A model generated the notes under the pieces. The model saw only the letters and a list, made by a program, of their open reading frames with translations, was not told where the DNA came from and did no database searches. The position numbers and the translations under genes are program-made. Positions 1 to 64,000 of a stretch of 64,000 nt of DNA are shown piece after piece. The DNA lies in contig AP026074.1 in assembly GCA_024349765.1 (NCBI GenBank), positions 248,001 through 312,000 of the forward strand, read 5' to 3'. Every line of letters starts with the position of its first letter. Position 1 is the first letter of the stretch. The DNA comes from Streptomyces nigrescens (GTDB taxonomy: Bacteria > Actinomycetota > Actinomycetes > Streptomycetales > Streptomycetaceae).

Positions 1-1
1 C

Positions 2-1987
2 GAGCCGTGCCGCGGCCCGCTGCTGGCGGGGCAGCCAGCGGTCGCTGTCGCCGAGATCCGGCAGCGGGCGCCGGGCACCGCGCACCAGGAAGCGGCCGCA
101 GGGCGGGGCGTCGTCGAGCAGTGCGTCGAGCAGGTCCGTACGCCGTCGGGACAGGACCCGTCGTACGGGTGGGAGGACGACCGCCGAGGGTTCGAGCGCG
201 ACGATCCGGGCCACCCGCTCGTCGCGGGTGGCCGGTGCGGCAAGCCACCGCTCCGCGGCCGCCGCGAACGTCTCGTCGTCGCCCCGTTCCAGGGCCGTGA
301 CCAGCATGTCCTGCAGCCCGGGCAGCCGCCGGGCCCGCGGCCCCAGCGCATCGGCCAGCGCCAACAGCAGCCGGAAGTCCGCGCGTTGGGCGGCCGCCGC
401 CAGCCACGGGCGCAGTGCGTCGAACAGCTGGTGCTCCTGGCCGCGGCGCAGGACCCGGTGCAGCGGGCCGAAGTCGGGGACGCCGACCCGGCCCACCAGG
501 CCCTCCAGGGTGCGCAGCGCCCAATCGGGCAGGGCCGAGTCGGCGTCGGTGGCGTGCTCGACCAGCAGGCGTGCGGCGAGCGCCCGCACCGCCGCCCGGC
601 TGTAGGCGGAACTGTCCCGCGCCTCCAGGGCGTCGACGGCGATCGCGTCCAGCAGCGCGGCGTCATCGGAGTGGAACAGCCGGGCGGGTACGGCCTCCAG
701 CGCCTCCAGCGCCGCGGCGCGCACCGGATCCCGTTCATTGCGCAGGCGCCGCATCGCGGTCAGCAACTCGGTGAGCGCCTGGCGGCCCCCGTCCCGGGCG
801 ACGCATTCCACCAGGAGCGGCCAGGCGGCGGCCCGGTCCTCCGCACTGGACCGGCGGAGCCCGGCGAGCAGTGCGGGCCGCGCCTCGTCGAGCGGGCCGT
901 GGGCGAGGGTGTCCAGGTTCTCCCACCAGTCGGTGCTGCCCGTGAACTCGGCTGCCGCCCGCCGCACCTCCGCCCAGCGCCGTTCGCGGGGCAGCAGATC
1001 GAGGACGGCCAGGGCAGGATCCCCGGGTGTGCCGCCGGCGGTGACGGCGTCGAGGAAGGCGGGGCGCCGTCCGGGGGCCATGGCCTTGACCAAGGCGGTG
1101 AAGTGCCCGCTGCGGCCCAGCCAGAGGCGGCCGAGTACGGGCAGCGACGCCGGCGCGGCCCGCACCAGCCTGCGCAGCACTCCCGGCGGCGGTACCGGCT
1201 CATGGCGCTGCGGATGCCGGTCGGGGGAGGTCAGCCAGCGGACCACCCGCTCGGCGTCGGCGTCGACCAGTGGGCCGAGGCCGGTGTGCAGTGCGCGCGG
1301 CAGGCTCTCGGGCCCGTACCGTTCCAGCAGCGTCAGCACCCGCTCGGGGCGGAGCGGCGCGAGCACGGCGACCGCCGCGGCGTGCAGACGCCACCAGTCC
1401 TCCCGCTGCCCTTCGCCGGCCCGTTCGGCCAGGGCGGCTTCGGCATGGTCCAGCACCGGGTCGGGATGCCGGCGCGCGAGTCCCGTCCAGCCGCCGACGG
1501 CGTGCGCGAGCTCGGGGAGGTGTCGCGCGACGAACGGGGTGGAACAGGCCGGCAGCAGCCGCGCGGCCTCGGCGTCGCCCCAGTCCGCGCGCAGCCGCAC
1601 CGCCAGCCGTTCGGCGAGCGCGGTGCGTCCGCCGGCGGCGAGCAGGCGTGCCAGCCGGTGCCGCAGCACGGCCGGCGCCCCGTCGTACGCGGCCTCCACC
1701 GCCTCGTCCGGTACGGGCAGCAGACGGGCGGCGCGCAGGGCGTAACCGGCGACGACCGGGTCGGGATCGGCGAGCCGCCCGGCGAGGAAGTCGGCATCCT
1801 CCCCGGCGAGGGCGGCCAGCGCGGCGAGCCGCCGCTCGTACGGCCCCCGCGTGTCCAATTCGGCGAGCAGCGGGGCGAGTCGGCCCTCCTCCGCCAGCCG
1901 ATGGGCCGTCCTCGCGGTGCGGGAGAGGCGGGCGGGGAACGGCAGCGGTTCGAGTGCGGAGAGCAACTGCTCCGCGGTGGTCGGCAT
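2..1987 (-). CDS. HEAT/armadillo-like repeat protein (partial, C-terminus beyond window)
   Basis: The reading frame starts with ATG at 1987 (MPTTAEQLLSAL) and stays open to the left edge, giving 662 visible codons, so the C-terminus is missing. The protein is almost wholly helical in character: Leu, Ala, Arg and Asp rich units such as DPDPVVAGYALRAARLL recur every 35-45 residues, which is how HEAT/ARM-type scaffolds look. I see no signal peptide, membrane segment or catalytic motif, so it is probably a cytoplasmic binding scaffold. Its 5' end faces a 39-40 bp tandem repeat array and the divergent small gene at 2235. The repeat class is inferred from composition, and the partner or substrate is unknown. 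Confidence 0.75.
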   Translation of the reverse strand, partial: MPTTAEQLLSALEPLPFPARLSRTARTAHRLAEEGRLAPLLAELDTRGPYERRLAALAALAGEDADFLAGRLADPDPVVAGYALRAARLLPVPDEAVEAAYDGAPAVLRHRLARLLAAGGRTALAERLAVRLRADWGDAEAARLLPACSTPFVARHLPELAHAVGGWTGLARRHPDPVLDHAEAALAERAGEGQREDWWRLHAAAVAVLAPLRPERVLTLLERYGPESLPRALHTGLGPLVDADAERVVRWLTSPDRHPQRHEPVPPPGVLRRLVRAAPASLPVLGRLWLGRSGHFTALVKAMAPGRRPAFLDAVTAGGTPGDPALAVLDLLPRERRWAEVRRAAAEFTGSTDWWENLDTLAHGPLDEARPALLAGLRRSSAEDRAAAWPLLVECVARDGGRQALTELLTAMRRLRNERDPVRAAALEALEAVPARLFHSDDAALLDAIAVDALEARDSSAYSRAAVRALAARLLVEHATDADSALPDWALRTLEGLVGRVGVPDFGPLHRVLRRGQEHQLFDALRPWLAAAAQRADFRLLLALADALGPRARRLPGLQDMLVTALERGDDETFAAAAERWLAAPATRDERVARIVALEPSAVVLPPVRRVLSRRRTDLLDALLDDAPPCGRFLVRGARRPLPDLGDSDRWLPRQQRAAARL

Positions 1988-2040
1988 GCGCGCATTGTGC
2001 CGGGAATGATTCGCGCGTGCGATCGAATATCCGGGTGCGC

Positions 2041-2156
2041 GCCCGTATCCGGGACAGGGCAGCCGCATCCCGGCCCGGGGCCCGTATCCGGGACAGGGTG
2101 GGCCGCCTCCCGGCCCGAGGCCCGTATCCGGGACAGGGCGGGCCGCATCCCGGACG
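2041..2156. repeat. Three tandem 39-40 bp repeats
   Basis: Three copies, each beginning GCCCGTATCCGGGACAGGG, lie at 2041-2079, 2080-2119 and 2120-2156 (last copy truncated). The core CCCGTATCCGGGACAGGG is invariant and the second half (CCGCATCCCGGCCCG) varies at a few positions. The array lies in the gap between two divergent genes, just upstream of the HEAT-like gene, so it could be a repeated operator. There are no unique spacers, so it is not a CRISPR array. Confidence 0.85.
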
Positions 2157-2234
2157 ACCGCCCTGCGCACCGGCCCCGCCCTGCGTAGCGTTCGTGCCGA
2201 GGAGAACCGACCGAACCGGGCCAGGTGGCGAGCG

Positions 2235-2717
2235 ATGAACGACCGGGACAGCCAGGCGGACGGCCTGCGCGTACGCACGGGTGCCGAACACCCCGACGCC
2301 GTGGAGGCGGGGAGGACCGGTGCACGGGCAGCCGAGTTGCGCGTGGCGCTCGACGGCATCCGGAGCATCCGCCGGCTGACCAACTCCGGTCCCGAGCCAG
2401 AGGCGCGTCCGGCCGAGTGGGAGCGGCGCCGGCTGCTGCGCACGGTGAGTCTGCTCCTGGAGGCCGACGGGATCGCGCCGTCAGCCGTCGGCGAGGACGG
2501 CGAACCGGTGCGGACCGGCTACCGTGCGGGGGAAGGGGAGCGGGTGGGGCTGGTGGTGGTGCGGTGGGTCGGGCCGCGCGGCAGTGGTGCCCGCTACCAG
2601 GAGCGGGAGAGCCTCCTGCGGTGCCGGGCGGTACTGTGCGACTGGGGCTTCGAGGCCCTGGAAGTCCGCGGCCCGGGCGGCCGCCGCCACCTGGAGGTCG
2701 AGGCCGGCCCCGGGTGA
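2235..2717 (+). CDS. Small conserved hypothetical protein
   Basis: A 160-residue soluble protein starting MNDRDSQADGLRV. The N-terminal 60 residues are Arg/Glu/Ala rich and probably helical. The C-terminal half has alternating hydrophobic residues (VGLVVVRWVGPRG, LEVRGPGGRRHLEVEAG), suggesting a small beta domain. No signal peptide, membrane segment or known catalytic motif is visible. It is transcribed away from the HEAT-like gene, with the 39-40 bp repeats in the shared upstream gap. I do not recognise a family; coding potential is good by composition and third-position GC. Confidence 0.65.
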   Translation: MNDRDSQADGLRVRTGAEHPDAVEAGRTGARAAELRVALDGIRSIRRLTNSGPEPEARPAEWERRRLLRTVSLLLEADGIAPSAVGEDGEPVRTGYRAGEGERVGLVVVRWVGPRGSGARYQERESLLRCRAVLCDWGFEALEVRGPGGRRHLEVEAGPG

Positions 2718-2817
2718 GGCCGGACGCCGACCCGGGCGGGACCTCCCTGGGGAGACCCGCCCGGGCGGCACGGCTCAAGGGATCCGGACACCCGGCAGCG
2801 AGCGTCGGACCGGGACC

Positions 2818-3270
2818 TCAGAGGGAGTTGGCATACCGCGCGAACGCGGCCCGGGTCCCCGCTCCGACGACTCCGTCGATCCCACCGGCGTAGCCCCAGT
2901 TGCTCTTGAGCCAGCGCTGCAGGGCCTTGATCGTCTCGCGTCCCACCTTCCCGTCGATCGGGCCGGTGTAATGCCAGTACTTCTTGAGGAAGCGCTGCAT
3001 CGCCTTCCAGCTGTCGGTGCCCAACTTCCCGTCGATCGCGCCGCTGTACCCCCAGTATTGCTTCAGCACGACCTGCAGCTTCTTGGCCTGGCCGGTGCTC
3101 AGGCCGAGGTTCACCACCGCGAGCGGGACGACTGCCGAGGCGCTCACCGCCGGCTGCGGAGCCGGCGCGGATGCCGCGAAGCCGACGTTCGCGCCGGCCA
3201 GGCTCCCGGCGCCGATCCCGACCACGGCAAGAGCGCTGACGAGTGTCCTCACCACCACATTCGGTCGCAT
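2818..3270 (-). CDS. Secreted peptidoglycan-binding-like repeat protein
   Basis: A 150-residue exported protein starting at the ATG at 3270, preceded by AAGGGGGA. Residues 1-33 form a Sec signal peptide (MRPNVVVRTLVSALAVVGIG, then an AFAASA-like cleavage region). The mature part has three copies of a 37-residue unit with the cores YWGYSGAIDGKLG, YWHYTGPIDGKVG and NWGYAGGIDGVVG. Each unit resembles a short PG_binding_1 domain, which binds cell-wall glycan or peptide. There is no catalytic domain, so it is probably a wall-binding or accessory protein. It is convergent with the gene at 2235 and divergent from the HTH gene at 3437. Confidence 0.8.
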   Translation of the reverse strand: MRPNVVVRTLVSALAVVGIGAGSLAGANVGFAASAPAPQPAVSASAVVPLAVVNLGLSTGQAKKLQVVLKQYWGYSGAIDGKLGTDSWKAMQRFLKKYWHYTGPIDGKVGRETIKALQRWLKSNWGYAGGIDGVVGAGTRAAFARYANSL

Positions 3271-3436
3271 GTGTTCCCCCTTCTCGACACCCCCGGGCCG
3301 CACGGCGCAGCCGCGGGGGTCTGTTGGTTGGCGGGTATGAGGCTCCCCGTTCCGCCGAACTGCCGCGATGCTTTCAGCGACGGCTGAATCGTTCGAGCGA
3401 CGGCCGACGCGTTCACAGGCATCCACGGGGGCTGTC

Positions 3437-4423
3437 GTGTTGCGAGTCCACTGCACGGTCGACGATCTGCTCAGGGTGACGGTCGCCGACCGGCCGGCGC
3501 CGCTGGTGGAGCTCGGCTTGGCCTTCGAGATGCTGCAACGTCGCGATCCGCACCCGGTGTTCAGGCCGTGGCGGCAACGGGTGGCCCGCACCCTCCCGCG
3601 GCCGGCGCGGCCCGTCCTGCAGTTGGTCTCCCCGCTCGGCGCCGGGCCGCTGTTCCTGGACCCGCCCAGCCCCGACCTCGAAGAGGGCATGGATCAGATC
3701 TTCTCCACGCCCGCTCCCCAGGTCGGCACCGAACTGCGCCGGATGTGCGCGATCGACCGCCCGCTCACCCCGTGGGTGCGGCAGCTCGCCGACCACGACC
3801 GGGAGGCCTGGCAGGTCCTCGGGACGGCCGTCCGCGCCGCCCACTCCAGCGTGATAGCCGAGGCATGGCCCCGCATCCTGGCCGGCTTCCACGCCGAGAC
3901 GGCCTGGCGCTCCCGCATCCTCGCCCAGCAGGGACTGCGTGCCGCCCTGACCGGTCTGGCGCCGTCCACCCGCTGGCGCGGTACGACCCTGGAGGCGGAG
4001 TTCCCGCGCGACCTCGACCTCACCCTGAGCGGGCGCGGGATCATCCTGCGGCCGTCGCTGTTCTGGGCCGACCACCTCCTGGTCGCGCCCCAGCCCGACG
4101 GACGGCTCCTGTTGATCTACCCGGCCCTCACTCCGCTGCCGCTGCGGGACACCTCGCCGTCCGGTGACCCGCTCACCGCCCTCGTCGGCAGTACCCGGGC
4201 GCAGGCCCTACGACTACTCGTCCAGCAGCACACCACGACCGATCTCGCCCGCGAACTCGCCGTCAGCCCGGCCGCCGCATCGATGCAGACCAAGATCCTC
4301 CGCGAGGCCGGACTGATCGTCTCCCAACGGGACGGCAAGGCCGTGTGGCACTGGTGCACACCCCTGGGCCTGGACCTCCTCGCCCACGGCGGCACAGCAG
4401 CTCGCAGGGATGGGGCGTACTAG
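3437..4423 (+). CDS. ArsR-like winged-helix transcriptional regulator
   Basis: A 328-residue protein in the style of Streptomyces ArsR/HTH regulators, with a large N-terminal ligand or oligomerisation region and a C-terminal winged helix (about residues 255-315). In the winged helix TDLARELAVSPAAASMQTK is the recognition region and GLIVSQRDGKAVWHW the wing. I chose GTG at 3437 because the start at 3368 has no ribosome-binding site, whereas CACGGGGG precedes 3437. The TAG stop lies within the CTAG at the edge of the mobile element at 4420-5258, so the last codon touches an insertion junction. The target genes are unknown. Confidence 0.75.
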   Translation: MLRVHCTVDDLLRVTVADRPAPLVELGLAFEMLQRRDPHPVFRPWRQRVARTLPRPARPVLQLVSPLGAGPLFLDPPSPDLEEGMDQIFSTPAPQVGTELRRMCAIDRPLTPWVRQLADHDREAWQVLGTAVRAAHSSVIAEAWPRILAGFHAETAWRSRILAQQGLRAALTGLAPSTRWRGTTLEAEFPRDLDLTLSGRGIILRPSLFWADHLLVAPQPDGRLLLIYPALTPLPLRDTSPSGDPLTALVGSTRAQALRLLVQQHTTTDLARELAVSPAAASMQTKILREAGLIVSQRDGKAVWHWCTPLGLDLLAHGGTAARRDGAY

Positions 4424-4449
4424 TGCCGCGTCAGGCAACGTTCGCCCTG
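4420..4449 (+). repeat. Left terminal inverted repeat
   Basis: This 30-bp sequence is exactly the reverse complement of 5229-5258. Its TAG is also the stop codon of the upstream regulator gene. Confidence 0.9.
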
Positions 4450-4611
4450 ACGACGACCTCGCGTAGCCGCCACGGGCATCACCTGCGCGGACAGCAGCAC
4501 CATCTGGGCTCGCCACCAGTTCACCACTGACCCGGTGCCGCTGCGGACGATCCGCAGCAGGCGCTGCCCCTCGTCGTCATCGATCTCACGGACGCGTACT
4601 CGTTCTGCCAC
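4420..4611 (-). pseudogene. IS630-family transposase, N-terminal remnant
   Basis: From GTG 4611 the minus strand reads VAERVRVREIDDDEGQRLLR, then IVRSGTGSVVNWWRAQMVLL, then SAQVMPVA. This matches my memory of the N-terminal helix-turn-helix region of Streptomyces IS630 transposases. After VMPVA the reading continues into the terminal repeat and stops, so about five sixths of the enzyme, including all DDE catalytic residues, is absent. The family is assigned by recall and supported by the CTAG/TA junctions; it has not been searched. Confidence 0.75.
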
Positions 4612-4657
4612 CAGGGCAGCCTGCCGAGACCATGCCACCTGCGTGGCGGATGCCGCA

Positions 4658-5164
4658 CTATCGGCGTGTCGCGTGCATCTCCTGAAACAACTCGAACTCG
4701 CCATCAGGGGCGGCGCTGAACCCTTGCCAGTGGAAAGAGGTCGGCGTGACGTCCGTGAACGTCCACCGCGAGCGCCTGCCCTGGGAGTCGGTGCCCTCCT
4801 GGATCATCCCACCGGCGCCGTCAGGCCGACCGACCTGGGAGAAGTACGAAGGAAGCTTCGGTGAGATCCACGTGATCTGCCACAGCCCGGTCGTGACGTC
4901 GTACATACGGATGGTGGTGCCGGGGTACCGGTCGTGGAACTCCGGGCAGAAGAGCACATCCTGCACCACCCTCCCACCCAGGGCCCAGCCGAAACGCCAC
5001 TCGCCCCCTGCTGTGCGCCACTGACCATCACCGAACCGGTACCGGTTGTTGATCTTCCAACTTCCGACCAGCCGACCGTAGAGCATCATCGCCTCGGCGT
5101 GGTCCGGATCCGGACCTGCCGCCGACAACAGCTCCAGCATCGAGTCACCAAACGACACGGTCAT
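4658..5164 (-). CDS. Passenger gene in IS remnant: DUF1579-like hypothetical protein
   Basis: A 168-residue soluble protein starting ATG at 5164 with AGGAGG 11 nt upstream. Segments such as LVGSWKINNRYRFGDGQW, WRFGWALGGRVVQDVLF and TTIRMYDVTTGLWQITWISP are typical of the lipocalin-like beta barrels grouped under DUF1579, which measure about 150 residues. No catalytic residues can be assigned. It lies wholly between the inverted repeats and has no codon damage, so it looks like a functional cargo gene. Its role is unknown; a small-ligand carrier is an inference from fold resemblance only. Confidence 0.75.
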   Translation of the reverse strand: MTVSFGDSMLELLSAAGPDPDHAEAMMLYGRLVGSWKINNRYRFGDGQWRTAGGEWRFGWALGGRVVQDVLFCPEFHDRYPGTTIRMYDVTTGLWQITWISPKLPSYFSQVGRPDGAGGMIQEGTDSQGRRSRWTFTDVTPTSFHWQGFSAAPDGEFELFQEMHATRR

Positions 5165-5228
5165 CAGGCCTGCAACCTCCTGCTTATGTCACACCGTTGA
5201 TCGGTCCGAGGGTAACCACCCCCACTGA

Positions 5229-5258
5229 CAGGGCGAACGTTGCCTGACGCGGCACTAG
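5229..5258 (-). repeat. Right terminal inverted repeat
   Basis: Perfect 30-bp inverted copy of 4420-4449. Its outermost CTA supplies the stop codon of the minus-strand gene at 5255-5764. Confidence 0.9.
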
Positions 5259-5764
5259 ATGTCGATCTCGCCGTCCGTCGCGAGCCGTACCCAGTCGGCG
5301 AACCGCCGGCCGAACTGCTTCTCGGCCGGCCCCGTGACCTCCCCGGCGTGTTGAGGGGCCGTGAGGCCGAAGTTCCGGCTCAGCCAGGCCACGTACTCCT
5401 GACGCCCGGGGCACTCGTCCTCCGGATCGTCCGGCTCGCACGCCAGCAAGCGGAACAACTCCCGTAGACCGCAGGCGACCACACCGAGGTCGCCCTCGTC
5501 ACCGAAGAAGATCACGGGCAGGGTGGCGAGGTCGGCCCGGTCGTCGCACCGCCAGAGTGCGTAGTACGAACCGGAGGCGTTGGCGTAGGCGAAGTAGATC
5601 AACCGCTCCAGGTACTCCGGGCCCGCCATCCCGCAGAACCAGTCGCGGTCGTCATCGTCGTAGGCGAACAGCTCGAATCCCGGAGCGAAGTACTGCCCCG
5701 CGAGCCGATCTTCCAGTCCCTTGAGCGCGTTGAGCTCGGGAAGGGGTGAGTACGCGTTGCTCAT
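5255..5764 (-). CDS. SUKH/SMI1-KNR4-like protein
   Basis: A 169-residue acidic soluble protein. The stretch ADLATLPVIFFGDEGDLGVV followed by ACGLRELFRLLA resembles the SUKH (SMI1/KNR4) fold, a family containing many toxin-immunity proteins. Its start overlaps the stop of the upstream Lrp gene (ATGA at 5761-5764), so the two are translationally coupled. No toxin gene is adjacent, so an immunity role is not supported by context. The stop codon coincides with the edge of the IS630-like element, but the protein looks complete. Confidence 0.65.
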   Translation of the reverse strand: MSNAYSPLPELNALKGLEDRLAGQYFAPGFELFAYDDDDRDWFCGMAGPEYLERLIYFAYANASGSYYALWRCDDRADLATLPVIFFGDEGDLGVVACGLRELFRLLACEPDDPEDECPGRQEYVAWLSRNFGLTAPQHAGEVTGPAEKQFGRRFADWVRLATDGEIDI

Positions 5765-6222
5765 TCGGTGTTGACCGGCCTCTCGAAGAAGGTTTCCAGC
5801 GCGACCGTCGCCTGGGTCCCGCTCACGCCCTCGATCGCGTAGAGCCGCCGCAGGACGTGCTGCAACTGCTCCGTGGTGGCCGTGCGCACCTTGACGAGGA
5901 CGGAGGCGGCGCCCGCGATGATGTGCGCTTCCTGGATCTCGGGGATGGCGGCGAAGGCATCGGCCGCGTCCCCCATCCAGGCCGACGAGTCGACCATGAC
6001 GAAGGCGAGCACGCCCTGCCCGAGGGCGGCCGGATCGACGTCCACGGTGGTCCGGCGGATGACGCCACGCTCGCGGAGCTTGCGCACGCGGTCATGAGCC
6101 GCGCCGGCCGACAGACCGACCGCCTTGCCGAGCGCGGCGTAGGCCTGGGTGGCATCGCGCTGAAGCTCCGCGATCAGCGCCCGGTCGGTGTCGTCCACGA
6201 TCCCCTGATGAACTTTCCCCAT
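5761..6222 (-). CDS. Lrp/AsnC-family transcriptional regulator
   Basis: A 153-residue regulator of normal family length. I chose the ATG at 6222 (MGKVHQGIVDDTDRALIAEL) over the longer frame to 6369 because GGTGGCGAC precedes it and Lrp proteins begin just before this helix. The N-terminal HTH is at about residues 10-60 (AYAALGKAVGLSAGAAHDRV) and the C-terminal RAM effector domain at about 70-145 (AAGAASVLVKVRTATTEQLQ type strand-helix pattern). It is coupled to the SUKH-like gene and divergent from the SMP-30 lactonase gene 76 bp away, which is a candidate target. The ligand is probably an amino acid or related metabolite by family precedent. Confidence 0.85.
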   Translation of the reverse strand: MGKVHQGIVDDTDRALIAELQRDATQAYAALGKAVGLSAGAAHDRVRKLRERGVIRRTTVDVDPAALGQGVLAFVMVDSSAWMGDAADAFAAIPEIQEAHIIAGAASVLVKVRTATTEQLQHVLRRLYAIEGVSGTQATVALETFFERPVNTE

Positions 6223-6298
6223 GTCGCCACCATATCCGGTTCGGGCGCAGTAGTATCGCGGCGAATGAGGTTCGATTGATGCCGTCGAAGGGATGACC

Positions 6299-7216
6299 AT
6301 GTCCGGCGATATGTTCACCACTCCGTACGAGGTTCTGGACGAGCGCTTCCGCGCCGGGAGGTGCGCCAACGGCGACGCACGGCTGGAGCGGCTGTACGCG
6401 GACTGCCGCTGGGCCGAGGGGCCGCTCTATCTGCCCGCCTGGCGGCAGTTGATCTGGAGCGACATTCCCAACGACCGGCTGCTGCGCTGGGACGAGTCGA
6501 CCGGTGCGATCGGGGTCTTCCGCTCCCCGGCCGGGCACGTCAACGGCAACACCCTGGACCGCGAGGGCCGGCTGGTGAGCTGCGAGCAGGGCAACCGCCG
6601 GGTCACCCGCACCGAACCCGACGGCCGGGTCACCGTGCTCGCCGACCGCTTCGAGGGCAAGCGCCTCAACAGCCCGAACGACGCCGTCGTACGCTCCGAC
6701 GGCTCCGTCTGGTTCACCGACCCGGACTTCGGGATCACCAGTGACTACGAGGGGCACCGCGCCGAGAGCGAGATCGGCACCTGCGACGTCTACCGGATCG
6801 ACCCCTTCACGGGCCGGGTCCACCGCGTCGCGGACGGTTTCGGCGGACCGAACGGCCTGGTCTTCTCGCCGGACGAACGGCAGTTGTACGTCGCCGACAC
6901 CCGGGCCCGGCACATCCGCGTCTTCGACGTGCGGGAGGACGGCACCCTCTCGGACGGCAAGGTCTTCGCGGAGCGCACCGACGGCGGCTTCGACAACATC
7001 CGCTTCGACGACCAGGGGCGACTGTGGGCCGCCGCGTTCGACGACGGCGTGCACTGCTACGACCCCGACGGCACCCTCATCGGAAGGCTCCGCGTGCCCG
7101 AGCCGGTCTCCAACATCGCCTTCGGCGGCCCCAAGAACAACCGGCTGTTCATCACGGCGACCACCTCGCTGTACTCGCTCGTGATGTCGGTGACGGGTCT
7201 GCCCCGGGTGCTGTGA
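6299..7216 (+). CDS. SMP-30/gluconolactonase-family hydrolase
   Basis: A 305-residue six-bladed beta-propeller of the SMP-30/gluconolactonase/LRE family, metal-dependent enzymes that open sugar or other lactones. Family landmarks are CRWAEGPLYLPAWRQLIWSD (substrate/metal Glu in the first blade), KRLNSPNDAVVRSDGSVWFT with the conserved Asn-Asp, and GPNGLVFSPDERQLYVADT. The ATG at 6299 is favoured over 6293 because GAAGGG directly abuts the latter. There is no signal peptide, so the enzyme is cytoplasmic. The divergent Lrp regulator may control it; the natural lactone is not known. Confidence 0.85.
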   Translation: MSGDMFTTPYEVLDERFRAGRCANGDARLERLYADCRWAEGPLYLPAWRQLIWSDIPNDRLLRWDESTGAIGVFRSPAGHVNGNTLDREGRLVSCEQGNRRVTRTEPDGRVTVLADRFEGKRLNSPNDAVVRSDGSVWFTDPDFGITSDYEGHRAESEIGTCDVYRIDPFTGRVHRVADGFGGPNGLVFSPDERQLYVADTRARHIRVFDVREDGTLSDGKVFAERTDGGFDNIRFDDQGRLWAAAFDDGVHCYDPDGTLIGRLRVPEPVSNIAFGGPKNNRLFITATTSLYSLVMSVTGLPRVL

Positions 7217-7221
7217 CGGCC

Positions 7222-7917
7222 CTACGACCTGGTGTGCGGGGGATTGTGCGTCTCCCAGGACCAGGCCGCGATGCCCACGCGGTTCCGTACCTTCAACTTG
7301 GCCTGGATGTTGGCGAGGTGGGTCTTCGCCGTGCCCGCGGAGATGAAGAGGCGCGCGGCGATCTCGGCGTTCGTCAGGCCCTCCGCCACCAGGCGGGCGA
7401 TCTCCTCCTCGCGCGCGGTGAGGGGTGAGGGTTCGCGCGCCGGGGGAGGGGCGGGGGTCGCCAGGGACTGCAGGAGGCGGACGGTGAGTTGGGGGCTGAT
7501 GAGGAGGTCACCGGCCATGGCGGCTCGCACGCCCTCGATCAGCAGGCCGGGGCCCGAGCGTTTGAGGAGGAAGCCGCAGGCGCCGTCGCGCAGAGCCGTA
7601 CGGACGTAGTCGTCGTGGTCGAAGGTGGTGACCACCAGCACGCGGGGCGGGTCGGACGTGGCCGGGCCGGTCAGGCGGCGGGTCAGCTCCAAGCCGTCCA
7701 GGACCGGCATGCGGATGTCGGCGATGACCAGGTCGGGGCGGAGTGCGTGGGCCAGGTCCAGGGCCGTGGCGCCGTCCGCCGCCTCGCCGACGACGGTCAT
7801 GTCCGGCTGCGAATCGAGGATCAGCCGGAAACCGCTGCGCACGTCGGCCTGGTCGTCGGCGAGGAGTATGCGGGTGATGTGGCTGGAGGCGGATGGGCCG
7901 GGGGCGGGGCTGGTCAC
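7222..7917 (-). CDS. NarL/LuxR-family response regulator
   Basis: A 231-residue response regulator. The receiver domain (about 17-135) has acidic residues near ILLADDQ, the phosphoacceptor Asp in DLVIADIRMP, and Lys in GFLLKRSGPG. The C-terminal LuxR-type HTH (about 165-225) contains PLTAREEEIARLVAEGLTNA and SAGTAKTHLANIQAKL. It starts with GTG at 7917, overlapping the TGA of the upstream histidine kinase by GTGA, so the pair is co-translated. The divergently transcribed secreted protein at 9448, behind a palindrome, is a possible target. Confidence 0.92.
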   Translation of the reverse strand: MTSPAPGPSASSHITRILLADDQADVRSGFRLILDSQPDMTVVGEAADGATALDLAHALRPDLVIADIRMPVLDGLELTRRLTGPATSDPPRVLVVTTFDHDDYVRTALRDGACGFLLKRSGPGLLIEGVRAAMAGDLLISPQLTVRLLQSLATPAPPPAREPSPLTAREEEIARLVAEGLTNAEIAARLFISAGTAKTHLANIQAKLKVRNRVGIAAWSWETHNPPHTRS

Positions 7918-9191
7918 TTCGGCTCCTCCGGCTCTTCCGGCTCTTCCGGCTTCTCGGGCTGCTCCGCTGCTCTCGGCTCCCTGGACTCCCTGGACTGCTT
8001 GGACTCCCTGGGCTCCTTGGCGAGGGCGGCCGGCAGTGGCAGGACTGCTGTCAGGTACCAGCCGCCCTCGCCGTGCGGTCCGGCGGTGAGGCTGCCGCCC
8101 CGTGCCTGGACGTCTTGGGTGAGGGCGGCGATCCCGCGCCCGCCGCGCCGGCGCAGGGCGGTGGGGCGGTGACGGTGGCTGGTGGGCGTGCGTGGCGGTT
8201 CGTTGATCACGCGGAGTTCCACGCCCGCGGCGACGGGCGAGAAGTGGACTTCCACGCGGGGTGTTCGGGGGGCGTGCCGATGGATGTTGGTGAGCGCCTC
8301 GGCCACGATGCGGTAGGCGAGCGCCCCCGCCTCCGGGGCGGCGAGAGCGAAGGCGTCCGCCGCGCCCGGCGGCAGATGGAGGCGGACTTCCGTACCGCTG
8401 GTACCGCTCACCGCGGTGAAGTCGTCCAGCAGAGTGGGGAGTTGGGCGACTCCGGGTGGGTGGTGCGAGGTGCTCGCCGGTTCCTGGTCGCCGTCCAGCA
8501 TGTGCATCGTGCGGTCCATCGCCTCCAGGGCGTTCAGGCCCGCCTTCTCGATCCGCTCCAGGGCCAGCACCGCCTGGCCGGGATCGGTCGGGGCCAGGAA
8601 GCGGGCCGCCTGGGCCTGTACGACGATGCCGCTGACGTCGTGCGCCACGAAGTCGTGAAGATCACGGGAGAGCTGTAGCCGCTGGGCGCGCCGGGCCTCT
8701 GTGACCGCGGTACGCCGGCGTTGCTCCACACGGCGCGGAGAGGCGCCGAGGGCCGCCGCGGCGAGCGCCGGGAGCAGCCAGAACGACGCCGCGCCCGCAC
8801 GTTCCAGGAAACCGCCGTTGACCAGCGGCACGGGCCAGGCGGCCACCGCGAGGGCTGCGAGGGGGACCGCGATCCGCGCATCCCGCCGGGGCGACCAGCG
8901 GGCGACCGCCGCGATGAGGGGCAGCAGCAGGGCCGCTCCCGCGAGCTTCAGGTACGAGCCGGGATGCGTGGTGACGGCCACGGTGCTCGCCAGGGACAGC
9001 AGTGCGCAGGCCGCCGTGGGGCGGGCCAGTCGGGTGTGCGCGGCGGTGCGGCGGCGGGCCAGGGCCCAGGCCATGGTGGCTGCTGCCGTGAGCGCCGGCA
9101 GACAGCCAAGTATGAGCTGCGGCACGGCTGGTGTCGTCTCCCCCATGGTGATCAGCGTACGAGGCGTGATCATCCGGCCCGCGTTCGGCAT
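7914..9191 (-). CDS. NarL-type sensor histidine kinase
   Basis: A roughly 425-residue membrane histidine kinase. Starting at ATG 9191 (MPNAGRMITPRTL) there are about five hydrophobic segments in the first 200 residues, then the HisKA_3 phosphoacceptor motif SRDLHDFVAHDVSGIVVQAQ, and a HATPase domain with AEALTNIHRHAP (N box) and RGGRGIAALTQDV (G box). Alternative starts are 9173 and 9146. The C-terminal 35 residues are an odd Glu/Pro/Lys/Arg tail (PEKPEEPEEPEEPK) made by short DNA repeats. It is coupled to the response regulator at 7222. The signal sensed is unknown. Confidence 0.88.
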   Translation of the reverse strand: MPNAGRMITPRTLITMGETTPAVPQLILGCLPALTAAATMAWALARRRTAAHTRLARPTAACALLSLASTVAVTTHPGSYLKLAGAALLLPLIAAVARWSPRRDARIAVPLAALAVAAWPVPLVNGGFLERAGAASFWLLPALAAAALGASPRRVEQRRRTAVTEARRAQRLQLSRDLHDFVAHDVSGIVVQAQAARFLAPTDPGQAVLALERIEKAGLNALEAMDRTMHMLDGDQEPASTSHHPPGVAQLPTLLDDFTAVSGTSGTEVRLHLPPGAADAFALAAPEAGALAYRIVAEALTNIHRHAPRTPRVEVHFSPVAAGVELRVINEPPRTPTSHRHRPTALRRRGGRGIAALTQDVQARGGSLTAGPHGEGGWYLTAVLPLPAALAKEPRESKQSRESREPRAAEQPEKPEEPEEPEEPK

Positions 9192-9228
9192 GTGTTCCCG
9201 CCGCGTTCTGTGCGCGTACGGCCTGTCG

Positions 9229-9248
9229 TCTCTGCCGAACGGCAGAGA
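9229..9248. promoter_or_regulatory. Perfect 20-bp palindrome, candidate operator
   Basis: TCTCTGCCGAACGGCAGAGA has perfect 9-bp arms and lies in the divergent gap between the kinase gene and the secreted-protein gene at 9448. An imperfect relative, TCTCTCGTTCGGCAGAG, lies at 9321-9337. A binding site for the adjacent response regulator is inferred from position. Confidence 0.5.
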
Positions 9249-9337
9249 ACGCGCCGCGGACGGTCTGCAGTTATCTGCCGGTCGGCCGATGGGCGGGGAC
9301 GGTGGGTGCGGGCGAGGCTGTCTCTCGTTCGGCAGAG

Positions 9338-9412
9338 GCCGACCGGGCCACCCAGGCCGACCGGGCCACCCAGGCCGACCGGGCCGACCAGGCCGGCCGG
9401 TCCGACCACCAG
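9338..9412. repeat. 18-bp direct tandem repeats
   Basis: Three 18-bp units (GCCGACCGGGCCACCCAG twice, then GCCGACCGGGCCGACCAG) at 9338-9391 are followed by a degenerate 21-bp unit to 9412, directly upstream of the gene at 9448. Confidence 0.8.
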
Positions 9413-9447
9413 TCATTCAACTTGTCCTCCATGAACGGGAGTTCACC

Positions 9448-10074
9448 ATGCGCTTCGTCTCTCTCGGTGCCGTTGGTGCCGCCGCCGTGCTCGCCGGGAT
9501 CATCGCGGCGGGGACCGCGGCAGGCGACGCGCACGCTGCCCGGACGCCCGTGAAGAAGCCAGGCAAGGTCGCGAGCGTCCACGGGGCAGGACGCATCGCG
9601 TACGTCTACTCGCCCCACGACGACATCCGCTTCACCGTCGATGCCCAGGCAGCGCCCTTCACCCACCACATGCCGGGGTTGCCGCTGCCCGGGCTGCCCA
9701 CCGACGCCAAGGGCACCGTGACCATCAAGCACTACTCACCGGCCCACCACGTCACCGGCTGGTCGAAGGCGAGGGTCGACTGCCTGGTCACCGGGGGCGG
9801 CACGGCGACGCTCACCGCGGTCGTGGAGGAGTCGAACGTCGAGAAGCGCGGCAAGCGGTTCGGTCTCAGCATCCAGCAGGGGCGCGGCGCCGCACCGGAC
9901 CGCGTCGGCTTCGGCTGGGACATCGTGAACTTCGAACCCCGCGCCAAGGACCAGAAGGACCTGGAGTCGCCCACCGGCACCTGCATGGCTCCCGCTCCCT
10001 TCGCGCCGGTCATCAAGGGCGCCTTCACCGTCCGGCACCAGGAACTGCCGCCGTTGCCTTCGACGCGGGGGTGA
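9448..10074 (+). CDS. Secreted hypothetical protein
   Basis: A 208-residue exported protein starting ATG 9448 with ACGGGAG 7 nt upstream. Residues 1-31 are a Sec signal peptide (MRFVSLGAVGAAAVLAGIIA, cleavage near DAHAA). The mature part is beta rich (GRIAYVYSPHDDIRFTVDAQ, VTGWSKARVDCLVTGGGTAT) with two cysteines that could form a disulfide. No enzymatic motif is visible. It is divergent from the two-component system behind a 20-bp palindrome, so it may be a target of that system, and it ends at a strong bidirectional terminator. The family is not recognised. Confidence 0.75.
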   Translation: MRFVSLGAVGAAAVLAGIIAAGTAAGDAHAARTPVKKPGKVASVHGAGRIAYVYSPHDDIRFTVDAQAAPFTHHMPGLPLPGLPTDAKGTVTIKHYSPAHHVTGWSKARVDCLVTGGGTATLTAVVEESNVEKRGKRFGLSIQQGRGAAPDRVGFGWDIVNFEPRAKDQKDLESPTGTCMAPAPFAPVIKGAFTVRHQELPPLPSTRG

Positions 10075-10088
10075 CTCCGGTGCGGACA

Positions 10089-10125
10089 CCGGGGCGCACA
10101 CCGCATGTCGCGGTGTGCGCCCCGG
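10089..10125. terminator. Bidirectional terminator hairpin
   Basis: A perfect 16-bp stem (arms 10089-10104 and 10110-10125) with a 5-nt loop lies between the convergent genes ending at 10074 and 10135. Confidence 0.9.
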
Positions 10126-10134
10126 CGGAGGGGC

Positions 10135-11043
10135 TCAGGCCGCGGCGGGTGTGTAGTGGGTGGCGTCGTCGCCTTCGATGGTGTGGCTGAGCCTGCCGTC
10201 GATGCCGGCCGGGACATCACCGGCGACGGTCACCCGGTGCAGCAGGCGCGGCAGGTCGCCGTAGTCGTCGGGGGCGTAGTGCTGGGTGATGCGGTTGTCG
10301 AACAGGACGAGGTCGCCGGGCGTCCAGGCCACGCGCACGATGTTCTCGGGTCGGGTGACGTAGGACTGGAACAGGCGCAGCAGGTCGCGGGAATCGGAGG
10401 GTCCGAGGCCCACGATGCTCTGCGCGAAGCCGCCGATGAACAGTCCCCGCTCCCCGGACTCGGGGTGGACGCGCACCAGGGGGTGTGCGGTGCGGTACTT
10501 CCGGGAGACGAACTGCCGGCGGTGCTCGGCGGCCTTGTCGCTCTTCGGGGCCGCGTAGTCGTAGTCGTTGGTGTGGACCGCCCACAGCTTGTCGGCCAGC
10601 TCGCGCAGGGGCTCGGGCAGGTCCTGGTACGCGGCGGCCGTGTTGGCGATGAGCGTGTTGCCACCGTAGGGCGGGACCACGATGCTGCGCAGCGTGGACG
10701 CCTTCGGGGGCGTACGGACGAAGGTGACATCGGTGTGCCACCGGTTGGCGCGGATGCCCTCGTCGCCGTTGACGGGCAGGATGTTCGGCTGCCCGTCAAC
10801 GGACGGGACGGTGGGGTGCGCGGTGGTGAGCTCACCGAAGAGGGAGGCGAAGCGGAGCTGGCCGGCGTCGTCGAGCTGCTGGTTGCGGAAGACCAGCGCC
10901 TTGTGTTCCAGGAGCGCGGAGTTGATCTCGGTGATGAGGGCGGGTTCGAGGTCGGTGGCGAGGTCCACGCCGGTGATCTCGGCGCCGATGCGTCCCCCGA
11001 TCCTGCGGATGTCGAAGCCGGTGGCGTTGCTGTTGGTGGTCAT
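10135..11043 (-). CDS. TauD/TfdA-family Fe(II)/2-oxoglutarate dioxygenase
   Basis: A 302-residue enzyme of the TauD/alkylsulfatase (AtsK-like) family, which uses Fe(II), O2 and 2-oxoglutarate to hydroxylate the carbon next to sulfur or oxygen and so release sulfite or sulfate. Visible iron ligands are the HxD of NRWHTDVTF and the distal His of DNRITQHYAPDDY; the 2-oxoglutarate-binding Arg is likely in PRLLHRVTVAGD. It is the last gene of the ssu-type operon, 61 bp after the flavin monooxygenase, supporting a role in sulfur scavenging. Substrate preference between taurine and alkyl sulfates cannot be told. Confidence 0.9.
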   Translation of the reverse strand: MTTNSNATGFDIRRIGGRIGAEITGVDLATDLEPALITEINSALLEHKALVFRNQQLDDAGQLRFASLFGELTTAHPTVPSVDGQPNILPVNGDEGIRANRWHTDVTFVRTPPKASTLRSIVVPPYGGNTLIANTAAAYQDLPEPLRELADKLWAVHTNDYDYAAPKSDKAAEHRRQFVSRKYRTAHPLVRVHPESGERGLFIGGFAQSIVGLGPSDSRDLLRLFQSYVTRPENIVRVAWTPGDLVLFDNRITQHYAPDDYGDLPRLLHRVTVAGDVPAGIDGRLSHTIEGDDATHYTPAAA

Positions 11044-11104
11044 GTTCGCGGTTCTCCGTTCAGGTGGTGATGGGTGGGGAATCCGGTGGTGAGGCCGGGT
11101 CCGC

Positions 11105-12472
11105 TCATGCCGCCCCGGTCGTTCCTGAGGCGGTCGCGGTCAGCCGGTTGGCGGGGCGGGGCAGGCCGTAGTGCTCGCGCAGGGTGCGTCCGGTGTACTC
11201 GGTACGGAACAGACCGCGTCGCTGGAGGACGGGCACGACGTGATCGACGAAGTCCTCCAGGCCGCCCGGCAGATGGGGTGGCATGATGTTGAAGCCGTCG
11301 GCGGCGCCTTGGGTGAACCACTCCTGGAGCTGGTCGGCGATCTGCTCCGGCGTGCCGACGACGACCCGGTGGCCGCGTCCGCCGCCGAGGCGGGCGATGA
11401 GTTGGCGCAGGGTGAGGCCGTCGCGGCGGGCGAGTTCGGCGACGAGCGTGAAGCGGCTCTTGTTGCCGTTGATGTCCCGTTCCTCGGGAAGTTCGGGCAG
11501 CGGCCCGTCCAGCGGCAGCCCGGTCAGATCGGTGCCGAGCATCCCGGACAGCTGGGCGAGTCCGTACTCGGGCACCTGAAGCTCCGTCAGCTCGTGGTCC
11601 AGCGCCCGCGCCTCGGCCTCGGTCGAGCCGATGACCGGGCAGATGCCGGGCAGGACCTTCAGGTCCTCCTCGGACCGGCCGTGCTGTGCCAGCCGTGACT
11701 TGAGGTCCTTGTAGAACGACTGGGCGTCGGCGAGGGTCTGCTGGGCCGTGAACACGGCCTCGGCGTACTCGGCCGCGAACTCCCGCCCGTCCTCCGACGA
11801 ACCGGCCTGCACCAGCAACGGGTGACCCTGGGGACTGCGCGGTACGTTCAGCGGGCCCTGCACCCCGAAGTACGCCCCGCGGTGGCCGATCTCCCGCACC
11901 CGGTCGGTGTCGGCGTAGACGCCGCGCTCACGGTCGAGCAGGATCGCGTCGTCCTCCCAGCTGTCCCACAGCTTGGTCACGACCTCGACGAACTCCCGCG
12001 CCCGCTCGTAGCGCAGCCGGTGTTCCAGGTGCTGGTCCTGCCCGAAGTTGCGGGCCTCGTTCACGGTGCCCGAGGTGACGATGTTCCAGCCGGCCCGGCC
12101 ACCGCTGATGTGGTCCAGGGAGGCGAACTTCCGGGCGGTGTGGAACGGCTCGTTGAAGGTGGTCGACACCGTGGCGATCAGCCCGATGTGCTCGGTGACC
12201 GTGGCCAGGGCGGACAGCAGGGTGAGCGGTTCGAAGCCGCCGAGGGCGTTGTGACGGACCTTCCCCCACAGGGCCAGGCCGTCGGCGAAGAAGATCGAGT
12301 CGAGCCGGCCGCGCTCGGCGGTCTGCGCGAGCTGCTGGAAGTAGCGCAGGTCCGTGACGCGTTCCGGCTGCGTACGCGGGTGCCGCCAGGCGGCGTCGTG
12401 GTGGCCGGCGTTCATCAGGAAGGCGTTGAGATGCAGCCGGCGGTGGGTGGTGGGACGGGTGGCGGGAGACAT
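11105..12472 (-). CDS. NtaA/SnaA/DszA-type FMNH2-dependent monooxygenase
   Basis: A 455-residue bacterial-luciferase-fold enzyme starting ATG 12472 after GAGGAG. Family landmarks are LHLNAFLMNAGHHDAAWRHP, the strand DSIFFADGLALWG, FEPLTLLSALATVTEHIGL, SGGRAGWNIVTS and SPQGHPLLVQAGSS. Members use FMNH2 from a separate reductase and O2 to oxidise sulfones, sulfonates, sulfides or aminocarboxylates. No reductase gene is in this operon, so it must come from elsewhere. It lies between the ABC permease gene and the TauD-like gene, which fits organosulfur desulfurisation. Confidence 0.9.
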   Translation of the reverse strand: MSPATRPTTHRRLHLNAFLMNAGHHDAAWRHPRTQPERVTDLRYFQQLAQTAERGRLDSIFFADGLALWGKVRHNALGGFEPLTLLSALATVTEHIGLIATVSTTFNEPFHTARKFASLDHISGGRAGWNIVTSGTVNEARNFGQDQHLEHRLRYERAREFVEVVTKLWDSWEDDAILLDRERGVYADTDRVREIGHRGAYFGVQGPLNVPRSPQGHPLLVQAGSSEDGREFAAEYAEAVFTAQQTLADAQSFYKDLKSRLAQHGRSEEDLKVLPGICPVIGSTEAEARALDHELTELQVPEYGLAQLSGMLGTDLTGLPLDGPLPELPEERDINGNKSRFTLVAELARRDGLTLRQLIARLGGGRGHRVVVGTPEQIADQLQEWFTQGAADGFNIMPPHLPGGLEDFVDHVVPVLQRRGLFRTEYTGRTLREHYGLPRPANRLTATASGTTGAA

Positions 12473-12513
12473 GAGGGCTCCTCGGTGCGGGTGGGTGCCG
12501 GAAGGGGGCCGGG

Positions 12514-13560
12514 TCAGCCGGCGGCGGGGACGCGCCAGGAGCTGAGCCGACGTTCCACGGTCACCAGGACCTGGTTGAAGGCCACGCCGATGGCGGAGAT
12601 GGTGAGGATTCCCGCGTACATCTGCGGGATCGCGAAGTTGTACTGCGAGGAGTTGATCAGATAGCCCAGACCGGCCTTGGCGCCGATCATCTCGGCGGCG
12701 ACCAGCACCAGGATCGACGCCGCTCCGGCCAGCCGGATACCGGTGAACATGACCGGTACCGAGGACGGCAGGATGACCTTCTGGAACAGTCGTGGCGCGG
12801 ACAGATCCATCGACCTGGCCAGCCGGAGCAGGGTCGGGTCGACGTTGCGCACGGCGCTGATGGTGTTGAGCAGGATCGGCCAGGTGCACGCGTAGACCAC
12901 GATGGAGATCTTCGAGGTCTCGCCGATCCCCAGCAGCAGGACGAACACCGGCAGCAGGGCCAGCGCGGCCGTGTTGCGGAACACCTCCAGCAGCGGACCG
13001 AGCAGGTCGGCGACCGGCCGGTACCAGCCGATCAGCAGACCGAGGGGCACGGCGACCGCCACGGCCAGCCCGAATCCGCTGAACGAGCGTGCCAGGCTGG
13101 CGCCCGTGTGGTCGGCCAGCCGGCCGTCGGCCGCCAGATCCCACCAGGCCCCGACGACCTCGCTGAACGGGGGCAGGAACGTCCGGTCGACCAGATTGAG
13201 CCGAGGTGCGGACTCCCACAGGAGCAGCAGGGCGACGACCGCCGCGGATTTGACGGCGCCCCTCAGCAGGAGGGACGGCAGTCGGCGCACCGCCCGGCGG
13301 AAGCTCGCCGGCGAGCGGGGGCGGCGTGGTGCGCCCGGTGGTGGTTCAGGGGAGCGTACGGGCGCGGGGAGGGAGCGGGCCCGGGTGCTGGTACCGGTCG
13401 TGGTGGTCGTGGTGGTCGTGCGGGTCGTGCCGGTGGGGGCAGCGGTGCCGGTTGTCGTGCCGCCGAGGGTACGGGCGACGCCGTTGGTGTTGGTGTTGGT
13501 GTTGGTGCTGGTGCTGGTGCTCGTGCTGGTTGCTGCGTTCGTGCCGAGTGCGGGGCTCAT
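12514..13560 (-). CDS. Sulfonate ABC transporter permease (SsuC-like)
   Basis: A 348-residue inner-membrane permease with about six transmembrane helices between residues 100 and 335. The BPD_transp_1 coupling region is around LLRLARSMDLSAPRLFQKVI, where the EAA loop contacts the ATPase. The first about 60 residues are an unusual Thr/Ser/Asn tract (TSTSTSTNTNTN and a later TTTTTTTT) encoded by short ACC/AAC repeats; typical SsuC proteins are about 260-280 residues and lack it. The start overlaps the ATPase stop (ATGA at 13557-13560). It works with the ATPase and binding protein encoded upstream. Confidence 0.9.
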   Translation of the reverse strand: MSPALGTNAATSTSTSTSTNTNTNTNGVARTLGGTTTGTAAPTGTTRTTTTTTTTGTSTRARSLPAPVRSPEPPPGAPRRPRSPASFRRAVRRLPSLLLRGAVKSAAVVALLLLWESAPRLNLVDRTFLPPFSEVVGAWWDLAADGRLADHTGASLARSFSGFGLAVAVAVPLGLLIGWYRPVADLLGPLLEVFRNTAALALLPVFVLLLGIGETSKISIVVYACTWPILLNTISAVRNVDPTLLRLARSMDLSAPRLFQKVILPSSVPVMFTGIRLAGAASILVLVAAEMIGAKAGLGYLINSSQYNFAIPQMYAGILTISAIGVAFNQVLVTVERRLSSWRVPAAG

Positions 13561-14423
13561 ACCGAGACCTCCTCCTTCTCCAACTGCTGGGCCCTGGCCA
13601 CCTCGTCGTGCAGCAGCGACCAGATCTCGTGCCGGTACCGCGCGAACTCGGGACTCGACCGCAGGTCGTCCGTCTCGGTGCGCGCCTCCAAGGCGATCGG
13701 GACGACCTGCTTGATCCGGCCGGGCCGTGAGGTCATCACGGCGACCCGCTGCCCCAGATAGACCGCCTCCTCGATCCCGTGCGTGATGAAGACGACCGTC
13801 TTTCCGGTGCGCTCCCAGATCCGCAGCAGTTCGTCCTGCAGCGACTCCCTGGTCTGGGCGTCCAGCGCGGCGAACGGCTCGTCCATCAGCAGCACATCGG
13901 GGTCGTAGGCGAGACTGCGGGCGATCGCGACGCGCTGCCGCATGCCGCCCGACAACTCGTGCGGATGACGATGCTCGAAGCCGGACAGACCGACCAGGTC
14001 CAGGAACTCCCTGGCCCGTGCGGCGCGTTCGCGCCGTGGCACCCCGGTGGCCTCCAGGCCGAACTCGACATTGCCTTGCGCCGTGCGCCAGGGCAGCAGG
14101 GCGTACTGCTGGAAGACGATGCCGCGGTCCAGGCCCGGACCGGTGACGGGCCGACCGTCCAGCAGGATCCGCCCGCCGGTGGGACTGCCCAGACCGCCGA
14201 GCAGATCCAGCAAGGTCGACTTCCCGCAGCCACTCGGCCCGACCAGGACGACGAACTCACCCGCCGCTATCTCCAGATCGATCCCGTCGAGGGCGGTGAA
14301 CCGGGTCGCCTGCCGGGCGCCTGCGCGCTCCTCGCCCGCCCGGCCCTTCCTCGTCCGGTCCTTGACGGTGAAATCCTTCCGTACGCCCTCAAAGGCGATC
14401 TTGGGTGTGAGCGATTCCGCCAT
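13557..14423 (-). CDS. Sulfonate ABC transporter ATP-binding protein (SsuB-like)
   Basis: A 288-residue ABC ATPase. The Walker A motif GPSGCGKST is at about 62-70, the signature LSGGMRQR in the middle, the Walker B motif VLLMDEPFAALD after it, and the switch His in VVFITHGIEEA. The family is nitrate/sulfonate/taurine importers. An Arg/Lys/Gly-rich insert (TRKGRAGEERAGARQ) sits before the first strand and is probably a disordered loop. The gene is 3 bp downstream of ssuA and overlaps ssuC, so the importer subunits are made together. Confidence 0.93.
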   Translation of the reverse strand: MAESLTPKIAFEGVRKDFTVKDRTRKGRAGEERAGARQATRFTALDGIDLEIAAGEFVVLVGPSGCGKSTLLDLLGGLGSPTGGRILLDGRPVTGPGLDRGIVFQQYALLPWRTAQGNVEFGLEATGVPRRERAARAREFLDLVGLSGFEHRHPHELSGGMRQRVAIARSLAYDPDVLLMDEPFAALDAQTRESLQDELLRIWERTGKTVVFITHGIEEAVYLGQRVAVMTSRPGRIKQVVPIALEARTETDDLRSSPEFARYRHEIWSLLHDEVARAQQLEKEEVSV

Positions 14424-14426
14424 CGG

Positions 14427-15500
14427 TCAACTCCCGCTCTTCGAAGGGGAAGGAGACGGCGAAGGAGTCCCGGCGCCGCCCGCCTTATAGGCGTTGAACT
14501 CATTCGTGTAGAGCTCGGACACCGACACCTGGCCCTTCTGGATGTCGCCGCGCTTGGCCAGCCAATCGACCCAGAGCTGGAGTTCCTTGCCGGTGATACG
14601 GCCGGCCGTCTCGGCGACGCCCCACGACTTCCAGTACCGCAGAGGAGCGACGTCCTCATTGCGCCCGCGCTTCTTCACGATGTCCGTCATGCGGGCGACG
14701 ACTTCCTTGTGCGGAGTGGAGCGGGACCACTCGATGGCACGCGCCACCCCGGTGACGAAGATCCGGGCCGTGTCCGGGTTCTCCTTGAGAAAGCGGTCCG
14801 TCATCACATACGTGCCGGCACTGAAAGCGCCGAGCAGTCCGTAGTCACTGAACAACTGGCGAATTCCGCCCTTCGCCAGGGCCTTGTCCCGCAGAATGCC
14901 GCCGAGCACGGCCACCTCGATCTGGTGCTGACGCAGGCTCTGCTCGGTGTTGACGGGCGGCACCACCAGCGGTTCGACCTTGTTTGCCTGCCCTCGGGAC
15001 AGGCCGCCCCGCTCCAGGTAGATGTCGAGCAACGCCTCGGCATGGGCGCCGAGGGTGTTCATCCCGACCTTCTTGCCGATCAGATCACGGGCCGAACGGA
15101 TCGGGCTGTCGTCGAGCACGTAGTACCCGTTGTACGCCTCCTTGTCGGAGCCGTAATAGCTGATGACGGCCTTGATGGGAGCGTTGTTCGCGGCCAGTTT
15201 GACGACCGCGCCGTTGAACGCCCCGCCGAAGTCGATCTGACCGGTGGCCGCGGACTGGATGTCCTGCGGGCCGCTGGTGGTGTTGCCGATCCACTTCAGC
15301 TTGACGTCCTCCAGATACCCGAGGTCCGCGGCCAGTTCCGGCAGGGTGACCTGGCCGGCCCAGCCCTGATAGCGGAGCGTCTTGGTCTGTCCCCGACCGG
15401 AGGACGCACCGGTCGCCGCCGTGCCGCAACTCACCGCGGCCGCCGATATTCCGAGCAGCGTGAGGAACTGTCGTCTGGTCGATGCGTTCAGCGTGGTCAT
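14427..15500 (-). CDS. Sulfonate ABC transporter substrate-binding protein (SsuA-like, Tat/lipoprotein)
   Basis: A 357-residue periplasmic-type binding protein. I chose the ATG at 15500 because AGGAA precedes it; the frame opens further upstream to 15572 without a ribosome-binding site. The N-terminus has a twin-arginine-like motif STRRQFL, a hydrophobic stretch and a lipobox-like AVSC, so export by Tat and lipid anchoring are likely. The NMT1/SsuA fold is visible in YQGWAGQVTLPELAADLGYL and GQIDFGGAFNGAVVKLAANN. The C-terminus is a Ser/Pro tail. It delivers organosulfonates to the SsuC/SsuB importer. Confidence 0.92.
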   Translation of the reverse strand: MTTLNASTRRQFLTLLGISAAAVSCGTAATGASSGRGQTKTLRYQGWAGQVTLPELAADLGYLEDVKLKWIGNTTSGPQDIQSAATGQIDFGGAFNGAVVKLAANNAPIKAVISYYGSDKEAYNGYYVLDDSPIRSARDLIGKKVGMNTLGAHAEALLDIYLERGGLSRGQANKVEPLVVPPVNTEQSLRQHQIEVAVLGGILRDKALAKGGIRQLFSDYGLLGAFSAGTYVMTDRFLKENPDTARIFVTGVARAIEWSRSTPHKEVVARMTDIVKKRGRNEDVAPLRYWKSWGVAETAGRITGKELQLWVDWLAKRGDIQKGQVSVSELYTNEFNAYKAGGAGTPSPSPSPSKSGS

Positions 15501-15692
15501 GGGAAATTCCTGTTCGGGAGGAGAAAACGCCTGGAGTGCGTGGCGATGTGCGCGAGCGCGCAGCACAAACACCGGTCAGGTGGGAAAAGAAACCTCGTCA
15601 CGAATTCCGTGCGGTCAACCCGCCGTGCAGGGCGCAAAATCGGCCATGCGCGGAGACACGCGAGTGACAGGGCGTGTCATGGCATTGCGTTG

Positions 15693-15727
15693 CACGGCAC
15701 GGCACGGCACGGCACGGCACGGCACGG
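15693..15727. repeat. Seven tandem copies of CACGG
   Basis: A perfect 5-bp microsatellite (7 copies, with imperfect copies to about 15748) lies in the 294-bp untranslated stretch between the leader peptide gene and ssuA. On the transcript it reads as CCGTG repeats. No gene is seen in 15501-15794. Confidence 0.9.
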
Positions 15728-15794
15728 GCAGGGCACGGCAAGGCACGCCCTGGGATGCGTGGCACGAGTCAGGAGAGAGCCCCGGTCGACGGGG

Positions 15795-15914
15795 CTAGCG
15801 ACCAGCGGCACAGATGGCGCTGGCCTGACGTCGCAGATCGACGTGCAGGCGCGCGGCGAATTCCTCGGACTGGCTCACACCCGAGAGGTTGACAGCGAAA
15901 TCCAGCCACGTCAA
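15795..15914 (-). CDS. Cysteine-containing leader peptide upstream of sulfur operon
   Basis: A short frame of 39 codons from TTG 15914 (GAAGGAG 3 nt upstream), or 27 codons from GTG 15878. It ends with ARLHVDLRRQASAICAAGR. This RLHVDLRRQ...C...R pattern is the hallmark of the small leader peptides I know upstream of actinobacterial sulfur-assimilation operons, in which ribosome behaviour at the cysteine codon is thought to control downstream expression. It precedes ssuA by 294 bp on the same strand. The regulatory mechanism here is inferred from the family. Confidence 0.75.
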   Translation of the reverse strand: MTWLDFAVNLSGVSQSEEFAARLHVDLRRQASAICAAGR

Positions 15915-16224
15915 CGACTCCTTCGAAGGCGTCTCACATACCGAATTCGCTGTCACGTGCGCGAAGCACGGCGTTCATAACGGCGCCCGTTCATAGCGAC
16001 GCCCGTTCACGACGACGCTCGTTCACGCGGGCGCTGGGGAGGGGCCGCGTACCGGGGCCGCGCCATCGGCCGCGGCCGAGCCGTCCGAGAGTCAGCGCCC
16101 GCCACCCTGGTCTCCGCTTCCTCGAACGCTTCCTCGAAGGGGTCGACGCGTGTGGCGGCTGACGGCACGATGGAGGGCGGCAGAGGTGACCGACAGGCGG
16201 TGCGCCATGCGAGGAGGGGGCAGT
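15915..16224. other. Intergenic region between leader peptide and small membrane-protein gene
   Basis: No gene is seen in this 310-bp gap. It must hold the promoter of the sulfur operon (minus strand) and of the gene at 16225. The only clear structure is the 16-bp repeat array at 15973-16036. Confidence 0.6.
15973..16036. repeat. Four tandem 16-bp imperfect repeats
   Basis: The units start at 15973, 15989, 16005 and 16021, each beginning GTTCA and ending in a GCCC/GCTC/GCTG-type trimer core (first unit GTTCATAACGGCGCCC). They lie upstream of the sulfur operon and could be regulator binding sites. Confidence 0.75.
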
Positions 16225-16536
16225 GTGATGCGCGCCCGAGTGATCAGGAGTGTCCAGTTATCAGCGGTCGTCGTGGTGGCGGTGGCCGCGGTGCCGTTCG
16301 CGTTCCAGACACTGGGAGAGAGCGGCCCAGAGGTGACGGTGCATCAGGTGCAGCCGCCGAAGCCGCAGGACGCGGCGCGGTTTCACGACGCCTTGCGACA
16401 CCATGAGAAGACGGGGAAGTGGCCTTGCCCAGAAGGGGGAGTGCCGCCCCGAGGCGGCGGCTCTGCGGCTGAGGCGGGTGCGCAATCCCTTGTTCACGAG
16501 GCCGGCCCCGAAGACTACGACTGCCCGAAGCGCTAG
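16225..16536 (+). CDS. Small membrane-anchored or secreted hypothetical protein
   Basis: A roughly 103-residue protein. GAGGAGGGGG lies 7 nt before GTG 16225; ATG 16228 is the alternative. A basic start (MRARVIRS) and a hydrophobic stretch (VQLSAVVVVAVAAVPFAF) form a signal anchor, followed by a hydrophilic region with PPKPQDAARFHDALRHHEKT and a Gly-rich tail with two cysteines. No known domain was recognised. It is convergent with the protease gene, separated by a terminator. Confidence 0.6.
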   Translation: MMRARVIRSVQLSAVVVVAVAAVPFAFQTLGESGPEVTVHQVQPPKPQDAARFHDALRHHEKTGKWPCPEGGVPPRGGGSAAEAGAQSLVHEAGPEDYDCPKR

Positions 16537-16550
16537 ACCCGGGCAAGGGA

Positions 16551-16584
16551 AGGGCCCCGGCTGGCCGAAGCCCGCCGGGGCCCT
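16551..16584. terminator. Bidirectional terminator hairpin
   Basis: An 11-bp perfect stem, AGGGCCCCGGC with GCCGGGGCCCT, and a 12-nt loop lie between convergent genes ending at 16536 and 16597. Confidence 0.85.
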
Positions 16585-16596
16585 CTCACGTGCGGT

Positions 16597-17736
16597 TCAC
16601 AGGGACTTGTACACGCTCACGGCGTAGGCACCGTGCTCGGACGAATACAGGTGGTTGTCCACCCACCTGCCGTGACTGTCCCCGTTGCGGTGACTGTTCA
16701 CGCCGACGATTCGGGCGCCGTGGGTGAGGTTTTTGACCATGGGCCCTCCGCTGGCCCCGTGGCCCATCTCGCAGTCCATCTCCAGCCGCTGGTCCAGCGG
16801 GTTCCCGTTCGATGCGTCCACGGTGTTGCCGTAGCAGTACCGCATGTAAGCACCGCCGGAGTAGAAGGAATCGGGACGACGATATCCATCGGCGGGGTAT
16901 CCCAGGGAAGCGACATTGTCGTTCTCGGGAGAGTTGGACCGGAACTCATACCCGTACGCCCCGACGGTGTTCTGTATGGAGCGGCCCTTGCGGGGCTGGA
17001 GGACTGCGCCACCCATGTCGGAATAGCGGAAGTCACCTTTGCTGATGTAGACGGACGGGACGACGACGCGTTTGACGTCCCAGTAGCCGTAGGGCGCAGT
17101 TTTGGCGAATCCGGGCGCGAAGGCGAAGTTCTTGTGCCAGCGCTTCTTGGCCCAGTCATAGAGGCAATGCGCTGCCGTCCAGAGGGAGGACTTGTTGGAG
17201 TGCGTGATGACGGAGGCGGTGCACTGGCCGTAGCGGCCGTTGCCCGTTTCGAAGAGCAGCACCCCGGTGGCGGCCCACGGCCACTTCTTGGGTTCGGGTG
17301 CGCGCAGCGAACGCGTGACCTCTTGCCCCTGCGCGCCGTTGATTCTCGCCTCGCCGGGGGCGGAAGCCAAGAAGCGCTGCGGCGGTACGGCGTTTGCGGA
17401 GAGTGCGACGTCAGGCAGGTTTGGCTGTTTCCCCGGGCGGCTCATGGGAGTGGCGCCGCGCCGTTCGGGGCCCACCGGGTTGGCAAGGGCACGCTTGACG
17501 CGCTCGGGTGTCCAGAATTTCTCGGCGCTGCCGGGCGCCGAGCGCTGCTCCTTGACGGAACTGGCCGGCAGGCCGGACTGCGGCTGGGATCCGGAATGCG
17601 CGCTTCGGGAGAGGGTCGACGTCGTCATCGCCGGTAACGCAGGTGAGTGATTGTTGGCGTACGCCGTGCCGGCCAGGGCGCTGAGCCCCAGAGCGGCGGT
17701 GGCAGTGATGGCCATTGCGGTGTGCCGGAACTGCAA
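16597..17736 (-). CDS. Secreted trypsin-like serine protease
   Basis: A 379-residue exported protease. A Sec signal peptide (MQFRHTAMAITATAALGLSA, cleavage near AYA) is followed by about 110 residues of Ser/Pro-rich pro-region and a chymotrypsin-fold domain. The catalytic triad is readable: His in LWTAAHCLYDW, Asp in FRYSDMGGAVL, Ser in MGHGASGGPMV. Cysteines at GQCTAS/AAHC and RYCYG/DCEMG suggest disulfides. The family is the V8/trypsin-like peptidases that streptomycetes secrete; the pro-region suggests activation after export. The substrate is unknown. Confidence 0.88.
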   Translation of the reverse strand: MQFRHTAMAITATAALGLSALAGTAYANNHSPALPAMTTSTLSRSAHSGSQPQSGLPASSVKEQRSAPGSAEKFWTPERVKRALANPVGPERRGATPMSRPGKQPNLPDVALSANAVPPQRFLASAPGEARINGAQGQEVTRSLRAPEPKKWPWAATGVLLFETGNGRYGQCTASVITHSNKSSLWTAAHCLYDWAKKRWHKNFAFAPGFAKTAPYGYWDVKRVVVPSVYISKGDFRYSDMGGAVLQPRKGRSIQNTVGAYGYEFRSNSPENDNVASLGYPADGYRRPDSFYSGGAYMRYCYGNTVDASNGNPLDQRLEMDCEMGHGASGGPMVKNLTHGARIVGVNSHRNGDSHGRWVDNHLYSSEHGAYAVSVYKSL

Positions 17737-17965
17737 GGTACCCCCCGTATTTGACTGCCGTTTGCTTACGTGACTGCGCCGTTGGGCACGTCACAGCCAC
17801 CGGGGAGTTAAGTCGGGCCTGATAAACGCGCGGTCAATGTTGCGCTTTAAACAGAGGAGCCCGCCCCCCACCGAGCCGTCACCGGATCACCGGGAACTTC
17901 CGCCCGGCGGAAGACGCTTGCGCCCGGCGCTCGATCACCACCCCTCGAAATCCCCCGAAATGCAG

Positions 17966-18002
17966 GACGTCCGGGCCGGCCCCGCAGGCCGACCCGGACG
18001 TC
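17966..18002. terminator. Terminator hairpin downstream of katG
   Basis: A 10-bp perfect stem, GACGTCCGGG with CCCGGACGTC, lies 24 bp past the katG stop. The 289-bp gap 17737-18025 holds this hairpin and the protease promoter region; I see no gene. Confidence 0.85.
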
Positions 18003-18025
18003 ACCTCAGGTCACTCGATGCGCGA

Positions 18026-20266
<2,241 letters not shown>

Positions 20267-20729
20267 TCACGGTGCTCAGGAACTACGGACGGGAAAACAG
20301 CCGGGGCCGCGGGCCCCGGAAGGCGACCCGGCCTCAACGAAGGAGAGGCCGTGGTCGTCGGACACGGTCGGTCACCACACCACATCGACCGTGTGGTGGA
20401 GATCATCGACGACACCGCTGGACCGGAAACCGCCGTGGTGGCGGCCGTCGCGCACAGATGCCCCGCACCGGACCGGCCGGCCGACCGGCCCGACGCCGGG
20501 ACGGCCTCTGCCCGGGCACGGAACCCACACCGGCACCGGCCTCGCGCACGGCGCACTCCCGCTTGAAGGAGGCGACCTGCTCCGGCAGGACCTGTACCTC
20601 CACCAGCACCGGGCCGCCGGCACCCGCCGGCCCGCTGTCCTGGCTGTCCGCGGCCAGGGCACCGGAGGCGGTGGTGAGCGGACCCGTCCCATCAACCGTC
20701 ACGGGCTTTCCCTGCTGTTGTCCTGTCCC

Positions 20730-20770
20730 TTGGCTGTCGCCGGAACCGATCCTACGATGGACCAAGTCCA
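20730..20770 (+). promoter_or_regulatory. fur promoter with overlapping inverted-repeat operator
   Basis: TTGGCT (20730-20735), a 17-bp spacer and TACGAT (20753-20758) make a good -35/-10 pair pointing at the fur gene. Immediately over the start region is TGGACCAAGTCCA (20758-20770), an inverted repeat with 5-bp arms, continuing as AGTCAATAC. Autoregulation by the Fur-family product is the natural inference. Confidence 0.65.
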
Positions 20771-20823
20771 AGTCAATACAACAGCCAGACCCGTACGGAT
20801 TCATTCGCCGGAAGACGCACAGG

Positions 20824-20896
20824 CCAAGACGCGCAGTCCAAGACGCACAGTCCAAGACGCACGGTCCGAAGAGACGCAGTCCGGAAGAAGCACAGT
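20824..20896. repeat. Five decaying 14-16 bp tandem repeats
   Basis: The units CCAAGACGCGCAGT, CCAAGACGCACAGT, CCAAGACGCACGGT, then 15- and 16-bp variants fill 20824-20896 in the fur leader just before the start codon. Confidence 0.8.
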
Positions 20897-20909
20897 AAGG
20901 CTGGTGGTC

Positions 20910-21326
20910 ATGAGCGACCTGCTGGACCGGCTCCGCCAACGAGGCTGGCGGATGACTGCCCAGCGCCGGGTGGTCGCCGAGGTACTCGACGGCGAACACG
21001 TCCACCTCACCGCGGACGAGGTGCTCGCCCGCGCCACGGTCCGGCTGCCGGAGATCTCCCGCGCAACCGTCTACAACACCCTCGGCGAGCTCGTCTCGCT
21101 CGGCGAGGTGACCGAGGTGGCCACCGACGGCCGCGCCAAGCGCTACGACCCCAACGCCCACCGCCCCCACCAGCACCTGATCTGCTCCCACTGCGGCGCC
21201 ATCAGGGACGTCCACCCCGCCGGCGACCCGCTGGCCGACCTGCCCGACTCCGAACGCTTCGGCTTCACCGTCTCCGAGGTCGAGATGACCTACCGCGGGC
21301 TGTGCCCGGACTGCAACCACGCGTGA
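20910..21326 (+). CDS. Fur-family regulator (FurA/CatR-like)
   Basis: A 138-residue Fur-family metalloregulator starting ATG 20910. The winged helix is in the first 80 residues (WRMTAQRRVVAEVL, LPEISRATVYNTLGELVSLG). The dimer and metal region has HRPHQHLICSHCGAIRDVHP and a second Cys pair GLCPDCNHA, forming the structural zinc site typical of PerR/FurA proteins. Position opposite katG and the overlapping operator support a peroxide-sensing repressor of katG and itself. Subfamily (FurA/CatR rather than iron Fur or Zur) is inferred from context. Confidence 0.92.
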   Translation: MSDLLDRLRQRGWRMTAQRRVVAEVLDGEHVHLTADEVLARATVRLPEISRATVYNTLGELVSLGEVTEVATDGRAKRYDPNAHRPHQHLICSHCGAIRDVHPAGDPLADLPDSERFGFTVSEVEMTYRGLCPDCNHA

Positions 21327-21550
21327 GCGTTGGGAACGGTCGGCGGACGTCACGCCTTCGCACCCACGGCGGCGAGCCGGACCGCGCGTACCTCACCGAA
21401 CCGGGCCCATGCAGCGGGGAGTTGTCGCCGCGGTCATGGCCGCGGCGCTCGACCTTCCTGGCCAGGCAGCTTCCCGAAAACGTCGTCGACGTCGGCCGGC
21501 TGCGTGTCATGATCGCGACCTGTGTCAGTCGTATCAACTGGAAGGTTCCC

Positions 21551-21898
21551 ATGCCTGCTTACGTCATAGGTCATCTCCGGGAGGCCGTACCGCACCCGGA
21601 GATCGCTGAGTACATCGAGCGGATCACCGCGACCTTCGAACCGCACGGCGGTCGCTTCCTCGTGCACGCGTCGCAGCACGAGGTGGCGGAGGGCAGCTGG
21701 CCCGGGCACGTCGTGGTGATCGGCTTTCCCGGCATGGCCGAGGCGCGGGCCTGGTGGGACTCGCCCGCCTACCAGGAGATCGCACCGCTGCGTTCGCGGC
21801 ACATCGAGGGCGACATCATCCTGGTCGAGGGCGTACCCGAGGGTTACGACCCCCGCGCCACCGCGAAGGCCCTACGGGAGTCCATTCCGGCTGAGTAG
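21551..21898 (+). CDS. DUF1330 family protein
   Basis: A 115-residue ferredoxin-fold protein starting ATG 21551 with AAGG upstream. MPAYVIGHLREAVPHPEIAE, GGRFLVHASQHEVAEGSWPG, VVVIGFPGMAEARAWWDSPA and SRHIEGDIILVEGV match the DUF1330 dimeric alpha/beta barrel family. Biochemical function is unknown. It is followed by the carboxymuconolactone decarboxylase/ECF41 pair in the same direction. Confidence 0.88.
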   Translation: MPAYVIGHLREAVPHPEIAEYIERITATFEPHGGRFLVHASQHEVAEGSWPGHVVVIGFPGMAEARAWWDSPAYQEIAPLRSRHIEGDIILVEGVPEGYDPRATAKALRESIPAE

Positions 21899-22086
21899 CC
21901 GATGAGTTGAACCGTGCCGCGGGCCGCCGGGTGGCCACAGCTCCCGCGCGTGCGCGCCGCCGCCGTCCCGTGGACGGCCCGCGCACCGGAAACCGGATCA
22001 CCGCTCAACCACCGTTGTCACATCCGAAGGCGCGGCGGTGTCTTCATGGCGTAACGGCAGACATACACATCTACAGGGAGAACACC

Positions 22087-22665
22087 ATGTCGCCACGCGT
22101 TCCGAAGGCTGAGCTTCCCACCGAGCTCCGCGAGAACATGATCAAGCAACTCGGTGCCGTGCCCGAGCCCGTCGAGGTGGTGTGGCACAGCCCCAAGGTC
22201 GCCACGTCCAACTTGGAGTTCTCGGCCAAGCTGGCTGAGTGGGATGCGGCCGATGAGGGCCTCAAGTCGTTCGCGCACATGGCCGTCGCGGCGCAGGTCG
22301 GCTGCAGCTGGTGCCTCGACGTCGGCTACTTCCAGGCGCAGAACCAGAACCTGGACCTGGCCAAGGCGAGCCAGGTACCGCGCTGGCGGGAATCGGACGT
22401 GTTCACGCCGCTGGAGCGGGACGTCCTTGAGTACGCCGAGGCCATGACGCACACGCCGCCGACCGTCACCGACGAGATGTACGCGAGTCTGCTGGACCGG
22501 CTCGGCCCGGCGGCGATGGTCGAGCTCACCGCCTACATCGCCTTCGTCAACATGGCGACCAGGAACAACAATGCCAACGGGGTCGCCTCGCAGGGCTTCT
22601 CCGAGGCCTGCGAGGTTCCGCTGGCCCGTCGTCCGGAGCGCTCCGGCGCGGCAACGACGGCATGA
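22087..22665 (+). CDS. Carboxymuconolactone decarboxylase/AhpD-family protein (ECF41 partner)
   Basis: A 192-residue AhpD-like all-helical protein starting ATG 22087 after CAGGGAG. The redox motif CSWC in VGCSWCLDVGYF is the CxxC of the alkylhydroperoxidase fold, and the segment ELTAYIAFVNMATRNNNANG is the partner-facing helix. It overlaps the sigma-factor gene by ATGA. Carboxymuconolactone decarboxylases, oxidoreductases and epimerases are the known co-encoded partners and targets of ECF41 sigma factors. Confidence 0.9.
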   Translation: MSPRVPKAELPTELRENMIKQLGAVPEPVEVVWHSPKVATSNLEFSAKLAEWDAADEGLKSFAHMAVAAQVGCSWCLDVGYFQAQNQNLDLAKASQVPRWRESDVFTPLERDVLEYAEAMTHTPPTVTDEMYASLLDRLGPAAMVELTAYIAFVNMATRNNNANGVASQGFSEACEVPLARRPERSGAATTA

Positions 22666-23513
22666 CCGAGGACCCGTTCGTCACCCATCGCACCCTCCTC
22701 TTCACGGTCGCCTACGAGATGCTCGGGTCGGCGGCCGATGCGGAGGACGTGCTGCAGGACTCCTGGCTGCGGTGGGCCGACGTCGACCGGACACAGGTGA
22801 ACGATCCGCGGGGGTACCTCGTCCGGATCGTCACCCGGCAGTCGCTCAACCGCCTGCGGACGCTGTCCCGCCGCCGCGAGGAATACGTCGGCGAGTGGCT
22901 GCCGGAACCGCTGCTGACCAGCCCTGATGTCGCCGAGGACGTCGAACTCGCGGAGAGCGTCTCGATCGCGATGCTGACCGTGCTGGAAACGCTCGGGCCG
23001 GCGGAGCGGGCGGTGTTCGTGCTCCGGGAGGTCTTCGACCTGCCGTACGGCGAGATCGCCGAGGCCGTCGGGAAGTCCGCGGCCGCGGTGCGGCAGATCG
23101 CACGGCGGGCCCGCGAGCATGTGGCGGCCCGGCGGCCGCGGGTGCGGGTGAGCCGGTCGGAACAGCAGGCCGTGGTGGAGCGGTTCCTGGCCGCGTTGCG
23201 TACCGGACGGGTCCAGGAGCTGATGGAGGTCATGGCGCCCGACGTGGTCCTGATCGCCGACGGTGGCGGGCTCGCCGCCGCCGCTCGGGCTCCGCTCCAC
23301 GGGGCCGAACTGGTGGCGTCGCTGCTCGCGCGTCCCGGCCGGGCGGTGTCGCCGGTGTGGCTCAACGGCGCGCCCGCGGGCCGGATCGAGATCGACGGCC
23401 GGCTGGCCGCGGTGAGCCTCGTGGTGGAGGACGGGCGGGTCACCCGGATCCACGCGGTCGCCAACCCGCAGAAACTGACGCGGTTGGACGAGCCGGCCGA
23501 ACTCGCCAGGTAG
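22662..23513 (+). CDS. ECF41-type RNA polymerase sigma factor (SigJ-like)
   Basis: A 283-residue sigma factor with sigma2 (about 5-70: LLFTVAYEMLGSAADAEDVL and WLRWADVDRTQVNDPRGYL), a WLPEPL linker, sigma4 (about 110-165: RAVFVLREVFDLPYGEIAEA) and the C-terminal SnoaL-like extension that marks ECF41. The extension usually contains DGGGK and NPDKL; here they read DGGGL and NPQKL, so both signature motifs are altered. ECF41 factors lack a classical anti-sigma factor and use this extension for self-control. It is translationally coupled to the upstream partner gene. Confidence 0.92.
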   Translation: MTEDPFVTHRTLLFTVAYEMLGSAADAEDVLQDSWLRWADVDRTQVNDPRGYLVRIVTRQSLNRLRTLSRRREEYVGEWLPEPLLTSPDVAEDVELAESVSIAMLTVLETLGPAERAVFVLREVFDLPYGEIAEAVGKSAAAVRQIARRAREHVAARRPRVRVSRSEQQAVVERFLAALRTGRVQELMEVMAPDVVLIADGGGLAAAARAPLHGAELVASLLARPGRAVSPVWLNGAPAGRIEIDGRLAAVSLVVEDGRVTRIHAVANPQKLTRLDEPAELAR

Positions 23514-23531
23514 AAGCGGCTGTTGACCCGA

Positions 23532-23577
23532 CTCGTGGGTGTTCCGGGCGGTGCGAACCGCCCGGAACACCCATGAG
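23532..23577. terminator. Very strong terminator hairpin with GCGA tetraloop
   Basis: A 21-bp stem (23532-23552 with 23557-23577, one G-T wobble, 17 bp perfect core) closed by a GCGA tetraloop lies 18 bp after the ECF41 stop. Confidence 0.92.
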
Positions 23578-23632
23578 CGGGCCACGTTGTGCCGCTACGT
23601 TATGCCTCCCACCCCCTCACGACGGAGACACC

Positions 23633-24550
23633 TTGTCGCTTCGCATCACCCCACTGACCGACCCCGAAGACGGGCAGTACAGCCGGCGTCTTGCATGGCT
23701 GGCGTCCGACGCCGACGCCATACCCGTCGGGACGGCCTTTCTCCGCCTGTTCACCGCCGCCGGACAGGACCACGTGGCCGAACTGGCCGTCCAGGTCCAT
23801 CCGGCGGAGCGACGCGGCAACGTCGGTTCCCGGCTGCTCGACGTCGCCGTGGCAGCCGCTCGGGACCACGCCCGACGCAGCGTCACCGCACAGGCCGACG
23901 CCGGATCGCCCGGCGACGCCTTCCTGTCGGCCCGAGGCTTCCGCAAGGTCCTCACCCTGCGGTTCACCCGCTTGCCCCTGGCCGACGTGGATCCCGCTGC
24001 CCTGGACGAGATCGTCGCGCGCCCGCACCCCGGCTATCGGCTGGCATCCTGGCGGGGAACCGTTCCCGACGACCTCGCCCAGACCTTCGCCGCCTCGCGC
24101 CGTGCGATGGACGACATGCCCATGGACGACACCGACTACGGCACGGTGGTCTGGGACGTGGACCGGGTCCGAGCCGCCGCCCGGACCGTCGCGGAGCGCG
24201 GCGACCTGCTGCACACCGTTGCCGCCATCGACGAGTCCGACGGCTCGATCGCCGGCTTCACGGAACTGGTCGTCCCCGGGAGCGGTGAGGGCGACGGCCA
24301 GCACTACGGAACCGGCGTACTGCCCGAGCACCGCGGACACGGCCTCGGCCGGTGGATGAAGGCGGAGTCGATCAGACATGCCCACGGCCACTACCCGAAG
24401 TTGGGCGCCCTGTTGACCGACACCGCAGACAGCAACACGCACATGCGACACATCAACGAAGCCCTCGGTTATGTGCCCACGCACGAGGTCCTCCAGTACC
24501 AGCTCGATCTGGAAGGCGGAACGCGCGGGCCGGGCCGCAGCCCGGCCTGA
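23633..24550 (+). CDS. GNAT-family N-acetyltransferase (two GNAT domains)
   Basis: A 305-residue protein starting at TTG 23633 with CGGAGA 5 nt upstream. The N-terminal GNAT half has LAVQVHPAERRGNVGSRLLD (acetyl-CoA pyrophosphate loop R/Q-x-x-G-x-G type) and the C-terminal half TGVLPEHRGHGLGRWMKAES, so both halves keep a motif A. Tandem GNAT proteins include mycothiol synthase-like and antibiotic-modifying enzymes, but the acceptor cannot be deduced. It has no signal peptide. The aminotransferase-like gene follows 13 bp later. Confidence 0.87.
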   Translation: MSLRITPLTDPEDGQYSRRLAWLASDADAIPVGTAFLRLFTAAGQDHVAELAVQVHPAERRGNVGSRLLDVAVAAARDHARRSVTAQADAGSPGDAFLSARGFRKVLTLRFTRLPLADVDPAALDEIVARPHPGYRLASWRGTVPDDLAQTFAASRRAMDDMPMDDTDYGTVVWDVDRVRAAARTVAERGDLLHTVAAIDESDGSIAGFTELVVPGSGEGDGQHYGTGVLPEHRGHGLGRWMKAESIRHAHGHYPKLGALLTDTADSNTHMRHINEALGYVPTHEVLQYQLDLEGGTRGPGRSPA

Positions 24551-24563
24551 CATGCTGTGGGGC

Positions 24564-25346
24564 ATGGCGCATCTCGACGGAAAGCCCGTGACCACCGATG
24601 ACGTGCTCCCTCTGGCGTTGACGAGCTACGGACACTTCACGACCATGCGTGCCGACGCCGACCACCGGATCCGTGGTCTGTCCCTGCACATGGACCGCCT
24701 CGTACGGGACTGCCGGACCGTCTGGGGCGCCGGCCTGGACACCGGGCGCGTCCGGCAGTTCGTCCGCCAGGCACTGGAGGGACAGCGCGGTCCGTGCATG
24801 ATCCGGGTGACGGTCTACGACCCCGCGGTGGAGGTCGGTCACCCCGCGGACGCCGATCAGCCCCAGGCGCTGGTCACCGTACGCCCGGCCGGGGCGATGC
24901 CCCCGCCGCCGCTGCGCGCGATGAGCGTCCCGTACGAGCGCGACCTGCCCCAGGTCAAGCACTGCGGACTGTTCGGCGCCCTGCACATCCGTCGCGCGGC
25001 ACAGTTCGCCGGCTTCGACGATGCCCTGTTCATCGGGCCCGACGGTTACGTCAGCGAAGGCGCGACCTGGAACGTCGGCTTCATCGACGACGACGGCACC
25101 GTGGTCTGGCCGCAGGCCCCGGTGCTGCCCGGCATCACCATGAGGCTTCTGCAACAACAGGTCGCGCACCGGATCGCCCCCGTCACCCTGGCCCAGGCCA
25201 AGGGCATGCGGGCGGCATTCGCCACCAACACGGGCATCGGCGTCCGGGCGTTGACGGCTGTCGACGATGCCCCGCTGGCCGTCGAGGACCCGGTGCTGAG
25301 CACGCTGCGCGAGGCGTACCTGTCGATCCCCGGTGAGGAGCCCTAG
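24564..25346 (+). CDS. Aminotransferase class IV family protein
   Basis: A 260-residue PLP-fold protein; ATG 24564 with TGTGGGG close upstream, ATG 24552 is possible. The class IV fold is visible in [20 protein letters not shown] and [18 protein letters not shown]. The probable PLP lysine is in the segment [17 protein letters not shown]. Relatives act on branched-chain amino acids, D-amino acids or aminodeoxychorismate. No aminodeoxychorismate synthase gene is adjacent, so the substrate is open. Probably co-transcribed with the acetyltransferase gene. Confidence 0.85.
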
Positions 25347-25449
25347 GGGCACGGACACGAGGGCGAGCGCCGGCGTCCGGCGCGCGTCCGGCGCACCGGC
25401 TCTAGGCTTCCACCGGCACCGACCTCCCCACTCATCAGGAGCGCACCTC

Positions 25450-26001
25450 ATGTCCGACCCCGCCGCCCCGAAGCACCCGTACCCCGACGCGTTCGGGCCG
25501 GACGAAGCGCCCGCCCCGCACGCACTGCTCGCGCCGCTGATCGGACTCCTGGGCACGTGGGTCGGCCGGGGGCGAGGCGGGTATCCGACGCTCGCCGAGG
25601 AGTTCGGGTACGCGCAGGAGGTCACCTTCAGCCACGACGGACGTCCCTTCCTCCGCTACGAGGCACGCGCCTGGCTCCTCGACACGGACGACGCCCCGCT
25701 GCGGCCGGCCGCCCGCGAGAGCGGCTGGTGGCGGCTGCAGCCGGAGGGACGCGTGGAGGCGTTGATCACCCAGCCCACCGGGATCGCGGAGGTCCTGGTC
25801 GGCCGGGCGGGCGACGGCACGGTCGACCTGACCACCCATCAGGTGGCGCTCGCACCCACCGCGAAGGAGGTCACCGCCACCCGCCGCCGCTACGACCTGA
25901 CGGACCAGGACACCCTGAGCTTCGTCCACGACCTCGCGGCGGTCGGCCGGCCGCTGCAACACCACCTCGCGGCCGAGCTTCGACGCGTCGGTCGGAGCTA
26001 G
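25450..26001 (+). CDS. Nitrobindin-like (FABP-like, THAP4-type) haem-binding protein
   Basis: A 183-residue beta barrel starting ATG 25450 after CAGGAG. The family signature [16 protein letters not shown] is present near residue 35, followed by strands [20 protein letters not shown] and a near C-terminal His ([10 protein letters not shown]) in the position where nitrobindins carry the haem-iron ligand. Family members bind ferric haem and isomerise peroxynitrite to nitrate. The function is taken from the family. Confidence 0.88.
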
Positions 26002-26106
26002 GCTACTGATCTGCCGTTCAACAGCGGGTTTCCCGCTCGTTGCCCGCAGGCAACCAACATCGGCAGGCGGACATCTCTCCGTGTGACCGACCGACTGGGG
26101 GAGACG

Positions 26107-27228
26107 ATGAACTGGTCCAGGCTGATGGGCGTGATGGCAGCCGGCCTTGTGCTGGGCGGGTGCGCCACGTCGGCGAGCACGACCGAGGCGGCGCGGAGCC
26201 CCAAGGCGTCCGCGCACGACGCGCACCCGACCGGCGCACACCGGACCGCGGGCCACGGCAAGGGCGGGAGCACGTCCGACGCCAAAGCCCACCACCCCTT
26301 GTTCACCGTGGTCGGCAATCTTGACGCCCGCCCCGGCCAACTGGTCGTGACACAGCTCGACGGCGTCGCCTGCGGCCAGGGGGACGCCCCGGTGGTCGCC
26401 ACGTCACCGGCCTTCCGCGGGCCCGTACGGCTGCACTGGCAGAACGGCTCCTGCGGGTCCACGTCCGCCCTGGCGATGACGGCCAAGCCCGGCTCGTACC
26501 CCCTGTCGATCACCGTCGCAGGCCGCACCGTCGCCCGCGACAAGATCAAGGTCGTACGGTCCCGGCGCCCGTCGCTCAGCCTCACACCGGTCTCGGAAGT
26601 GGCCCGCCCCGGGGCGCCGGTGTGGCTGTACTTCGACGATCTGTACCCCGGTGAGCGGGGCACCCACTTCACCGTACGGTCGGCAGCCCTGTCGCGGACC
26701 GTGCGTCTCGCCCACGACCGGCAGCTCGACTTCTACAACCCCCGGACGTTCCAGGCCCGGCCCCAGCTCAGGCCCGGCCTGGCGGACGGCACGTACACCT
26801 TCGAACTGCGCGGCCCGCACGGCCGGCACATCATGGAGAAGCGCCTGACCGTCCGCGCGTCCCGCCCCGGCGACCCCGACTACCTCGGCAAGGCGCACGG
26901 CCCCGATCTGTACGAGCCGGGCACCTATGCCGACAGCCCGCACCGGCACAGCTTCCGGGTCGCCCGCGGGGGAAAGGTCGAGGTCATGTGGCACGACGTG
27001 AACCCGGACCCGGGCGAGGAGATGCGTCTGACCGCCACCTCCCCGGCGTTCACCCACGTACTCCACCTCCGCGCCGACGACAGCAAGTCCGCCGACGGCG
27101 ACGACCCGCGCTTCCTCAACACGGCGACCATCCGCGCCGACCTCGAGCCGGGCCGCTATCCGGTGACGGTCGTCGCCCACCACGGCCGCGTCAAGAAGGT
27201 CGGCTATGTGATCGTGACGGCTCGGTAG
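26107..27228 (+). CDS. Lipoprotein, hypothetical
   Basis: A 373-residue lipoprotein starting ATG 26107 after GGGGGAGACG. The signal is MNWSRLMGVMAAGLVLGGCA with lipobox LGGC. A His/Ser/Thr-rich linker (residues 25-65) is followed by Ig-like beta modules: segments beginning LFTVVGNLDARPGQLVVTQL, PSLSLTPVSEVARPGAPVWL and HSFRVARGGKVEVMWHDVNP look like three related units. No enzyme motif is visible. A surface structural or binding role is inferred. It is convergent with the acetyltransferase gene at 27280. Confidence 0.8.
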   Translation: MNWSRLMGVMAAGLVLGGCATSASTTEAARSPKASAHDAHPTGAHRTAGHGKGGSTSDAKAHHPLFTVVGNLDARPGQLVVTQLDGVACGQGDAPVVATSPAFRGPVRLHWQNGSCGSTSALAMTAKPGSYPLSITVAGRTVARDKIKVVRSRRPSLSLTPVSEVARPGAPVWLYFDDLYPGERGTHFTVRSAALSRTVRLAHDRQLDFYNPRTFQARPQLRPGLADGTYTFELRGPHGRHIMEKRLTVRASRPGDPDYLGKAHGPDLYEPGTYADSPHRHSFRVARGGKVEVMWHDVNPDPGEEMRLTATSPAFTHVLHLRADDSKSADGDDPRFLNTATIRADLEPGRYPVTVVAHHGRVKKVGYVIVTAR

Positions 27229-27242
27229 GCGGGGTGGTCGTG

Positions 27243-27272
27243 GTGGCCCGAGCGTGCTTCCGGCCGGGCCAC
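27243..27272. terminator. Bidirectional terminator hairpin
   Basis: An 8-bp perfect stem, GTGGCCCG with CGGGCCAC, and a 14-nt loop lie between the convergent genes ending at 27228 and 27280. Confidence 0.75.
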
Positions 27273-27279
27273 CTGTCGG

Positions 27280-27711
27280 TCAACTCCCGTTCATGAAGCG
27301 GTACATGCCCACCGAATCGTGTGCGGCGGTGTCGGCGAAACCGAACTTCTCGTAGAGGTGGCGCGCGGGGCCGTCCGCGATCAGAGAGACGTACGCGGTG
27401 GCGGGCGCCCGGCTTTCCAGCTCCTCGGTGAGCGCGGCCATGATGCGCTTGCCGAGACCTTGCCCCTGGTGTGCGGGGTGCACGCAGATGTCGACGATCT
27501 GGAACGCGGTGCCGCCGTCCCCGATGATCCGCCCCATGCCGATGGGCTCGCCCTCGTGGTGGAGGACGACGCCGTACCAGGTATGGGGCAGGGCGAGCGC
27601 GACTGCGTCGGGGGCCCGGTCGGAGAGGCCGGCATCCGTCCGCAGGCGGCGGAAGACCTCGACGGAGGGCACACCCGCACGCAGCTCGTAAGGGCCACTT
27701 ATGCTGTCCAT
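27280..27711 (-). CDS. GNAT-family N-acetyltransferase
   Basis: A 143-residue single-domain GNAT protein. Motif A is DICVHPAHQGQGLGKRIMAA (acetyl-CoA binding Q-x-x-G-x-G) and motif B is the YEKFGFADTAA end typical of the fold. MGRIIGDGGTAFQIVDICVH is the central strand. The acceptor substrate is unknown. It is a monocistronic gene on the minus strand with the DHFR-like gene 55 bp upstream in the same direction. Confidence 0.9.
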   Translation of the reverse strand: MDSISGPYELRAGVPSVEVFRRLRTDAGLSDRAPDAVALALPHTWYGVVLHHEGEPIGMGRIIGDGGTAFQIVDICVHPAHQGQGLGKRIMAALTEELESRAPATAYVSLIADGPARHLYEKFGFADTAAHDSVGMYRFMNGS

Positions 27712-27766
27712 GCCTTACATGGTAGAGGTCGCCGGGTGCGGTGGGGAGTGGGGGTGACGAGGATCC

Positions 27767-28396
27767 TCACCCCTCTTCGTCCAGCGCGAAGGATCCGTAC
27801 TCGGGTGTGCCCGCTCGTTCGTAGGCGCAGTACTGCACTCCCGCACCCGTGGTGCGGGATTCCGTGAGCGTCCAGGCGACGGGCGTGGCGCCCTCGCCGA
27901 AGAGCCGCTTGCCGGTGCCGATGATCACGGGGTTGACGAGCAGCCGGTACTCGTCGACGAGGTCGTGCTGCTGCAGGGTGTGGATCAGGTCGCTGCTGCC
28001 CTGCGTCATGAGCACGCCGTCGAGTTGTTCCTTGAGTTGCGCGACGGACTGAGCGGCCTCGCCCTTCAGCAGGTGGGAGTTGTGCCACTCCAGGCTGTCG
28101 CGGGTGCGCGAGGCGACGTACTTGGGCATGGAGTTGAGCTTTACGGCGATCGGGTTGTTCTCGTCGGTGACCCGGGGCCAGTGGGCGGCGAAGATGTCGT
28201 AGGTCTTCCGGCCCAGCAGGAGATGGTCGGCGGTCCGCTCGAAGATCCCCGTCATGAGGTCCATGAAGTCCTCGTCGACGTACGGGACCTGCCAGCCGCC
28301 GTGCGGGAACCCTCTGTCGACGTCCTCGTTCGGGCCGCCGGGGGCCTGCATCACGCCGTCCAGGGTGACGAACGCGGTGACGATCAGTCTGCCCAT
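27767..28396 (-). CDS. Dihydrofolate-reductase-like (RibD C-terminal family) protein
   Basis: A 209-residue protein starting ATG 28396 (AAGGCAG upstream). MGRLIVTAFVTLDGVMQAPG, LGRKTYDIFAAHWP, GVLMTQGSSDLIHTLQQHDL and YRLLVNPVIIGTGKRLF are the landmarks of the RibD_C/YyaP-YwjB dihydrofolate-reductase-like family, NAD(P)H-binding oxidoreductases of mostly unknown substrate. True folate reduction is not implied. Tandem hairpins separate it from argG upstream. Confidence 0.88.
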   Translation of the reverse strand: MGRLIVTAFVTLDGVMQAPGGPNEDVDRGFPHGGWQVPYVDEDFMDLMTGIFERTADHLLLGRKTYDIFAAHWPRVTDENNPIAVKLNSMPKYVASRTRDSLEWHNSHLLKGEAAQSVAQLKEQLDGVLMTQGSSDLIHTLQQHDLVDEYRLLVNPVIIGTGKRLFGEGATPVAWTLTESRTTGAGVQYCAYERAGTPEYGSFALDEEG

Positions 28397-28490
28397 GGTG
28401 CTGCCTTTCGGGTACGGAATCCGCGTGCACCCGGAATGACTCCCGGGGCGGCGAGCACTCCCGCCACGTACCACCTTGGCGCATGCAACA

Positions 28491-28575
28491 GCGGCCGGCT
28501 CGGCGCCATGAGCGCTGAGCCGGCCGCTTCGGTGCTGCGTCACCCGGAGGACGGCGAGCGTGCTGCTCGCCGTCC
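28491..28575. terminator. Two tandem terminator hairpins downstream of argG
   Basis: Hairpin 1 (28549-28575) has an 11-bp perfect stem GGACGGCGAGC/GCTCGCCGTCC with a 5-nt loop. Hairpin 2 (28491-28527) has an 11-bp perfect stem GCGGCCGGCTC/GAGCCGGCCGC with a 15-nt loop. Both follow the argG stop on the minus strand. Confidence 0.85.
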
Positions 28576-28601
28576 GGGCTGGTCAGTCCGTTTCCGTCCG
28601 T

Positions 28602-30080
<1,479 letters not shown>

Positions 30081-30253
30081 AAAGGGAATGTGGCGTGCCG
30101 CGCGAAGCGGTCACTCAAAGTGAAGTTGCTGGTACGGAAGCGTGCCGACAGTGAGCCCGGGCGCGGCCGGCACCGCCTCGCGCGCCCCCGTGCCGGAGCG
30201 GAGAATGGTGCCCTGGGCCGGTAGCTCCCTGCCGGTCGCGGAGGAGGTAGCCG

Positions 30254-30641
30254 ATGCGCCACACCCATCTGACCGGGGAGTCGGAGACCTACACCGACGC
30301 GCGTGAGGAGCTGCGGCAGGCCGAGATCGAGCTGATGCGCCACCCCCACCTTCCGCGCGCACGCCCGCGACCGGCAGTGGACGAACCTGCGGCTGCTGAG
30401 CGCCGGTTCCAGCACCTTCAAGTACGACCTCGGCAGCGAGGACGCCGAGGGCAACCAGGACTCGACGGTGTCGGTCTTCACCCGGGACGGCAACGGGGAC
30501 GTGCGCCACTTCTATTCGGCGCACCCCCGGATGGCCGAGGACATCGACCAGCGCGGGATCGACCTGCTCTGCCCGGTGTGGCACTTCCTCGACCTCACCC
30601 GGCACGGCCGGGGCGACTGGTTCGCCGCACTCGGCTACTAG
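30254..30641 (+). pseudogene. DUF899 (thioredoxin-like) protein with large internal deletion
   Basis: A good ribosome-binding site (GGAGGAGGT) and ATG 30254 begin a frame reading MRHTHLTGESETYTDAREEL then RQAEIELMRH, the normal N-terminus of DUF899 proteins. From about 30360 the family continues only in another frame, beginning AHARDRQWTNLRLLSAGSST and ending HGRGDWFAALGY with a stop at 30639-30641. About 100 or more central residues are missing and the two ends are out of frame, so a deletion destroyed the gene. DUF899 proteins are usually about 230-260 residues. The intact frame on this strand runs on to 30796 but is nonsense after the junction. Confidence 0.8.
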
Positions 30642-30677
30642 ACGAACGAGACGGCCGAGAAGAGCGCCTTCCCGCAC

Positions 30678-30707
30678 GGGGGCTGCACCGCGTGCGGCGC
30701 AGCCCCC
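30678..30707. terminator. Terminator hairpin of the 2-MIB operon
   Basis: A 9-bp perfect stem, GGGGGCTGC with GCAGCCCCC, and a 12-nt loop lie just past the methyltransferase stop on the minus strand. Confidence 0.8.
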
Positions 30708-30713
30708 GGAGAG

Positions 30714-31589
30714 TCACACCCGGTCGGCCGCGATCAGCAGGTACTGGAAGCTGCCGTTGCGGTAGGCGTTCAGGAAGGTGTCCTCGATGCCGGTGACCAA
30801 GTGGTCGGCCTGGCGGCGCAGTTCCCAGTAGGGGAGTGCGGCCGCCGTGAGGTCCTGGACGTGCACGGGGACGAGCCTGTTGCGGGCCATGGCGCGGAAG
30901 TACGCCGAACGGGGGTGGATGTCGCAGATGTAGTGGGCGTTGATGAGGGACACCTCGCGGGAGGCGCGACCATACGCGTCGTTGTAGCAGCCGGTGATCA
31001 CGACGTAGCGGCCACCGCGCCGCAGCAGTCGTGCGTGCTCCGCGAACAGCAGGTCCAGTTCGACGTACATGCTCGACTCGTTGTTCCAGGACGCCGCGTA
31101 CGCGCCGGAGGTGAAGCCGGTGTCGAGCATGTTGCGGTGGTGGTAGCGCACCTTCGCGTCGATACCGCGCTTGCGGGCCTGCTCGTTGGCGAAGTCGGCC
31201 TGTTTGGCGGAGATGGTGGCCCCGTCGGTGTGGCACCCGTAGCGCAGGTGCGCGACCACGCTGCCGCCGCCGCGACCGCAGCCGGCGTCGAAGACACGGT
31301 CGGTGGGGGAGAGGCCGCCGAGGTGGGAGGCGAGGAGTTCGGCCTGGGCGTGTTCCAGCCGGTGCAGTTCGCCGGTGATCCGCTCGCGGCGGCGGTCGGG
31401 GTCCGGTTCCTCCAGTACGGACCGGTCGGCGTCCCCGATGCCGTAGTGGTGGTGGTACAGGTCGTCGATCTTGCCGAGTTCGAGGTTGACCGGGTTTTCC
31501 TCGGCGTTCCAGTAGTCCGCGACACGGGACTGGTACGTGGACTGGGTCGGCACCGGTGTGCGTGCGGTGTCGGCGTGAGCGATGGTCAA
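30714..31589 (-). CDS. gppmt: Geranyl diphosphate 2-C-methyltransferase (2-MIB pathway)
   Basis: A 291-residue SAM-dependent methyltransferase. Motif I is RVFDAGCGRGGGSVVAHLRY, and NMLDTGFTSGAYAASWNNES followed by SSMYVELDLLFAEHARLL matches the GPP 2-methyltransferases that make 2-methyl-GPP for 2-methylisoborneol. It is the third gene of the operon, 31 bp after the cyclase. The product is the substrate of the neighbouring cyclase, giving the earthy odorant 2-MIB. Function is firm from both motifs and operon context. Confidence 0.95.
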   Translation of the reverse strand: MTIAHADTARTPVPTQSTYQSRVADYWNAEENPVNLELGKIDDLYHHHYGIGDADRSVLEEPDPDRRRERITGELHRLEHAQAELLASHLGGLSPTDRVFDAGCGRGGGSVVAHLRYGCHTDGATISAKQADFANEQARKRGIDAKVRYHHRNMLDTGFTSGAYAASWNNESSMYVELDLLFAEHARLLRRGGRYVVITGCYNDAYGRASREVSLINAHYICDIHPRSAYFRAMARNRLVPVHVQDLTAAALPYWELRRQADHLVTGIEDTFLNAYRNGSFQYLLIAADRV

Positions 31590-31620
31590 CGGAGCTCCTT
31601 GCGGTGGTGCGCGGATCGGT

Positions 31621-32679
31621 CTACCAGTAATTCGGCAGGTGGTAGCGGTCGGTGTTCGTGGCGTGCCACTCGTGGTTGCCGGAGACCCAGTCGGCCAGGC
31701 TCCGGACGTACCTTTCGAGGAGAGGGGAGAGGGCGGCCAGCGGGGCCGACTCCGTCTCGAACGCCTCCATGATCTGGTTGTGGATCCCGACGCTCTTGAG
31801 GTAGGCGGCCTTGAGACCGCGTTTGTCGTTGGCGGCCACGACCTGCGGCAGGTTCAGATGGGTCGGGTCACTGGCCAGTTCCTTGGTGAAGGAGTACAGG
31901 TCGTTGACGATGGTCGTGGCGTTGCAGGCCAGAGCGGTGACCCGCTGGACCTCGGGGCGGGCGTAGAGCGGTTCGGGGAGTTCGTAGCCGTCCACGGCGT
32001 CCACGATGGACAGGCAGGGGCGGAAGTTGTTGAACTGCCGCATCACCAGGTACTCCCAGACCTCCGGTACGTGCCGCGTCTCGGCCCAGGACGCCTCGGC
32101 GAGATAGCCGAGGTGCAACCGCGCCATGTCATGGACGAACCGGCCGGTCTGACTGGGGGTGGCGAAGGCCGCGTAGTCCTTGAGGGCGCAGTGGTACGAG
32201 CGCAGCGGGCCGTCGGCCTGCACGCCGCCGCGCCACTCCTCCTCCGTTTCGGCGGTGCCGTGGAACGGGTCGAGGGCCGACTGGGCCATGATCAGTCGGC
32301 CGCCCAGGCCGCGGCGTGCGCCGCCCCGGCCTTCGTCCTCCTCGCAGTAGCAGCTGTCGACGAGGTTCTCGGCCAGCAGCAACTCGCCTGCGGCGGTGAG
32401 GCGTTCGAGATCGGCCGCACCGGGATGCTGCAGGACGACGGCCCGCCCGAACTGGAACTGCGTGAAGTCCCCCGTCCACTGCGCGGGGAAGAGGTCCAGC
32501 CGGCGGGCCCATGCCTCCAGTCTGCGGTCGACCTCCTTGACCTTGTCCGGGTCGGCGGGGACGGCGGGCCGGTACCGCAGCCCGGGGACGGCTCCGCCGC
32601 GTCGGGCCTGCGAGGAGCGGGCGAGGCTCGGCGGACCGGGCAACGCGAACCCGGCGGAGGTGTTGGGGGGCGTGCTCAT
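31621..32679 (-). CDS. 2-methylisoborneol synthase (terpene cyclase)
   Basis: A 352-residue class I terpene synthase converting 2-methyl-GPP to 2-methylisoborneol. The Asp-rich Mg2+ motif is in ENLVDSCYCEEDEGRGGARR and the NSE triad in NATTIVNDLYSFTKELASDP; RYHLPNYW near the C-terminus is also typical. The first about 50 residues are Pro/Ser/Ala rich and disordered (GFALPGPPSLARSSQARRGG), the region that targets this cyclase into the family 2B encapsulin shell in characterised Streptomyces systems. It lies 18 bp downstream of the shell gene. Confidence 0.95.
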   Translation of the reverse strand: MSTPPNTSAGFALPGPPSLARSSQARRGGAVPGLRYRPAVPADPDKVKEVDRRLEAWARRLDLFPAQWTGDFTQFQFGRAVVLQHPGAADLERLTAAGELLLAENLVDSCYCEEDEGRGGARRGLGGRLIMAQSALDPFHGTAETEEEWRGGVQADGPLRSYHCALKDYAAFATPSQTGRFVHDMARLHLGYLAEASWAETRHVPEVWEYLVMRQFNNFRPCLSIVDAVDGYELPEPLYARPEVQRVTALACNATTIVNDLYSFTKELASDPTHLNLPQVVAANDKRGLKAAYLKSVGIHNQIMEAFETESAPLAALSPLLERYVRSLADWVSGNHEWHATNTDRYHLPNYW

Positions 32680-32697
32680 GGTTCGTACTCCACCTGG

Positions 32698-34140
32698 TCA
32701 GTCGGTGCTCCGGCCGATCTGGACGTTCTCCAGGACTCCGGCTGCGTCGGGCACGAGGATGGCCACCGAGTAGTAGGCGGTGATGAGGTAACGGATGACC
32801 GCGGCCTGGTCGATGCCCATGAAACGCACGTTGAGGCCGGGCTGGAACTCCTCGGGGATGCCGGTCTGGTACAGGCCGACGACGCCCTGGTCCGCCTCTC
32901 CGGTGCGCAGCGCGATGATGCTGCTGGTGTTCGTATCGCTGATCGGGATCTTGCCGCACGGAAAGATCGGGACGCCGCGCCAGGCGGGAACCTGATGCCC
33001 GTTGACATCCGCCGTACCCGGTACCAGACCGCGCCTGTTGCACTGCCGGAAGAAGGCGGCGATCGCCTTCGGATGGGCCAGGAACAGCCGGGTCTTGCGA
33101 CGCATGGCCAACAGGTCGTCCATGTCGTCGGGGGTGGGCGGGCCGGTGTGGGTGCTGATGCGCTGGCCGTAGTCGGTGTTGTGCAGCAGTCCGAACTCCC
33201 GGTTGTTGACCAGCTCCCACTCCTGGCGCTCGCGGATCTCCTCCACGGTGAGCCGGATCTGCTGCTGCGTCTGGTCCATCGGGTCGTTGTAGAGATCGGC
33301 GACCCGGCTGTGCACCCGGAGGACGGTCTGGGTCAGGGAGAGTTCGTACTCGCGCGGGGCGAGGTCGTAGTCGACGAAACCGCCGGACAGCGTCGGCTCC
33401 CCGACGTGCCCCGCCTGCACCGGCACATCCGCCTCTCCCTTGCGGTTCGCGGGGAGCTGCTGCCGCTCCGCGTACGCCGCCAGATGTGCGGCGAGCGACG
33501 GCACCCGGTCGGTGAACTCCCGGATCACGTCCCAGGGAAGCGCCAGCAGCACGCCCGCGGTTTCGGCCCGGACCGAGCTCTGCCACCGAGGGTCGGGCCG
33601 GCCGATCGCCTCGTCGCCCATCTGGTCACCGTCCGTGACGACGCCGAGGACTTCCTCCTCGCCGTACTTGCCGGCGGTGTAGCGGGAGAACCGGCCGTGC
33701 ACGACGAGGTACGCCTCGGTGGCCGGCTGTCCTGCCTCGAAGAGGGTCTGGCCGGCCCGGACCTCCCGGACGCGGAAACGGCCGGCGATCTCCTTGAGGA
33801 CCTCGATGTCGTCGTAACCGCGCAGGACGGGCAGCTCGGTGAGGGTCTGGGGGATCACTCTGATGTCGTCGGCGCCGTTCTGCTCGAACTGGACACGGCC
33901 CCGGCCGACCCGGAGTTGCAGACGCCGGTTGACCCGGTAGGTGCCGCCCTTGACGTCCACCCACGGCAGCATCTTCACCAGCCACCGCGAGGTGATGGCC
34001 TGCATCTGGGGCTCGGACTTGGTGGTGGTCGCCAACTGGCGCGCGGCCTGTGTGCTGAGGCTGGTGAGCGCACTGTCTGCGGGTGGTTCGAGATCGGGCT
34101 CTTCGGCGGCGGGACCGGTGACGCTGTCCGGTACGGACAC
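32698..34140 (-). CDS. Family 2B encapsulin shell protein with cyclic-nucleotide-binding domain
   Basis: A 480-residue protein started at GTG 34140 with GGGAGGGAAA upstream. It was long annotated as a cNMP-binding regulator (EshA-like), but this family forms HK97-fold nanocompartments around the 2-MIB cyclase. The HK97-like N- and C-terminal parts surround a central cNMP domain (about 120-230: [29 protein letters not shown]-type loop). [20 protein letters not shown] and [20 protein letters not shown] are shell-domain landmarks. It is the first gene of the 2-MIB operon. The identity comes from family knowledge; the ligand of the cNMP domain is not known. Confidence 0.93.
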
Positions 34141-34457
34141 TTTCCCTCCCGGGACGTGAACAGAAGTGAGCAGAACGGCCGGTGGTGAGCAGGGTGGCCG
34201 TGCGCAGGAACAACCCAAACAGGAGGAAGATCGGGTGGGTACGGCGCGAAAGGGGGCGACGTTCGCATTCAGGAGTCACAAACCCCAAAACGAGGCAAAC
34301 GGACCTCGTCCATGCTTCCGCACGCCCTCCGGCTGCCGCATGATCCAGGAATACGGGCACCGGGAACCCGTGGGCCCGCACGCACTCCGGCCGCCCGCAG
34401 CCGTCGCGGTACGGTGCCCGCGATGGCTGCGGGCGGCCCCGGGACGCGGCGGCGCCG
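34141..34457. other. Intergenic region upstream of the 2-MIB operon
   Basis: This 317-bp gap carries the promoter region of the shell gene (minus strand). It includes an A-rich patch around 34260-34300 (TCACAAACCCCAAAACGAGG), unusual for this DNA, which is the likely promoter area. No gene is seen. Confidence 0.5.
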
Positions 34458-34646
34458 CTCGTACGGGCCGCGCAGCGCGGCGACGCCCTCGTCATGGACG
34501 ACCTGCTCAAGCTGGTGACGCCGTACGTCACGCGGCTGTGCGGCCCGATCGCCCCGCGCGACACCGCGGACGCCGTACCGGAATCCCTTCTCGCGGTGTT
34601 CCGGGGGGCTGCGCGGGCTGCGGGATCCACATATTCGGGATCATGA
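34458..34646 (+). pseudogene. Sigma-70 family factor, N-terminal remnant
   Basis: In one frame the strand reads LVRAAQRGDALVMDDLLKLV, then TPYVTRLCGPIAPRDTADAV, then PESLLAVFRG. This is the sigma2-region start of a sigma factor (RGDxxAMDxLL, RLCGPIAxxDxxDAxQE, LLAVFRGLRGLRDP in intact relatives). After VFRG one extra G shifts the frame; removing it gives RGLRGLRDPHI, the expected continuation. The rest of the gene is absent, so this is a truncated, frameshifted fossil. Confidence 0.7.
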
Positions 34647-34724
34647 GGGAGTCCCTTCGTCGGATGCGAGAAGCCGCCTCATCCGCCAGGAGGCGGCCGC
34701 CCCCGCGAAAGTTCCCTCCTGGTG

Positions 34725-35921
34725 CTAGGCCTCGGCGATGTCCTGGTCGGGGTCTTGGCCGGGGGCCTGGGCGGGGGCCGTGGCGTCGGTGGTCTTCGGC
34801 CGGCCACCGGCGAGCCGTAGCGTCACGGCAGCCGCGACGCCCGCCAGCAGGCCCCAGGTCAGTGCGGCCGGGATGCCCTCGCCGAGGCCGGCGGCCAGGT
34901 GCAGCAGCCCCCATTGCAGACCCGTCCCGTCCGTCGCCATCCGCAGCAGCTGGCTCGCCAGCAGGCCGAGCACGGTCGCGCACACCGCGCCGACCGCCAT
35001 CGCCGGGACGGTGGCGCGGGTGAGCAGTGCGGGCAGCCGCCGCAGGGCCCACCACACCACGACGAGCAGCAGTACGTCGGCGGCGCGATACAGGAGCCAG
35101 TCGCCGAGCGGCGTCCCCGCCGGGTCCGTCCAGGCACCGAACAGCAGCCACTGCCGCAGGAGGTCGCCCGGTTCGGAGAGCAGCCCGATGTTCGGGGACA
35201 CCGTCTGGAGGGCGGCGGCGACCGACTGGTACGAGAGGACCATCAGGGACACGGCGATCACCGCGGTCCCGACGGTGGCGGCCAGGCGGGCCGCGCGGGC
35301 CGGGACTTCCGCCGGCGGCAGCGGAGCGGTTTCCTTGGCCGTGACCCGCGCTGCGACCACGGTCACCACCGCCGCGACCAGCGCGGCCAGCACCAGGATC
35401 TGCCGCCCGGAGCCGATCACGCCTGCGAGCCGGGGCAGGAAGCGGAAACTGCCGTGCCCGCCCGCGGCAATCATCCAGGGCGCGGAGACGGCCACCGCCA
35501 GGGTCCCGGCCACCACGCCCCACGCCCACGTCGCGAGCAGTGCGGCCGCCGTCCGGCCGCGGCCGCCGCGCACCGGCGGCAGCCTGCGGACCAGGAGCAG
35601 CGCCCCGAGCAGGAAGAAGGCGAAGACCGCGCCGAACCGGATCTGCAGCGCGGTCGTGTAGAGCGAGAGGTAGCGGGCACTGTCGACCAGGGCTTCGCCC
35701 CCGATCCCGCCGGACGCCTCGCCATTGAGCTGGGTCGAGGACGGGGGGTCGTACGACCAGGGGGCGAGCCAGTGCTCCAGATCGGCGGTGGCCGGGCCGC
35801 CGATGACGTTGGTGGCGCCCGGCAGGTGCAGCGCGTGCGCGCTCGTCCCCGCCCACCAGAGAAGCGCCGTGAGCACCACCCCGCCGGCCAGTGCCGGTAT
35901 CGCCGCGTGCCGATATGTCAT
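34725..35921 (-). CDS. Multi-pass membrane protein, hypothetical
   Basis: A 398-residue integral membrane protein started at ATG 35921 (GGGGGAAC upstream). I count about eight hydrophobic segments, among them IPALAGGVVLTALLWWAG, IRFGAVFAFFLLGALLLV and ILVLAALVAAVVTVVAA. A first extracytoplasmic loop of about 50 residues contains LAPWSYDPPSSTQLNGEASG. The C-terminus is an Ala/Pro/Gln/Asp-rich cytoplasmic tail. No transporter or enzyme motif is recognised. It is monocistronic by position. Confidence 0.78.
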   Translation of the reverse strand: MTYRHAAIPALAGGVVLTALLWWAGTSAHALHLPGATNVIGGPATADLEHWLAPWSYDPPSSTQLNGEASGGIGGEALVDSARYLSLYTTALQIRFGAVFAFFLLGALLLVRRLPPVRGGRGRTAAALLATWAWGVVAGTLAVAVSAPWMIAAGGHGSFRFLPRLAGVIGSGRQILVLAALVAAVVTVVAARVTAKETAPLPPAEVPARAARLAATVGTAVIAVSLMVLSYQSVAAALQTVSPNIGLLSEPGDLLRQWLLFGAWTDPAGTPLGDWLLYRAADVLLLVVVWWALRRLPALLTRATVPAMAVGAVCATVLGLLASQLLRMATDGTGLQWGLLHLAAGLGEGIPAALTWGLLAGVAAAVTLRLAGGRPKTTDATAPAQAPGQDPDQDIAEA

Positions 35922-36073
35922 GTGTTCCCCCGCCTTGGTCACGCAACCTGTGAATCCCCTGTGCACGTGGAGATTACGGGGCATTGATCACACCCGGATC
36001 ACGGCCGTCTCCGCGGATCAGGGGCGTATCCGATGGCGGGAGGTGAGCACACGCGCACAGCGTTGCGGTACTT

Positions 36074-36115
<42 letters not shown>

Positions 36116-36116
36116 G

Positions 36117-36542
36117 TTAGAAGGACCCCAGGTCGGCGGACACCCAGTGTTCCGGCTGCAGATAGATGACGACGTGCGCACCGAGCTGGGCCTGGTCGAA
36201 TTCCACGAAGTCGGCGACCTTGTCCTGGGGGAGGTACCGCGCGGCCATCTCCCAGGACCGCTCGCGGCTGTCCGGTTCCGTCCTGATCACCGGCCCCTCC
36301 ACCGACACGTAGCGCACCGTCGGCTCGGTCCGCTGCACCATGAGGCTGAAACGCCCCGCAGCCCGAATCGCTCGTGCCTTCCGGGAATCAGGCCCGGTGC
36401 GCACCCACAGCTCGCCGCCCGGCGTGTACTGGTACCAGATGGGGACCGTCAGCGGTGCGCGGTCCGGCCGCTCGACCACTGACAGCGCACCGATGTGAGG
36501 TTCCGCCAGAAACTGTTCGCGTTCTCCTATCGACAAGGTCAT
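36117..36542 (-). CDS. Pyridoxamine 5'-phosphate oxidase-like flavin/F420-binding protein
   Basis: A 141-residue split-barrel protein (start MTLSIGERE at 36542; ATG 36554 is also possible). PHIGALSVVERPDRAPLTVP, WVRTGPDSRKARAIRAAGRF and VRYVSVEGPVIRTEPDS follow the PPOX-fold pattern, in which FMN or F420 binds between subunits. Actinobacteria have many F420-dependent members. Cofactor and substrate cannot be told from sequence. It is convergent with nothing; a GTTGCC microsatellite follows the stop. Confidence 0.87.
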   Translation of the reverse strand: MTLSIGEREQFLAEPHIGALSVVERPDRAPLTVPIWYQYTPGGELWVRTGPDSRKARAIRAAGRFSLMVQRTEPTVRYVSVEGPVIRTEPDSRERSWEMAARYLPQDKVADFVEFDQAQLGAHVVIYLQPEHWVSADLGSF

Positions 36543-36647
36543 GGGGCCGACCATAGTCCGGCCGACGACTCCCGGCCGTTCTTTTCGGGGCGTGGGTCGA
36601 ACCGGTTGCTGCCCCGGCGTTCCCCTTGCCGTCGGGGCGCTGTGCCG

Positions 36648-37886
36648 TCAGCTGCTGCCGGCGCGCCGGGCGGGGAACCCGTGTGCCCGGGCGGCCAGTA
36701 CGACGACGAGGACGGGGACGAGCAGGGTCAGGACGGTCCAGGGGAAGGCGTCGGCCCCGACGGCCTGCAGGAGGAGGCCGCCGATGATGCCGCCGGCGGC
36801 CATGGCGGCGTTCCACAGGGTCACCAGCATGGCCTGGGCCGCGTCGGCCGCCTCTCCACCGGCTTGGCCCGCGGCAGTCTGCAACAGGGTGGGAATGCCG
36901 CCCCAGCCCAGGCCCCACAGGGCGGCGGCGACGTACACCAGCGCGTGGCTGCCGGAGAAGGCGCCCAGGACCGCGGCGGCGACGCCGACCAGCACGGCGC
37001 CGGCGAGGGTCAAGGTGCGCAAGTGGCCGTGGATGAAGGTGCCGACGATCCAGATGCTCGCCAGCGAGGCGATGCCGAAGACCAGCAGAGCCGCGTCGGT
37101 CTGGTCGCCGAGGCCGATGTGGCGGAGGAAGGTGGCGATGTAGGCGTAGAGGATTGTGTGCGCCAGGACGAAGACGAGGGTGACGAACAGCACCGGGGCC
37201 ACACCCGGGACGCGCAGGGGCCGGCGCATCGGGAGCTTGCCGCCGGCCTTCTGGCCCGGGTAGTCGGGCACCGCGACGGCGATCCAGACCAGCAACACCA
37301 GGGTCAGGGCGGTCATGGCGAGGAAGGCGGCCTGCCAGGAGACCACTTGGCCCAGGAAGGTGCCGGCCGGGACGCCCAGGGACAGCGCGACGGGGATGCC
37401 CGCCATGGCGATCGCGATGGCGCGGCCCTCCTGGTGGGGGGCGACCATCCGGCGGGCGTAGCCGGCCAGCAGGGCCCAGGCCAGCCCGGCGGCGACACCG
37501 GCGACGAACCGGGCGACGAGGGTCAGTGGGTAGTTCGCCGACCATGCGGTGACGGTGTTGGCGACGGCGAAGCCGGCCATGGCCGTCAGCAGCAGGCGCT
37601 TGCGCCGCCAGCCGGCGGTGGCCGCGGACAGCGGGATGGCCGTGAGCACCGTGCCCAGCGCGTAGATGGTCACCGTCTGGCCGGTGGCCGACTCGCTCGT
37701 GTGCAGGCCGGCGCTCATCGCGGGCAGCAGCCCGGCCGGCAGGGTCTCGGTGAGGCTGGTGATGAACACCGCGATGGCCAGCGCGAGCAGCGCCCCCATC
37801 GGCAGTTTTTTGTGGAGAGTTGATGTCCCGTCAGGAAGGTGGGCCGAGGATATGGCGGTGTCTGTGGGCAGCTCAGTGCTTCGCAT
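36648..37886 (-). CDS. MFS efflux transporter (DHA1/AraJ type)
   Basis: A 412-residue major facilitator with 12 predicted transmembrane helices. The loop 2-3 motif is GWRRKRLLLTAMAGF (G-x-x-x-D/R-R-x-x-R/K type), and the antiporter-like motif in helix 5 is GIPVALSLGVPAGTFLGQVV, so proton-driven drug or sugar efflux is likely. The start at 37886 has no clear ribosome-binding site. It is divergent from the thioesterase gene at 38025 with a 138-bp gap. The substrate is unknown. Confidence 0.9.
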   Translation of the reverse strand: MRSTELPTDTAISSAHLPDGTSTLHKKLPMGALLALAIAVFITSLTETLPAGLLPAMSAGLHTSESATGQTVTIYALGTVLTAIPLSAATAGWRRKRLLLTAMAGFAVANTVTAWSANYPLTLVARFVAGVAAGLAWALLAGYARRMVAPHQEGRAIAIAMAGIPVALSLGVPAGTFLGQVVSWQAAFLAMTALTLVLLVWIAVAVPDYPGQKAGGKLPMRRPLRVPGVAPVLFVTLVFVLAHTILYAYIATFLRHIGLGDQTDAALLVFGIASLASIWIVGTFIHGHLRTLTLAGAVLVGVAAAVLGAFSGSHALVYVAAALWGLGWGGIPTLLQTAAGQAGGEAADAAQAMLVTLWNAAMAAGGIIGGLLLQAVGADAFPWTVLTLLVPVLVVVLAARAHGFPARRAGSS

Positions 37887-38024
37887 GAGGGGATGCTGAA
37901 ACCTTCCCATAAGTGTGAAGGTCAAGTCCGGCTTGCCTGCGGGTGGATCCCGTGCCTCTGGGGCTGCCTCTCCTTCGCATCCGCATCTCGATCAACCGTG
38001 CGAGAGGTGGTTACGATCTCGCCC

Positions 38025-38441
38025 ATGACCAAGCTCTTCACGCACCGGCTGCGGGTGCGCTACAGCGAATGCGACCAGCAGAACGTGGTGTTCAACGGCC
38101 ACTACCTCTTCTATTACGACGTCGCCGTCACGGAGTTGTGGCGCGAAGCCGCGGGGGGCTATGCGTCCATGCTGGCGGGGGGTGCCGATCTGGTGGTGGC
38201 AGAAGCGCGGATTCGCTATCGCCAGGGGGCACGTTTCGATGAGGTGCTCGACATCGAGATGCCCGTCACCCATCTCGGAACGACGAGCATGATCGTGTGC
38301 CCGAGATTCAAGGTCGGCGAACGGCTCATCGCGGACGGCGAGGTGCGGCATGTGTTCACCGACGCCGTGGCCGGCGGCAAGAGGGAGATGCCCGGCGTCA
38401 TCCGGGAAGCCTTCCAGCCCTACCTCTCGGCAGGCGAATAG
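38025..38441 (+). CDS. 4-hydroxybenzoyl-CoA thioesterase-like (hotdog) protein
   Basis: A 138-residue hotdog-fold acyl-CoA thioesterase. RVRYSECDQQNVVFNGHYLF has the catalytic Asp of the 4HBT family (Y-S-E-C-D-x-Q), followed by YYDVAVTELWRE on the long helix and LVVAEARIRYRQGARFDEVL, the usual second half. The length is normal. It probably hydrolyses an acyl- or aryl-CoA in the cytosol. A GTG at 38007 in frame is a less likely start. Confidence 0.9.
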   Translation: MTKLFTHRLRVRYSECDQQNVVFNGHYLFYYDVAVTELWREAAGGYASMLAGGADLVVAEARIRYRQGARFDEVLDIEMPVTHLGTTSMIVCPRFKVGERLIADGEVRHVFTDAVAGGKREMPGVIREAFQPYLSAGE

Positions 38442-38656
38442 CGCCCGCCCGGGCGCCAGTTGGCGTTACCCGGACATTGCCCGCTCCTCAGCCTTGCCCG
38501 TGCGCAGTCCGGTCACGGCCTGCACGCTCTGTCCGAATACTCCACAAAAGGTGCGAGATTTGATCGAGCCTCCGCGGGTTAGCTTCCTCTCGTCGCCTGA
38601 CCGCCCGCCGTTGCGGCCGCGGCTCCTTTTCAGGCGCGAAGTCGATGGGGGGAACC

Positions 38657-41600
38657 ATGGACATCGCACTTCCGACCGACGACACCGGTGGCCCTGACCA
38701 CTGCTGTGTGTTTCTCTCCGACAACAGGACCGGCGGCCCCGTTTCCGGGGCGCTGGCCTTCCTCGAAGCCCAGTTGACCGTTTCCGAGGAGGGCTCCGGC
38801 GGTGAGGTGGGGGCTGCCGCCCGCGCAGGGCAATCGGTCCGCATCCCGCTGGGGCTGCTCGGCAGTGACCACGCCGGGTACCTCTCGTGGGACCTGGCGC
38901 CGCTGTGGCGGCAGGTCCTGCAACTGGAGGAGCGACCCGACGGCTCCACCGCCGAGGTGCGGGTCGCCCACGTGTGGCTGTACCTCGGCGGTCCGCTGCA
39001 GAGCGCGGTGGACGTCCTGGCCGAGGCCGACGAGCGGGCGCAGGCCCTGGTCCTGCGGCTCGGCGTGGATCGCGGCGGCGTCTTCACCGGCTCGACCAGC
39101 GGCTTTCCCGCGATGCAGTCGCCCTCGCTCCTCGACTGGTACCTCTCGCCGGGCTCGTTCGCGTACGTACCGGCCGAACTCATCGGTCAGGACGGCTGCG
39201 AGACCCTGCTGCCGTCCAATGTGGCCACCCAGCAGTACCAGGTGCACCAGATCGTGACCGTCCCGGATCTCATGGCGAGCCTGGATTACGGCGCTCAGTA
39301 CACGGCCCCGGCCGGGGACGGAAGCGGAACGTCGGACCACTCCGCCCCCTCCGACCGATCCGACGGCTCCCACCCTTCCCACAGCTCCCACCGCCTCGCC
39401 GGCTTTCCGGTGCCCGTCGCCCTCGTCATCAGTTACGACGTCACCTGGCTCCCGGTGGGGCACGGGCTCGGGCAGGTCACCTACAGCCTCCCGCTGGCGC
39501 CGGGCGAGCAGGTGCAGCTCGCGGTCGTGGACTGGTCGCGCACCTCGACGGACAGTCGGCTGGAGGACATCGCCCTCACGGACGACCTTGAGCATGCCCT
39601 CACCCGTGACCGGACCGTCGACGAGGTGGTGAAGGGCGCCGTCAACGAGTGGCAGCGCGGCGGCTCGGTGATGACCGGTGCGGCGGGCGCGGCGTCGATG
39701 GGCATGTTCGGCGGCTCCGCCGCGATCGGCGGCGGGTACGCCACGACATCCGGGGACCGGAGCGTGTCGGCGGACACCGTGCAGAACCTGCACGACCAGA
39801 TCCGCCAGCACTCCACCTCCGTACGCGACATGCGCAGCACGGTGGTGGTGCAGTCGCGCCAGGCGGAGAACTCCACCGCGCAGACCCGGACCGTACGCAA
39901 CCACAACCACGCGCATGCCATGACCCTGCTCTACTACGAGGTGTTGCGGCACTTCCGGGTGCTCGTCGAGCGCGGCAGGGTGCGCCGGGCCGTCCTGCTG
40001 CCGGCCGCATCCCCGGACCTCGATGACGAGCTGGTCATCGTCCGCTACCGCCGCCTGCTGCAGGCCGGGCTGCTCGATCCGCAACTGGCCGGCGGATTCG
40101 ACGCGGTGGAGAAGTACGCCGCCTGGCGGGAACTCCAGCCCGAGGTGCCGGTGCCGCCCGATCCGGGCAGCGTGGAATTCATCCTCTTCCAGTTCCGCTT
40201 CACCATCGGTGACCTGTCCAGTTTCCAGGACCGGGTGCCCACGACCGTCACCCTGACCCAGCGAGCGCCGGACGGCGGCCAGAAAGTCACCGGTCTGATC
40301 CGTCCGCAGCACAGTGACTGGGACCCCGATCCAACCCATCTGCAGAACCCCGGCGACTTCCAGCACACCCACGCCGTGGTGGATCTCGCCGGTGTGCCCA
40401 GGGCCGACGAGCGCGTCAACTGGCGTGATCTGCGGACGATTTCGGTGACCCTCATCCCGCCCCACACCGAAGGCCGGAACGACGACGTCGCCGTGGAGCA
40501 CCTGGTCGTCACGGCCGTGGACACCGCGGGCAACACCCACCTCCTGGTCGACGAGCCCAGCGGCAAGCTGTTCCAGAAGCCGTCCACGACCTGGGCGCTG
40601 GCGGCCCGGCAGGCACCGGAACCCGCGCCCGCGCCGACCCCGTTCCAACGGCTCAGCGATGACGAGAACCTGCTGCGGATCCGGCTGCGCAGACACCTGG
40701 TGCAGAACCGCGAGCACTACTACCGACTGATCCGGCTCGGCGAGGACCCCAACGCCCGCTGGACCGAACTGGCGGGCAGCACCCTCACCGTCGGCGGCAC
40801 CACGCGCCCGCTGTTCCAGGCCGTCGAGAACCGCGCACTGGAAGTGCTCGGGGACGCCACGGCCTTCCCGCTCGACCCCGCGCTGTTCGACGGCGCGGGG
40901 GAGGGGCAGGTACGGCTTCCGGAGGTGGACCCCGCCCGCAGCGAGCAGTTGGTCAGCCTGCCCACCCGCGGCGTCTTCGCCGAGGCCAAACTCGGCCACT
41001 GCAATTCCGCGGAGGTCATCGACAACACCCGGTTCTGGGACTGGCAGAAGTCACCCGATCCGGACAGTGCCCCGCAGATCGCTCCGGTGTCCACGGCGAG
41101 CCGGGAGGTGGTCGTCGCCACGACGCCCTCGGGGCTGCCCACCTCGGCGGTCACCATCGTCCAGCCGCCGCAGGCCCCCGATCCCGTGGGCTTGGCGGCA
41201 GCCCTCCAACTCCTCGGCAAGGGCGACATCTTCCGCGACGAGTCGATGCAGAAGGAGATCGCCGCCCTGCTGACCTCACTGGCGAGCGACGCGGCCGGTC
41301 TCGCCGGCAAGACCCCCGGCACGCCCGGCACACCGGGTACGCCCGGCACCGGCTCGACACCGGGTACGGGAACGGGCGGCGGCCCGGGAACAGGCACTCC
41401 CGGCACGGGAACCGGCCCCGGCGCCCCGACCGGCGGCGGCACCGGGACCCCGGGCGGCGGTACGCCGGGCGGAGGCAACGGCACCGGAGGCGGCACACCC
41501 CCAGGGAGTGGCGGGACGCCCGCCAATCCCGGCGGCACCCCCGGGACGACGGGACCCGGCACACAACCCGGCTCCGGCGACGGCGGCCCAGGCACACCGA

Positions 41601-42265
41601 AGCCCCCCGCTCCGGCGCCGCACCCCACACCACGGCCGCCCGTGCCCATCGGCTCGGACAACCGGTCGTTCGTCTTCAGCTTCGCCCCGGTCAGTTTCGG
41701 CCCCAGCGAGGCGGACTGGGAGCGCGGCAGGTTCGCCATCGCGATCTTCCAGGACGGCAAGCCGGTGCTCAGCCAGGACAACGTCGAGCCCGCGGCGCCC
41801 AGCGTCATCCTCAACGGCAGGGTCGCCCCGGACAAACCGCTGGACATCGTGGTCGACGGCTCGTCCACCCACTGGGTGACCTACCCCTCGATCTACTCCT
41901 CCGCCATGGCGGGTAACCCGTCCACCCTCGGAACGCCGCCCGGCATCCTGATCACCACGCATCTGGTCGGCAAGCTGACGCTCGCCGGGCTGGATCCGAA
42001 GCAGCGCAGTCATGTCTTCTCGATCCGACGCGACGTCAAGTTCACCTCGGTGACGCTGAGCGAGCAGCAGATTCGGCAACAGGGCCTGGAGAAGGTGGTG
42101 TCGGGCCAGATCAACGCCAGCTTCGACAAGGTCATTTCGTTCGGCGCGGGACTCAGCTCGTCCGAGACCTCCTCGACCAGCACGGGGACGACCACCAACA
42201 AGACCGACACCGTGCCCGTCACGTTCTTCACCGGACTGATGTCCATCAGCCCCGTCAAGAACTGA
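38657..42265 (+). CDS. 1,202-residue orphan protein of unknown function
   Basis: One of the largest genes here, with start ATG 38657 directly after GGGGGGAACC. It has no signal peptide. Regions: N-terminal beta-rich domain (1-210); a helical domain with HALTRDRTVDEVVKGAVNEW then a Gly/Ala/Met-rich hydrophobic patch TGAAGAASMGMFGGSAAIGG, flanked by polar helix NLHDQIRQHSTSVRDMRSTV and NHNHAHAMTLLYYEVLRHFR; a beta domain (480-650); the motif RGVFAEAKLGHCNSAEVIDN near 780; a 130-residue Gly/Thr/Pro linker (PGTPGTPGTP); and a C-terminal beta domain (1010-1202). The hydrophobic patch between amphipathic helices recalls pore-forming or membrane-inserting proteins, which is inference only. It is monocistronic, between two terminators. 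I do not recognise the family. Confidence 0.85.
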   Translation: MDIALPTDDTGGPDHCCVFLSDNRTGGPVSGALAFLEAQLTVSEEGSGGEVGAAARAGQSVRIPLGLLGSDHAGYLSWDLAPLWRQVLQLEERPDGSTAEVRVAHVWLYLGGPLQSAVDVLAEADERAQALVLRLGVDRGGVFTGSTSGFPAMQSPSLLDWYLSPGSFAYVPAELIGQDGCETLLPSNVATQQYQVHQIVTVPDLMASLDYGAQYTAPAGDGSGTSDHSAPSDRSDGSHPSHSSHRLAGFPVPVALVISYDVTWLPVGHGLGQVTYSLPLAPGEQVQLAVVDWSRTSTDSRLEDIALTDDLEHALTRDRTVDEVVKGAVNEWQRGGSVMTGAAGAASMGMFGGSAAIGGGYATTSGDRSVSADTVQNLHDQIRQHSTSVRDMRSTVVVQSRQAENSTAQTRTVRNHNHAHAMTLLYYEVLRHFRVLVERGRVRRAVLLPAASPDLDDELVIVRYRRLLQAGLLDPQLAGGFDAVEKYAAWRELQPEVPVPPDPGSVEFILFQFRFTIGDLSSFQDRVPTTVTLTQRAPDGGQKVTGLIRPQHSDWDPDPTHLQNPGDFQHTHAVVDLAGVPRADERVNWRDLRTISVTLIPPHTEGRNDDVAVEHLVVTAVDTAGNTHLLVDEPSGKLFQKPSTTWALAARQAPEPAPAPTPFQRLSDDENLLRIRLRRHLVQNREHYYRLIRLGEDPNARWTELAGSTLTVGGTTRPLFQAVENRALEVLGDATAFPLDPALFDGAGEGQVRLPEVDPARSEQLVSLPTRGVFAEAKLGHCNSAEVIDNTRFWDWQKSPDPDSAPQIAPVSTASREVVVATTPSGLPTSAVTIVQPPQAPDPVGLAAALQLLGKGDIFRDESMQKEIAALLTSLASDAAGLAGKTPGTPGTPGTPGTGSTPGTGTGGGPGTGTPGTGTGPGAPTGGGTGTPGGGTPGGGNGTGGGTPPGSGGTPANPGGTPGTTGPGTQPGSGDGGPGTPKPPAPAPHPTPRPPVPIGSDNRSFVFSFAPVSFGPSEADWERGRFAIAIFQDGKPVLSQDNVEPAAPSVILNGRVAPDKPLDIVVDGSSTHWVTYPSIYSSAMAGNPSTLGTPPGILITTHLVGKLTLAGLDPKQRSHVFSIRRDVKFTSVTLSEQQIRQQGLEKVVSGQINASFDKVISFGAGLSSSETSSTSTGTTTNKTDTVPVTFFTGLMSISPVKN

Positions 42266-42623
42266 GCCCACCAGGCGGAGATCTGACGAGGCGCTACGTA
42301 CCAGGTCGGGGGTCGAGGGGCGCATCCCCCGGCCCTCGACCCGGACCGGCCCCCGATCCTGAACGGGGAACCGTGCAGCCGTGCCCGTCTCGCCCAAGCT
42401 CGGCACGTCGCCCAGGCGGCGGACCAGTCAGTTCTCCATGGCATGTGACAGGAACAAGTACCCATCACTGACCGGTTGTTGGAGTGCTCGGGCCGGGCAT
42501 CCGGAGCGCTTGTGAAGATCGGGCGCGGCGACGATTTCTGCTCCCGTTTACGGCTTGCCCAGGCGGGACAGCCCCTATGCTGTGACCTCGCAATGACTCT
42601 ACGTGTTGAGTTTTGGGGGAACT
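42266..42623. other. Intergenic region after the 1,202-residue gene
   Basis: This 358-bp gap carries a terminator at 42310-42342 and, presumably, the promoter of the lipoprotein gene at 42624. No gene is seen. Confidence 0.6.
42310..42342. terminator. Terminator hairpin
   Basis: A 10-bp perfect stem, GGGTCGAGGG with CCCTCGACCC, and a 13-nt loop lie 44 bp past the stop of the 1,202-residue gene. Confidence 0.8.
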
Positions 42624-43067
42624 GTGAAGAGGGCAGCGTTAGCACTGCTTGCCTGTGGGCTCGGCTCGGTGCTCTTGGTGGGGTGTGGAGGTGACACGGA
42701 GGTCGATCAGTCATCGACCGATATCGCCGATGCGGTCAGGGACTTGCAAGGCGCCATGCAGAAGGAGGCGGCGGCCAAAGGGGGCGAGGCACGTGAGGAG
42801 ACCGAGAACGTGCAGCGCGTCGCGCAGGCCGATCATGACCGGCTCGCGACCCTGGCGGAACGAGCGCCGGCGGACACGCAGAACTTCGCCGACGCCGCCG
42901 AGACGTGGGCCAAGGCTGTGTTGGCGGACCGTAGTGCCGTGATCGCGGGGGCGCGGGCGGAATCCGGCAAGGCGGCGATGCTCAATATCCGTCTGGCCGC
43001 CCAGAAACTGGACTCCGAAGCGGCACGGCTCGACATCACGCCGTGGCACAAGCTCGACCAATCCTGA
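42624..43067 (+). CDS. Small helical lipoprotein
   Basis: A 147-residue lipoprotein starting at GTG 42624 (GGGGGA 3 nt upstream). The signal is VKRAALALLACGLGSVLLVG with a lipobox ending VGC. The mature part is amphipathic helix throughout (STDIADAVRDLQGAMQKEAA, ARAESGKAAMLNIRLAAQKL), so a coiled-coil-like bundle outside the membrane. No known domain. A 13-bp-stem terminator follows. Confidence 0.75.
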   Translation: MKRAALALLACGLGSVLLVGCGGDTEVDQSSTDIADAVRDLQGAMQKEAAAKGGEAREETENVQRVAQADHDRLATLAERAPADTQNFADAAETWAKAVLADRSAVIAGARAESGKAAMLNIRLAAQKLDSEAARLDITPWHKLDQS

Positions 43068-43079
43068 CCGGGGCCCCAG

Positions 43080-43120
43080 CCCACAGTCAAAGGCGGCAGA
43101 CCACCGTCTTTGACTGTGGG
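43080..43120. terminator. Terminator hairpin
   Basis: A perfect 13-bp stem, CCCACAGTCAAAG with CTTTGACTGTGGG, and a 15-nt loop lie 12 bp after the lipoprotein stop. Confidence 0.88.
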
Positions 43121-43203
43121 GCGGGCGAGCGGCTCGCCACTCCGGGGCGTGTGCTGTTGCCGTGGCAGGGACTCCGGAGGTTCCGGCGGCCAGGCAACGT
43201 TGA

Positions 43204-43677
43204 CTAGGCGAACTGGCCGGGCCGGTAGTCGCCGGCGGGCTGCTGGACGATGACGTTCAGGCGGTTGAAGGCGTTGATGAGGGCGATGGCGCACACCAGC
43301 GCGGCGAGCTCCTCCTCGTCGTAGTGCTTGGCGGCACGCGCCCAGACCTCGTCCGTGACACCGCCGGCCGCGTCGGCGATGCGGGTGCCCTGCTCCGTCA
43401 GCTCCAGGGCAGCGCGCTCGGCGTCGGTGAACACCGTGGCCTCACGCCAGGCCGCGACCAGGTTGAGGCGCGTCGCGGTCTCCCCGGCGTGCGCGGCGTC
43501 CTTGGTGTGCATGTCGGTGCAGAAGCCGCAGCCGTTGATCTGACTGGCGCGGAGCTTCACCAGTTCCTGCGTCGCGGCCGGCAGGGTGGAGTCCGCGAGC
43601 ACCTTGCCCGCGGCGACGATGTGCTTCCCGAACTTGGCCGCGATCGGGCTGGCGAAGAGGTTCAACCGAGCTTCCAT
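43204..43677 (-). CDS. Carboxymuconolactone decarboxylase/AhpD-family protein
   Basis: A 157-residue AhpD-like protein starting ATG 43677 with AGGAG upstream. The CxxC motif is in ASQINGCGFCTDMHTKDAAH. It is a close paralogue of the protein at 62395: same length, same start MEARLN.FASPIA, same end QQPAGDY..GQF. The family reduces peroxides through the CxxC pair or acts as a decarboxylase. The 62395 copy pairs with an ECF41 sigma factor; this one has no sigma factor beside it. Confidence 0.92.
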   Translation of the reverse strand: MEARLNLFASPIAAKFGKHIVAAGKVLADSTLPAATQELVKLRASQINGCGFCTDMHTKDAAHAGETATRLNLVAAWREATVFTDAERAALELTEQGTRIADAAGGVTDEVWARAAKHYDEEELAALVCAIALINAFNRLNVIVQQPAGDYRPGQFA

Positions 43678-43795
43678 GGTGCACTCCTGGGTCGTTGTTG
43701 CCGGTGACACCTCTTGGACGGGACAGCTCCCGCAGGTGTGACACGAATGGATGTGACGCGCGTCTCCTGTCGCATGCATGGTGGAGTCGGCGGGC

Positions 43796-45892
43796 CTAGT
43801 ACACCGGCAGCGCCAGCAGTGTCGTGCGGTTGAGGACGAACAGGCGGTTGCCGCTGGCGGCGGTGGAGCGGGCCTGGCTGGAGGCGAGGGCGTACGTCTG
43901 GGTCGGCCCGTCTCCGGAGCGGGGCAGGCCGCTGACCCCGGTTTCGTCGCTCTCCACGATCCAGACGCTGTTCCCCTGGACGACCGGTGGCCGCCACGGC
44001 GGGACGACGCCGGCGATCATCACCGGGGCGGCGGCCTGGCTGCCGTCGGCGTGCAGTGAGGACAGCGCATCGCAGTTCAGTGCGTAGACCACTCCGCCGG
44101 CCACGGTGGGCGGGCCCCACCCGTAGACGCCCCGTCTGGGCGGCCGCAGCGGGTTCAGGGCCCAGAGCTGACGACCGTGAGCGACCTCCACCGCCGCCAG
44201 GCTGCGGCCGCCGAGATAGACGGTGGATCCGTCGATGGCGGGCCGCAGCGCTGCCTCTGCCTGGCCCTTGCGGACCCAGGCGCGGGCCCCGTCCCCGGTA
44301 CGGACCGCGGCCACGTCCCCCGTCTCCGTGCAGAGCACCAGATGGCCGGCGCCGAGTGCCGCGGCGGGGTGGCTGCCGGACAGCGGCAGCGGTGGCTGCC
44401 GGGTCCACCGCACCTTCCCGTCGCCGGTCCCCACGCAGCGCAGCCGGCCGTCGGAGGTGAGCAGGTAGACGGCGTGGGCGTCCGCGGCCAGCAGGGCACT
44501 CACCTCCGCGTCCACCGTCCAACGGGGGGACCCGGTGGCGGCGACCCAGGTACGCAGTGTCCCCTTGCCGTCGGCGGTGGCCACCAGCCGGTCGCCGATC
44601 GACAGGTAGCCGGCGTTCGCCTTGGCGTCGCCGATCCGCCACCGTTCCCGGCCGTCGGTGACCTGGCGCGCCGCGATCCCGCCCCCGGCGGCCGCGAACA
44701 CCACCACATCGCGTACCGGCAGCGGAGCCGGCGATCCGGTGGCGGCCACGTCCTGGAGGGGCCCCCACAGCAGTTTCGGGGTGCCTTCGGCGGAGCCGAG
44801 CGGCGCGGCCCGCACCTTGGCGGCGGGAGGGATGTCGAAGGGGTCGGACGGGGTGTCCTCACCGTCATCGCGGCCGAGCCACCAGGCGGTGCCGCCGCCC
44901 GCTGCCAGCAGCGCCCCACCGCCGACGGCCGCGGCGAGCAGCCGCCGCCGGGGGAGACCGGTGGTGCCGCCGGTGGCACCACCGGAAGTGGGGGAGGGGG
45001 CGAGCGAACGAGCCGTCAGGCGGCGTGCGGCGACCTCCCGTTGCCGGATCTCGTCGCCCAACCGGCCCGATTTCCACAGGCGTTCGGGCTGGCGCGGCGC
45101 CGCTGCGGCTTCCGCGACCTGGGTGGGCAGTGGGCGAGCCGCCGGGTCCTTCGAGAAGCAGGGCGTGATCAGGTACCGCAGGCCCGCCGGAACGGCCTCC
45201 AGGTCGGGGCTGCCGTGCACGACCTCGTACAGGACGGCCGTGACCTCGGCGCCCGTGTACGCCGGCCGGCCGCCCGCGGCGAAGGCGAGGACGGCGCCGA
45301 GGGAGAAGACGTCGGCCGCCGGTCCGACGCGCTGCCCGAGGACCTGCTCCGGCGCCCCGTACCCGGGGGTGACCGGGATCTGTCCGGTGCGGGTGAGGGT
45401 CAGGCCGTGCTCCGGGCGGGCGATGCCGAAGTCGATCAGACGGGGGCCGCGCGAGGTGAGGACGACGTTGGGGGGTTTGACGTCCCGGTGGACCAGCCCC
45501 GTGGCGTGCACGTCCTGGAGCGTGCGGGCCAGTGACCGCGCCAGCTCCCGTACGGCGGCGTCGTCGAGCGGCCCGAAGCGGTCGACGGCGTCGTCCAGCG
45601 TCGGGCCGGCCAGGAACTCCGTGGCGATCCACGGCCTGCCGCCCTCCAGTTCGGCGGCCAGTACGCGCGCCACGCCCTCACTGGTCACCGCCTGCGCGGT
45701 CCGCGCCTCCCGGAGGAAACGGTCGGCCAGGTGCCCGTCGTGGGCGAGCTCCGGCAGCAGGACCTTCACTGCGGCGGGGCGTCCGGAGGCGTCCACTCCG
45801 AAGTACACCTTGCCCATGCCGCCCTCGCCGAGGACGCCGTGCAGGCGGTAGGGGCCCAGGCGCAGCGGATCTCCCTGGCCGAGGGGTTTCAC
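43796..45892 (-). CDS. Ser/Thr protein kinase with PQQ-type beta-propeller domain (kinase A)
   Basis: A 698-residue membrane-anchored kinase. The N-terminal Hanks-type domain has a glycine loop LGEGGMGKVYFG, Lys in AAVKVLLPEL, catalytic loop VHRDVKPPNVV and LIDFGIAR. A single transmembrane helix (RRRLLAAAVGGGALLAAGGG) is at about 330. The outer part is a PQQ-like repeat propeller with repeated Trp-x-x-x-T/V turns (GRERWRIGDAK, GKVRWTRQP). It is the last gene of the operon 48986 to 43796. The outer domain probably senses a wall or extracellular cue; targets unknown. Confidence 0.93.
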   Translation of the reverse strand: MKPLGQGDPLRLGPYRLHGVLGEGGMGKVYFGVDASGRPAAVKVLLPELAHDGHLADRFLREARTAQAVTSEGVARVLAAELEGGRPWIATEFLAGPTLDDAVDRFGPLDDAAVRELARSLARTLQDVHATGLVHRDVKPPNVVLTSRGPRLIDFGIARPEHGLTLTRTGQIPVTPGYGAPEQVLGQRVGPAADVFSLGAVLAFAAGGRPAYTGAEVTAVLYEVVHGSPDLEAVPAGLRYLITPCFSKDPAARPLPTQVAEAAAAPRQPERLWKSGRLGDEIRQREVAARRLTARSLAPSPTSGGATGGTTGLPRRRLLAAAVGGGALLAAGGGTAWWLGRDDGEDTPSDPFDIPPAAKVRAAPLGSAEGTPKLLWGPLQDVAATGSPAPLPVRDVVVFAAAGGGIAARQVTDGRERWRIGDAKANAGYLSIGDRLVATADGKGTLRTWVAATGSPRWTVDAEVSALLAADAHAVYLLTSDGRLRCVGTGDGKVRWTRQPPLPLSGSHPAAALGAGHLVLCTETGDVAAVRTGDGARAWVRKGQAEAALRPAIDGSTVYLGGRSLAAVEVAHGRQLWALNPLRPPRRGVYGWGPPTVAGGVVYALNCDALSSLHADGSQAAAPVMIAGVVPPWRPPVVQGNSVWIVESDETGVSGLPRSGDGPTQTYALASSQARSTAASGNRLFVLNRTTLLALPVY

Positions 45893-45928
45893 AGGCGGTC
45901 GTCTCCAGAATCGGGAACGGGCGGGACG

Positions 45929-48109
45929 TCAGGCGAGGGGGAGGGCGAGGGTCCGCTTCTCCTGGCGGACGTACAGGTGGCCGCCCTTGGCGTCGGCGGT
46001 CAGGACGAGGGGTTCGGCCTCGTACGTCCAGACGGCCTTACGGGCGCGCAGGTCGATGGCGCGGAGGCCCTTGTCGTCGACGCAGTACGCGTACCGCTTG
46101 CCGATCGCCGGGGCCACGTCCCGGTTGTTCTTCCTGCCGGACAGCCCCTTCTCCTGCCAGTTCAGCGTGCCGGAGAGGGCGTCGACGGCGATCAGTCCCT
46201 CGTCCGCCTTGGCGCAGTAGAGGACTCCGTCGTGGAGGGTCGGCGCGCCGTACCGCCGTTCCTCGCCCGCGCCGTCATCGGGCTTGTTGTCCAAGAGCCA
46301 TTCGAGTCCGCCGTCGGACAGTCGGCGGGCGGTGAGGTTCTCGGCGCCCAGGTAGAGGTTCCGGTCGTCGAGGACCAGCTGGGACGGCGGGTTGGTGCCC
46401 GCGAACGTCTCGGACATCTCCCACAGTTTGCGGCCGTGATCCTTGTCGTGCGCGGAGAGGCCGATGAACTTCGAGCCCTCGCTCGGGGCCCCGCACAGCA
46501 CCACCTGGGAACCCGCCACGGCACCGGACAGCACCGGCGGGAATCCCTGGGACTGTGGGCCCTCCACCCGGCTGCGCCAGCGCTCCTTGCCCGATTTCAG
46601 ATCGGCCGCGACCAGGTACCAGCGTCCACCGGAGGCAGCGCGGGCCACCAGGTACGCGATGCCGTCGGCCACGCACAGCAGCTGGTTGTACTGGGACTTG
46701 CCGGTGAACGCGGAGAGTTCCACCAGGGGCTTGCCCAGTTCGCCGTTGGCCTGCGAGACCTCGCAGACCGCCAGCGCCGCCGCGTCCTCGGTGTACCCCC
46801 GCAGGGCGTACACCCGGGTCCCATCCGTGGCCGACCGCCAGGTCTCGGCGATGTTCGCCTGCCAAGTACCCTTGCCCGACTCGGCGTTGATGCCGCACAG
46901 CACGATCCCCGCGCGCACGACCAGATTCCGGCCCGCCCGCATGACCTCGCCCCCGGCGTCGGGGCACCGAATGGTGGTGCTCCACAGCTGGGCCGGAGGC
47001 TTCGGCCGGTCGACGGCGTCCTTCTTCGTGCCGCCGCCCCCGTCGTCTCCGGTGCCCGCGAACAGGGCCCAGCCCCCGCCGCCGAGGAGGCCGCCGCCCA
47101 GGAGGGCGCCCCCGGCCACGGTCAGCAGCCGCCGCCGCGAGACGCCCGGCGCGGCGGCGGTCTCGGACCGCGGCGCCTCGGTGGGCACCGGCGGCGGCAG
47201 GCGGTGCGGCGGCTGGTGCCACACCTGGTCGCTGCGGCGGGCGATCTCCCGCAGTACCGCGTCGGGCAGCAGGTCCGCGAAGCCGCCGCGGTCCCCCGGG
47301 GTGACCCCGGCACCGCCCAGCGCGGTCCGCAGCTCGGTGGTGGACGGGCGGTGCGCGGGATCCTTGGCCAGGCAGCGGACGAGCAGGGGGCGCAGCGACT
47401 CGGGAACCCCGCCGAGGTCCGGCTCGCCGAACCGGACCCGGTACAGCAGGTCGGTGGGGGCCCCACCGCCGAACGGGCCGACGCCGGTGGCGGCGAAGAC
47501 CAGCACCCCGGCCAGCGCGAACACATCGCCCGCCGCCGCGTGTTCCAGCCCCGCCGCCTGCTCGGGCGACATGAACGCCGGCGTTCCCACGGCGCTGCCG
47601 ACGCTCGTCAGGTGCTCGTCGCCGAAGGCCCGGGCGATGCCGAAGTCGATGATCCGCGGGCCCTGCGCCGTCACCAGGATGTTGGACGGCTTCAGATCGC
47701 GGTGCACCACCTCCGACCGGTGGAGCTGCTCCAGCCCGGCGGCGAGGGCCGCCCCGAGGGCGCGTACGGCCGGCTCCGGCAGCGGCCCGCTCGCCTCGAC
47801 GGCCGCGTCCAGCGGTGGGCCGAGGACGTACTCCGTCGCCAGCCACGGGGTCGGTGCCTGGGGGTCGGCGTCGACGACCACCGCACCGTGATCGGAGCCG
47901 ATGACGCGGGCCGCGTCGGTCTCCAGCCGGAAGCGGGTCCGCAGCGTGGTGTCCGCGGCGAGACGGGTGTGCAGCGTCTTCACCGCGACCGTGCGTCCGC
48001 CCGCGGAACGGGCCAGGTAGACGGTGCCCATGCCGCCTCCGCCGAGGCGGGCGAGGATCCGGAACGGTCCGACGGTGTGCGGGTCGTCGTGCAGAAGGGG
48101 GGAGATCAT
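45929..48109 (-). CDS. Ser/Thr protein kinase with PQQ-type beta-propeller domain (kinase B)
   Basis: A 726-residue paralogue of kinase A, with LARLGGGGMGTVYLA, VAVKTLHTRLA, VHRDLKPSNIL and IIDFGIARAF all intact. The single transmembrane segment RRRLLTVAGGALLGGGLLGG is at about 325, and the outer PQQ-like propeller spans 380-726. It starts 4 bp after the stop of the pseudokinase-like gene and ends 36 bp before kinase A, so the three genes are one transcription unit. The predicted topology is the PknB/PknD style, kinase inside and sensor outside. Confidence 0.93.
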   Translation of the reverse strand: MISPLLHDDPHTVGPFRILARLGGGGMGTVYLARSAGGRTVAVKTLHTRLAADTTLRTRFRLETDAARVIGSDHGAVVVDADPQAPTPWLATEYVLGPPLDAAVEASGPLPEPAVRALGAALAAGLEQLHRSEVVHRDLKPSNILVTAQGPRIIDFGIARAFGDEHLTSVGSAVGTPAFMSPEQAAGLEHAAAGDVFALAGVLVFAATGVGPFGGGAPTDLLYRVRFGEPDLGGVPESLRPLLVRCLAKDPAHRPSTTELRTALGGAGVTPGDRGGFADLLPDAVLREIARRSDQVWHQPPHRLPPPVPTEAPRSETAAAPGVSRRRLLTVAGGALLGGGLLGGGGWALFAGTGDDGGGGTKKDAVDRPKPPAQLWSTTIRCPDAGGEVMRAGRNLVVRAGIVLCGINAESGKGTWQANIAETWRSATDGTRVYALRGYTEDAAALAVCEVSQANGELGKPLVELSAFTGKSQYNQLLCVADGIAYLVARAASGGRWYLVAADLKSGKERWRSRVEGPQSQGFPPVLSGAVAGSQVVLCGAPSEGSKFIGLSAHDKDHGRKLWEMSETFAGTNPPSQLVLDDRNLYLGAENLTARRLSDGGLEWLLDNKPDDGAGEERRYGAPTLHDGVLYCAKADEGLIAVDALSGTLNWQEKGLSGRKNNRDVAPAIGKRYAYCVDDKGLRAIDLRARKAVWTYEAEPLVLTADAKGGHLYVRQEKRTLALPLA

Positions 48110-48113
48110 GACT

Positions 48114-48986
48114 TCAGTGCCCTTGGGTGGGGAGTGCGGCGGCGAGGACCTCCGCCGACTGACGGGACAACGCCTCGACGACCCGGCCGGGCAGCGGCAC
48201 CGGCTCGGTGGAGCCGGTCAGCGCGCCGTACGCCGCGCCCGGCAGCAACTCCGCCAGCACCCTTGCCGGTTCGGGGCGGCCTTGCGGATCGCGCGAGCGG
48301 CACACCGTGATGACGTCCCGCAGGCCGGCGGGGATCTCCTGCCGCTCGGGCACGGTGTGCCCGGTCGCCGCGTACGCCAGCACGGCACCCAGGGCGTAGA
48401 CGTCCGCGGCCCGGTCCACCGGCCCGCCCGCCGCCAGTTCGGGGGCGAGGCAGCCGGTCTCCAGCCCGGTCGCCTGCGCGGGGGAGGCGCCTGCCGGCGG
48501 GGTCGCGCGGGTCGCCCCGAAGCAGCTCAGCAGCGGCCCGCAGGCGGTCAGCAGCACGCCCGCCGGGCAGACCCCGCCGTGCACGATGCCCAGGACATGG
48601 GCCGAGGCCAGCGCTTCGGCCAGCGTGCCGCCGAGCGTACGGACCAGTGCTTCCGGCAGCGGACCGCCGTACGCGGCGAGGACGGCGGGCAGCGGCAGCG
48701 CGGGCCGGTACGGGGAGGAGTGCCACGGAAAGGCCGGCGTCCCCCCGAGCTGGCCGACCGGCCAGAAGCCGGGCTGGGTCAGCCGGGCCGCCTGCTGCGC
48801 CTCGGCCGCCCACCGCGCCGGGTCCCCGCCGGGCGACGGCAGGAAGGCCAGCACGGTGTGCCCGCCGTCGGCGCTACGGGCCAGATAGCGACGCTCGGGA
48901 ACGCCCCGACTGCCGTCGGCGTCGAGACGCGCCAACGTCGTGAATTCCCCGATCCGCGCAGGATCGTCCTGCCGCAGCCTCTCCAC
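48114..48986 (-). CDS. Kinase-fold pseudokinase
   Basis: A 290-residue soluble protein with the layout of a Hanks-type kinase but without its catalytic residues. The glycine loop is LDADGSRGVPERRYLA, the Lys strand is HTVLAFLPSPGG, the HRDxKPxN loop reads IVHGGVCPAGVLL and the DFG position reads LLSCFGATR. The late lobe is normal (CLAPELAAGGPVDRAADVYA, LGAVLAYAATGHTVPERQEI). It precedes the two active kinases by 4 bp and has no transmembrane segment. A regulatory or scaffold role for the neighbouring kinases is inferred. It is not a truncation, since the fold is complete. Confidence 0.85.
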   Translation of the reverse strand: MERLRQDDPARIGEFTTLARLDADGSRGVPERRYLARSADGGHTVLAFLPSPGGDPARWAAEAQQAARLTQPGFWPVGQLGGTPAFPWHSSPYRPALPLPAVLAAYGGPLPEALVRTLGGTLAEALASAHVLGIVHGGVCPAGVLLTACGPLLSCFGATRATPPAGASPAQATGLETGCLAPELAAGGPVDRAADVYALGAVLAYAATGHTVPERQEIPAGLRDVITVCRSRDPQGRPEPARVLAELLPGAAYGALTGSTEPVPLPGRVVEALSRQSAEVLAAALPTQGH

Positions 48987-49176
48987 TCGTTTTCTCCCCC
49001 GTCAGGCTCGATACGGACGTGAGCCTATATACGGCGGGGACTGGGGTCGGACGGGGGTCCGCATCGGGGACGACGGATGCCATGTCGCGCCCGAAGTGCG
49101 CATTTTTGCCCGGGAGGGCGAGCGGGGTGTGTTCCACTCTTGGCGTACGCACGGCTACCGCTTTGAGGGGGCAACG

Positions 49177-50022
49177 ATGATTCTGGTGACTGGTGCGAGC
49201 GGGAATGTGGGAACGGCGCTTCTCGCTCGTCTCTCTGCCGACGGTGTGGCCGTGCGTGCGGCTTACCGTGATCCGGACATCACGGCCCGGGTGATCGCGT
49301 CGGGCGGCGAGGCGGTGACGCTCGATCTGGCCGAGCCGGACACGCTGGGGCCGGCACTCAAGGGCATCGAGACCGTCTTCCTGCTCGGCGCGATGAGCCC
49401 GGCCCAGACGACGCACGAACTCAACATGGTGGAAGCCGCTCGTGCGGCGGGAGTTCGGGTGGTCAAGCTGTCGGTCTGGCGGGCCGACGAAGGGCTCTCG
49501 CCGATCGCCCGGCTGCATCGACCCGTCGAACAGGCACTGGTCGCGTCCGGGCTCCCCTGGACGATGCTGCGCCCCAACTTCTATCTGCAGAACTTCCTGA
49601 ACCAGCCGTCCCTCCGCGAGGCCGGGGAATTCAGCCTGCCGCTGATCACCGCCCCCATAAGCTTCATCGACGTCGGCGATATCGCCGCTGTCGCTGCCCG
49701 GGTTCTCACCACGGACGGTCACGACGGCCGCGTCTATGACCTCACCGGGCCCCAGGCACTGACCTACGCCGAAGCCGCGGAGGTGTTCTCCGATGTCCTG
49801 GGCAAACCGGTGCGCTATGTCGGCCTGCCCGACGACGCGGCGCGTACGGCCATGCTGAGCCGTGGGATGCCGGAGTTCTACGCCGACGCCCTGATCGAAG
49901 TCGCCCGCGCTTTTCGCGACGGCGGTGCCGAGACCGTCACGTCAACCGTCGCCGACCTCACCGGCCGCGAACCCCTCGGGTTTGCCGATTTCGTGCGCCG
50001 GAACCGCCACTTCTTCGTTTGA
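49177..50022 (+). CDS. NmrA-like NAD(P)-binding (atypical SDR) protein
   Basis: A 281-residue Rossmann-fold protein starting ATG 49177 after GAGGGG. The dinucleotide motif is VTGASGNVGTALLARL, and YLQNFLNQPSLREAGEFSLP, FIDVGDIAAVAARVL and TYAEAAEVFSDVLGKPVRY are NmrA/HSCARG landmarks. Members sense redox state or act as quinone reductases or epimerases. Epimerases of this type are one of the known ECF41-associated gene classes, but no sigma gene is adjacent. Confidence 0.9.
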   Translation: MILVTGASGNVGTALLARLSADGVAVRAAYRDPDITARVIASGGEAVTLDLAEPDTLGPALKGIETVFLLGAMSPAQTTHELNMVEAARAAGVRVVKLSVWRADEGLSPIARLHRPVEQALVASGLPWTMLRPNFYLQNFLNQPSLREAGEFSLPLITAPISFIDVGDIAAVAARVLTTDGHDGRVYDLTGPQALTYAEAAEVFSDVLGKPVRYVGLPDDAARTAMLSRGMPEFYADALIEVARAFRDGGAETVTSTVADLTGREPLGFADFVRRNRHFFV

Positions 50023-50251
50023 TGGCTCCGGGCATGAGTCTCCTCGTTCCGTCAGGCAAGCCGGGCGGCTTCCCGGCGGGTGCTCGGCGAGCGCCCGGTA
50101 GGTGCTGGCCAGGCCGGGGTTCTGGCCCTTGCGTTTGCCCTTGGGGATGATCAACTGGAAGGAGATCGTCTGCCTGGTGTTTCCCGGCGGTCGCGGACAA
50201 GTTGGGGGGCCCGGCCACATGGCCGGGCCACCCCTTCGGGGCATGCAGCTG

Positions 50252-50686
50252 TCAGGCAGGCTGCGCGGCAGGTGCCGGGGCGGGGGCCTTGTGGGCCTTG
50301 CCGGTCTCGCGGAGGATCAGCAGGCCGTTGATCGCGATCAGCGCCGAGGTCAGGCCGTGGATGCCGAACGCGGCGGCGATGGAGCCGTGGTGGGCCAAGA
50401 CGTTGATCATGTCGCCGAACGGGGCGACGGCCTCCATCAGCAGGACCCAGCCCAGGGCGCGGCGGTGGCCCGTCACCAGCAGGATGCCGATGACCAGGCC
50501 CATCGCGAGTTCGCGGGTGCCCTTCATGATGAGGAAGCCGTCGCCGTCGCCGTTGCCGGCGGGCCAGTTCGGCAGGCCAACGCCTTGAGTGGACGTCTCG
50601 GGGGTCAGGATGAAGGACAGTCCGAGGTAGAGGACGAAGAGGGCGCAGGCGGTGGCCAGGACGGTGTTGACTTTCTTCAGCGACAT
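50252..50686 (-). CDS. DUF4267-like four-helix membrane protein
   Basis: A 144-residue membrane protein with AAAGGAGAAGCACC before the ATG at 50686. There are four transmembrane helices: VNTVLATACALFVLYLGLSF, FLIMKGTRELAMGLVIGILL, ALGWVLLMEAVAPFGDMINV and GIHGLTSALIAINGLLIL. RELAMG and the GDMI loop are the usual DUF4267 landmarks. Function is unknown. The C-terminal tail is Ala/Pro rich. The 229 bp before it (50023-50251) hold no gene I can support. Confidence 0.85.
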   Translation of the reverse strand: MSLKKVNTVLATACALFVLYLGLSFILTPETSTQGVGLPNWPAGNGDGDGFLIMKGTRELAMGLVIGILLVTGHRRALGWVLLMEAVAPFGDMINVLAHHGSIAAAFGIHGLTSALIAINGLLILRETGKAHKAPAPAPAAQPA

Positions 50687-50727
50687 GGTGCTTCTCCTTT
50701 GACGTTCAGACCGGGGTGGGGCAGGGC

Positions 50728-51255
50728 TCAGCGGCGGGCGTAGCTGGGGCGGCTGATGACGTGCCAGATGACGCGGACCGGTGCGGGTGGGGCGGACAAG
50801 ATCGCTTCACTCGGGGCATCTCTGACCGCGTCGGCCTGCCGGTCCGTCTTCGCCGATGCCGGTCGTGCCCAGGGTCTGGTCGACCGGGCCGCCCAGACCC
50901 TGGGCACGACCGTCAGCGTCATCCGTAAACCCTCAACCAGAAGTGCTTCGCAGTGCTGCCCTGCAGCTGGAGGGCGGAACGGACACTGACGTGGCTGACC
51001 GCGCGTCGCCGCCCCGCCCGCGACTACGAACGCGATCCCGCCACCACCGGCCCTGCTCGCTGACCATGAACGCGTAGTGGCGTGGCTCGAAGTCGTCCAG
51101 CTGGTCGTAGTCCAGGCTGACCTGGTTGGCCAGCGTGACCGGCGTGAAGTGCGCCACCGGCGGATCGACACTCAGGCCGAGGATGTCGGCCAGGAACTGC
51201 GCCGAGGCCTGCGGTCACGGGCGGGGACAATGGTGTGATGCAGTTCCACGGCCAT
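50728..51255 (-). pseudogene. VOC/glyoxalase-family gene, broken by an IS fragment and a frameshift
   Basis: ATG 51255 (GAGGAG upstream) begins MAVELHHTIVPARD; restoring one deleted base near 51217 gives PQASAQFLADILGLSVDPPV then AHFTPVTLANQVSLDYDQLD and DFEPRHYAFMVSEQ, the first half of a VOC (vicinal oxygen chelate) protein. The family's last residues reappear at 50728-50775 as WHVISRPSYARR. The part in between is occupied by an IS5-type transposase fragment (50800-51063). So the gene carries both a frameshift and an interruption. Confidence 0.75.
50800..51063 (+). mobile_element. IS5-family transposase C-terminal fragment
   Basis: On the plus strand VFADAGRAQGLVDRAAQTLG then TTVSVIRKP is followed, one frame over, by NQKCFAVLPCSWRAERTLTW and LTARRRPARDYERDP with a stop at 51061-51063. 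This matches the C-terminal DDE region of IS5/IS427-type transposases (VWADxGYxG...LVD, FxVLPRRWVVERTxxWLxRxRRLxRDYE). The conserved RRW and V-V of that motif are degraded to CSW and RAERT. Terminal repeats and the N-terminal part are missing. The left boundary is approximate. Confidence 0.75.
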
Positions 51256-51395
51256 AGGGGCTCCTCGTCAGGGATGGGGCTACGCGTGGTGGGTTGGTCG
51301 GCGGCCCTGGCGGCCCGCGGCCTGGCGGGGATGCCTGATCGCCCAGGAGAGGACAGGGCTTCTCCGGCTGCCCTCTCCTGGTTGCAGCCGCCGTG

Positions 51396-51746
51396 TCATA
51401 CGTCGATCTGCTCGAAGATGTGCGGGTACGACACGATGTCGTCAGGGAAGTCGGCTGCCATGCGCTGGAACTCCGGGCTGCCGAGCGCGGTGGCGAGAGC
51501 CTCGGTCGACTCCCAGACCGCGACGTTCATCAGTAGCTGACTGCCCGCCGTTCCCCTGTGCATCTGCAGGGAGACGAAACCCGGCTGCGCCTTCATGAAC
51601 TCGGCCTGCCGTCGGAAGAGGGCCAGGAACGCCTCGGACCTTTCCTTCGGTACGACGAAGGTGTTGGCCAGGACGATGGGCCCGGTCTTCTCCTGGAACT
51701 GCGCGAACATCGGCGTGTGCGGGTCGAGACTCTGGAGCTTGGCCAT
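51396..51746 (-). CDS. Antibiotic biosynthesis monooxygenase (ABM) domain protein
   Basis: A 116-residue ferredoxin-fold protein. IVLANTFVVPKERSEAFLAL, FMKAQPGFVSLQMHRGTAGS and LLMNVAVWESTEALATALGS follow the ABM/DUF-monooxygenase pattern, which includes cofactor-free quinone-forming oxygenases and haem-degrading proteins. No haem ligand can be assigned. It is divergent from a TetR-family gene 147 bp away, with three direct repeats between, so the TetR protein is the likely regulator. Confidence 0.9.
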   Translation of the reverse strand: MAKLQSLDPHTPMFAQFQEKTGPIVLANTFVVPKERSEAFLALFRRQAEFMKAQPGFVSLQMHRGTAGSQLLMNVAVWESTEALATALGSPEFQRMAADFPDDIVSYPHIFEQIDV

Positions 51747-51806
51747 TTCGGTACGTCCTCTCGCTATCGGTTGTCCGCTCAGGGGTGTCGCGATCTACCA
51801 ACATGT

Positions 51807-51841
51807 GTTGGCAACAAACGTTGGCAACGCGTGTTGGCAAA
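51807..51841. promoter_or_regulatory. Three GTTGGCAA direct repeats at 13-bp spacing, candidate TetR operator
   Basis: GTTGGCAAC at 51807 and 51820 and GTTGGCAAA at 51833 are spaced exactly 13 bp. A dyad CCAACATGTGTTGG overlaps the first copy (51798-51811). They lie between the divergent ABM and TetR genes. Binding by the TetR protein is inferred. Confidence 0.6.
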
Positions 51842-51893
51842 CGTAAGGGCGCGGTCCTGGACTGTCAACAGTCGTTGGCCTACAGTCGTAGGC

Positions 51894-52475
51894 ATGACCG
51901 GCACCACGGAGAACCAACAGGCCGTACGGCGTTCCGACGCAACCCGCGCCGCGATCCTCAGCGCGGCCCGTGAGCGGTTCGCGTCGGACGGCTACGAGAG
52001 GGCGACCATCCGGGCCATCGCGCGCGATGCGAAGATCGACCCGTCGATGGTGATGCGCTACTACGACAGCAAGGCGGGCCTGTTCGCAGCTGCCGTCGCG
52101 ATCGACCCCGGACTGCCCGACCTGCCCGTCGAACCGCGCGAGGCGATCGGCCGCACGCTGGTAAGCCACTTCCTCACCTTGTGGGAGGAGAACGGGGAGC
52201 TCACCGCACTGATGCGGGTCGCCGCCACCGATCCGGCCGCCGCCGAACGCATGCAGAGCGTGCTACGCGAGCAGTTGATCCCGTTGGCCCGCCAGGTGGG
52301 CCCCGAGCCGGAGCAGGCGCAGGCGCGGGCGGCACTGTGCGCCTCGACCGTGCTGGGGCTCGCGCTGACGCGCTACGTCCTGCGGTTCCCGGCGAGCATG
52401 GCGCTCGGCCGCGAGGAGATCGTGGACTGGCTCGGACCCACGATCCAGCGGTATCTGACCGCACCCACGCCCTGA
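51894..52475 (+). CDS. TetR-family transcriptional regulator
   Basis: A 193-residue TetR protein starting ATG 51894. The HTH is at about 15-60 (RAAILSAARERFASDGYERA, TIRAIARDAKIDPSMVMRYY). The C-terminal ligand-binding part has typical helices (EAIGRTLVSHFLTLWEENGE, ALCASTVLGLALTRYVLRFP). No ribosome-binding site is seen and TACAGT lies 7-13 bp before the ATG, so the message may be leaderless. It probably represses the divergent ABM gene and itself through the repeats at 51807-51841. Confidence 0.9.
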   Translation: MTGTTENQQAVRRSDATRAAILSAARERFASDGYERATIRAIARDAKIDPSMVMRYYDSKAGLFAAAVAIDPGLPDLPVEPREAIGRTLVSHFLTLWEENGELTALMRVAATDPAAAERMQSVLREQLIPLARQVGPEPEQAQARAALCASTVLGLALTRYVLRFPASMALGREEIVDWLGPTIQRYLTAPTP

Positions 52476-52707
52476 AGAGCGTGTCGAGGACACCCACCGC
52501 GACCTCGGTCCGGCGGGTTCCCTCAAAGGGAAAGCTGAAAGGATCAGCCCTGCTACTGCGGCTTGCGGGACTTGTCGCCGAGCATCATGAGGCCGCCGGG
52601 CACGCAGCCGGAGGCCCACACGCCCCGGCTCTCCTTACCGCCCGGCCGTGACCAGGGAATTCGGGGACCGAAGCCACAGCAGACGGCTTCGGCGCCGAAT
52701 CGCTGTC

Positions 52708-53560
52708 CTACCGCTGCCCGGCGCTCTCGCCGGCGGGCGCCGGCTGCGGTTCGTCCGTTCGCTGGCACGGGAGGACCACGGCCGGGTGGAGGCCGAGCCG
52801 GTTGCTCATGTCCAGCTCGAACCGGCCGTAGGGGGCAGGGTGTTGACGTGGACCAGGACGGCCTGCAGCAGGTGCAGGGCGAGCATCGAGATCTCCTGGC
52901 TCTCGCGGTCGGCGCCGGTGAGGTCGCCGTCCTTGCCGTAGAACAGGGCCGCCCGGAGCCTCTTCTGCAAGGCGTCGATGAACTCGTCCGGGTCCAGCGG
53001 CTGGCGGATCGCGCCGTAGTGCACGTCCCGGTTGTCCTTGCCGCGGTCGCCCACCACCGCCGCCTGCCACTGCTCGGGCACCACCCCCTCCAGCGGGATG
53101 CGCTCGGCCTCGTCGAAGAACGCGCCCTCCTTGGCGATCGGCTGGTCCAGGTACCGCTGAGCAGGTCGATCGCGTCCATCACCGGCCGGTAGGCGGTGTT
53201 GTCGCACTTCAGGTCCAGCACCGACAGCAGCGGCGAGAGCATCCGCCGCCAGTGGTTGGAGTGCGACGACCGCAACACCGTGCGGATGCGCGCCTTGTAC
53301 CGGGCCTCGTTCGCCGCAGCCTCCGCCGCCAGCGCCTTCAACGTGCTCCGCACCGGCCCGGCCGCCACGATCAGGTCGGACGGGTACTCCTTGGCGGCCC
53401 GCGCCCGCCAGGCAGACAGCAGCTTCTCCGACACGTCCCCGAACAACTCGGGCGGCAGCTCCAGCTTCCGCACCCGCTGCAGCTTGTTCACCTCGCCCAG
53501 CAGGCTCTCCAGCCCGAGCGCGCCCGGGTCGGCCTTCAGCTCGGTGCCGCGCGTCACAGC
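52708..53560 (-). pseudogene. Tn3-family transposase relic
   Basis: The minus strand reads ELKADPGALGLESLLGEVNK, LQRVRKLELPPELFGDVSEK and CDNTAYRPVMDAIDLL (53557 to about 53160). After a frameshift it continues as AKEGAFFDEAERIPLEGVVP, then FYGKDGDLTGADRESQEISM, LALHLLQAVLVHVNTLPP, and after a second shift PYGRFELDMSNRLGL to a stop at 52708. These are middle and C-terminal segments of Tn3-family transposases (about 980-1000 residues when intact). Most of the catalytic core between VHYGAIRQP and FYGKDGDL is deleted. No 38-bp inverted repeats are evident. The region 52476-52707 shows no gene. Confidence 0.8.
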
Positions 53561-53613
53561 GGGTGGCCTGGTCTCCGGCACCTTCCAGGACGGCAGACGA
53601 GCACCGCGCCCGC

Positions 53614-53640
53614 CAACTACATTGCTTTTGTACGTAGTTG
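53614..53640. promoter_or_regulatory. Dyad CAACTAC-N13-GTAGTTG
   Basis: Perfect 7-bp arms at 53614-53620 and 53634-53640 around ATTGCTTTTGTAC lie 80 bp before the metallopeptidase start. They could be an operator for a BlaI-type repressor, as often found with M56 peptidases, or the edge of the Tn3 relic. Confidence 0.4.
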
Positions 53641-53673
53641 CTGCAGGGAACGCGACGTGCGGAGGTGGCGCCG

Positions 53674-53724
53674 GTGAGTGGGGACGTGCAGGGTGTGGTG
53701 TCCGACGTTGGGGAGGCGTCCTGA
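53674..53724 (+). other. 16-codon frame, probable 3' remnant of a small partner gene
   Basis: GTG 53674 after GGAGGTGG starts MSGDVQGVVSDVGEAS and stops at TGA 53722-53724, overlapping the peptidase start exactly as the 80-residue gene at 60367 overlaps the second peptidase. The match of DVQGVVSDVGEAS to the end of that protein (ADGVVGEV, EPAS) is weak. It may be the surviving end of a homologous gene cut by the Tn3 relic. Confidence 0.4.
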
Positions 53725-56648
53725 GCGCCGGCAGCGCACCGCCCGTACCAGGCGGCGCACCACCGGCCCCGGGTGACGCCCGGCACGGCAGGATCGACCC
53801 CCGAGTCCTGCCGATGGGTACCACCCTGCGTTTCGCCCTCTTGGTGTTCGTGATGGTGGTCGCGACCCTCCAGATGGTCAACGGGATGTTCGCGCTGGCG
53901 CCTTGGGAGGACAAGGCGATCCTGTGCAAGTTCGCGGCGGGCTTCGATCCGAACGGCCGGATGGTCGACGCGATGCGGCTCGACCTCCGAGGGGTGGAGG
54001 AACTCAAGGACTGTGTGCCCGCCAGTGCCGCGCTCACCGACCTGCCCGGCGTTGCCGGCGCCGTACTGGTGCTTCTGTCGGCCGCCGTGCTCTACCTGTG
54101 GCTGCCACGCTGGAAAGCCAGGCGCGGACGCGTGATCACCGTCGATGAGGCGGATCCCAGCGGGGAGTTGCGGGCCGAGCTGATGCGTCTGGTGGCCACG
54201 GCGCGGCTGCGTACCGTACCGGCCTTCGTGGTGGCCCCGGCCTCCTTGGACGCCGGTGCCGAAGCGTTCGGCCGGGCCGGGCGGCACACGGTCTGTCTGC
54301 ACGGCGGACTGCTGCCCGCGCGGCGCGGCGGCGCCGACAGCCGGGCCGGATTCCACGCCGTCGTGCTGCACGAACTGGCCCACCTCCGCAACCGGGACGT
54401 GGACGTCGCCTATGCCGTCACGGCGCTGTGGCGGGTCTTTGTGGCACTGGTCGTCGTGCCGTACACGGTGCTGTACGGGGGCAGCTTCGTCGCCGCGCAG
54501 TTCTTCGGTGCGTTCTACGGGGCGGACGCGGTGTTCTGGCCCGCCGGGCGAGCCGGGCTGCTGCGAGCCGTGGCCAGCGCTTTGTTCATGGTGTTCCTCG
54601 TGGTGCTGGCCCGTGCCGACACCCTTCGCCACCGTGAGCTGTACGCCGACGCGGACGCCGTCGCCCTGGGAGCCGACCACCAGGTGTGGCACCGCGCCCG
54701 GGACCGCCGCCCTTCTCGTATGCTTCCCCACTACCTCTTGGGGGCGTGGAGTTGGCTGACCGCGCTGTGGAGCACCCATCCCTCCTGGTCCGTGCGCAGG
54801 CGGTCGCTGGCCGATCCGGCGGCGCTGTTCTCCCTGGGCACGGAGCAGATGTTCCTGACCGGCTGGTCCGCCCTCGTCTCCGCGCACACCCTGTCCGCCC
54901 TGTGGGGCACCACGACAGCGACCTGGGCAACCGCCGTGCCCACCGCGGTACTCGTCACCGTCGCCGCGTGGCGGTCGCTCGCCTATGCCGAGCACCGTGG
55001 TCTACGCGGGCCCGACGGTCTGCGTTCCGGCCTCGCACTGGGGCTCGGCCTGGCCTGCGGTGAGCTGATGACCGGTATCACCAGCGGCGCCGGGTGGCTG
55101 CCCGAGCATCCCGAGGTCCTGCTGGTACTCCTGGCCAGTGCGGTGCTGTTCACGCTGTGGACCGTCGCCTGCGCACGGCTGCGGCTGCGGACGCTGGGCG
55201 GTGCCTCGTTGCGTACCGCGATCTGGCTGCCCCTGCTGGCCTCCTGTCTGCTGGCCGCGGCCGGCTTGAACTGGTGGCTGCGGTTCGGCTTTCTGTATCT
55301 GGCCGGAGACATCCTCACGCACGGCGGCCTGCAGCAGCAGGTGATCCAGGCGTTTCCCGGGCCGTGGAGCGAGCACACGGCGGAGCTCGACTGGTTCACC
55401 GCGACCATGCCGCAGGCGGCGATGCTGGGCACGAACGCACTGTTCCTCGGCGCGACGGCGGTCCTGTGGGGGTATCCCCTGGCTCTCTGGCGCTGGCGGG
55501 CCCGGGTGTACGGCCCGGCCGGCGGCCTGCGGTCGGCGGTGACGGCCGGGCTCCTCGGCGGCGTCGCCTGTCTGGCGGGGGTGGCCGTCGTCATGGCTCG
55601 TATGCACACCTGGCAGCCGCCGCTCGGAGCACCCAACGGCGCCTTCTCGCTGCTGTACCTGTGGTGGGCGGCCACCGCGATCTGGGCGGGGGTGGTGCTG
55701 ACCGGTGCGGTGGTGGCGGTGGGTGCCCGGCACCGACGGCTGCTTCGTGCACTCGTCGCGGCGGGAGTGGCCCAATCCGTCGCGGTGGTAGGGCAGTTCG
55801 CGCTCGGCTCCGTGGACGGTTGTCTGGGGCCGCTGCGGACCATGGGCCACAGTTGCCACTGGCTGCCCTCCGCGAGCTGGTTGTTCTCCCAGTCCCTGGC
55901 CGGTCTGGTGCTGTCCTCCGTCGTCGGCGCGGCGCTGTTGGCCGCGGTCGTCAGAGGCGCGGTCGGCGCAGTGCGCCTGTGGACCTCGGCGGGGCAACCC
56001 CGGCCGGCCACGGCGACGCCCTCGACGCCCGTGCCCCCTTCCCGTACCCGCTCCCTCGCCGTCCTGAGCGGCCTGGTCCTGCTGATCGCGGTCGCCGCCT
56101 TCGGCCCGACGGCGGTTGCCAGTCAACAGTCCGCGGCCGCACAGACACCGTCCGCCATGTCCCCACCACCGCTGCCCCGGGCATCCGAACGGATCCGGAC
56201 GTTCCAACTGCTGGCCTGGTTCAAGGTGAGCGGGCAACGCAGCATCCTTCAACTGACCAAGGACTACGGCGGTTTCCGCAAGCAACTCGACGAAATGGTG
56301 CAGGCGGCGAACTCCCGCCCGCGCGACATGGTCCGCTTCGACTCGAAACGGCTCCGCAGGACCTGTGCCGCGCTCACCAAGGACGCGACCGCCGCGCGCC
56401 GTCTGGCGATCCCGGACCACGACCTGCAGGGCCCCTGGTCGTCCTGGCTCGATGCGACCGTCGACGCAGGGCGGCGCTGCGTGGACCTGGTGGACAGCGA
56501 CCGCAACAATCCGACCGAGAACGACGCCATGCTCAACGGGCTCTTCCAGGGCTACAGCCAGTCGACCAAGGCCGTCGGCCCGGTCGTCCGAGAGGTCCAG
56601 GCTGCGGCCCGCTTCTGGCCCCGGTGGATACACCTGAACAAGGGCTGA
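53721..56648 (+). CDS. Multi-pass M48/M56-type zinc metallopeptidase (long paralogue)
   Basis: A large membrane peptidase with zinc motif HELAH in AVVLHELAHLRNRDVDVAYA; the third ligand may be the Glu of RHRELYADADAVAL. It has about 12-14 hydrophobic segments. The C-terminal 220 residues (after SRTRSLAVLSGLVLLIAVAA) form a hydrophilic domain with RIRTFQLLAWFKVSGQRSIL. I place the start at CTG 53721, directly after GGGGAGG and overlapping TGA 53722, because the paralogue at 60606 starts at the same relative point with GTGA. The first conventional start is ATG 53814, which has weak upstream pairing. Function could be regulated proteolysis of membrane or wall proteins. Confidence 0.8.
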   Translation: MSAGSAPPVPGGAPPAPGDARHGRIDPRVLPMGTTLRFALLVFVMVVATLQMVNGMFALAPWEDKAILCKFAAGFDPNGRMVDAMRLDLRGVEELKDCVPASAALTDLPGVAGAVLVLLSAAVLYLWLPRWKARRGRVITVDEADPSGELRAELMRLVATARLRTVPAFVVAPASLDAGAEAFGRAGRHTVCLHGGLLPARRGGADSRAGFHAVVLHELAHLRNRDVDVAYAVTALWRVFVALVVVPYTVLYGGSFVAAQFFGAFYGADAVFWPAGRAGLLRAVASALFMVFLVVLARADTLRHRELYADADAVALGADHQVWHRARDRRPSRMLPHYLLGAWSWLTALWSTHPSWSVRRRSLADPAALFSLGTEQMFLTGWSALVSAHTLSALWGTTTATWATAVPTAVLVTVAAWRSLAYAEHRGLRGPDGLRSGLALGLGLACGELMTGITSGAGWLPEHPEVLLVLLASAVLFTLWTVACARLRLRTLGGASLRTAIWLPLLASCLLAAAGLNWWLRFGFLYLAGDILTHGGLQQQVIQAFPGPWSEHTAELDWFTATMPQAAMLGTNALFLGATAVLWGYPLALWRWRARVYGPAGGLRSAVTAGLLGGVACLAGVAVVMARMHTWQPPLGAPNGAFSLLYLWWAATAIWAGVVLTGAVVAVGARHRRLLRALVAAGVAQSVAVVGQFALGSVDGCLGPLRTMGHSCHWLPSASWLFSQSLAGLVLSSVVGAALLAAVVRGAVGAVRLWTSAGQPRPATATPSTPVPPSRTRSLAVLSGLVLLIAVAAFGPTAVASQQSAAAQTPSAMSPPPLPRASERIRTFQLLAWFKVSGQRSILQLTKDYGGFRKQLDEMVQAANSRPRDMVRFDSKRLRRTCAALTKDATAARRLAIPDHDLQGPWSSWLDATVDAGRRCVDLVDSDRNNPTENDAMLNGLFQGYSQSTKAVGPVVREVQAAARFWPRWIHLNKG

Positions 56649-56742
56649 CCATCGTGTACGGCGGGTCCATGAGGTCCCGGCTGCGACCGCGGTCGCCGGT
56701 GCAGGCCAGGCGTGCGGCGGCCCGGTGCGGAGGCGTCCCTGC

Positions 56743-57804
56743 TCAGCGCGTCGAGAGCGTCGACAGCGCGGAGAGATCCATGATGCGCTGGATCAGGTCC
56801 GGGTAGGTCCAGCCCGCCCCTGTCGCCGCGAGGGGCAGCAGGCTCGTCGATGTCAGGCCCGGGAGCGCGTTCACCTCGATGCACACGGGCTTGCCGCCGG
56901 CGTCGCAGCGAAGGTCGGTACGTGAGTACGAGTTGCCGCCGAACCCGAGAGCGTGATGCGCGCGCAGGGCCAACTCCTGGAGGAGGGAGGAGAATTCGTC
57001 CGGTACCGCTGCCGGACACACTTCGCCGACCGCGCCGGGCTGGTACTTGGCCGTGTAGTCGAACACCGATGTCGTCAGCTCGATCTCGACCACGGGGAGC
57101 GCCTGGCCGCCGACCACGGCCACGGTGAACTCCCGCCCGGGAAGGAACGGCTCCACCATGAGCTCCGCCTCACCGGAGCGGGTCTCGGCTACGATCCGCG
57201 CCAGCTGCGGGAGCGAGTCGACGTAGTGGACCGACACGCTCGAACCGTCCGCGACCGGCTTGACCACCACCGGTCCCGCCGCCACCAGCCGCTGCACGCC
57301 CGGCGGCATGTCACCTGGCGCGGGCCGCCACAGCACCCGCTCGCTCACCGGGACATCCGCCGCCCCCAGTACCGCCTGTGCACGCCCCTTGTGCCAGGCC
57401 GCCGCACATGCCGCGCTGCCGGCGCCCGTGAACCGTACGCCCGCCATCTCCAGCAGTGCCTGCACATGCCCGTCCTCGCCCCAGCCGCCGTGAAACGCCA
57501 GGAACACCAACTCCGCGTCGCGCAGCAGCTCCAGGACCGGACCGCCGGTCAAGGCGGCATGCATCCGCCGCCTCAGCTCAGGCACGTCTGCGGAGGACGG
57601 CGGCTCCTTACCCACCGCGAACCCGTCGACCGCGTCACCGGAACCGGGTTGCAGCGGACCGGCAAGGACCGGCACCGCGGCCGCCGGGTCGACCAGCACC
57701 ACCTCGTGCCCCCGCTCCAGCAAGGCCCCGGCGACCGATCGCCCCGAGGCCAGGGAGACGTCGCGCTCCGAGCTCTCCCCGCCACACAAGATCACCACAC
57801 GCAC
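56743..57804 (-). CDS. D-alanine-D-alanine ligase-family protein
   Basis: A 353-residue ATP-grasp ligase starting GTG 57804 (MRVVILCGGESSERDVSLAS). The ATP-grasp core is visible in VVVKPVADGSSVSVHYVDSL, ELMVEPFLPGREFTVAVVGG, SVFDYTAKYQPGAVGEV and CIEVNALPGLTSTSLLPLAA with metal ligands at the end. It makes D-Ala-D-Ala (or a close dipeptide) for peptidoglycan precursors. The Tyr in FDYTAKY favours dipeptide over D-lactate ligation by family precedent. It is monocistronic here, outside a cell-division cluster, so it is probably a second ddl gene. Confidence 0.9.
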   Translation of the reverse strand: MRVVILCGGESSERDVSLASGRSVAGALLERGHEVVLVDPAAAVPVLAGPLQPGSGDAVDGFAVGKEPPSSADVPELRRRMHAALTGGPVLELLRDAELVFLAFHGGWGEDGHVQALLEMAGVRFTGAGSAACAAAWHKGRAQAVLGAADVPVSERVLWRPAPGDMPPGVQRLVAAGPVVVKPVADGSSVSVHYVDSLPQLARIVAETRSGEAELMVEPFLPGREFTVAVVGGQALPVVEIELTTSVFDYTAKYQPGAVGEVCPAAVPDEFSSLLQELALRAHHALGFGGNSYSRTDLRCDAGGKPVCIEVNALPGLTSTSLLPLAATGAGWTYPDLIQRIMDLSALSTLSTR

Positions 57805-57837
57805 AGCTGACTCCCTCGCTCTTCTCCGGCCTGGTTC

Positions 57838-57862
57838 GCCTTGCCTTGCCTTGCCTTGCCTT
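57838..57862. repeat. Five tandem copies of GCCTT
   Basis: A perfect 5-bp microsatellite (GCCTT)5 lies 34 bp upstream of the ddl-like start (minus strand, reads AAGGC repeats). It resembles the CACGG repeat before ssuA in position and size. Confidence 0.92.
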
Positions 57863-57910
57863 GTCTCGTCTCGCGGAGCGGCGGCCGGCTCGGTTCGGAT
57901 CGCATCACGA

Positions 57911-58378
57911 TCAGTTGGGGCTGTGGCCGGTCGCCACTTCATGGCGCCGCGCCGGGTTCAAGATCATCAGTTGTTGGGGGTTCGGTACGGGGGCGAAGCC
58001 AACCTGCGCGTAGACCCCGTGAGCGTCGAGCGTGGAGAGCAGGACGCGCTTGAGCGGGTACCGGGCAAGGTGGTCGCGGACGGCGCCGGCAAGCCACGTG
58101 CCGAGGCCTTTGCCCCGGTGCGCGGGAGCGACGTAGACATCGCAGAGCCAGGCGAAGGTTGCCCGGTCGGTGACGACGCGCGCGTACGCGACCTGAGGGC
58201 CGGCGGCGTCATGGATGGCGAAGTTGAGGGAGTTGCGCACCGACTCCTCGACCGTTTCCCGGCTGCGGCCCTGCGCCCAGTACGCGTCGGTCGAGAGCCA
58301 GCGGTATATCAGCCCGACGTCGAGACGGTCGGGGTCCGTGGAGAGTTCGTATCCGTCATTCCTGCTGCTACTGACCAT
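57911..58378 (-). CDS. GNAT-family N-acetyltransferase
   Basis: A 155-residue GNAT protein starting ATG 58378. Motif A DVYVAPAHRGKGLGTWLAGA and motif B VYAQVGFAPVPNPQQLMILN are clear, with ELSTDPDRLDVGLIYRWLST at the N-terminus, typical of a small actinobacterial GNAT group. The acceptor is unknown. Two copies of a palindrome (58399-58438) lie 20 bp upstream, shared with the divergent gene at 58541. Confidence 0.92.
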   Translation of the reverse strand: MVSSSRNDGYELSTDPDRLDVGLIYRWLSTDAYWAQGRSRETVEESVRNSLNFAIHDAAGPQVAYARVVTDRATFAWLCDVYVAPAHRGKGLGTWLAGAVRDHLARYPLKRVLLSTLDAHGVYAQVGFAPVPNPQQLMILNPARRHEVATGHSPN

Positions 58379-58398
58379 GGGGAGGCAGCGTAGCGGCG

Positions 58399-58438
58399 GT
58401 ACTTGGGTTTTCCAAGTACCAACTTGGGGATTCCAAGT
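58399..58438. promoter_or_regulatory. Two tandem ACTTGG-N5-CCAAGT operators
   Basis: The first site (58399-58419) is GTACTTGG-GTTTT-CCAAGTAC, 8-bp perfect arms; the second (58422-58438) is ACTTGG-GGATT-CCAAGT, 6-bp arms. Their centres are 21 bp apart, two helical turns. They lie between divergent genes (58378 minus and 58541 plus). The regulator is unknown. Confidence 0.7.
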
Positions 58439-58540
58439 ATCGATGTATCGACTCCTGTCGGGCGTGGTGCCCGCGGGTCGAAAAGCGTTCGAGAGTTCGA
58501 GGTCTGTGGGATATGTTTCTGCTGTTCGAAGGGGGACGAA

Positions 58541-59272
58541 GTGGCGAAGCTGAACCAGATCATCGCCGTGGAAAAGGGCGTCAAGAGCAAGTCGCTCCAG
58601 GACATCACCGCGGCTCACCACAGGGTGCAGAAGCCCGCACTGCTGGCCGGTATCTCGCGTACCTATCAGCCGAAGGACGAAGAGGGCGAGCAGCTGCCGC
58701 CCGAGTCCACGCGGGTGCAGGTCAAGTCCGAGGACGTGCTGCGCGAGATGGGTGCGTCGCTGACCCGGCTGTTCGACGTGACGGCCACCAAGGACTGGGC
58801 CAACTGCGCGGCCCGTGCCGACGTCACGGTCGACGGGCGGACGATCCTCGCCGAGGTTCCGGTCAGCTACCTGCTCTTCCTGGAGAAGCAGCTCACGGAC
58901 CTGCACACCTTCGTCAAGAAGCTCCCGGTGCTCGACGCCGCCGAGTCCTGGTCCCTCGACCCGTCCACGGACTGGTGGAAGACGGACCCGGTCCGCACGA
59001 TCCGCACGAAGAAGGTGCCGCGCAACCACGTCAAGGCGGAGGCGACCGACAAGCACCCGGCGCAGGTCGAGGTGTACTACGAGGACGTGCCGATCGGTTA
59101 CTGGACGACGGTGAAGTTCTCCGGAGCACTCCCGGCGCGCCGGGTGAACGAACTGCTGGAGCGGGTCGAGAAGCTCCAGCAGGCGGTCAAGTTCGCCCGC
59201 GAGGAGGCCAACGGCACCGAGGTCACCGACCAGCGCGTCGGCGACGCGGTGTTCGGCTACCTCTTCGGCTGA
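58541..59272 (+). CDS. Conserved actinobacterial protein of unknown function upstream of tRNA-like genes
   Basis: A 243-residue soluble protein starting GTG 58541 with GGGGGA 5 nt upstream. It reads AKLNQIIAVEKGVKSKSLQD, ITAAHHRVQKPALLAGISRT, LTRLFDVTATKDWANCAARA and VPVSYLLFLEKQLTDLHTFV. It has no signal peptide or transmembrane segment and many Lys/Glu helices. I have seen close relatives in other streptomycetes but do not know a function. The next 500 bp hold two tRNA-like sequences with no other gene, so an RNA-related role is a context inference. Two palindromes sit in its promoter region. Confidence 0.87.
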   Translation: MAKLNQIIAVEKGVKSKSLQDITAAHHRVQKPALLAGISRTYQPKDEEGEQLPPESTRVQVKSEDVLREMGASLTRLFDVTATKDWANCAARADVTVDGRTILAEVPVSYLLFLEKQLTDLHTFVKKLPVLDAAESWSLDPSTDWWKTDPVRTIRTKKVPRNHVKAEATDKHPAQVEVYYEDVPIGYWTTVKFSGALPARRVNELLERVEKLQQAVKFAREEANGTEVTDQRVGDAVFGYLFG

Positions 59273-59309
59273 CGCCGGCCGCTACCTCCTCGGCCGAGGT
59301 AAGCCGCTA

Positions 59310-59349
59310 CCTGGTCGGCTGGCGCAAGCCGATTCCTGGTCGGCTGGCG
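59310..59349. repeat. Direct repeat of 15 bp
   Basis: CCTGGTCGGCTGGCG occurs at 59310-59324 and 59335-59349, 25 bp apart, just after the stop of the gene at 58541. Confidence 0.8.
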
Positions 59350-59375
59350 ACGGCCGCGGGTAGCATCCATGATCG

Positions 59376-59397
59376 CCCCCGCGTGCGAGCGCGGGGG
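59376..59397. terminator. Hairpin, probable terminator of the gene at 58541
   Basis: A perfect 8-bp stem, CCCCCGCG with CGCGGGGG, and a 6-nt loop separate the protein gene from the tRNA-like region. Confidence 0.7.
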
Positions 59398-59448
59398 TGC
59401 GCAACAGGCACGGGCCGGATTGAGGACCGGTCCATGTCATGAGCGCAA

Positions 59449-59583
59449 GCTGAAACTGAAGTTCAGCCTGAAGAAGCGGTTCGCAGTGAAGGTTCGAGTC
59501 CTTCCCCCGGCACCACGGGCCGGGGTAGCCCAACATGGCAGAGGCACACCGTCTCAATCTCAGACTCTCGCTCCAGCTTCAGC
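59449..59583 (+). ncRNA. Permuted tRNA-like RNA 1 (3' half before 5' half, CCA encoded)
   Basis: Order on DNA: anticodon 3' strand GCGGT (59476-59480); T stem GAAGG and CCTTC around a TTCGAGT loop (59488-59504); acceptor 3' strand CCCCGGC (59505-59511); A-CCA (59512-59515) plus CGG, a 7-nt linker; acceptor 5' strand GCCGGGG (59519-59525), fully complementary; T8-A9; D arm GCC...GGC with GG in the loop (59528-59545); anticodon 5' strand ACCGT (59548-59552) followed by CT. Acceptor and T stem abut as in real tRNAs. The flanks 59449-59461 and 59571-59583 can pair (11 of 13). Maturation and function are unknown. Confidence 0.7.
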
Positions 59584-59610
59584 ATTGCCGCCGATCGCCG
59601 GATCGACCGG

Positions 59611-59714
59611 GGACGGACGAACGCCGTCGGGTGCGAGTTCGACTCTCGCCTGCACCTCTTCACGGTGCGGTAGTTTCAACGGAAGAACACGACGGCCTGA
59701 TGACTGATCCGTCC
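59611..59714 (+). ncRNA. Permuted tRNA-like RNA 2 (3' half before 5' half)
   Basis: Same design as RNA 1. Anticodon 3' strand GCCGT (59623-59627), 5-nt variable region, T stem GCGAG and CTCGC around TTCGACT (59633-59649), acceptor 3' strand CTGCACC (59650-59656), 7-nt linker TCTTCAC, acceptor 5' strand GGTGCGG (59664-59670, one G-T wobble), T8-A9, D stem GTTT/GAAC with GG in the loop (59673-59688), anticodon 5' strand ACGGC (59692-59696) followed by CT. The flanks GGACGGA (59611-59617) and TCCGTCC (59708-59714) pair. No CCA is encoded here. Confidence 0.7.
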
Positions 59715-59755
59715 TCTTAAACGCCGCCGGCGTGCGCAATTGGGTGGCATCCCCA

Positions 59756-59789
59756 GGGGCCCGGGAGCTGGATACGACTCCCGGGCCCC
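59756..59789. terminator. Strong terminator after the tRNA-like pair
   Basis: A perfect 12-bp stem, GGGGCCCGGGAG with CTCCCGGGCCCC, and a 10-nt loop close the region downstream of RNA 2. Confidence 0.9.
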
Positions 59790-60366
59790 GCCACGTTGTC
59801 CGCCCCACGGTGCCTGCGCGTATCGACCGCGCCCGGGATCGTAGCCACCGAGACGTGGATCTCGCGCGGGCGGTTGAGTAGCCACCATGCGGTAGGGGTG
59901 GTCGTGTCGCTATGACCAGGGCGTGTCCGACGGGTTGCGTATCGGTGTGTGCGTGTGCGCCTCAAGTAGCCTAGTGCGCTTGAGAGTTGGTGCGTCGGTG
60001 CAGCTCGTGCACCATGCTCTACGCTCGTTTTCGCCCGTGCGGCAGGAGGACGTGACGGCGCGACGGCAAACTTCGAACGAGCGCACTCCCTTGCGCATTT
60101 GCCCATTACCCCATTGCCCCTCGCCCGGCCTGCGCGAAAGCGGGCGGACGTCGACCTGTTGGCTGGCTCATCACACCGTAGGTGTGGCACAACCGGACCG
60201 GTTCGTGCCCGGCCGGCGGCACAAGATCCCGGCGAGGCCCGGCGAGGTCCACCAGGGCCGCCCATACCGTACTGCCGGAACCCTGTGCGCGAGCTTTGCG
60301 CACAACTTCAGCCATACGGTAGGAGTTTGGCCTCCAGGCAGGGTTGAGCGGAGAGAGGACAATGCG
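59790..60366. other. 577-bp intergenic region upstream of the small protein/peptidase pair
   Basis: No convincing gene. It contains several small inverted repeats: CTCAAG-N12-CTTGAG (59961-59984), CACACC-GTA-GGTGTG (60172-60186) and TGTGCGC-N7-GCGCACA (60284-60304). These could be regulatory sites for the operon at 60367. Confidence 0.55.
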
Positions 60367-60609
60367 GTGCCTCAGCACTCCGGACACACGGCGAACTCAC
60401 GGACCGACACCATTACCGTCTCGCGCGAGGAGTTCGCCCGGCGTGTGGTGGCACGGGCGGCGCCCGACGAACCGGCCGCCTTCCCGCTGCTCTCACGACC
60501 CCGCGCTCGTACGTCCACATTGCGGGACACTCCGTTGCAACGCGCCGATGGCGTGGTGGGTGAAGTGGCGCTGCTGAGACCCGGCGGGGATCAGGAGCCG
60601 GCATCGTGA
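60367..60609 (+). CDS. 80-residue protein coupled to membrane peptidase
   Basis: A small soluble protein starting GTG 60367 with GAGAGAGG 8 nt upstream (VPQHSGHTANSRTDTITVSR). It continues EEFARRVVARAAPDEPAAFP and ends DGVVGEVALLRPGGDQEPAS. Its TGA overlaps the GTG of the peptidase gene (GTGA at 60606-60609). No known domain and no signal peptide. A partner or inhibitor of the peptidase is an inference from coupling. A possible 3' remnant of a homologue precedes the other peptidase at 53721. Confidence 0.65.
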   Translation: MPQHSGHTANSRTDTITVSREEFARRVVARAAPDEPAAFPLLSRPRARTSTLRDTPLQRADGVVGEVALLRPGGDQEPAS

Positions 60610-62261
60610 ATTCGTCTGCCTCTCCGCGACATTCCGCCTCGCTCGACATCGAGGCGTTCCCCTCCGATATGTCATTGATGCTGATCCTGCTGGGGGTCAC
60701 GGTCCTGGCCCAGGATCTGTTCTTCGCACTGTGGATGGCCACGGTCGAGGCACCCGTGACAGGGCCGTGCACGGGTGAGTTCCTGAACTGTCCGAGGGAC
60801 CTTGGCGCGATGGTCAGCGGTACGTTCAACCACCTTCTGATGCTGCTCACGCCTGGCATCGTGTTCGGTCTGCACACCAGCCGGCGCCGGCGTCGGCGAT
60901 CCACGCCATTGGCCGAGACCCCGTTCCACGGCGCCGTCGACGCGGTGGAGGGCCTGGTCCGGGAAGCCCGGCTGAGCCGGGAGCCGGTCGTCATGGTGGA
61001 CCGGCGGCTGACGTCGGGAGCGTATGTCACCGGCCAGCGACGTCGGCCTCTGCTGATGCTCGGCCCGGAACTGCTGGTGCTCCGCGAGAAGGGCGACCAC
61101 GGCCGGCGGATCTTCGAGGCCGTGGTCCGGCACGAGCTGGCGCATCTGCGCGGCAGGGATCTGCAGACGTACAACATGGTGACGGTGTTCCGTCCCTCCA
61201 ACCTGTTCGCCGGGGCCTTCATCGCCTTCGCCGTGACCCTGAGCATGCTCAACCACTACTCCACACCGGGAGACCTGGTGGTCGCCCTGGTCCGGGTCCT
61301 CCTGCTCACACTGCTCGGCGAGCTGATCGTCCGCGCCTACCTGCGGATCCGCGAGCACCATGCCGACCTGCATGCCGGAATGACCGACCGGGAGGGACTG
61401 CTCGCCGCCCTGGGGGCAGAGAACGGCAGGGCGGACGGGACGGGTGCGGCACGGCTGCGGTCCTGGCTGCGCCATCACCCCATGGGCATCGACCGGCTGG
61501 ACGTGGCCAGGACACCGGGGCGCGTGCTGGCCTCCTCGCCGGGGCGGGTGTTTCTCGGTGCGACCGTCGCCGGTGTGCTGCTGCCGATGCTCCAGGACCT
61601 GCTGCTGCGGGTCTACGGGCAGAAGAACTTCACCGTGGTTCTTTGCGGTTTCGTCGTCGGCGTGGGGCTGACCCTGTTCGTGGGGTTCACCCTGTGGCGT
61701 CACCAGTGGTACGCGGGCGGCCCGGCGCCGGCCCGGCTCGGCCGGTTGGCGCTCACCGGCCTGATCGTGGCCGGCGGGATAGTGGCCGGGAGCCGGCTCG
61801 CGCTCTACACCAGGGTTGCCGGCTTCGGCCTCTCCGGCACGCCGCTGGCCCCGTCGTTCCTGGCCGCGCTGGCCGGCGCCGCGGTACTGCTGTGCGGCTG
61901 GCTCACGGTGGTCGGGGCCCAGTGGTTCCGGGGCGATCCACAGGCGCAACGCATCCCGCGGTTCCTGAAGTTGGCCGTTGTCCCCGCGTGCCTGATCGGC
62001 GGGTGGCTGCTGGCAGGTGTCTGGACCTGGGGAATGGGCCTTCAGAGCGTCCTGGCCGCCTGCTCGACCGAGGGGTATGTGTGTCCGACGACCACGCCGG
62101 AGCTGGCCGTCGCCAACGCGGTGACCGGATCCTTCGGCACGGGACCGGTTGCGATGACGGTGGCCCTCATCGTCCTGGCCGCCCCGCTGGCCGCCCGTTT
62201 CACCGCACCGCTCACCGGGAGGCCTTCGCGCGCCGCCCGACCGCCGCGGCGCACGCCCTGA
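60606..62261 (+). CDS. Multi-pass M48/M56-type zinc metallopeptidase (short paralogue)
   Basis: A 551-residue membrane peptidase starting at GTG 60606. It has two hydrophobic segments near the start, a cytoplasmic region with AVVRHELAHLRGRDLQTYNM (zinc HExxH), a likely third ligand in RIREHHADLHAG, and about eight more membrane helices. It parallels the 53721 protein in layout (HELAH, R-x-R-E-x-x-A-D), but lacks that protein's C-terminal domain. It is translationally coupled to the upstream 80-residue gene. Confidence 0.85.
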   Translation: MNSSASPRHSASLDIEAFPSDMSLMLILLGVTVLAQDLFFALWMATVEAPVTGPCTGEFLNCPRDLGAMVSGTFNHLLMLLTPGIVFGLHTSRRRRRRSTPLAETPFHGAVDAVEGLVREARLSREPVVMVDRRLTSGAYVTGQRRRPLLMLGPELLVLREKGDHGRRIFEAVVRHELAHLRGRDLQTYNMVTVFRPSNLFAGAFIAFAVTLSMLNHYSTPGDLVVALVRVLLLTLLGELIVRAYLRIREHHADLHAGMTDREGLLAALGAENGRADGTGAARLRSWLRHHPMGIDRLDVARTPGRVLASSPGRVFLGATVAGVLLPMLQDLLLRVYGQKNFTVVLCGFVVGVGLTLFVGFTLWRHQWYAGGPAPARLGRLALTGLIVAGGIVAGSRLALYTRVAGFGLSGTPLAPSFLAALAGAAVLLCGWLTVVGAQWFRGDPQAQRIPRFLKLAVVPACLIGGWLLAGVWTWGMGLQSVLAACSTEGYVCPTTTPELAVANAVTGSFGTGPVAMTVALIVLAAPLAARFTAPLTGRPSRAARPPRRTP

Positions 62262-62394
62262 TGGGCGGACCGGCACTTCGTCAGCCGACGTGCCTGGACA
62301 GGAGGAGAGGCAGGTCACATTCGGTCGTGTCACAGGGGGTCGGGCTACCTCGTCTCAGGGGTGTAGTCACTGACGACCACCCGAGGAGCACACC

Positions 62395-62868
62395 ATGGAA
62401 GCGCGTCTGAACTTCTTCGCCAGCCCGATCGCCGGCAAGGCCCTCAAGCACGTCATGTCGGCGGGCAAGATGCTCAAGGAATCGCCGCTGCCGGCCGCGA
62501 CGCAGGAACTGGTGGCGCTGCGCGTGAGCCAGATCAACGGCTGTGCCGTCTGCATCGACATGCACACCAAGGAGGCCGCCGCTGCCGGCGAGACCTCGGT
62601 GCGCCTGCACCTGGTCGCGGCGTGGCGGGAGGCCACGGTCTTCACCGAGGCCGAGCGTGCCGCGCTGGAGCTGGCGGAGGAGGGAACCCGGGTTGCGGAC
62701 GCGGCCGGTGGGGTCAGCGACGAGGTGTGGGCGAACGCCGCCAAGCACTACGACGAGGAGCAGCTCACCGCCCTGGTCCTCACCATCTCCTTCATGAACA
62801 TGGCGAACCGGCTGAACGTCATCTCCCAGCAGCCGGCCGGCGACTACGAGGCCGGGCAGTTCCACTGA
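62395..62868 (+). CDS. Carboxymuconolactone decarboxylase/AhpD-family protein (ECF41 partner)
   Basis: A 157-residue AhpD-like protein starting ATG 62395 with GAGGAG upstream. The CxxC motif is in SQINGCAVCIDMHTKEAAAA. It is very similar to the protein at 43204. It is followed in the same direction, 173 bp later, by an ECF41 sigma factor gene, the classical ECF41 neighbourhood. Peroxide or disulfide reduction through the Cys pair is the family role. Confidence 0.93.
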   Translation: MEARLNFFASPIAGKALKHVMSAGKMLKESPLPAATQELVALRVSQINGCAVCIDMHTKEAAAAGETSVRLHLVAAWREATVFTEAERAALELAEEGTRVADAAGGVSDEVWANAAKHYDEEQLTALVLTISFMNMANRLNVISQQPAGDYEAGQFH

Positions 62869-63041
62869 ACGGCATCAGCAACTGGCTCGGGGCCCGGGCC
62901 GGGTCCCGAGCCCGGCTGCGGGCTCCGGGCCCACCCGGCCCGGAGGGCGCTACTCTGGCCCACCCGCGGTCCGGATGATCACCAGAAGATGTCTGCGTCG
63001 GCGAGTACGGCCGGGCGGGGTTCAGGGGGAGGGGATTCGGC

Positions 63042-63968
63042 GTGAGCAAGGTCGAGGAGTTCGAGGAGCTGCGGCCGCTGCTGTTCTCGATCGCGTATCG
63101 GGTTCTGGGCAGCGTGGGGGAGGCCGAGGACGCGGTGCAGGAGACGTGGCTGCGCTTCGACGGCTCGACGACCCGGCCCACGTCGACCAAGGCCTACCTG
63201 TCGGCCACGGTGACCCGGATCTCGATCGATGTGCTGCGTTCCGCGCGGGTGCGGCGGGAGGAGTACGTGGGCCCGTGGTTCCCCGAGCCGCTGCTGAGCG
63301 ATCCGTACCAGGATCCGGCGCGGTCGGTGGAGTTGGCCGACTCGGTGTCGATGGCGGCGCTGATGCTGCTGGAGCGGCTCAGCCCGCTGGAGCGGGCGGT
63401 GTTCGTGCTGCGGGAGGTGTTCGGCTTCGGGTTCGACGAGGTTGCGGCAACAGTGGAGCGGTCGGAGGCGGCGTGCCGGCAGCTGCTGGTGCGGGCGCGC
63501 CGGCATATGGAAGCCGGGCGGCCGCGCTTCGAAGCGGTCCGCAGAGAGCGGGAGGAGCTGGCGTCGCGGTTCTTCGACGCCCTTCGTGAAGGCGACGTCG
63601 GCGGCCTGCAGGAACTGCTCGCCGCCGACGTGTCGATGGTCGGCGACGGCGGCGGCAAGGCCCCGCAGCTGGCCAGGGCCGTCATCGGCGCCGAGAACGT
63701 GGCCCGGCTGCTTGCCTCCGTCTTCCCGTGGATGGCCCTGATCGACGTGACGTTCGCGCCGCACGAGATCAACGGCCAGCCGGGCGCGGTCTTCCGCGAC
63801 CGGGACGGCAAGGTGCTCAACACCCTGGCGCTCGACGTGCTCGACGGGCAGATCCAGACCATCCGCTCGGTGAGCAACCCCGACAAGCTCGGCCACATCG
63901 GGCCGGTCGCCGACGCCTGGGCCATCGACCGCGAGGTGAAGCAGGAACGCCGGCGGCAGCGGAACTGA
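63042..63968 (+). CDS. ECF41-type RNA polymerase sigma factor (SigJ-like)
   Basis: A 308-residue sigma factor starting GTG 63042 after GGGGGAGGGG. Sigma2 has LLFSIAYRVLGSVGEAEDAV, the linker WFPEPLL, sigma4 RAVFVLREVFGFGFDEVAAT. The SnoaL-like extension carries the canonical ECF41 motifs DGGGK (VSMVGDGGGKAPQ) and NPDKL (SVSNPDKLGHIG), which are changed in the paralogue at 22662. It probably activates the AhpD-like gene upstream. It ends 32 bp before the window edge, complete. Confidence 0.95.
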   Translation: MSKVEEFEELRPLLFSIAYRVLGSVGEAEDAVQETWLRFDGSTTRPTSTKAYLSATVTRISIDVLRSARVRREEYVGPWFPEPLLSDPYQDPARSVELADSVSMAALMLLERLSPLERAVFVLREVFGFGFDEVAATVERSEAACRQLLVRARRHMEAGRPRFEAVRREREELASRFFDALREGDVGGLQELLAADVSMVGDGGGKAPQLARAVIGAENVARLLASVFPWMALIDVTFAPHEINGQPGAVFRDRDGKVLNTLALDVLDGQIQTIRSVSNPDKLGHIGPVADAWAIDREVKQERRRQRN

Positions 63969-64000
63969 CTCGGGAAGCGGGGATCGAGCTCCCGTCGGTC

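Follow-up and report, generated by a model that had tools for sequence, protein, structure and literature searches.

The window analysed here is a stretch of 64,000 nucleotides from Streptomyces nigrescens (AP026074.1 of assembly GCA_024349765.1, positions 248,001 to 312,000, forward strand), and all coordinates are counted from its start. It carries a gene, single-copy in this genome, for a protein of the DUF7873 family, which matches the PF25283 profile with 407.5 bits (E 2.8e-122) against a Pfam gathering score of 27. Downstream lie two units in which the parts follow the order T arm, acceptor, D arm (59488-59545 and 59633-59688). Judged from sequence comparison, both units are modules of one structured RNA, predicted to occupy approximately 59374-59805 on the 3' side of the DUF7873 gene (Table 1).

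The extent of this RNA follows from DNA similarity between the window and 80 DUF7873 loci. Similarity begins near 58500, is seen in 7 of the 80 loci at 59290-59330, in 50-59 at 59340-59440 and in 75-80 at 59450-59770, and then drops to 14 loci at 59800 and one at 59810 before disappearing by 59820. The gap between gene and RNA in Streptomyces is about 60 bp long and unconserved. At the 3' end, GTGGC (59744-59748) and GCCAC (59790-59794) flank the 3' hairpin and appear by eye able to pair, and several phage copies have TTGAG-containing hairpins upstream, also seen by eye. The RRYTSA repeats (59448-59474) and their phage counterparts are well kept and show an alternating K/R-L pattern in one frame, being neither clearly paired nor clearly coding; no pairing was established for this region 5' of module 1, where the structure is poorly resolved.

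Table 1. Features of the DUF7873 gene and the adjoining RNA, in window coordinates
Feature	Position	Strand	Basis or remark
DUF7873 gene, 243 aa	58541..59272	+	GTG start inferred from alignment; open frame from 58403
Whole conserved RNA	59374..59805	+	ends inferred from loss of similarity
5' hairpin CCCCCGCG/CGCGGGGG	59376..59397	+	by eye; similar in 14/18 aligned loci, i.e. all outside one subgroup; in MFE fold
Second hairpin, loop ATTGAGGA	59412..59433	+	by eye; missing in 4/18 aligned loci (one subgroup)
RRYTSA hexamer repeats (AAGCTGAAACTGAAGTTCAGCCTGAAG)	59448..59474	+	
Module 1 anticodon-like stem, 5' side	59476..59480	+	pairs with 59548-59552; by eye in window; permutation test 0/2000
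Module 1 T arm	59488..59504	+	descriptor, covariation
Module 1 acceptor 3' strand	59505..59511	+	descriptor, covariation
Module 1 acceptor linker ACCACGG	59512..59518	+	second base C in 38/39 relatives, length variable
Module 1 acceptor 5' strand and T8-A9	59519..59527	+	descriptor, covariation
Module 1 D arm	59528..59545	+	descriptor, covariation
Module 1 anticodon-like stem, 3' side	59548..59552	+	as for 59476-59480
Conserved inter-module motif TCAGACTCTCGCTC	59560..59573	+	
Closing helix, 5' side	59596..59601	+	pairs with 59727-59732; two-sided changes at 6/6 pairs, 92.1% of cells paired
Module 2 basal helix, 5' side	59609..59617	+	pairs with 59708-59716; two-sided changes at 9/9 pairs, 86.8% of cells paired
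Module 2 anticodon-like stem, 5' side	59623..59628	+	pairs with 59691-59696; by eye in window; permutation test 0/2000
Module 2 T arm	59633..59649	+	99.5% of cells paired
Module 2 acceptor 3' strand	59650..59656	+	99.6% of cells paired
Module 2 acceptor linker TCTTCAC	59657..59663	+	second base C in 37/39 relatives
Module 2 acceptor 5' strand and T8-A9	59664..59672	+	RNAalifold alignment
Module 2 D arm	59673..59688	+	96.3% of cells paired
Module 2 anticodon-like stem, 3' side	59691..59696	+	as for 59623-59628
Module 2 basal helix, 3' side	59708..59716	+	RNAalifold alignment
Conserved TTAAACGCCG, then closing helix 3' side (59727-59732)	59717..59732	+	
3' hairpin, GGATAC in loop	59756..59789	+	type seen in 32/39 diverse elements

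Permuted tRNA-like layout

The original prediction described the two units as circularly permuted, and this layout is correct. Its 7-bp acceptors (59505-59511 with 59519-59525 and 59650-59656 with 59664-59670), 5-bp T stems abutting them, T loops TTCGAGT and TTCGACT, T8-A9 and D-loop GG are all present as described. Three further details stood in part. The 7-nt linkers between the acceptor strands occur in both window units but range from 4 to more than 30 nt in relatives; ACCA follows unit 1 in the window, but NCCA beyond the acceptor is found in just 20/39 (unit 1) and 17/39 (unit 2) diverse relatives; and pairing of the outer flanks is real and conserved for unit 2, where it forms the basal helix, but for unit 1 a conserved helix is unsupported in relatives. 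That such geometry would hardly arise by chance is borne out by a descriptor that runs from the T arm through the two acceptor strands (3' strand first, linker between) to T-A/G and a GG-bearing D arm. Searched over both strands of the window it matched exactly the two units, and over one strand each of 50 first-order random sequences of 64 kb it matched nothing. The overall anatomy is real and far beyond chance.

Neither ARAGORN on the window DNA nor Rfam at gathering score reports a tRNA at either unit, and ARAGORN makes no tRNA call on the units in native DNA order. When the halves are rejoined in tRNA order, as had been proposed for scoring against shuffles, ARAGORN calls a tRNA in 131 of 225 joins for unit 1 and 99 of 225 for unit 2, against 0 of 900 shuffles for each. 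These calls speak for circularly permuted tRNA genes, each unit being cut and religated into a working tRNA, as do the T8, the D-loop GG (both required by the descriptor) and an anticodon-like stem after the D arm in relatives. Permuted tRNA genes occur in algae and archaea, and the order of halves is the same here. Unlike those genes, the new RNA has extra conserved structure beyond the tRNA part, and its anticodon is not defined: with both units the anticodon that ARAGORN assigns shifts with the join chosen, so that the mark of a permuted tRNA gene, a defined anticodon after joining at fixed sites, is not seen. The units moreover sit in one RNA whose flanks are also conserved and which has covarying helices outside the tRNA part, and each of 59 Streptomyces genomes holds a single copy tied to DUF7873. 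The single RNA with its further conserved parts, the undefined anticodon, the variable linkers and the tie to DUF7873 together leave the claim of two permuted genes spliced to tRNAs unsupported, and we hold it to be very unlikely.

Conserved fold and acceptor linkers

Covariation was assessed from 95 candidate two-unit pairs. Removal of identical spacers left 83; L108 was then excluded for its long spacer, and one pair from L061 and two from L178 as spurious, which left 79, of which 39 remained at below 88% similarity. These 39 elements and the window make up alignment A3; alignment A4 has 35 rows, including the window, and omits L139, L153, L176, L182 and L067. Applied to the module 2 half in 40 diverse rows, RNAalifold recovered five helices unaided, namely the T, acceptor and D helices and the basal and closing helices that enclose module 2. 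Two-sided (compensatory) changes occur at 29 of its 31 pairs, and 94.0% of cells are paired. Shuffles reach 62.8 +/- 0.9% and slid structures 38.9-43.3%; the structure counted here was taken from the alignment itself. Compensatory changes in relatives, which the original prediction had named as a check, are accordingly found in the T, acceptor and basal helices of module 2. A separate covariation scan of the 39 elements placed its top 28 column pairs entirely within the T, acceptor and D stems of both modules, the module 2 basal helix and the long-range closing helix, the last contributing one pair.

Outside these helices, the anticodon-like stem after the D arm has support of a statistical kind: the longest helix of each element's own flanks averages 5.38 bp (module 1) and 5.31 bp (module 2), against 4.43 and 4.48 bp with permuted partners (0/2000 permutations each), and by a hand count the best helix lies at the expected place in 20/39 and 22/39 relatives respectively. 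Of the 39 diverse elements, 32 have a 3' hairpin of 11-14 bp whose loop contains GG[AC]TA. The minimum free energy fold of the window RNA is more stable than 100 shuffles (z -4.8) and in each module retains the T arm and acceptor. Degenerate tandem tRNA genes could imitate the order of T arm then D arm, and tandem tRNAs do score on the YrlA model and on our own model of the RNA (R1, below), but here the acceptor strands that pair and co-vary lie within one unit, and the random sequences gave no match. This origin, or chance, was rejected as already contradicted by the covariation within units in the 40-row alignment, and its probability is negligible.

The acceptor linkers have a pattern of their own. 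Their second base is C in 38/39 (module 1) and 37/39 (module 2) relatives, the third is C or T in 33/39 and 38/39, and 17/39 and 28/39 end in T, so that cutting like that of tRNA ends is possible. The two-piece (permuted) tmRNA likewise has the 3' part of its tRNA-like domain ahead of the 5' part and a loop linking the two acceptor strands. By the same route, RNase P and tRNase Z would cut both linkers of the new RNA, leaving a non-covalent RNA of three pieces with open acceptor ends that might be charged. The linker bases just described, the NCCA frequencies and the preference of RNase P for U before its cut count towards such processing. Set against it are the variable length and remaining sequence of the linkers, the presence in module 2 of T (29/39) or G at the would-be discriminator, and the lack of any acceptor pair fixed across relatives in the module 2 alignment. 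The new RNA also departs from two-piece tmRNA in having two tRNA-like modules and no established tag frame, and linker cleavage is in its case a candidate step. A multi-piece RNA of this kind seems to us unlikely.

Linkage to DUF7873 in Streptomyces and phages

The Streptomyces-type loci considered are the best 80 of at least 534 relatives by DUF7873 protein (79 Streptomyces and one Streptantibioticus). In 78 of them the descriptor detects one or more units downstream of the gene, on its strand, and in 43 it has two or more matches; its two misses, L078 and L084, match the RNA model with 112 and 105 bits, giving a unit or model match in 80/80. The covariance model, R1, represents the module 2 half; because the window is itself a row of A3 its own R1 score is not independent, and genomes outside A3 are relatives of its rows. 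Run with stricter filters over 121 sampled Streptomyces genomes, R1 gave full-length matches of at least 58.6 bits in 59, the next best among the matches listed having 54.4 bits, and the 58.6-bit line was drawn after viewing those matches. The weaker matches listed were mostly partial, and those inspected were units at TROVE loci or tandem tRNAs. DUF7873 is present in 59 of the 121 genomes, and the two lists are identical (p 5e-36), with one RNA copy tied to DUF7873 in each. The linkage between RNA and DUF7873 is strict in the sampled Streptomyces; co-regulation alone could account for it. Across the phylum, DUF7873 occurs in 6 of 246 sampled genomes, all six Streptomyces. Among 14 control genomes, Deinobacterium chartae is the sole carrier of DUF7873 and also the sole carrier of TROVE.

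The surroundings of the pair are variable. Four neighbour genes from the window were sought in the 80 loci (67 with full flanks) and none recurs. Among the 67, 33 have no long upstream flank in common with another locus and 26 no long downstream flank. Each remaining locus has flanks in common with 1 to 12 more, and synteny is thus partly kept within subgroups. The sharp borders of similarity, the non-recurring neighbours and the unshared flanks together indicate that DUF7873 and the roughly 430-nt RNA make up a cassette found at several places.

DUF7873 is also present in 73 phage records. Nine loci chosen from 40 listed of these were examined; Vibrio phages, which account for 29 of the 73 records, are not represented among the nine. 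The pair of RNA and DUF7873 occurs in phages of Arthrobacter, Gordonia, Rhodococcus, Pseudanabaena, Rhizobium and Klebsiella. Eight of the nine loci have an unannotated gap of approximately 410 to 1160 bp after the DUF7873 gene, and in phage Ziko (L105) small genes are annotated 3' of DUF7873, one of which overlaps the match to the RNA model. At least one unit is found in eight loci (L102-L109), by descriptor or, for L105, by the model at 91.9 bits. The ninth, from Microcoleus phage My-WqHQDG (L110), has no unit at the expected site. There, directly 3' of DUF7873, lies a HEARO RNA (L110:4941-5150, 129 bits). A weak full-length model match of 34.9 bits at 6798-6923, beyond HEARO, may be what remains on the far side of that inserted element.

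Among IMG/VR sequences, represented by the best 80 of 256 loci, the descriptor detects a unit within 1000 nt downstream in 68, and the model, run on 56 loci from all sets and on the window, adds seven downstream with at least 63 bits (L126, L133, L148, L155, L161, L163 and L165). Two placements are unusual: in L172 (2287-2422, 80 bits by model) the RNA lies upstream of DUF7873, and in L168 (4444-4583, minus) on the opposite strand from it. These bring the total with a unit or model match to 77/80. Neither descriptor nor model finds the RNA in L123 or L156, nor does the descriptor in L124, a near copy of L123. The RNA thus adjoins nearly all viral DUF7873 genes examined, in a search that covered the surroundings of DUF7873 only.

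In nearly all loci the RNA lies close downstream of the gene and shares its strand, as would also be expected of a cis-acting 3' element of the DUF7873 mRNA whose tRNA-like modules govern how the transcript is processed or decays, and in L187 the repeat-bearing part begins right at the stop codon. The size and ornate fold of the RNA and the unconserved gap that separates it from the gene in Streptomyces tell against such an element, and the placements in L172 and L168 argue for an independent RNA. A cis-acting role therefore appears improbable to us, about on a par with the multi-piece RNA.

Relation to YrlA and a possible role

YrlA (RF02553), the Y RNA that serves Ro60 (Rsr), is the nearest known system. 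It has a permuted module of T arm, hairpin-closed acceptor and D arm set on a stem, a layout found in both units; it is encoded near a dedicated protein gene; and Ro-like proteins occur in phages too. At a permissive Rfam threshold YrlA is the best match to both units, with 28.3 and 26.5 bits, and five of seven Streptomyces TROVE loci scanned (L095, L096, L098, L099 and L101) have, upstream of TROVE, one or two YrlA-like units that are separate from the RNA linked to DUF7873. These points favour ordinary YrlA RNAs serving Ro60. The two scores are nevertheless far under the gathering score of 69, and a tandem tRNA-Asn pair in the same genome exceeds both with 38.8 bits; the modules are as similar to tandem tRNAs as to YrlA, so that this likeness leaves kinship with YrlA unsupported. 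In addition, profile and protein searches found no TROVE (Ro60/Rsr) protein in the S. nigrescens genome, the same profile being positive in 67 of 121 Streptomyces. TROVE occurs in 36 of 59 Streptomyces genomes with DUF7873 and 31 of 62 without (p 0.27), showing no association. From the 89 phage and IMG/VR records, 50 with DUF7873 were taken, fragments among them, and 7 carry TROVE. The architecture outside the modules differs as well, there being two modules in a larger RNA, a closing helix around module 2 and 5' and 3' hairpins, no requirement for Ro60, and a linked gene that encodes DUF7873. We consider ordinary YrlA distinctly unlikely; the best reading of the sequence comparisons is that the RNA would work without Ro60, with which DUF7873 is not associated across Streptomyces.

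Rfam 15 at gathering score returned no family over the RNA in the window, the nine phage loci and two Streptomyces loci, and none at E <= 0.001 over the RNA in nine IMG/VR loci. GOLLD and ROOL, described from phages and prophages as large RNAs of elaborate structure that often lie close to tRNA islands (PMC12286853), resemble the new RNA in setting and scale. The Rfam searches over these same loci gave no GOLLD or ROOL match. Neither is known to contain permuted tRNA modules. A literature search for DUF7873 or for this RNA found no paper, and the Y RNA survey of Chen et al. (2014) may list some members.

We regard it as probable that the RNA is a tRNA-mimicking non-coding RNA of about 430 nt, independent of Ro60 and located downstream of DUF7873 on the same strand, with DUF7873 as its likely partner. 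DUF7873 may bind or hold the conserved non-tRNA core, while the two tRNA elbows, each formed of T loop and D loop, would dock on or occupy factors that recognise tRNA. Candidates include a nuclease such as PNPase, tRNA-modifying enzymes, a tRNA-cutting toxin and the ribosome, and the whole would act as a tether or decoy RNP, in the manner of Ro60 and YrlA but without Ro60. The protein is not basic (pI 6.5; median 6.3 of 50), and a fold search with its AlphaFold model (mean pLDDT 89, pTM 0.62) gave no confident relative, for which reasons RNA binding by DUF7873 is put forward here as a proposal. Precedent comes from YrlA, whose tRNA-like domain reportedly binds PNPase and undergoes modification by DusA and TruB, according to a source that names tmRNA and YrlA as the best-known bacterial tRNA mimics (PMC8394870), and which another suggests is a competitive inhibitor of a tRNA nuclease (PMC7790460). 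Y RNAs are also reported from mycobacteriophages (Chen et al. 2014, RNA 20:1715, as given in PMC12282133). Seven of the nine phage loci, taken with flanks of 4 kb, include a tRNA gene, as do 47 of the 80 IMG/VR loci, which measure up to 5.7 kb; these are raw counts, uncorrected for background. A phage context with tRNA genes nearby fits the engagement of tRNA factors.

With moderate confidence, then, this would be a large structured RNA of a new class, with a dedicated partner protein, presenting two tRNA elbows at once in a Ro60-free RNP common to Streptomyces and phages of unrelated hosts, its linkers possibly cut to open tRNA-like ends. The comparisons point to an undescribed RNA-protein partnership built on tRNA imitation. 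An RNA with two tRNA-mimic modules and a tightly linked protein gene is widespread in Streptomyces and cultured phages, which supplies a concrete hypothesis for DUF7873, a Pfam family without known function, opens Ro60-free tRNA mimicry to testing, and may be relevant to the role of phage tRNA islands against tRNA-directed defences.

Two phage observations may be added. In Gordonia phage Phendrix (L103) a tmRNA match of 89 bits without annotation lies at 2063-2591, 1.4 kb upstream of DUF7873. Of two Arthrobacter phages of about 193 kb each, Mimi carries DUF7873 and no TROVE and Atuin a Ro-like protein, the two systems possibly being alternative solutions.
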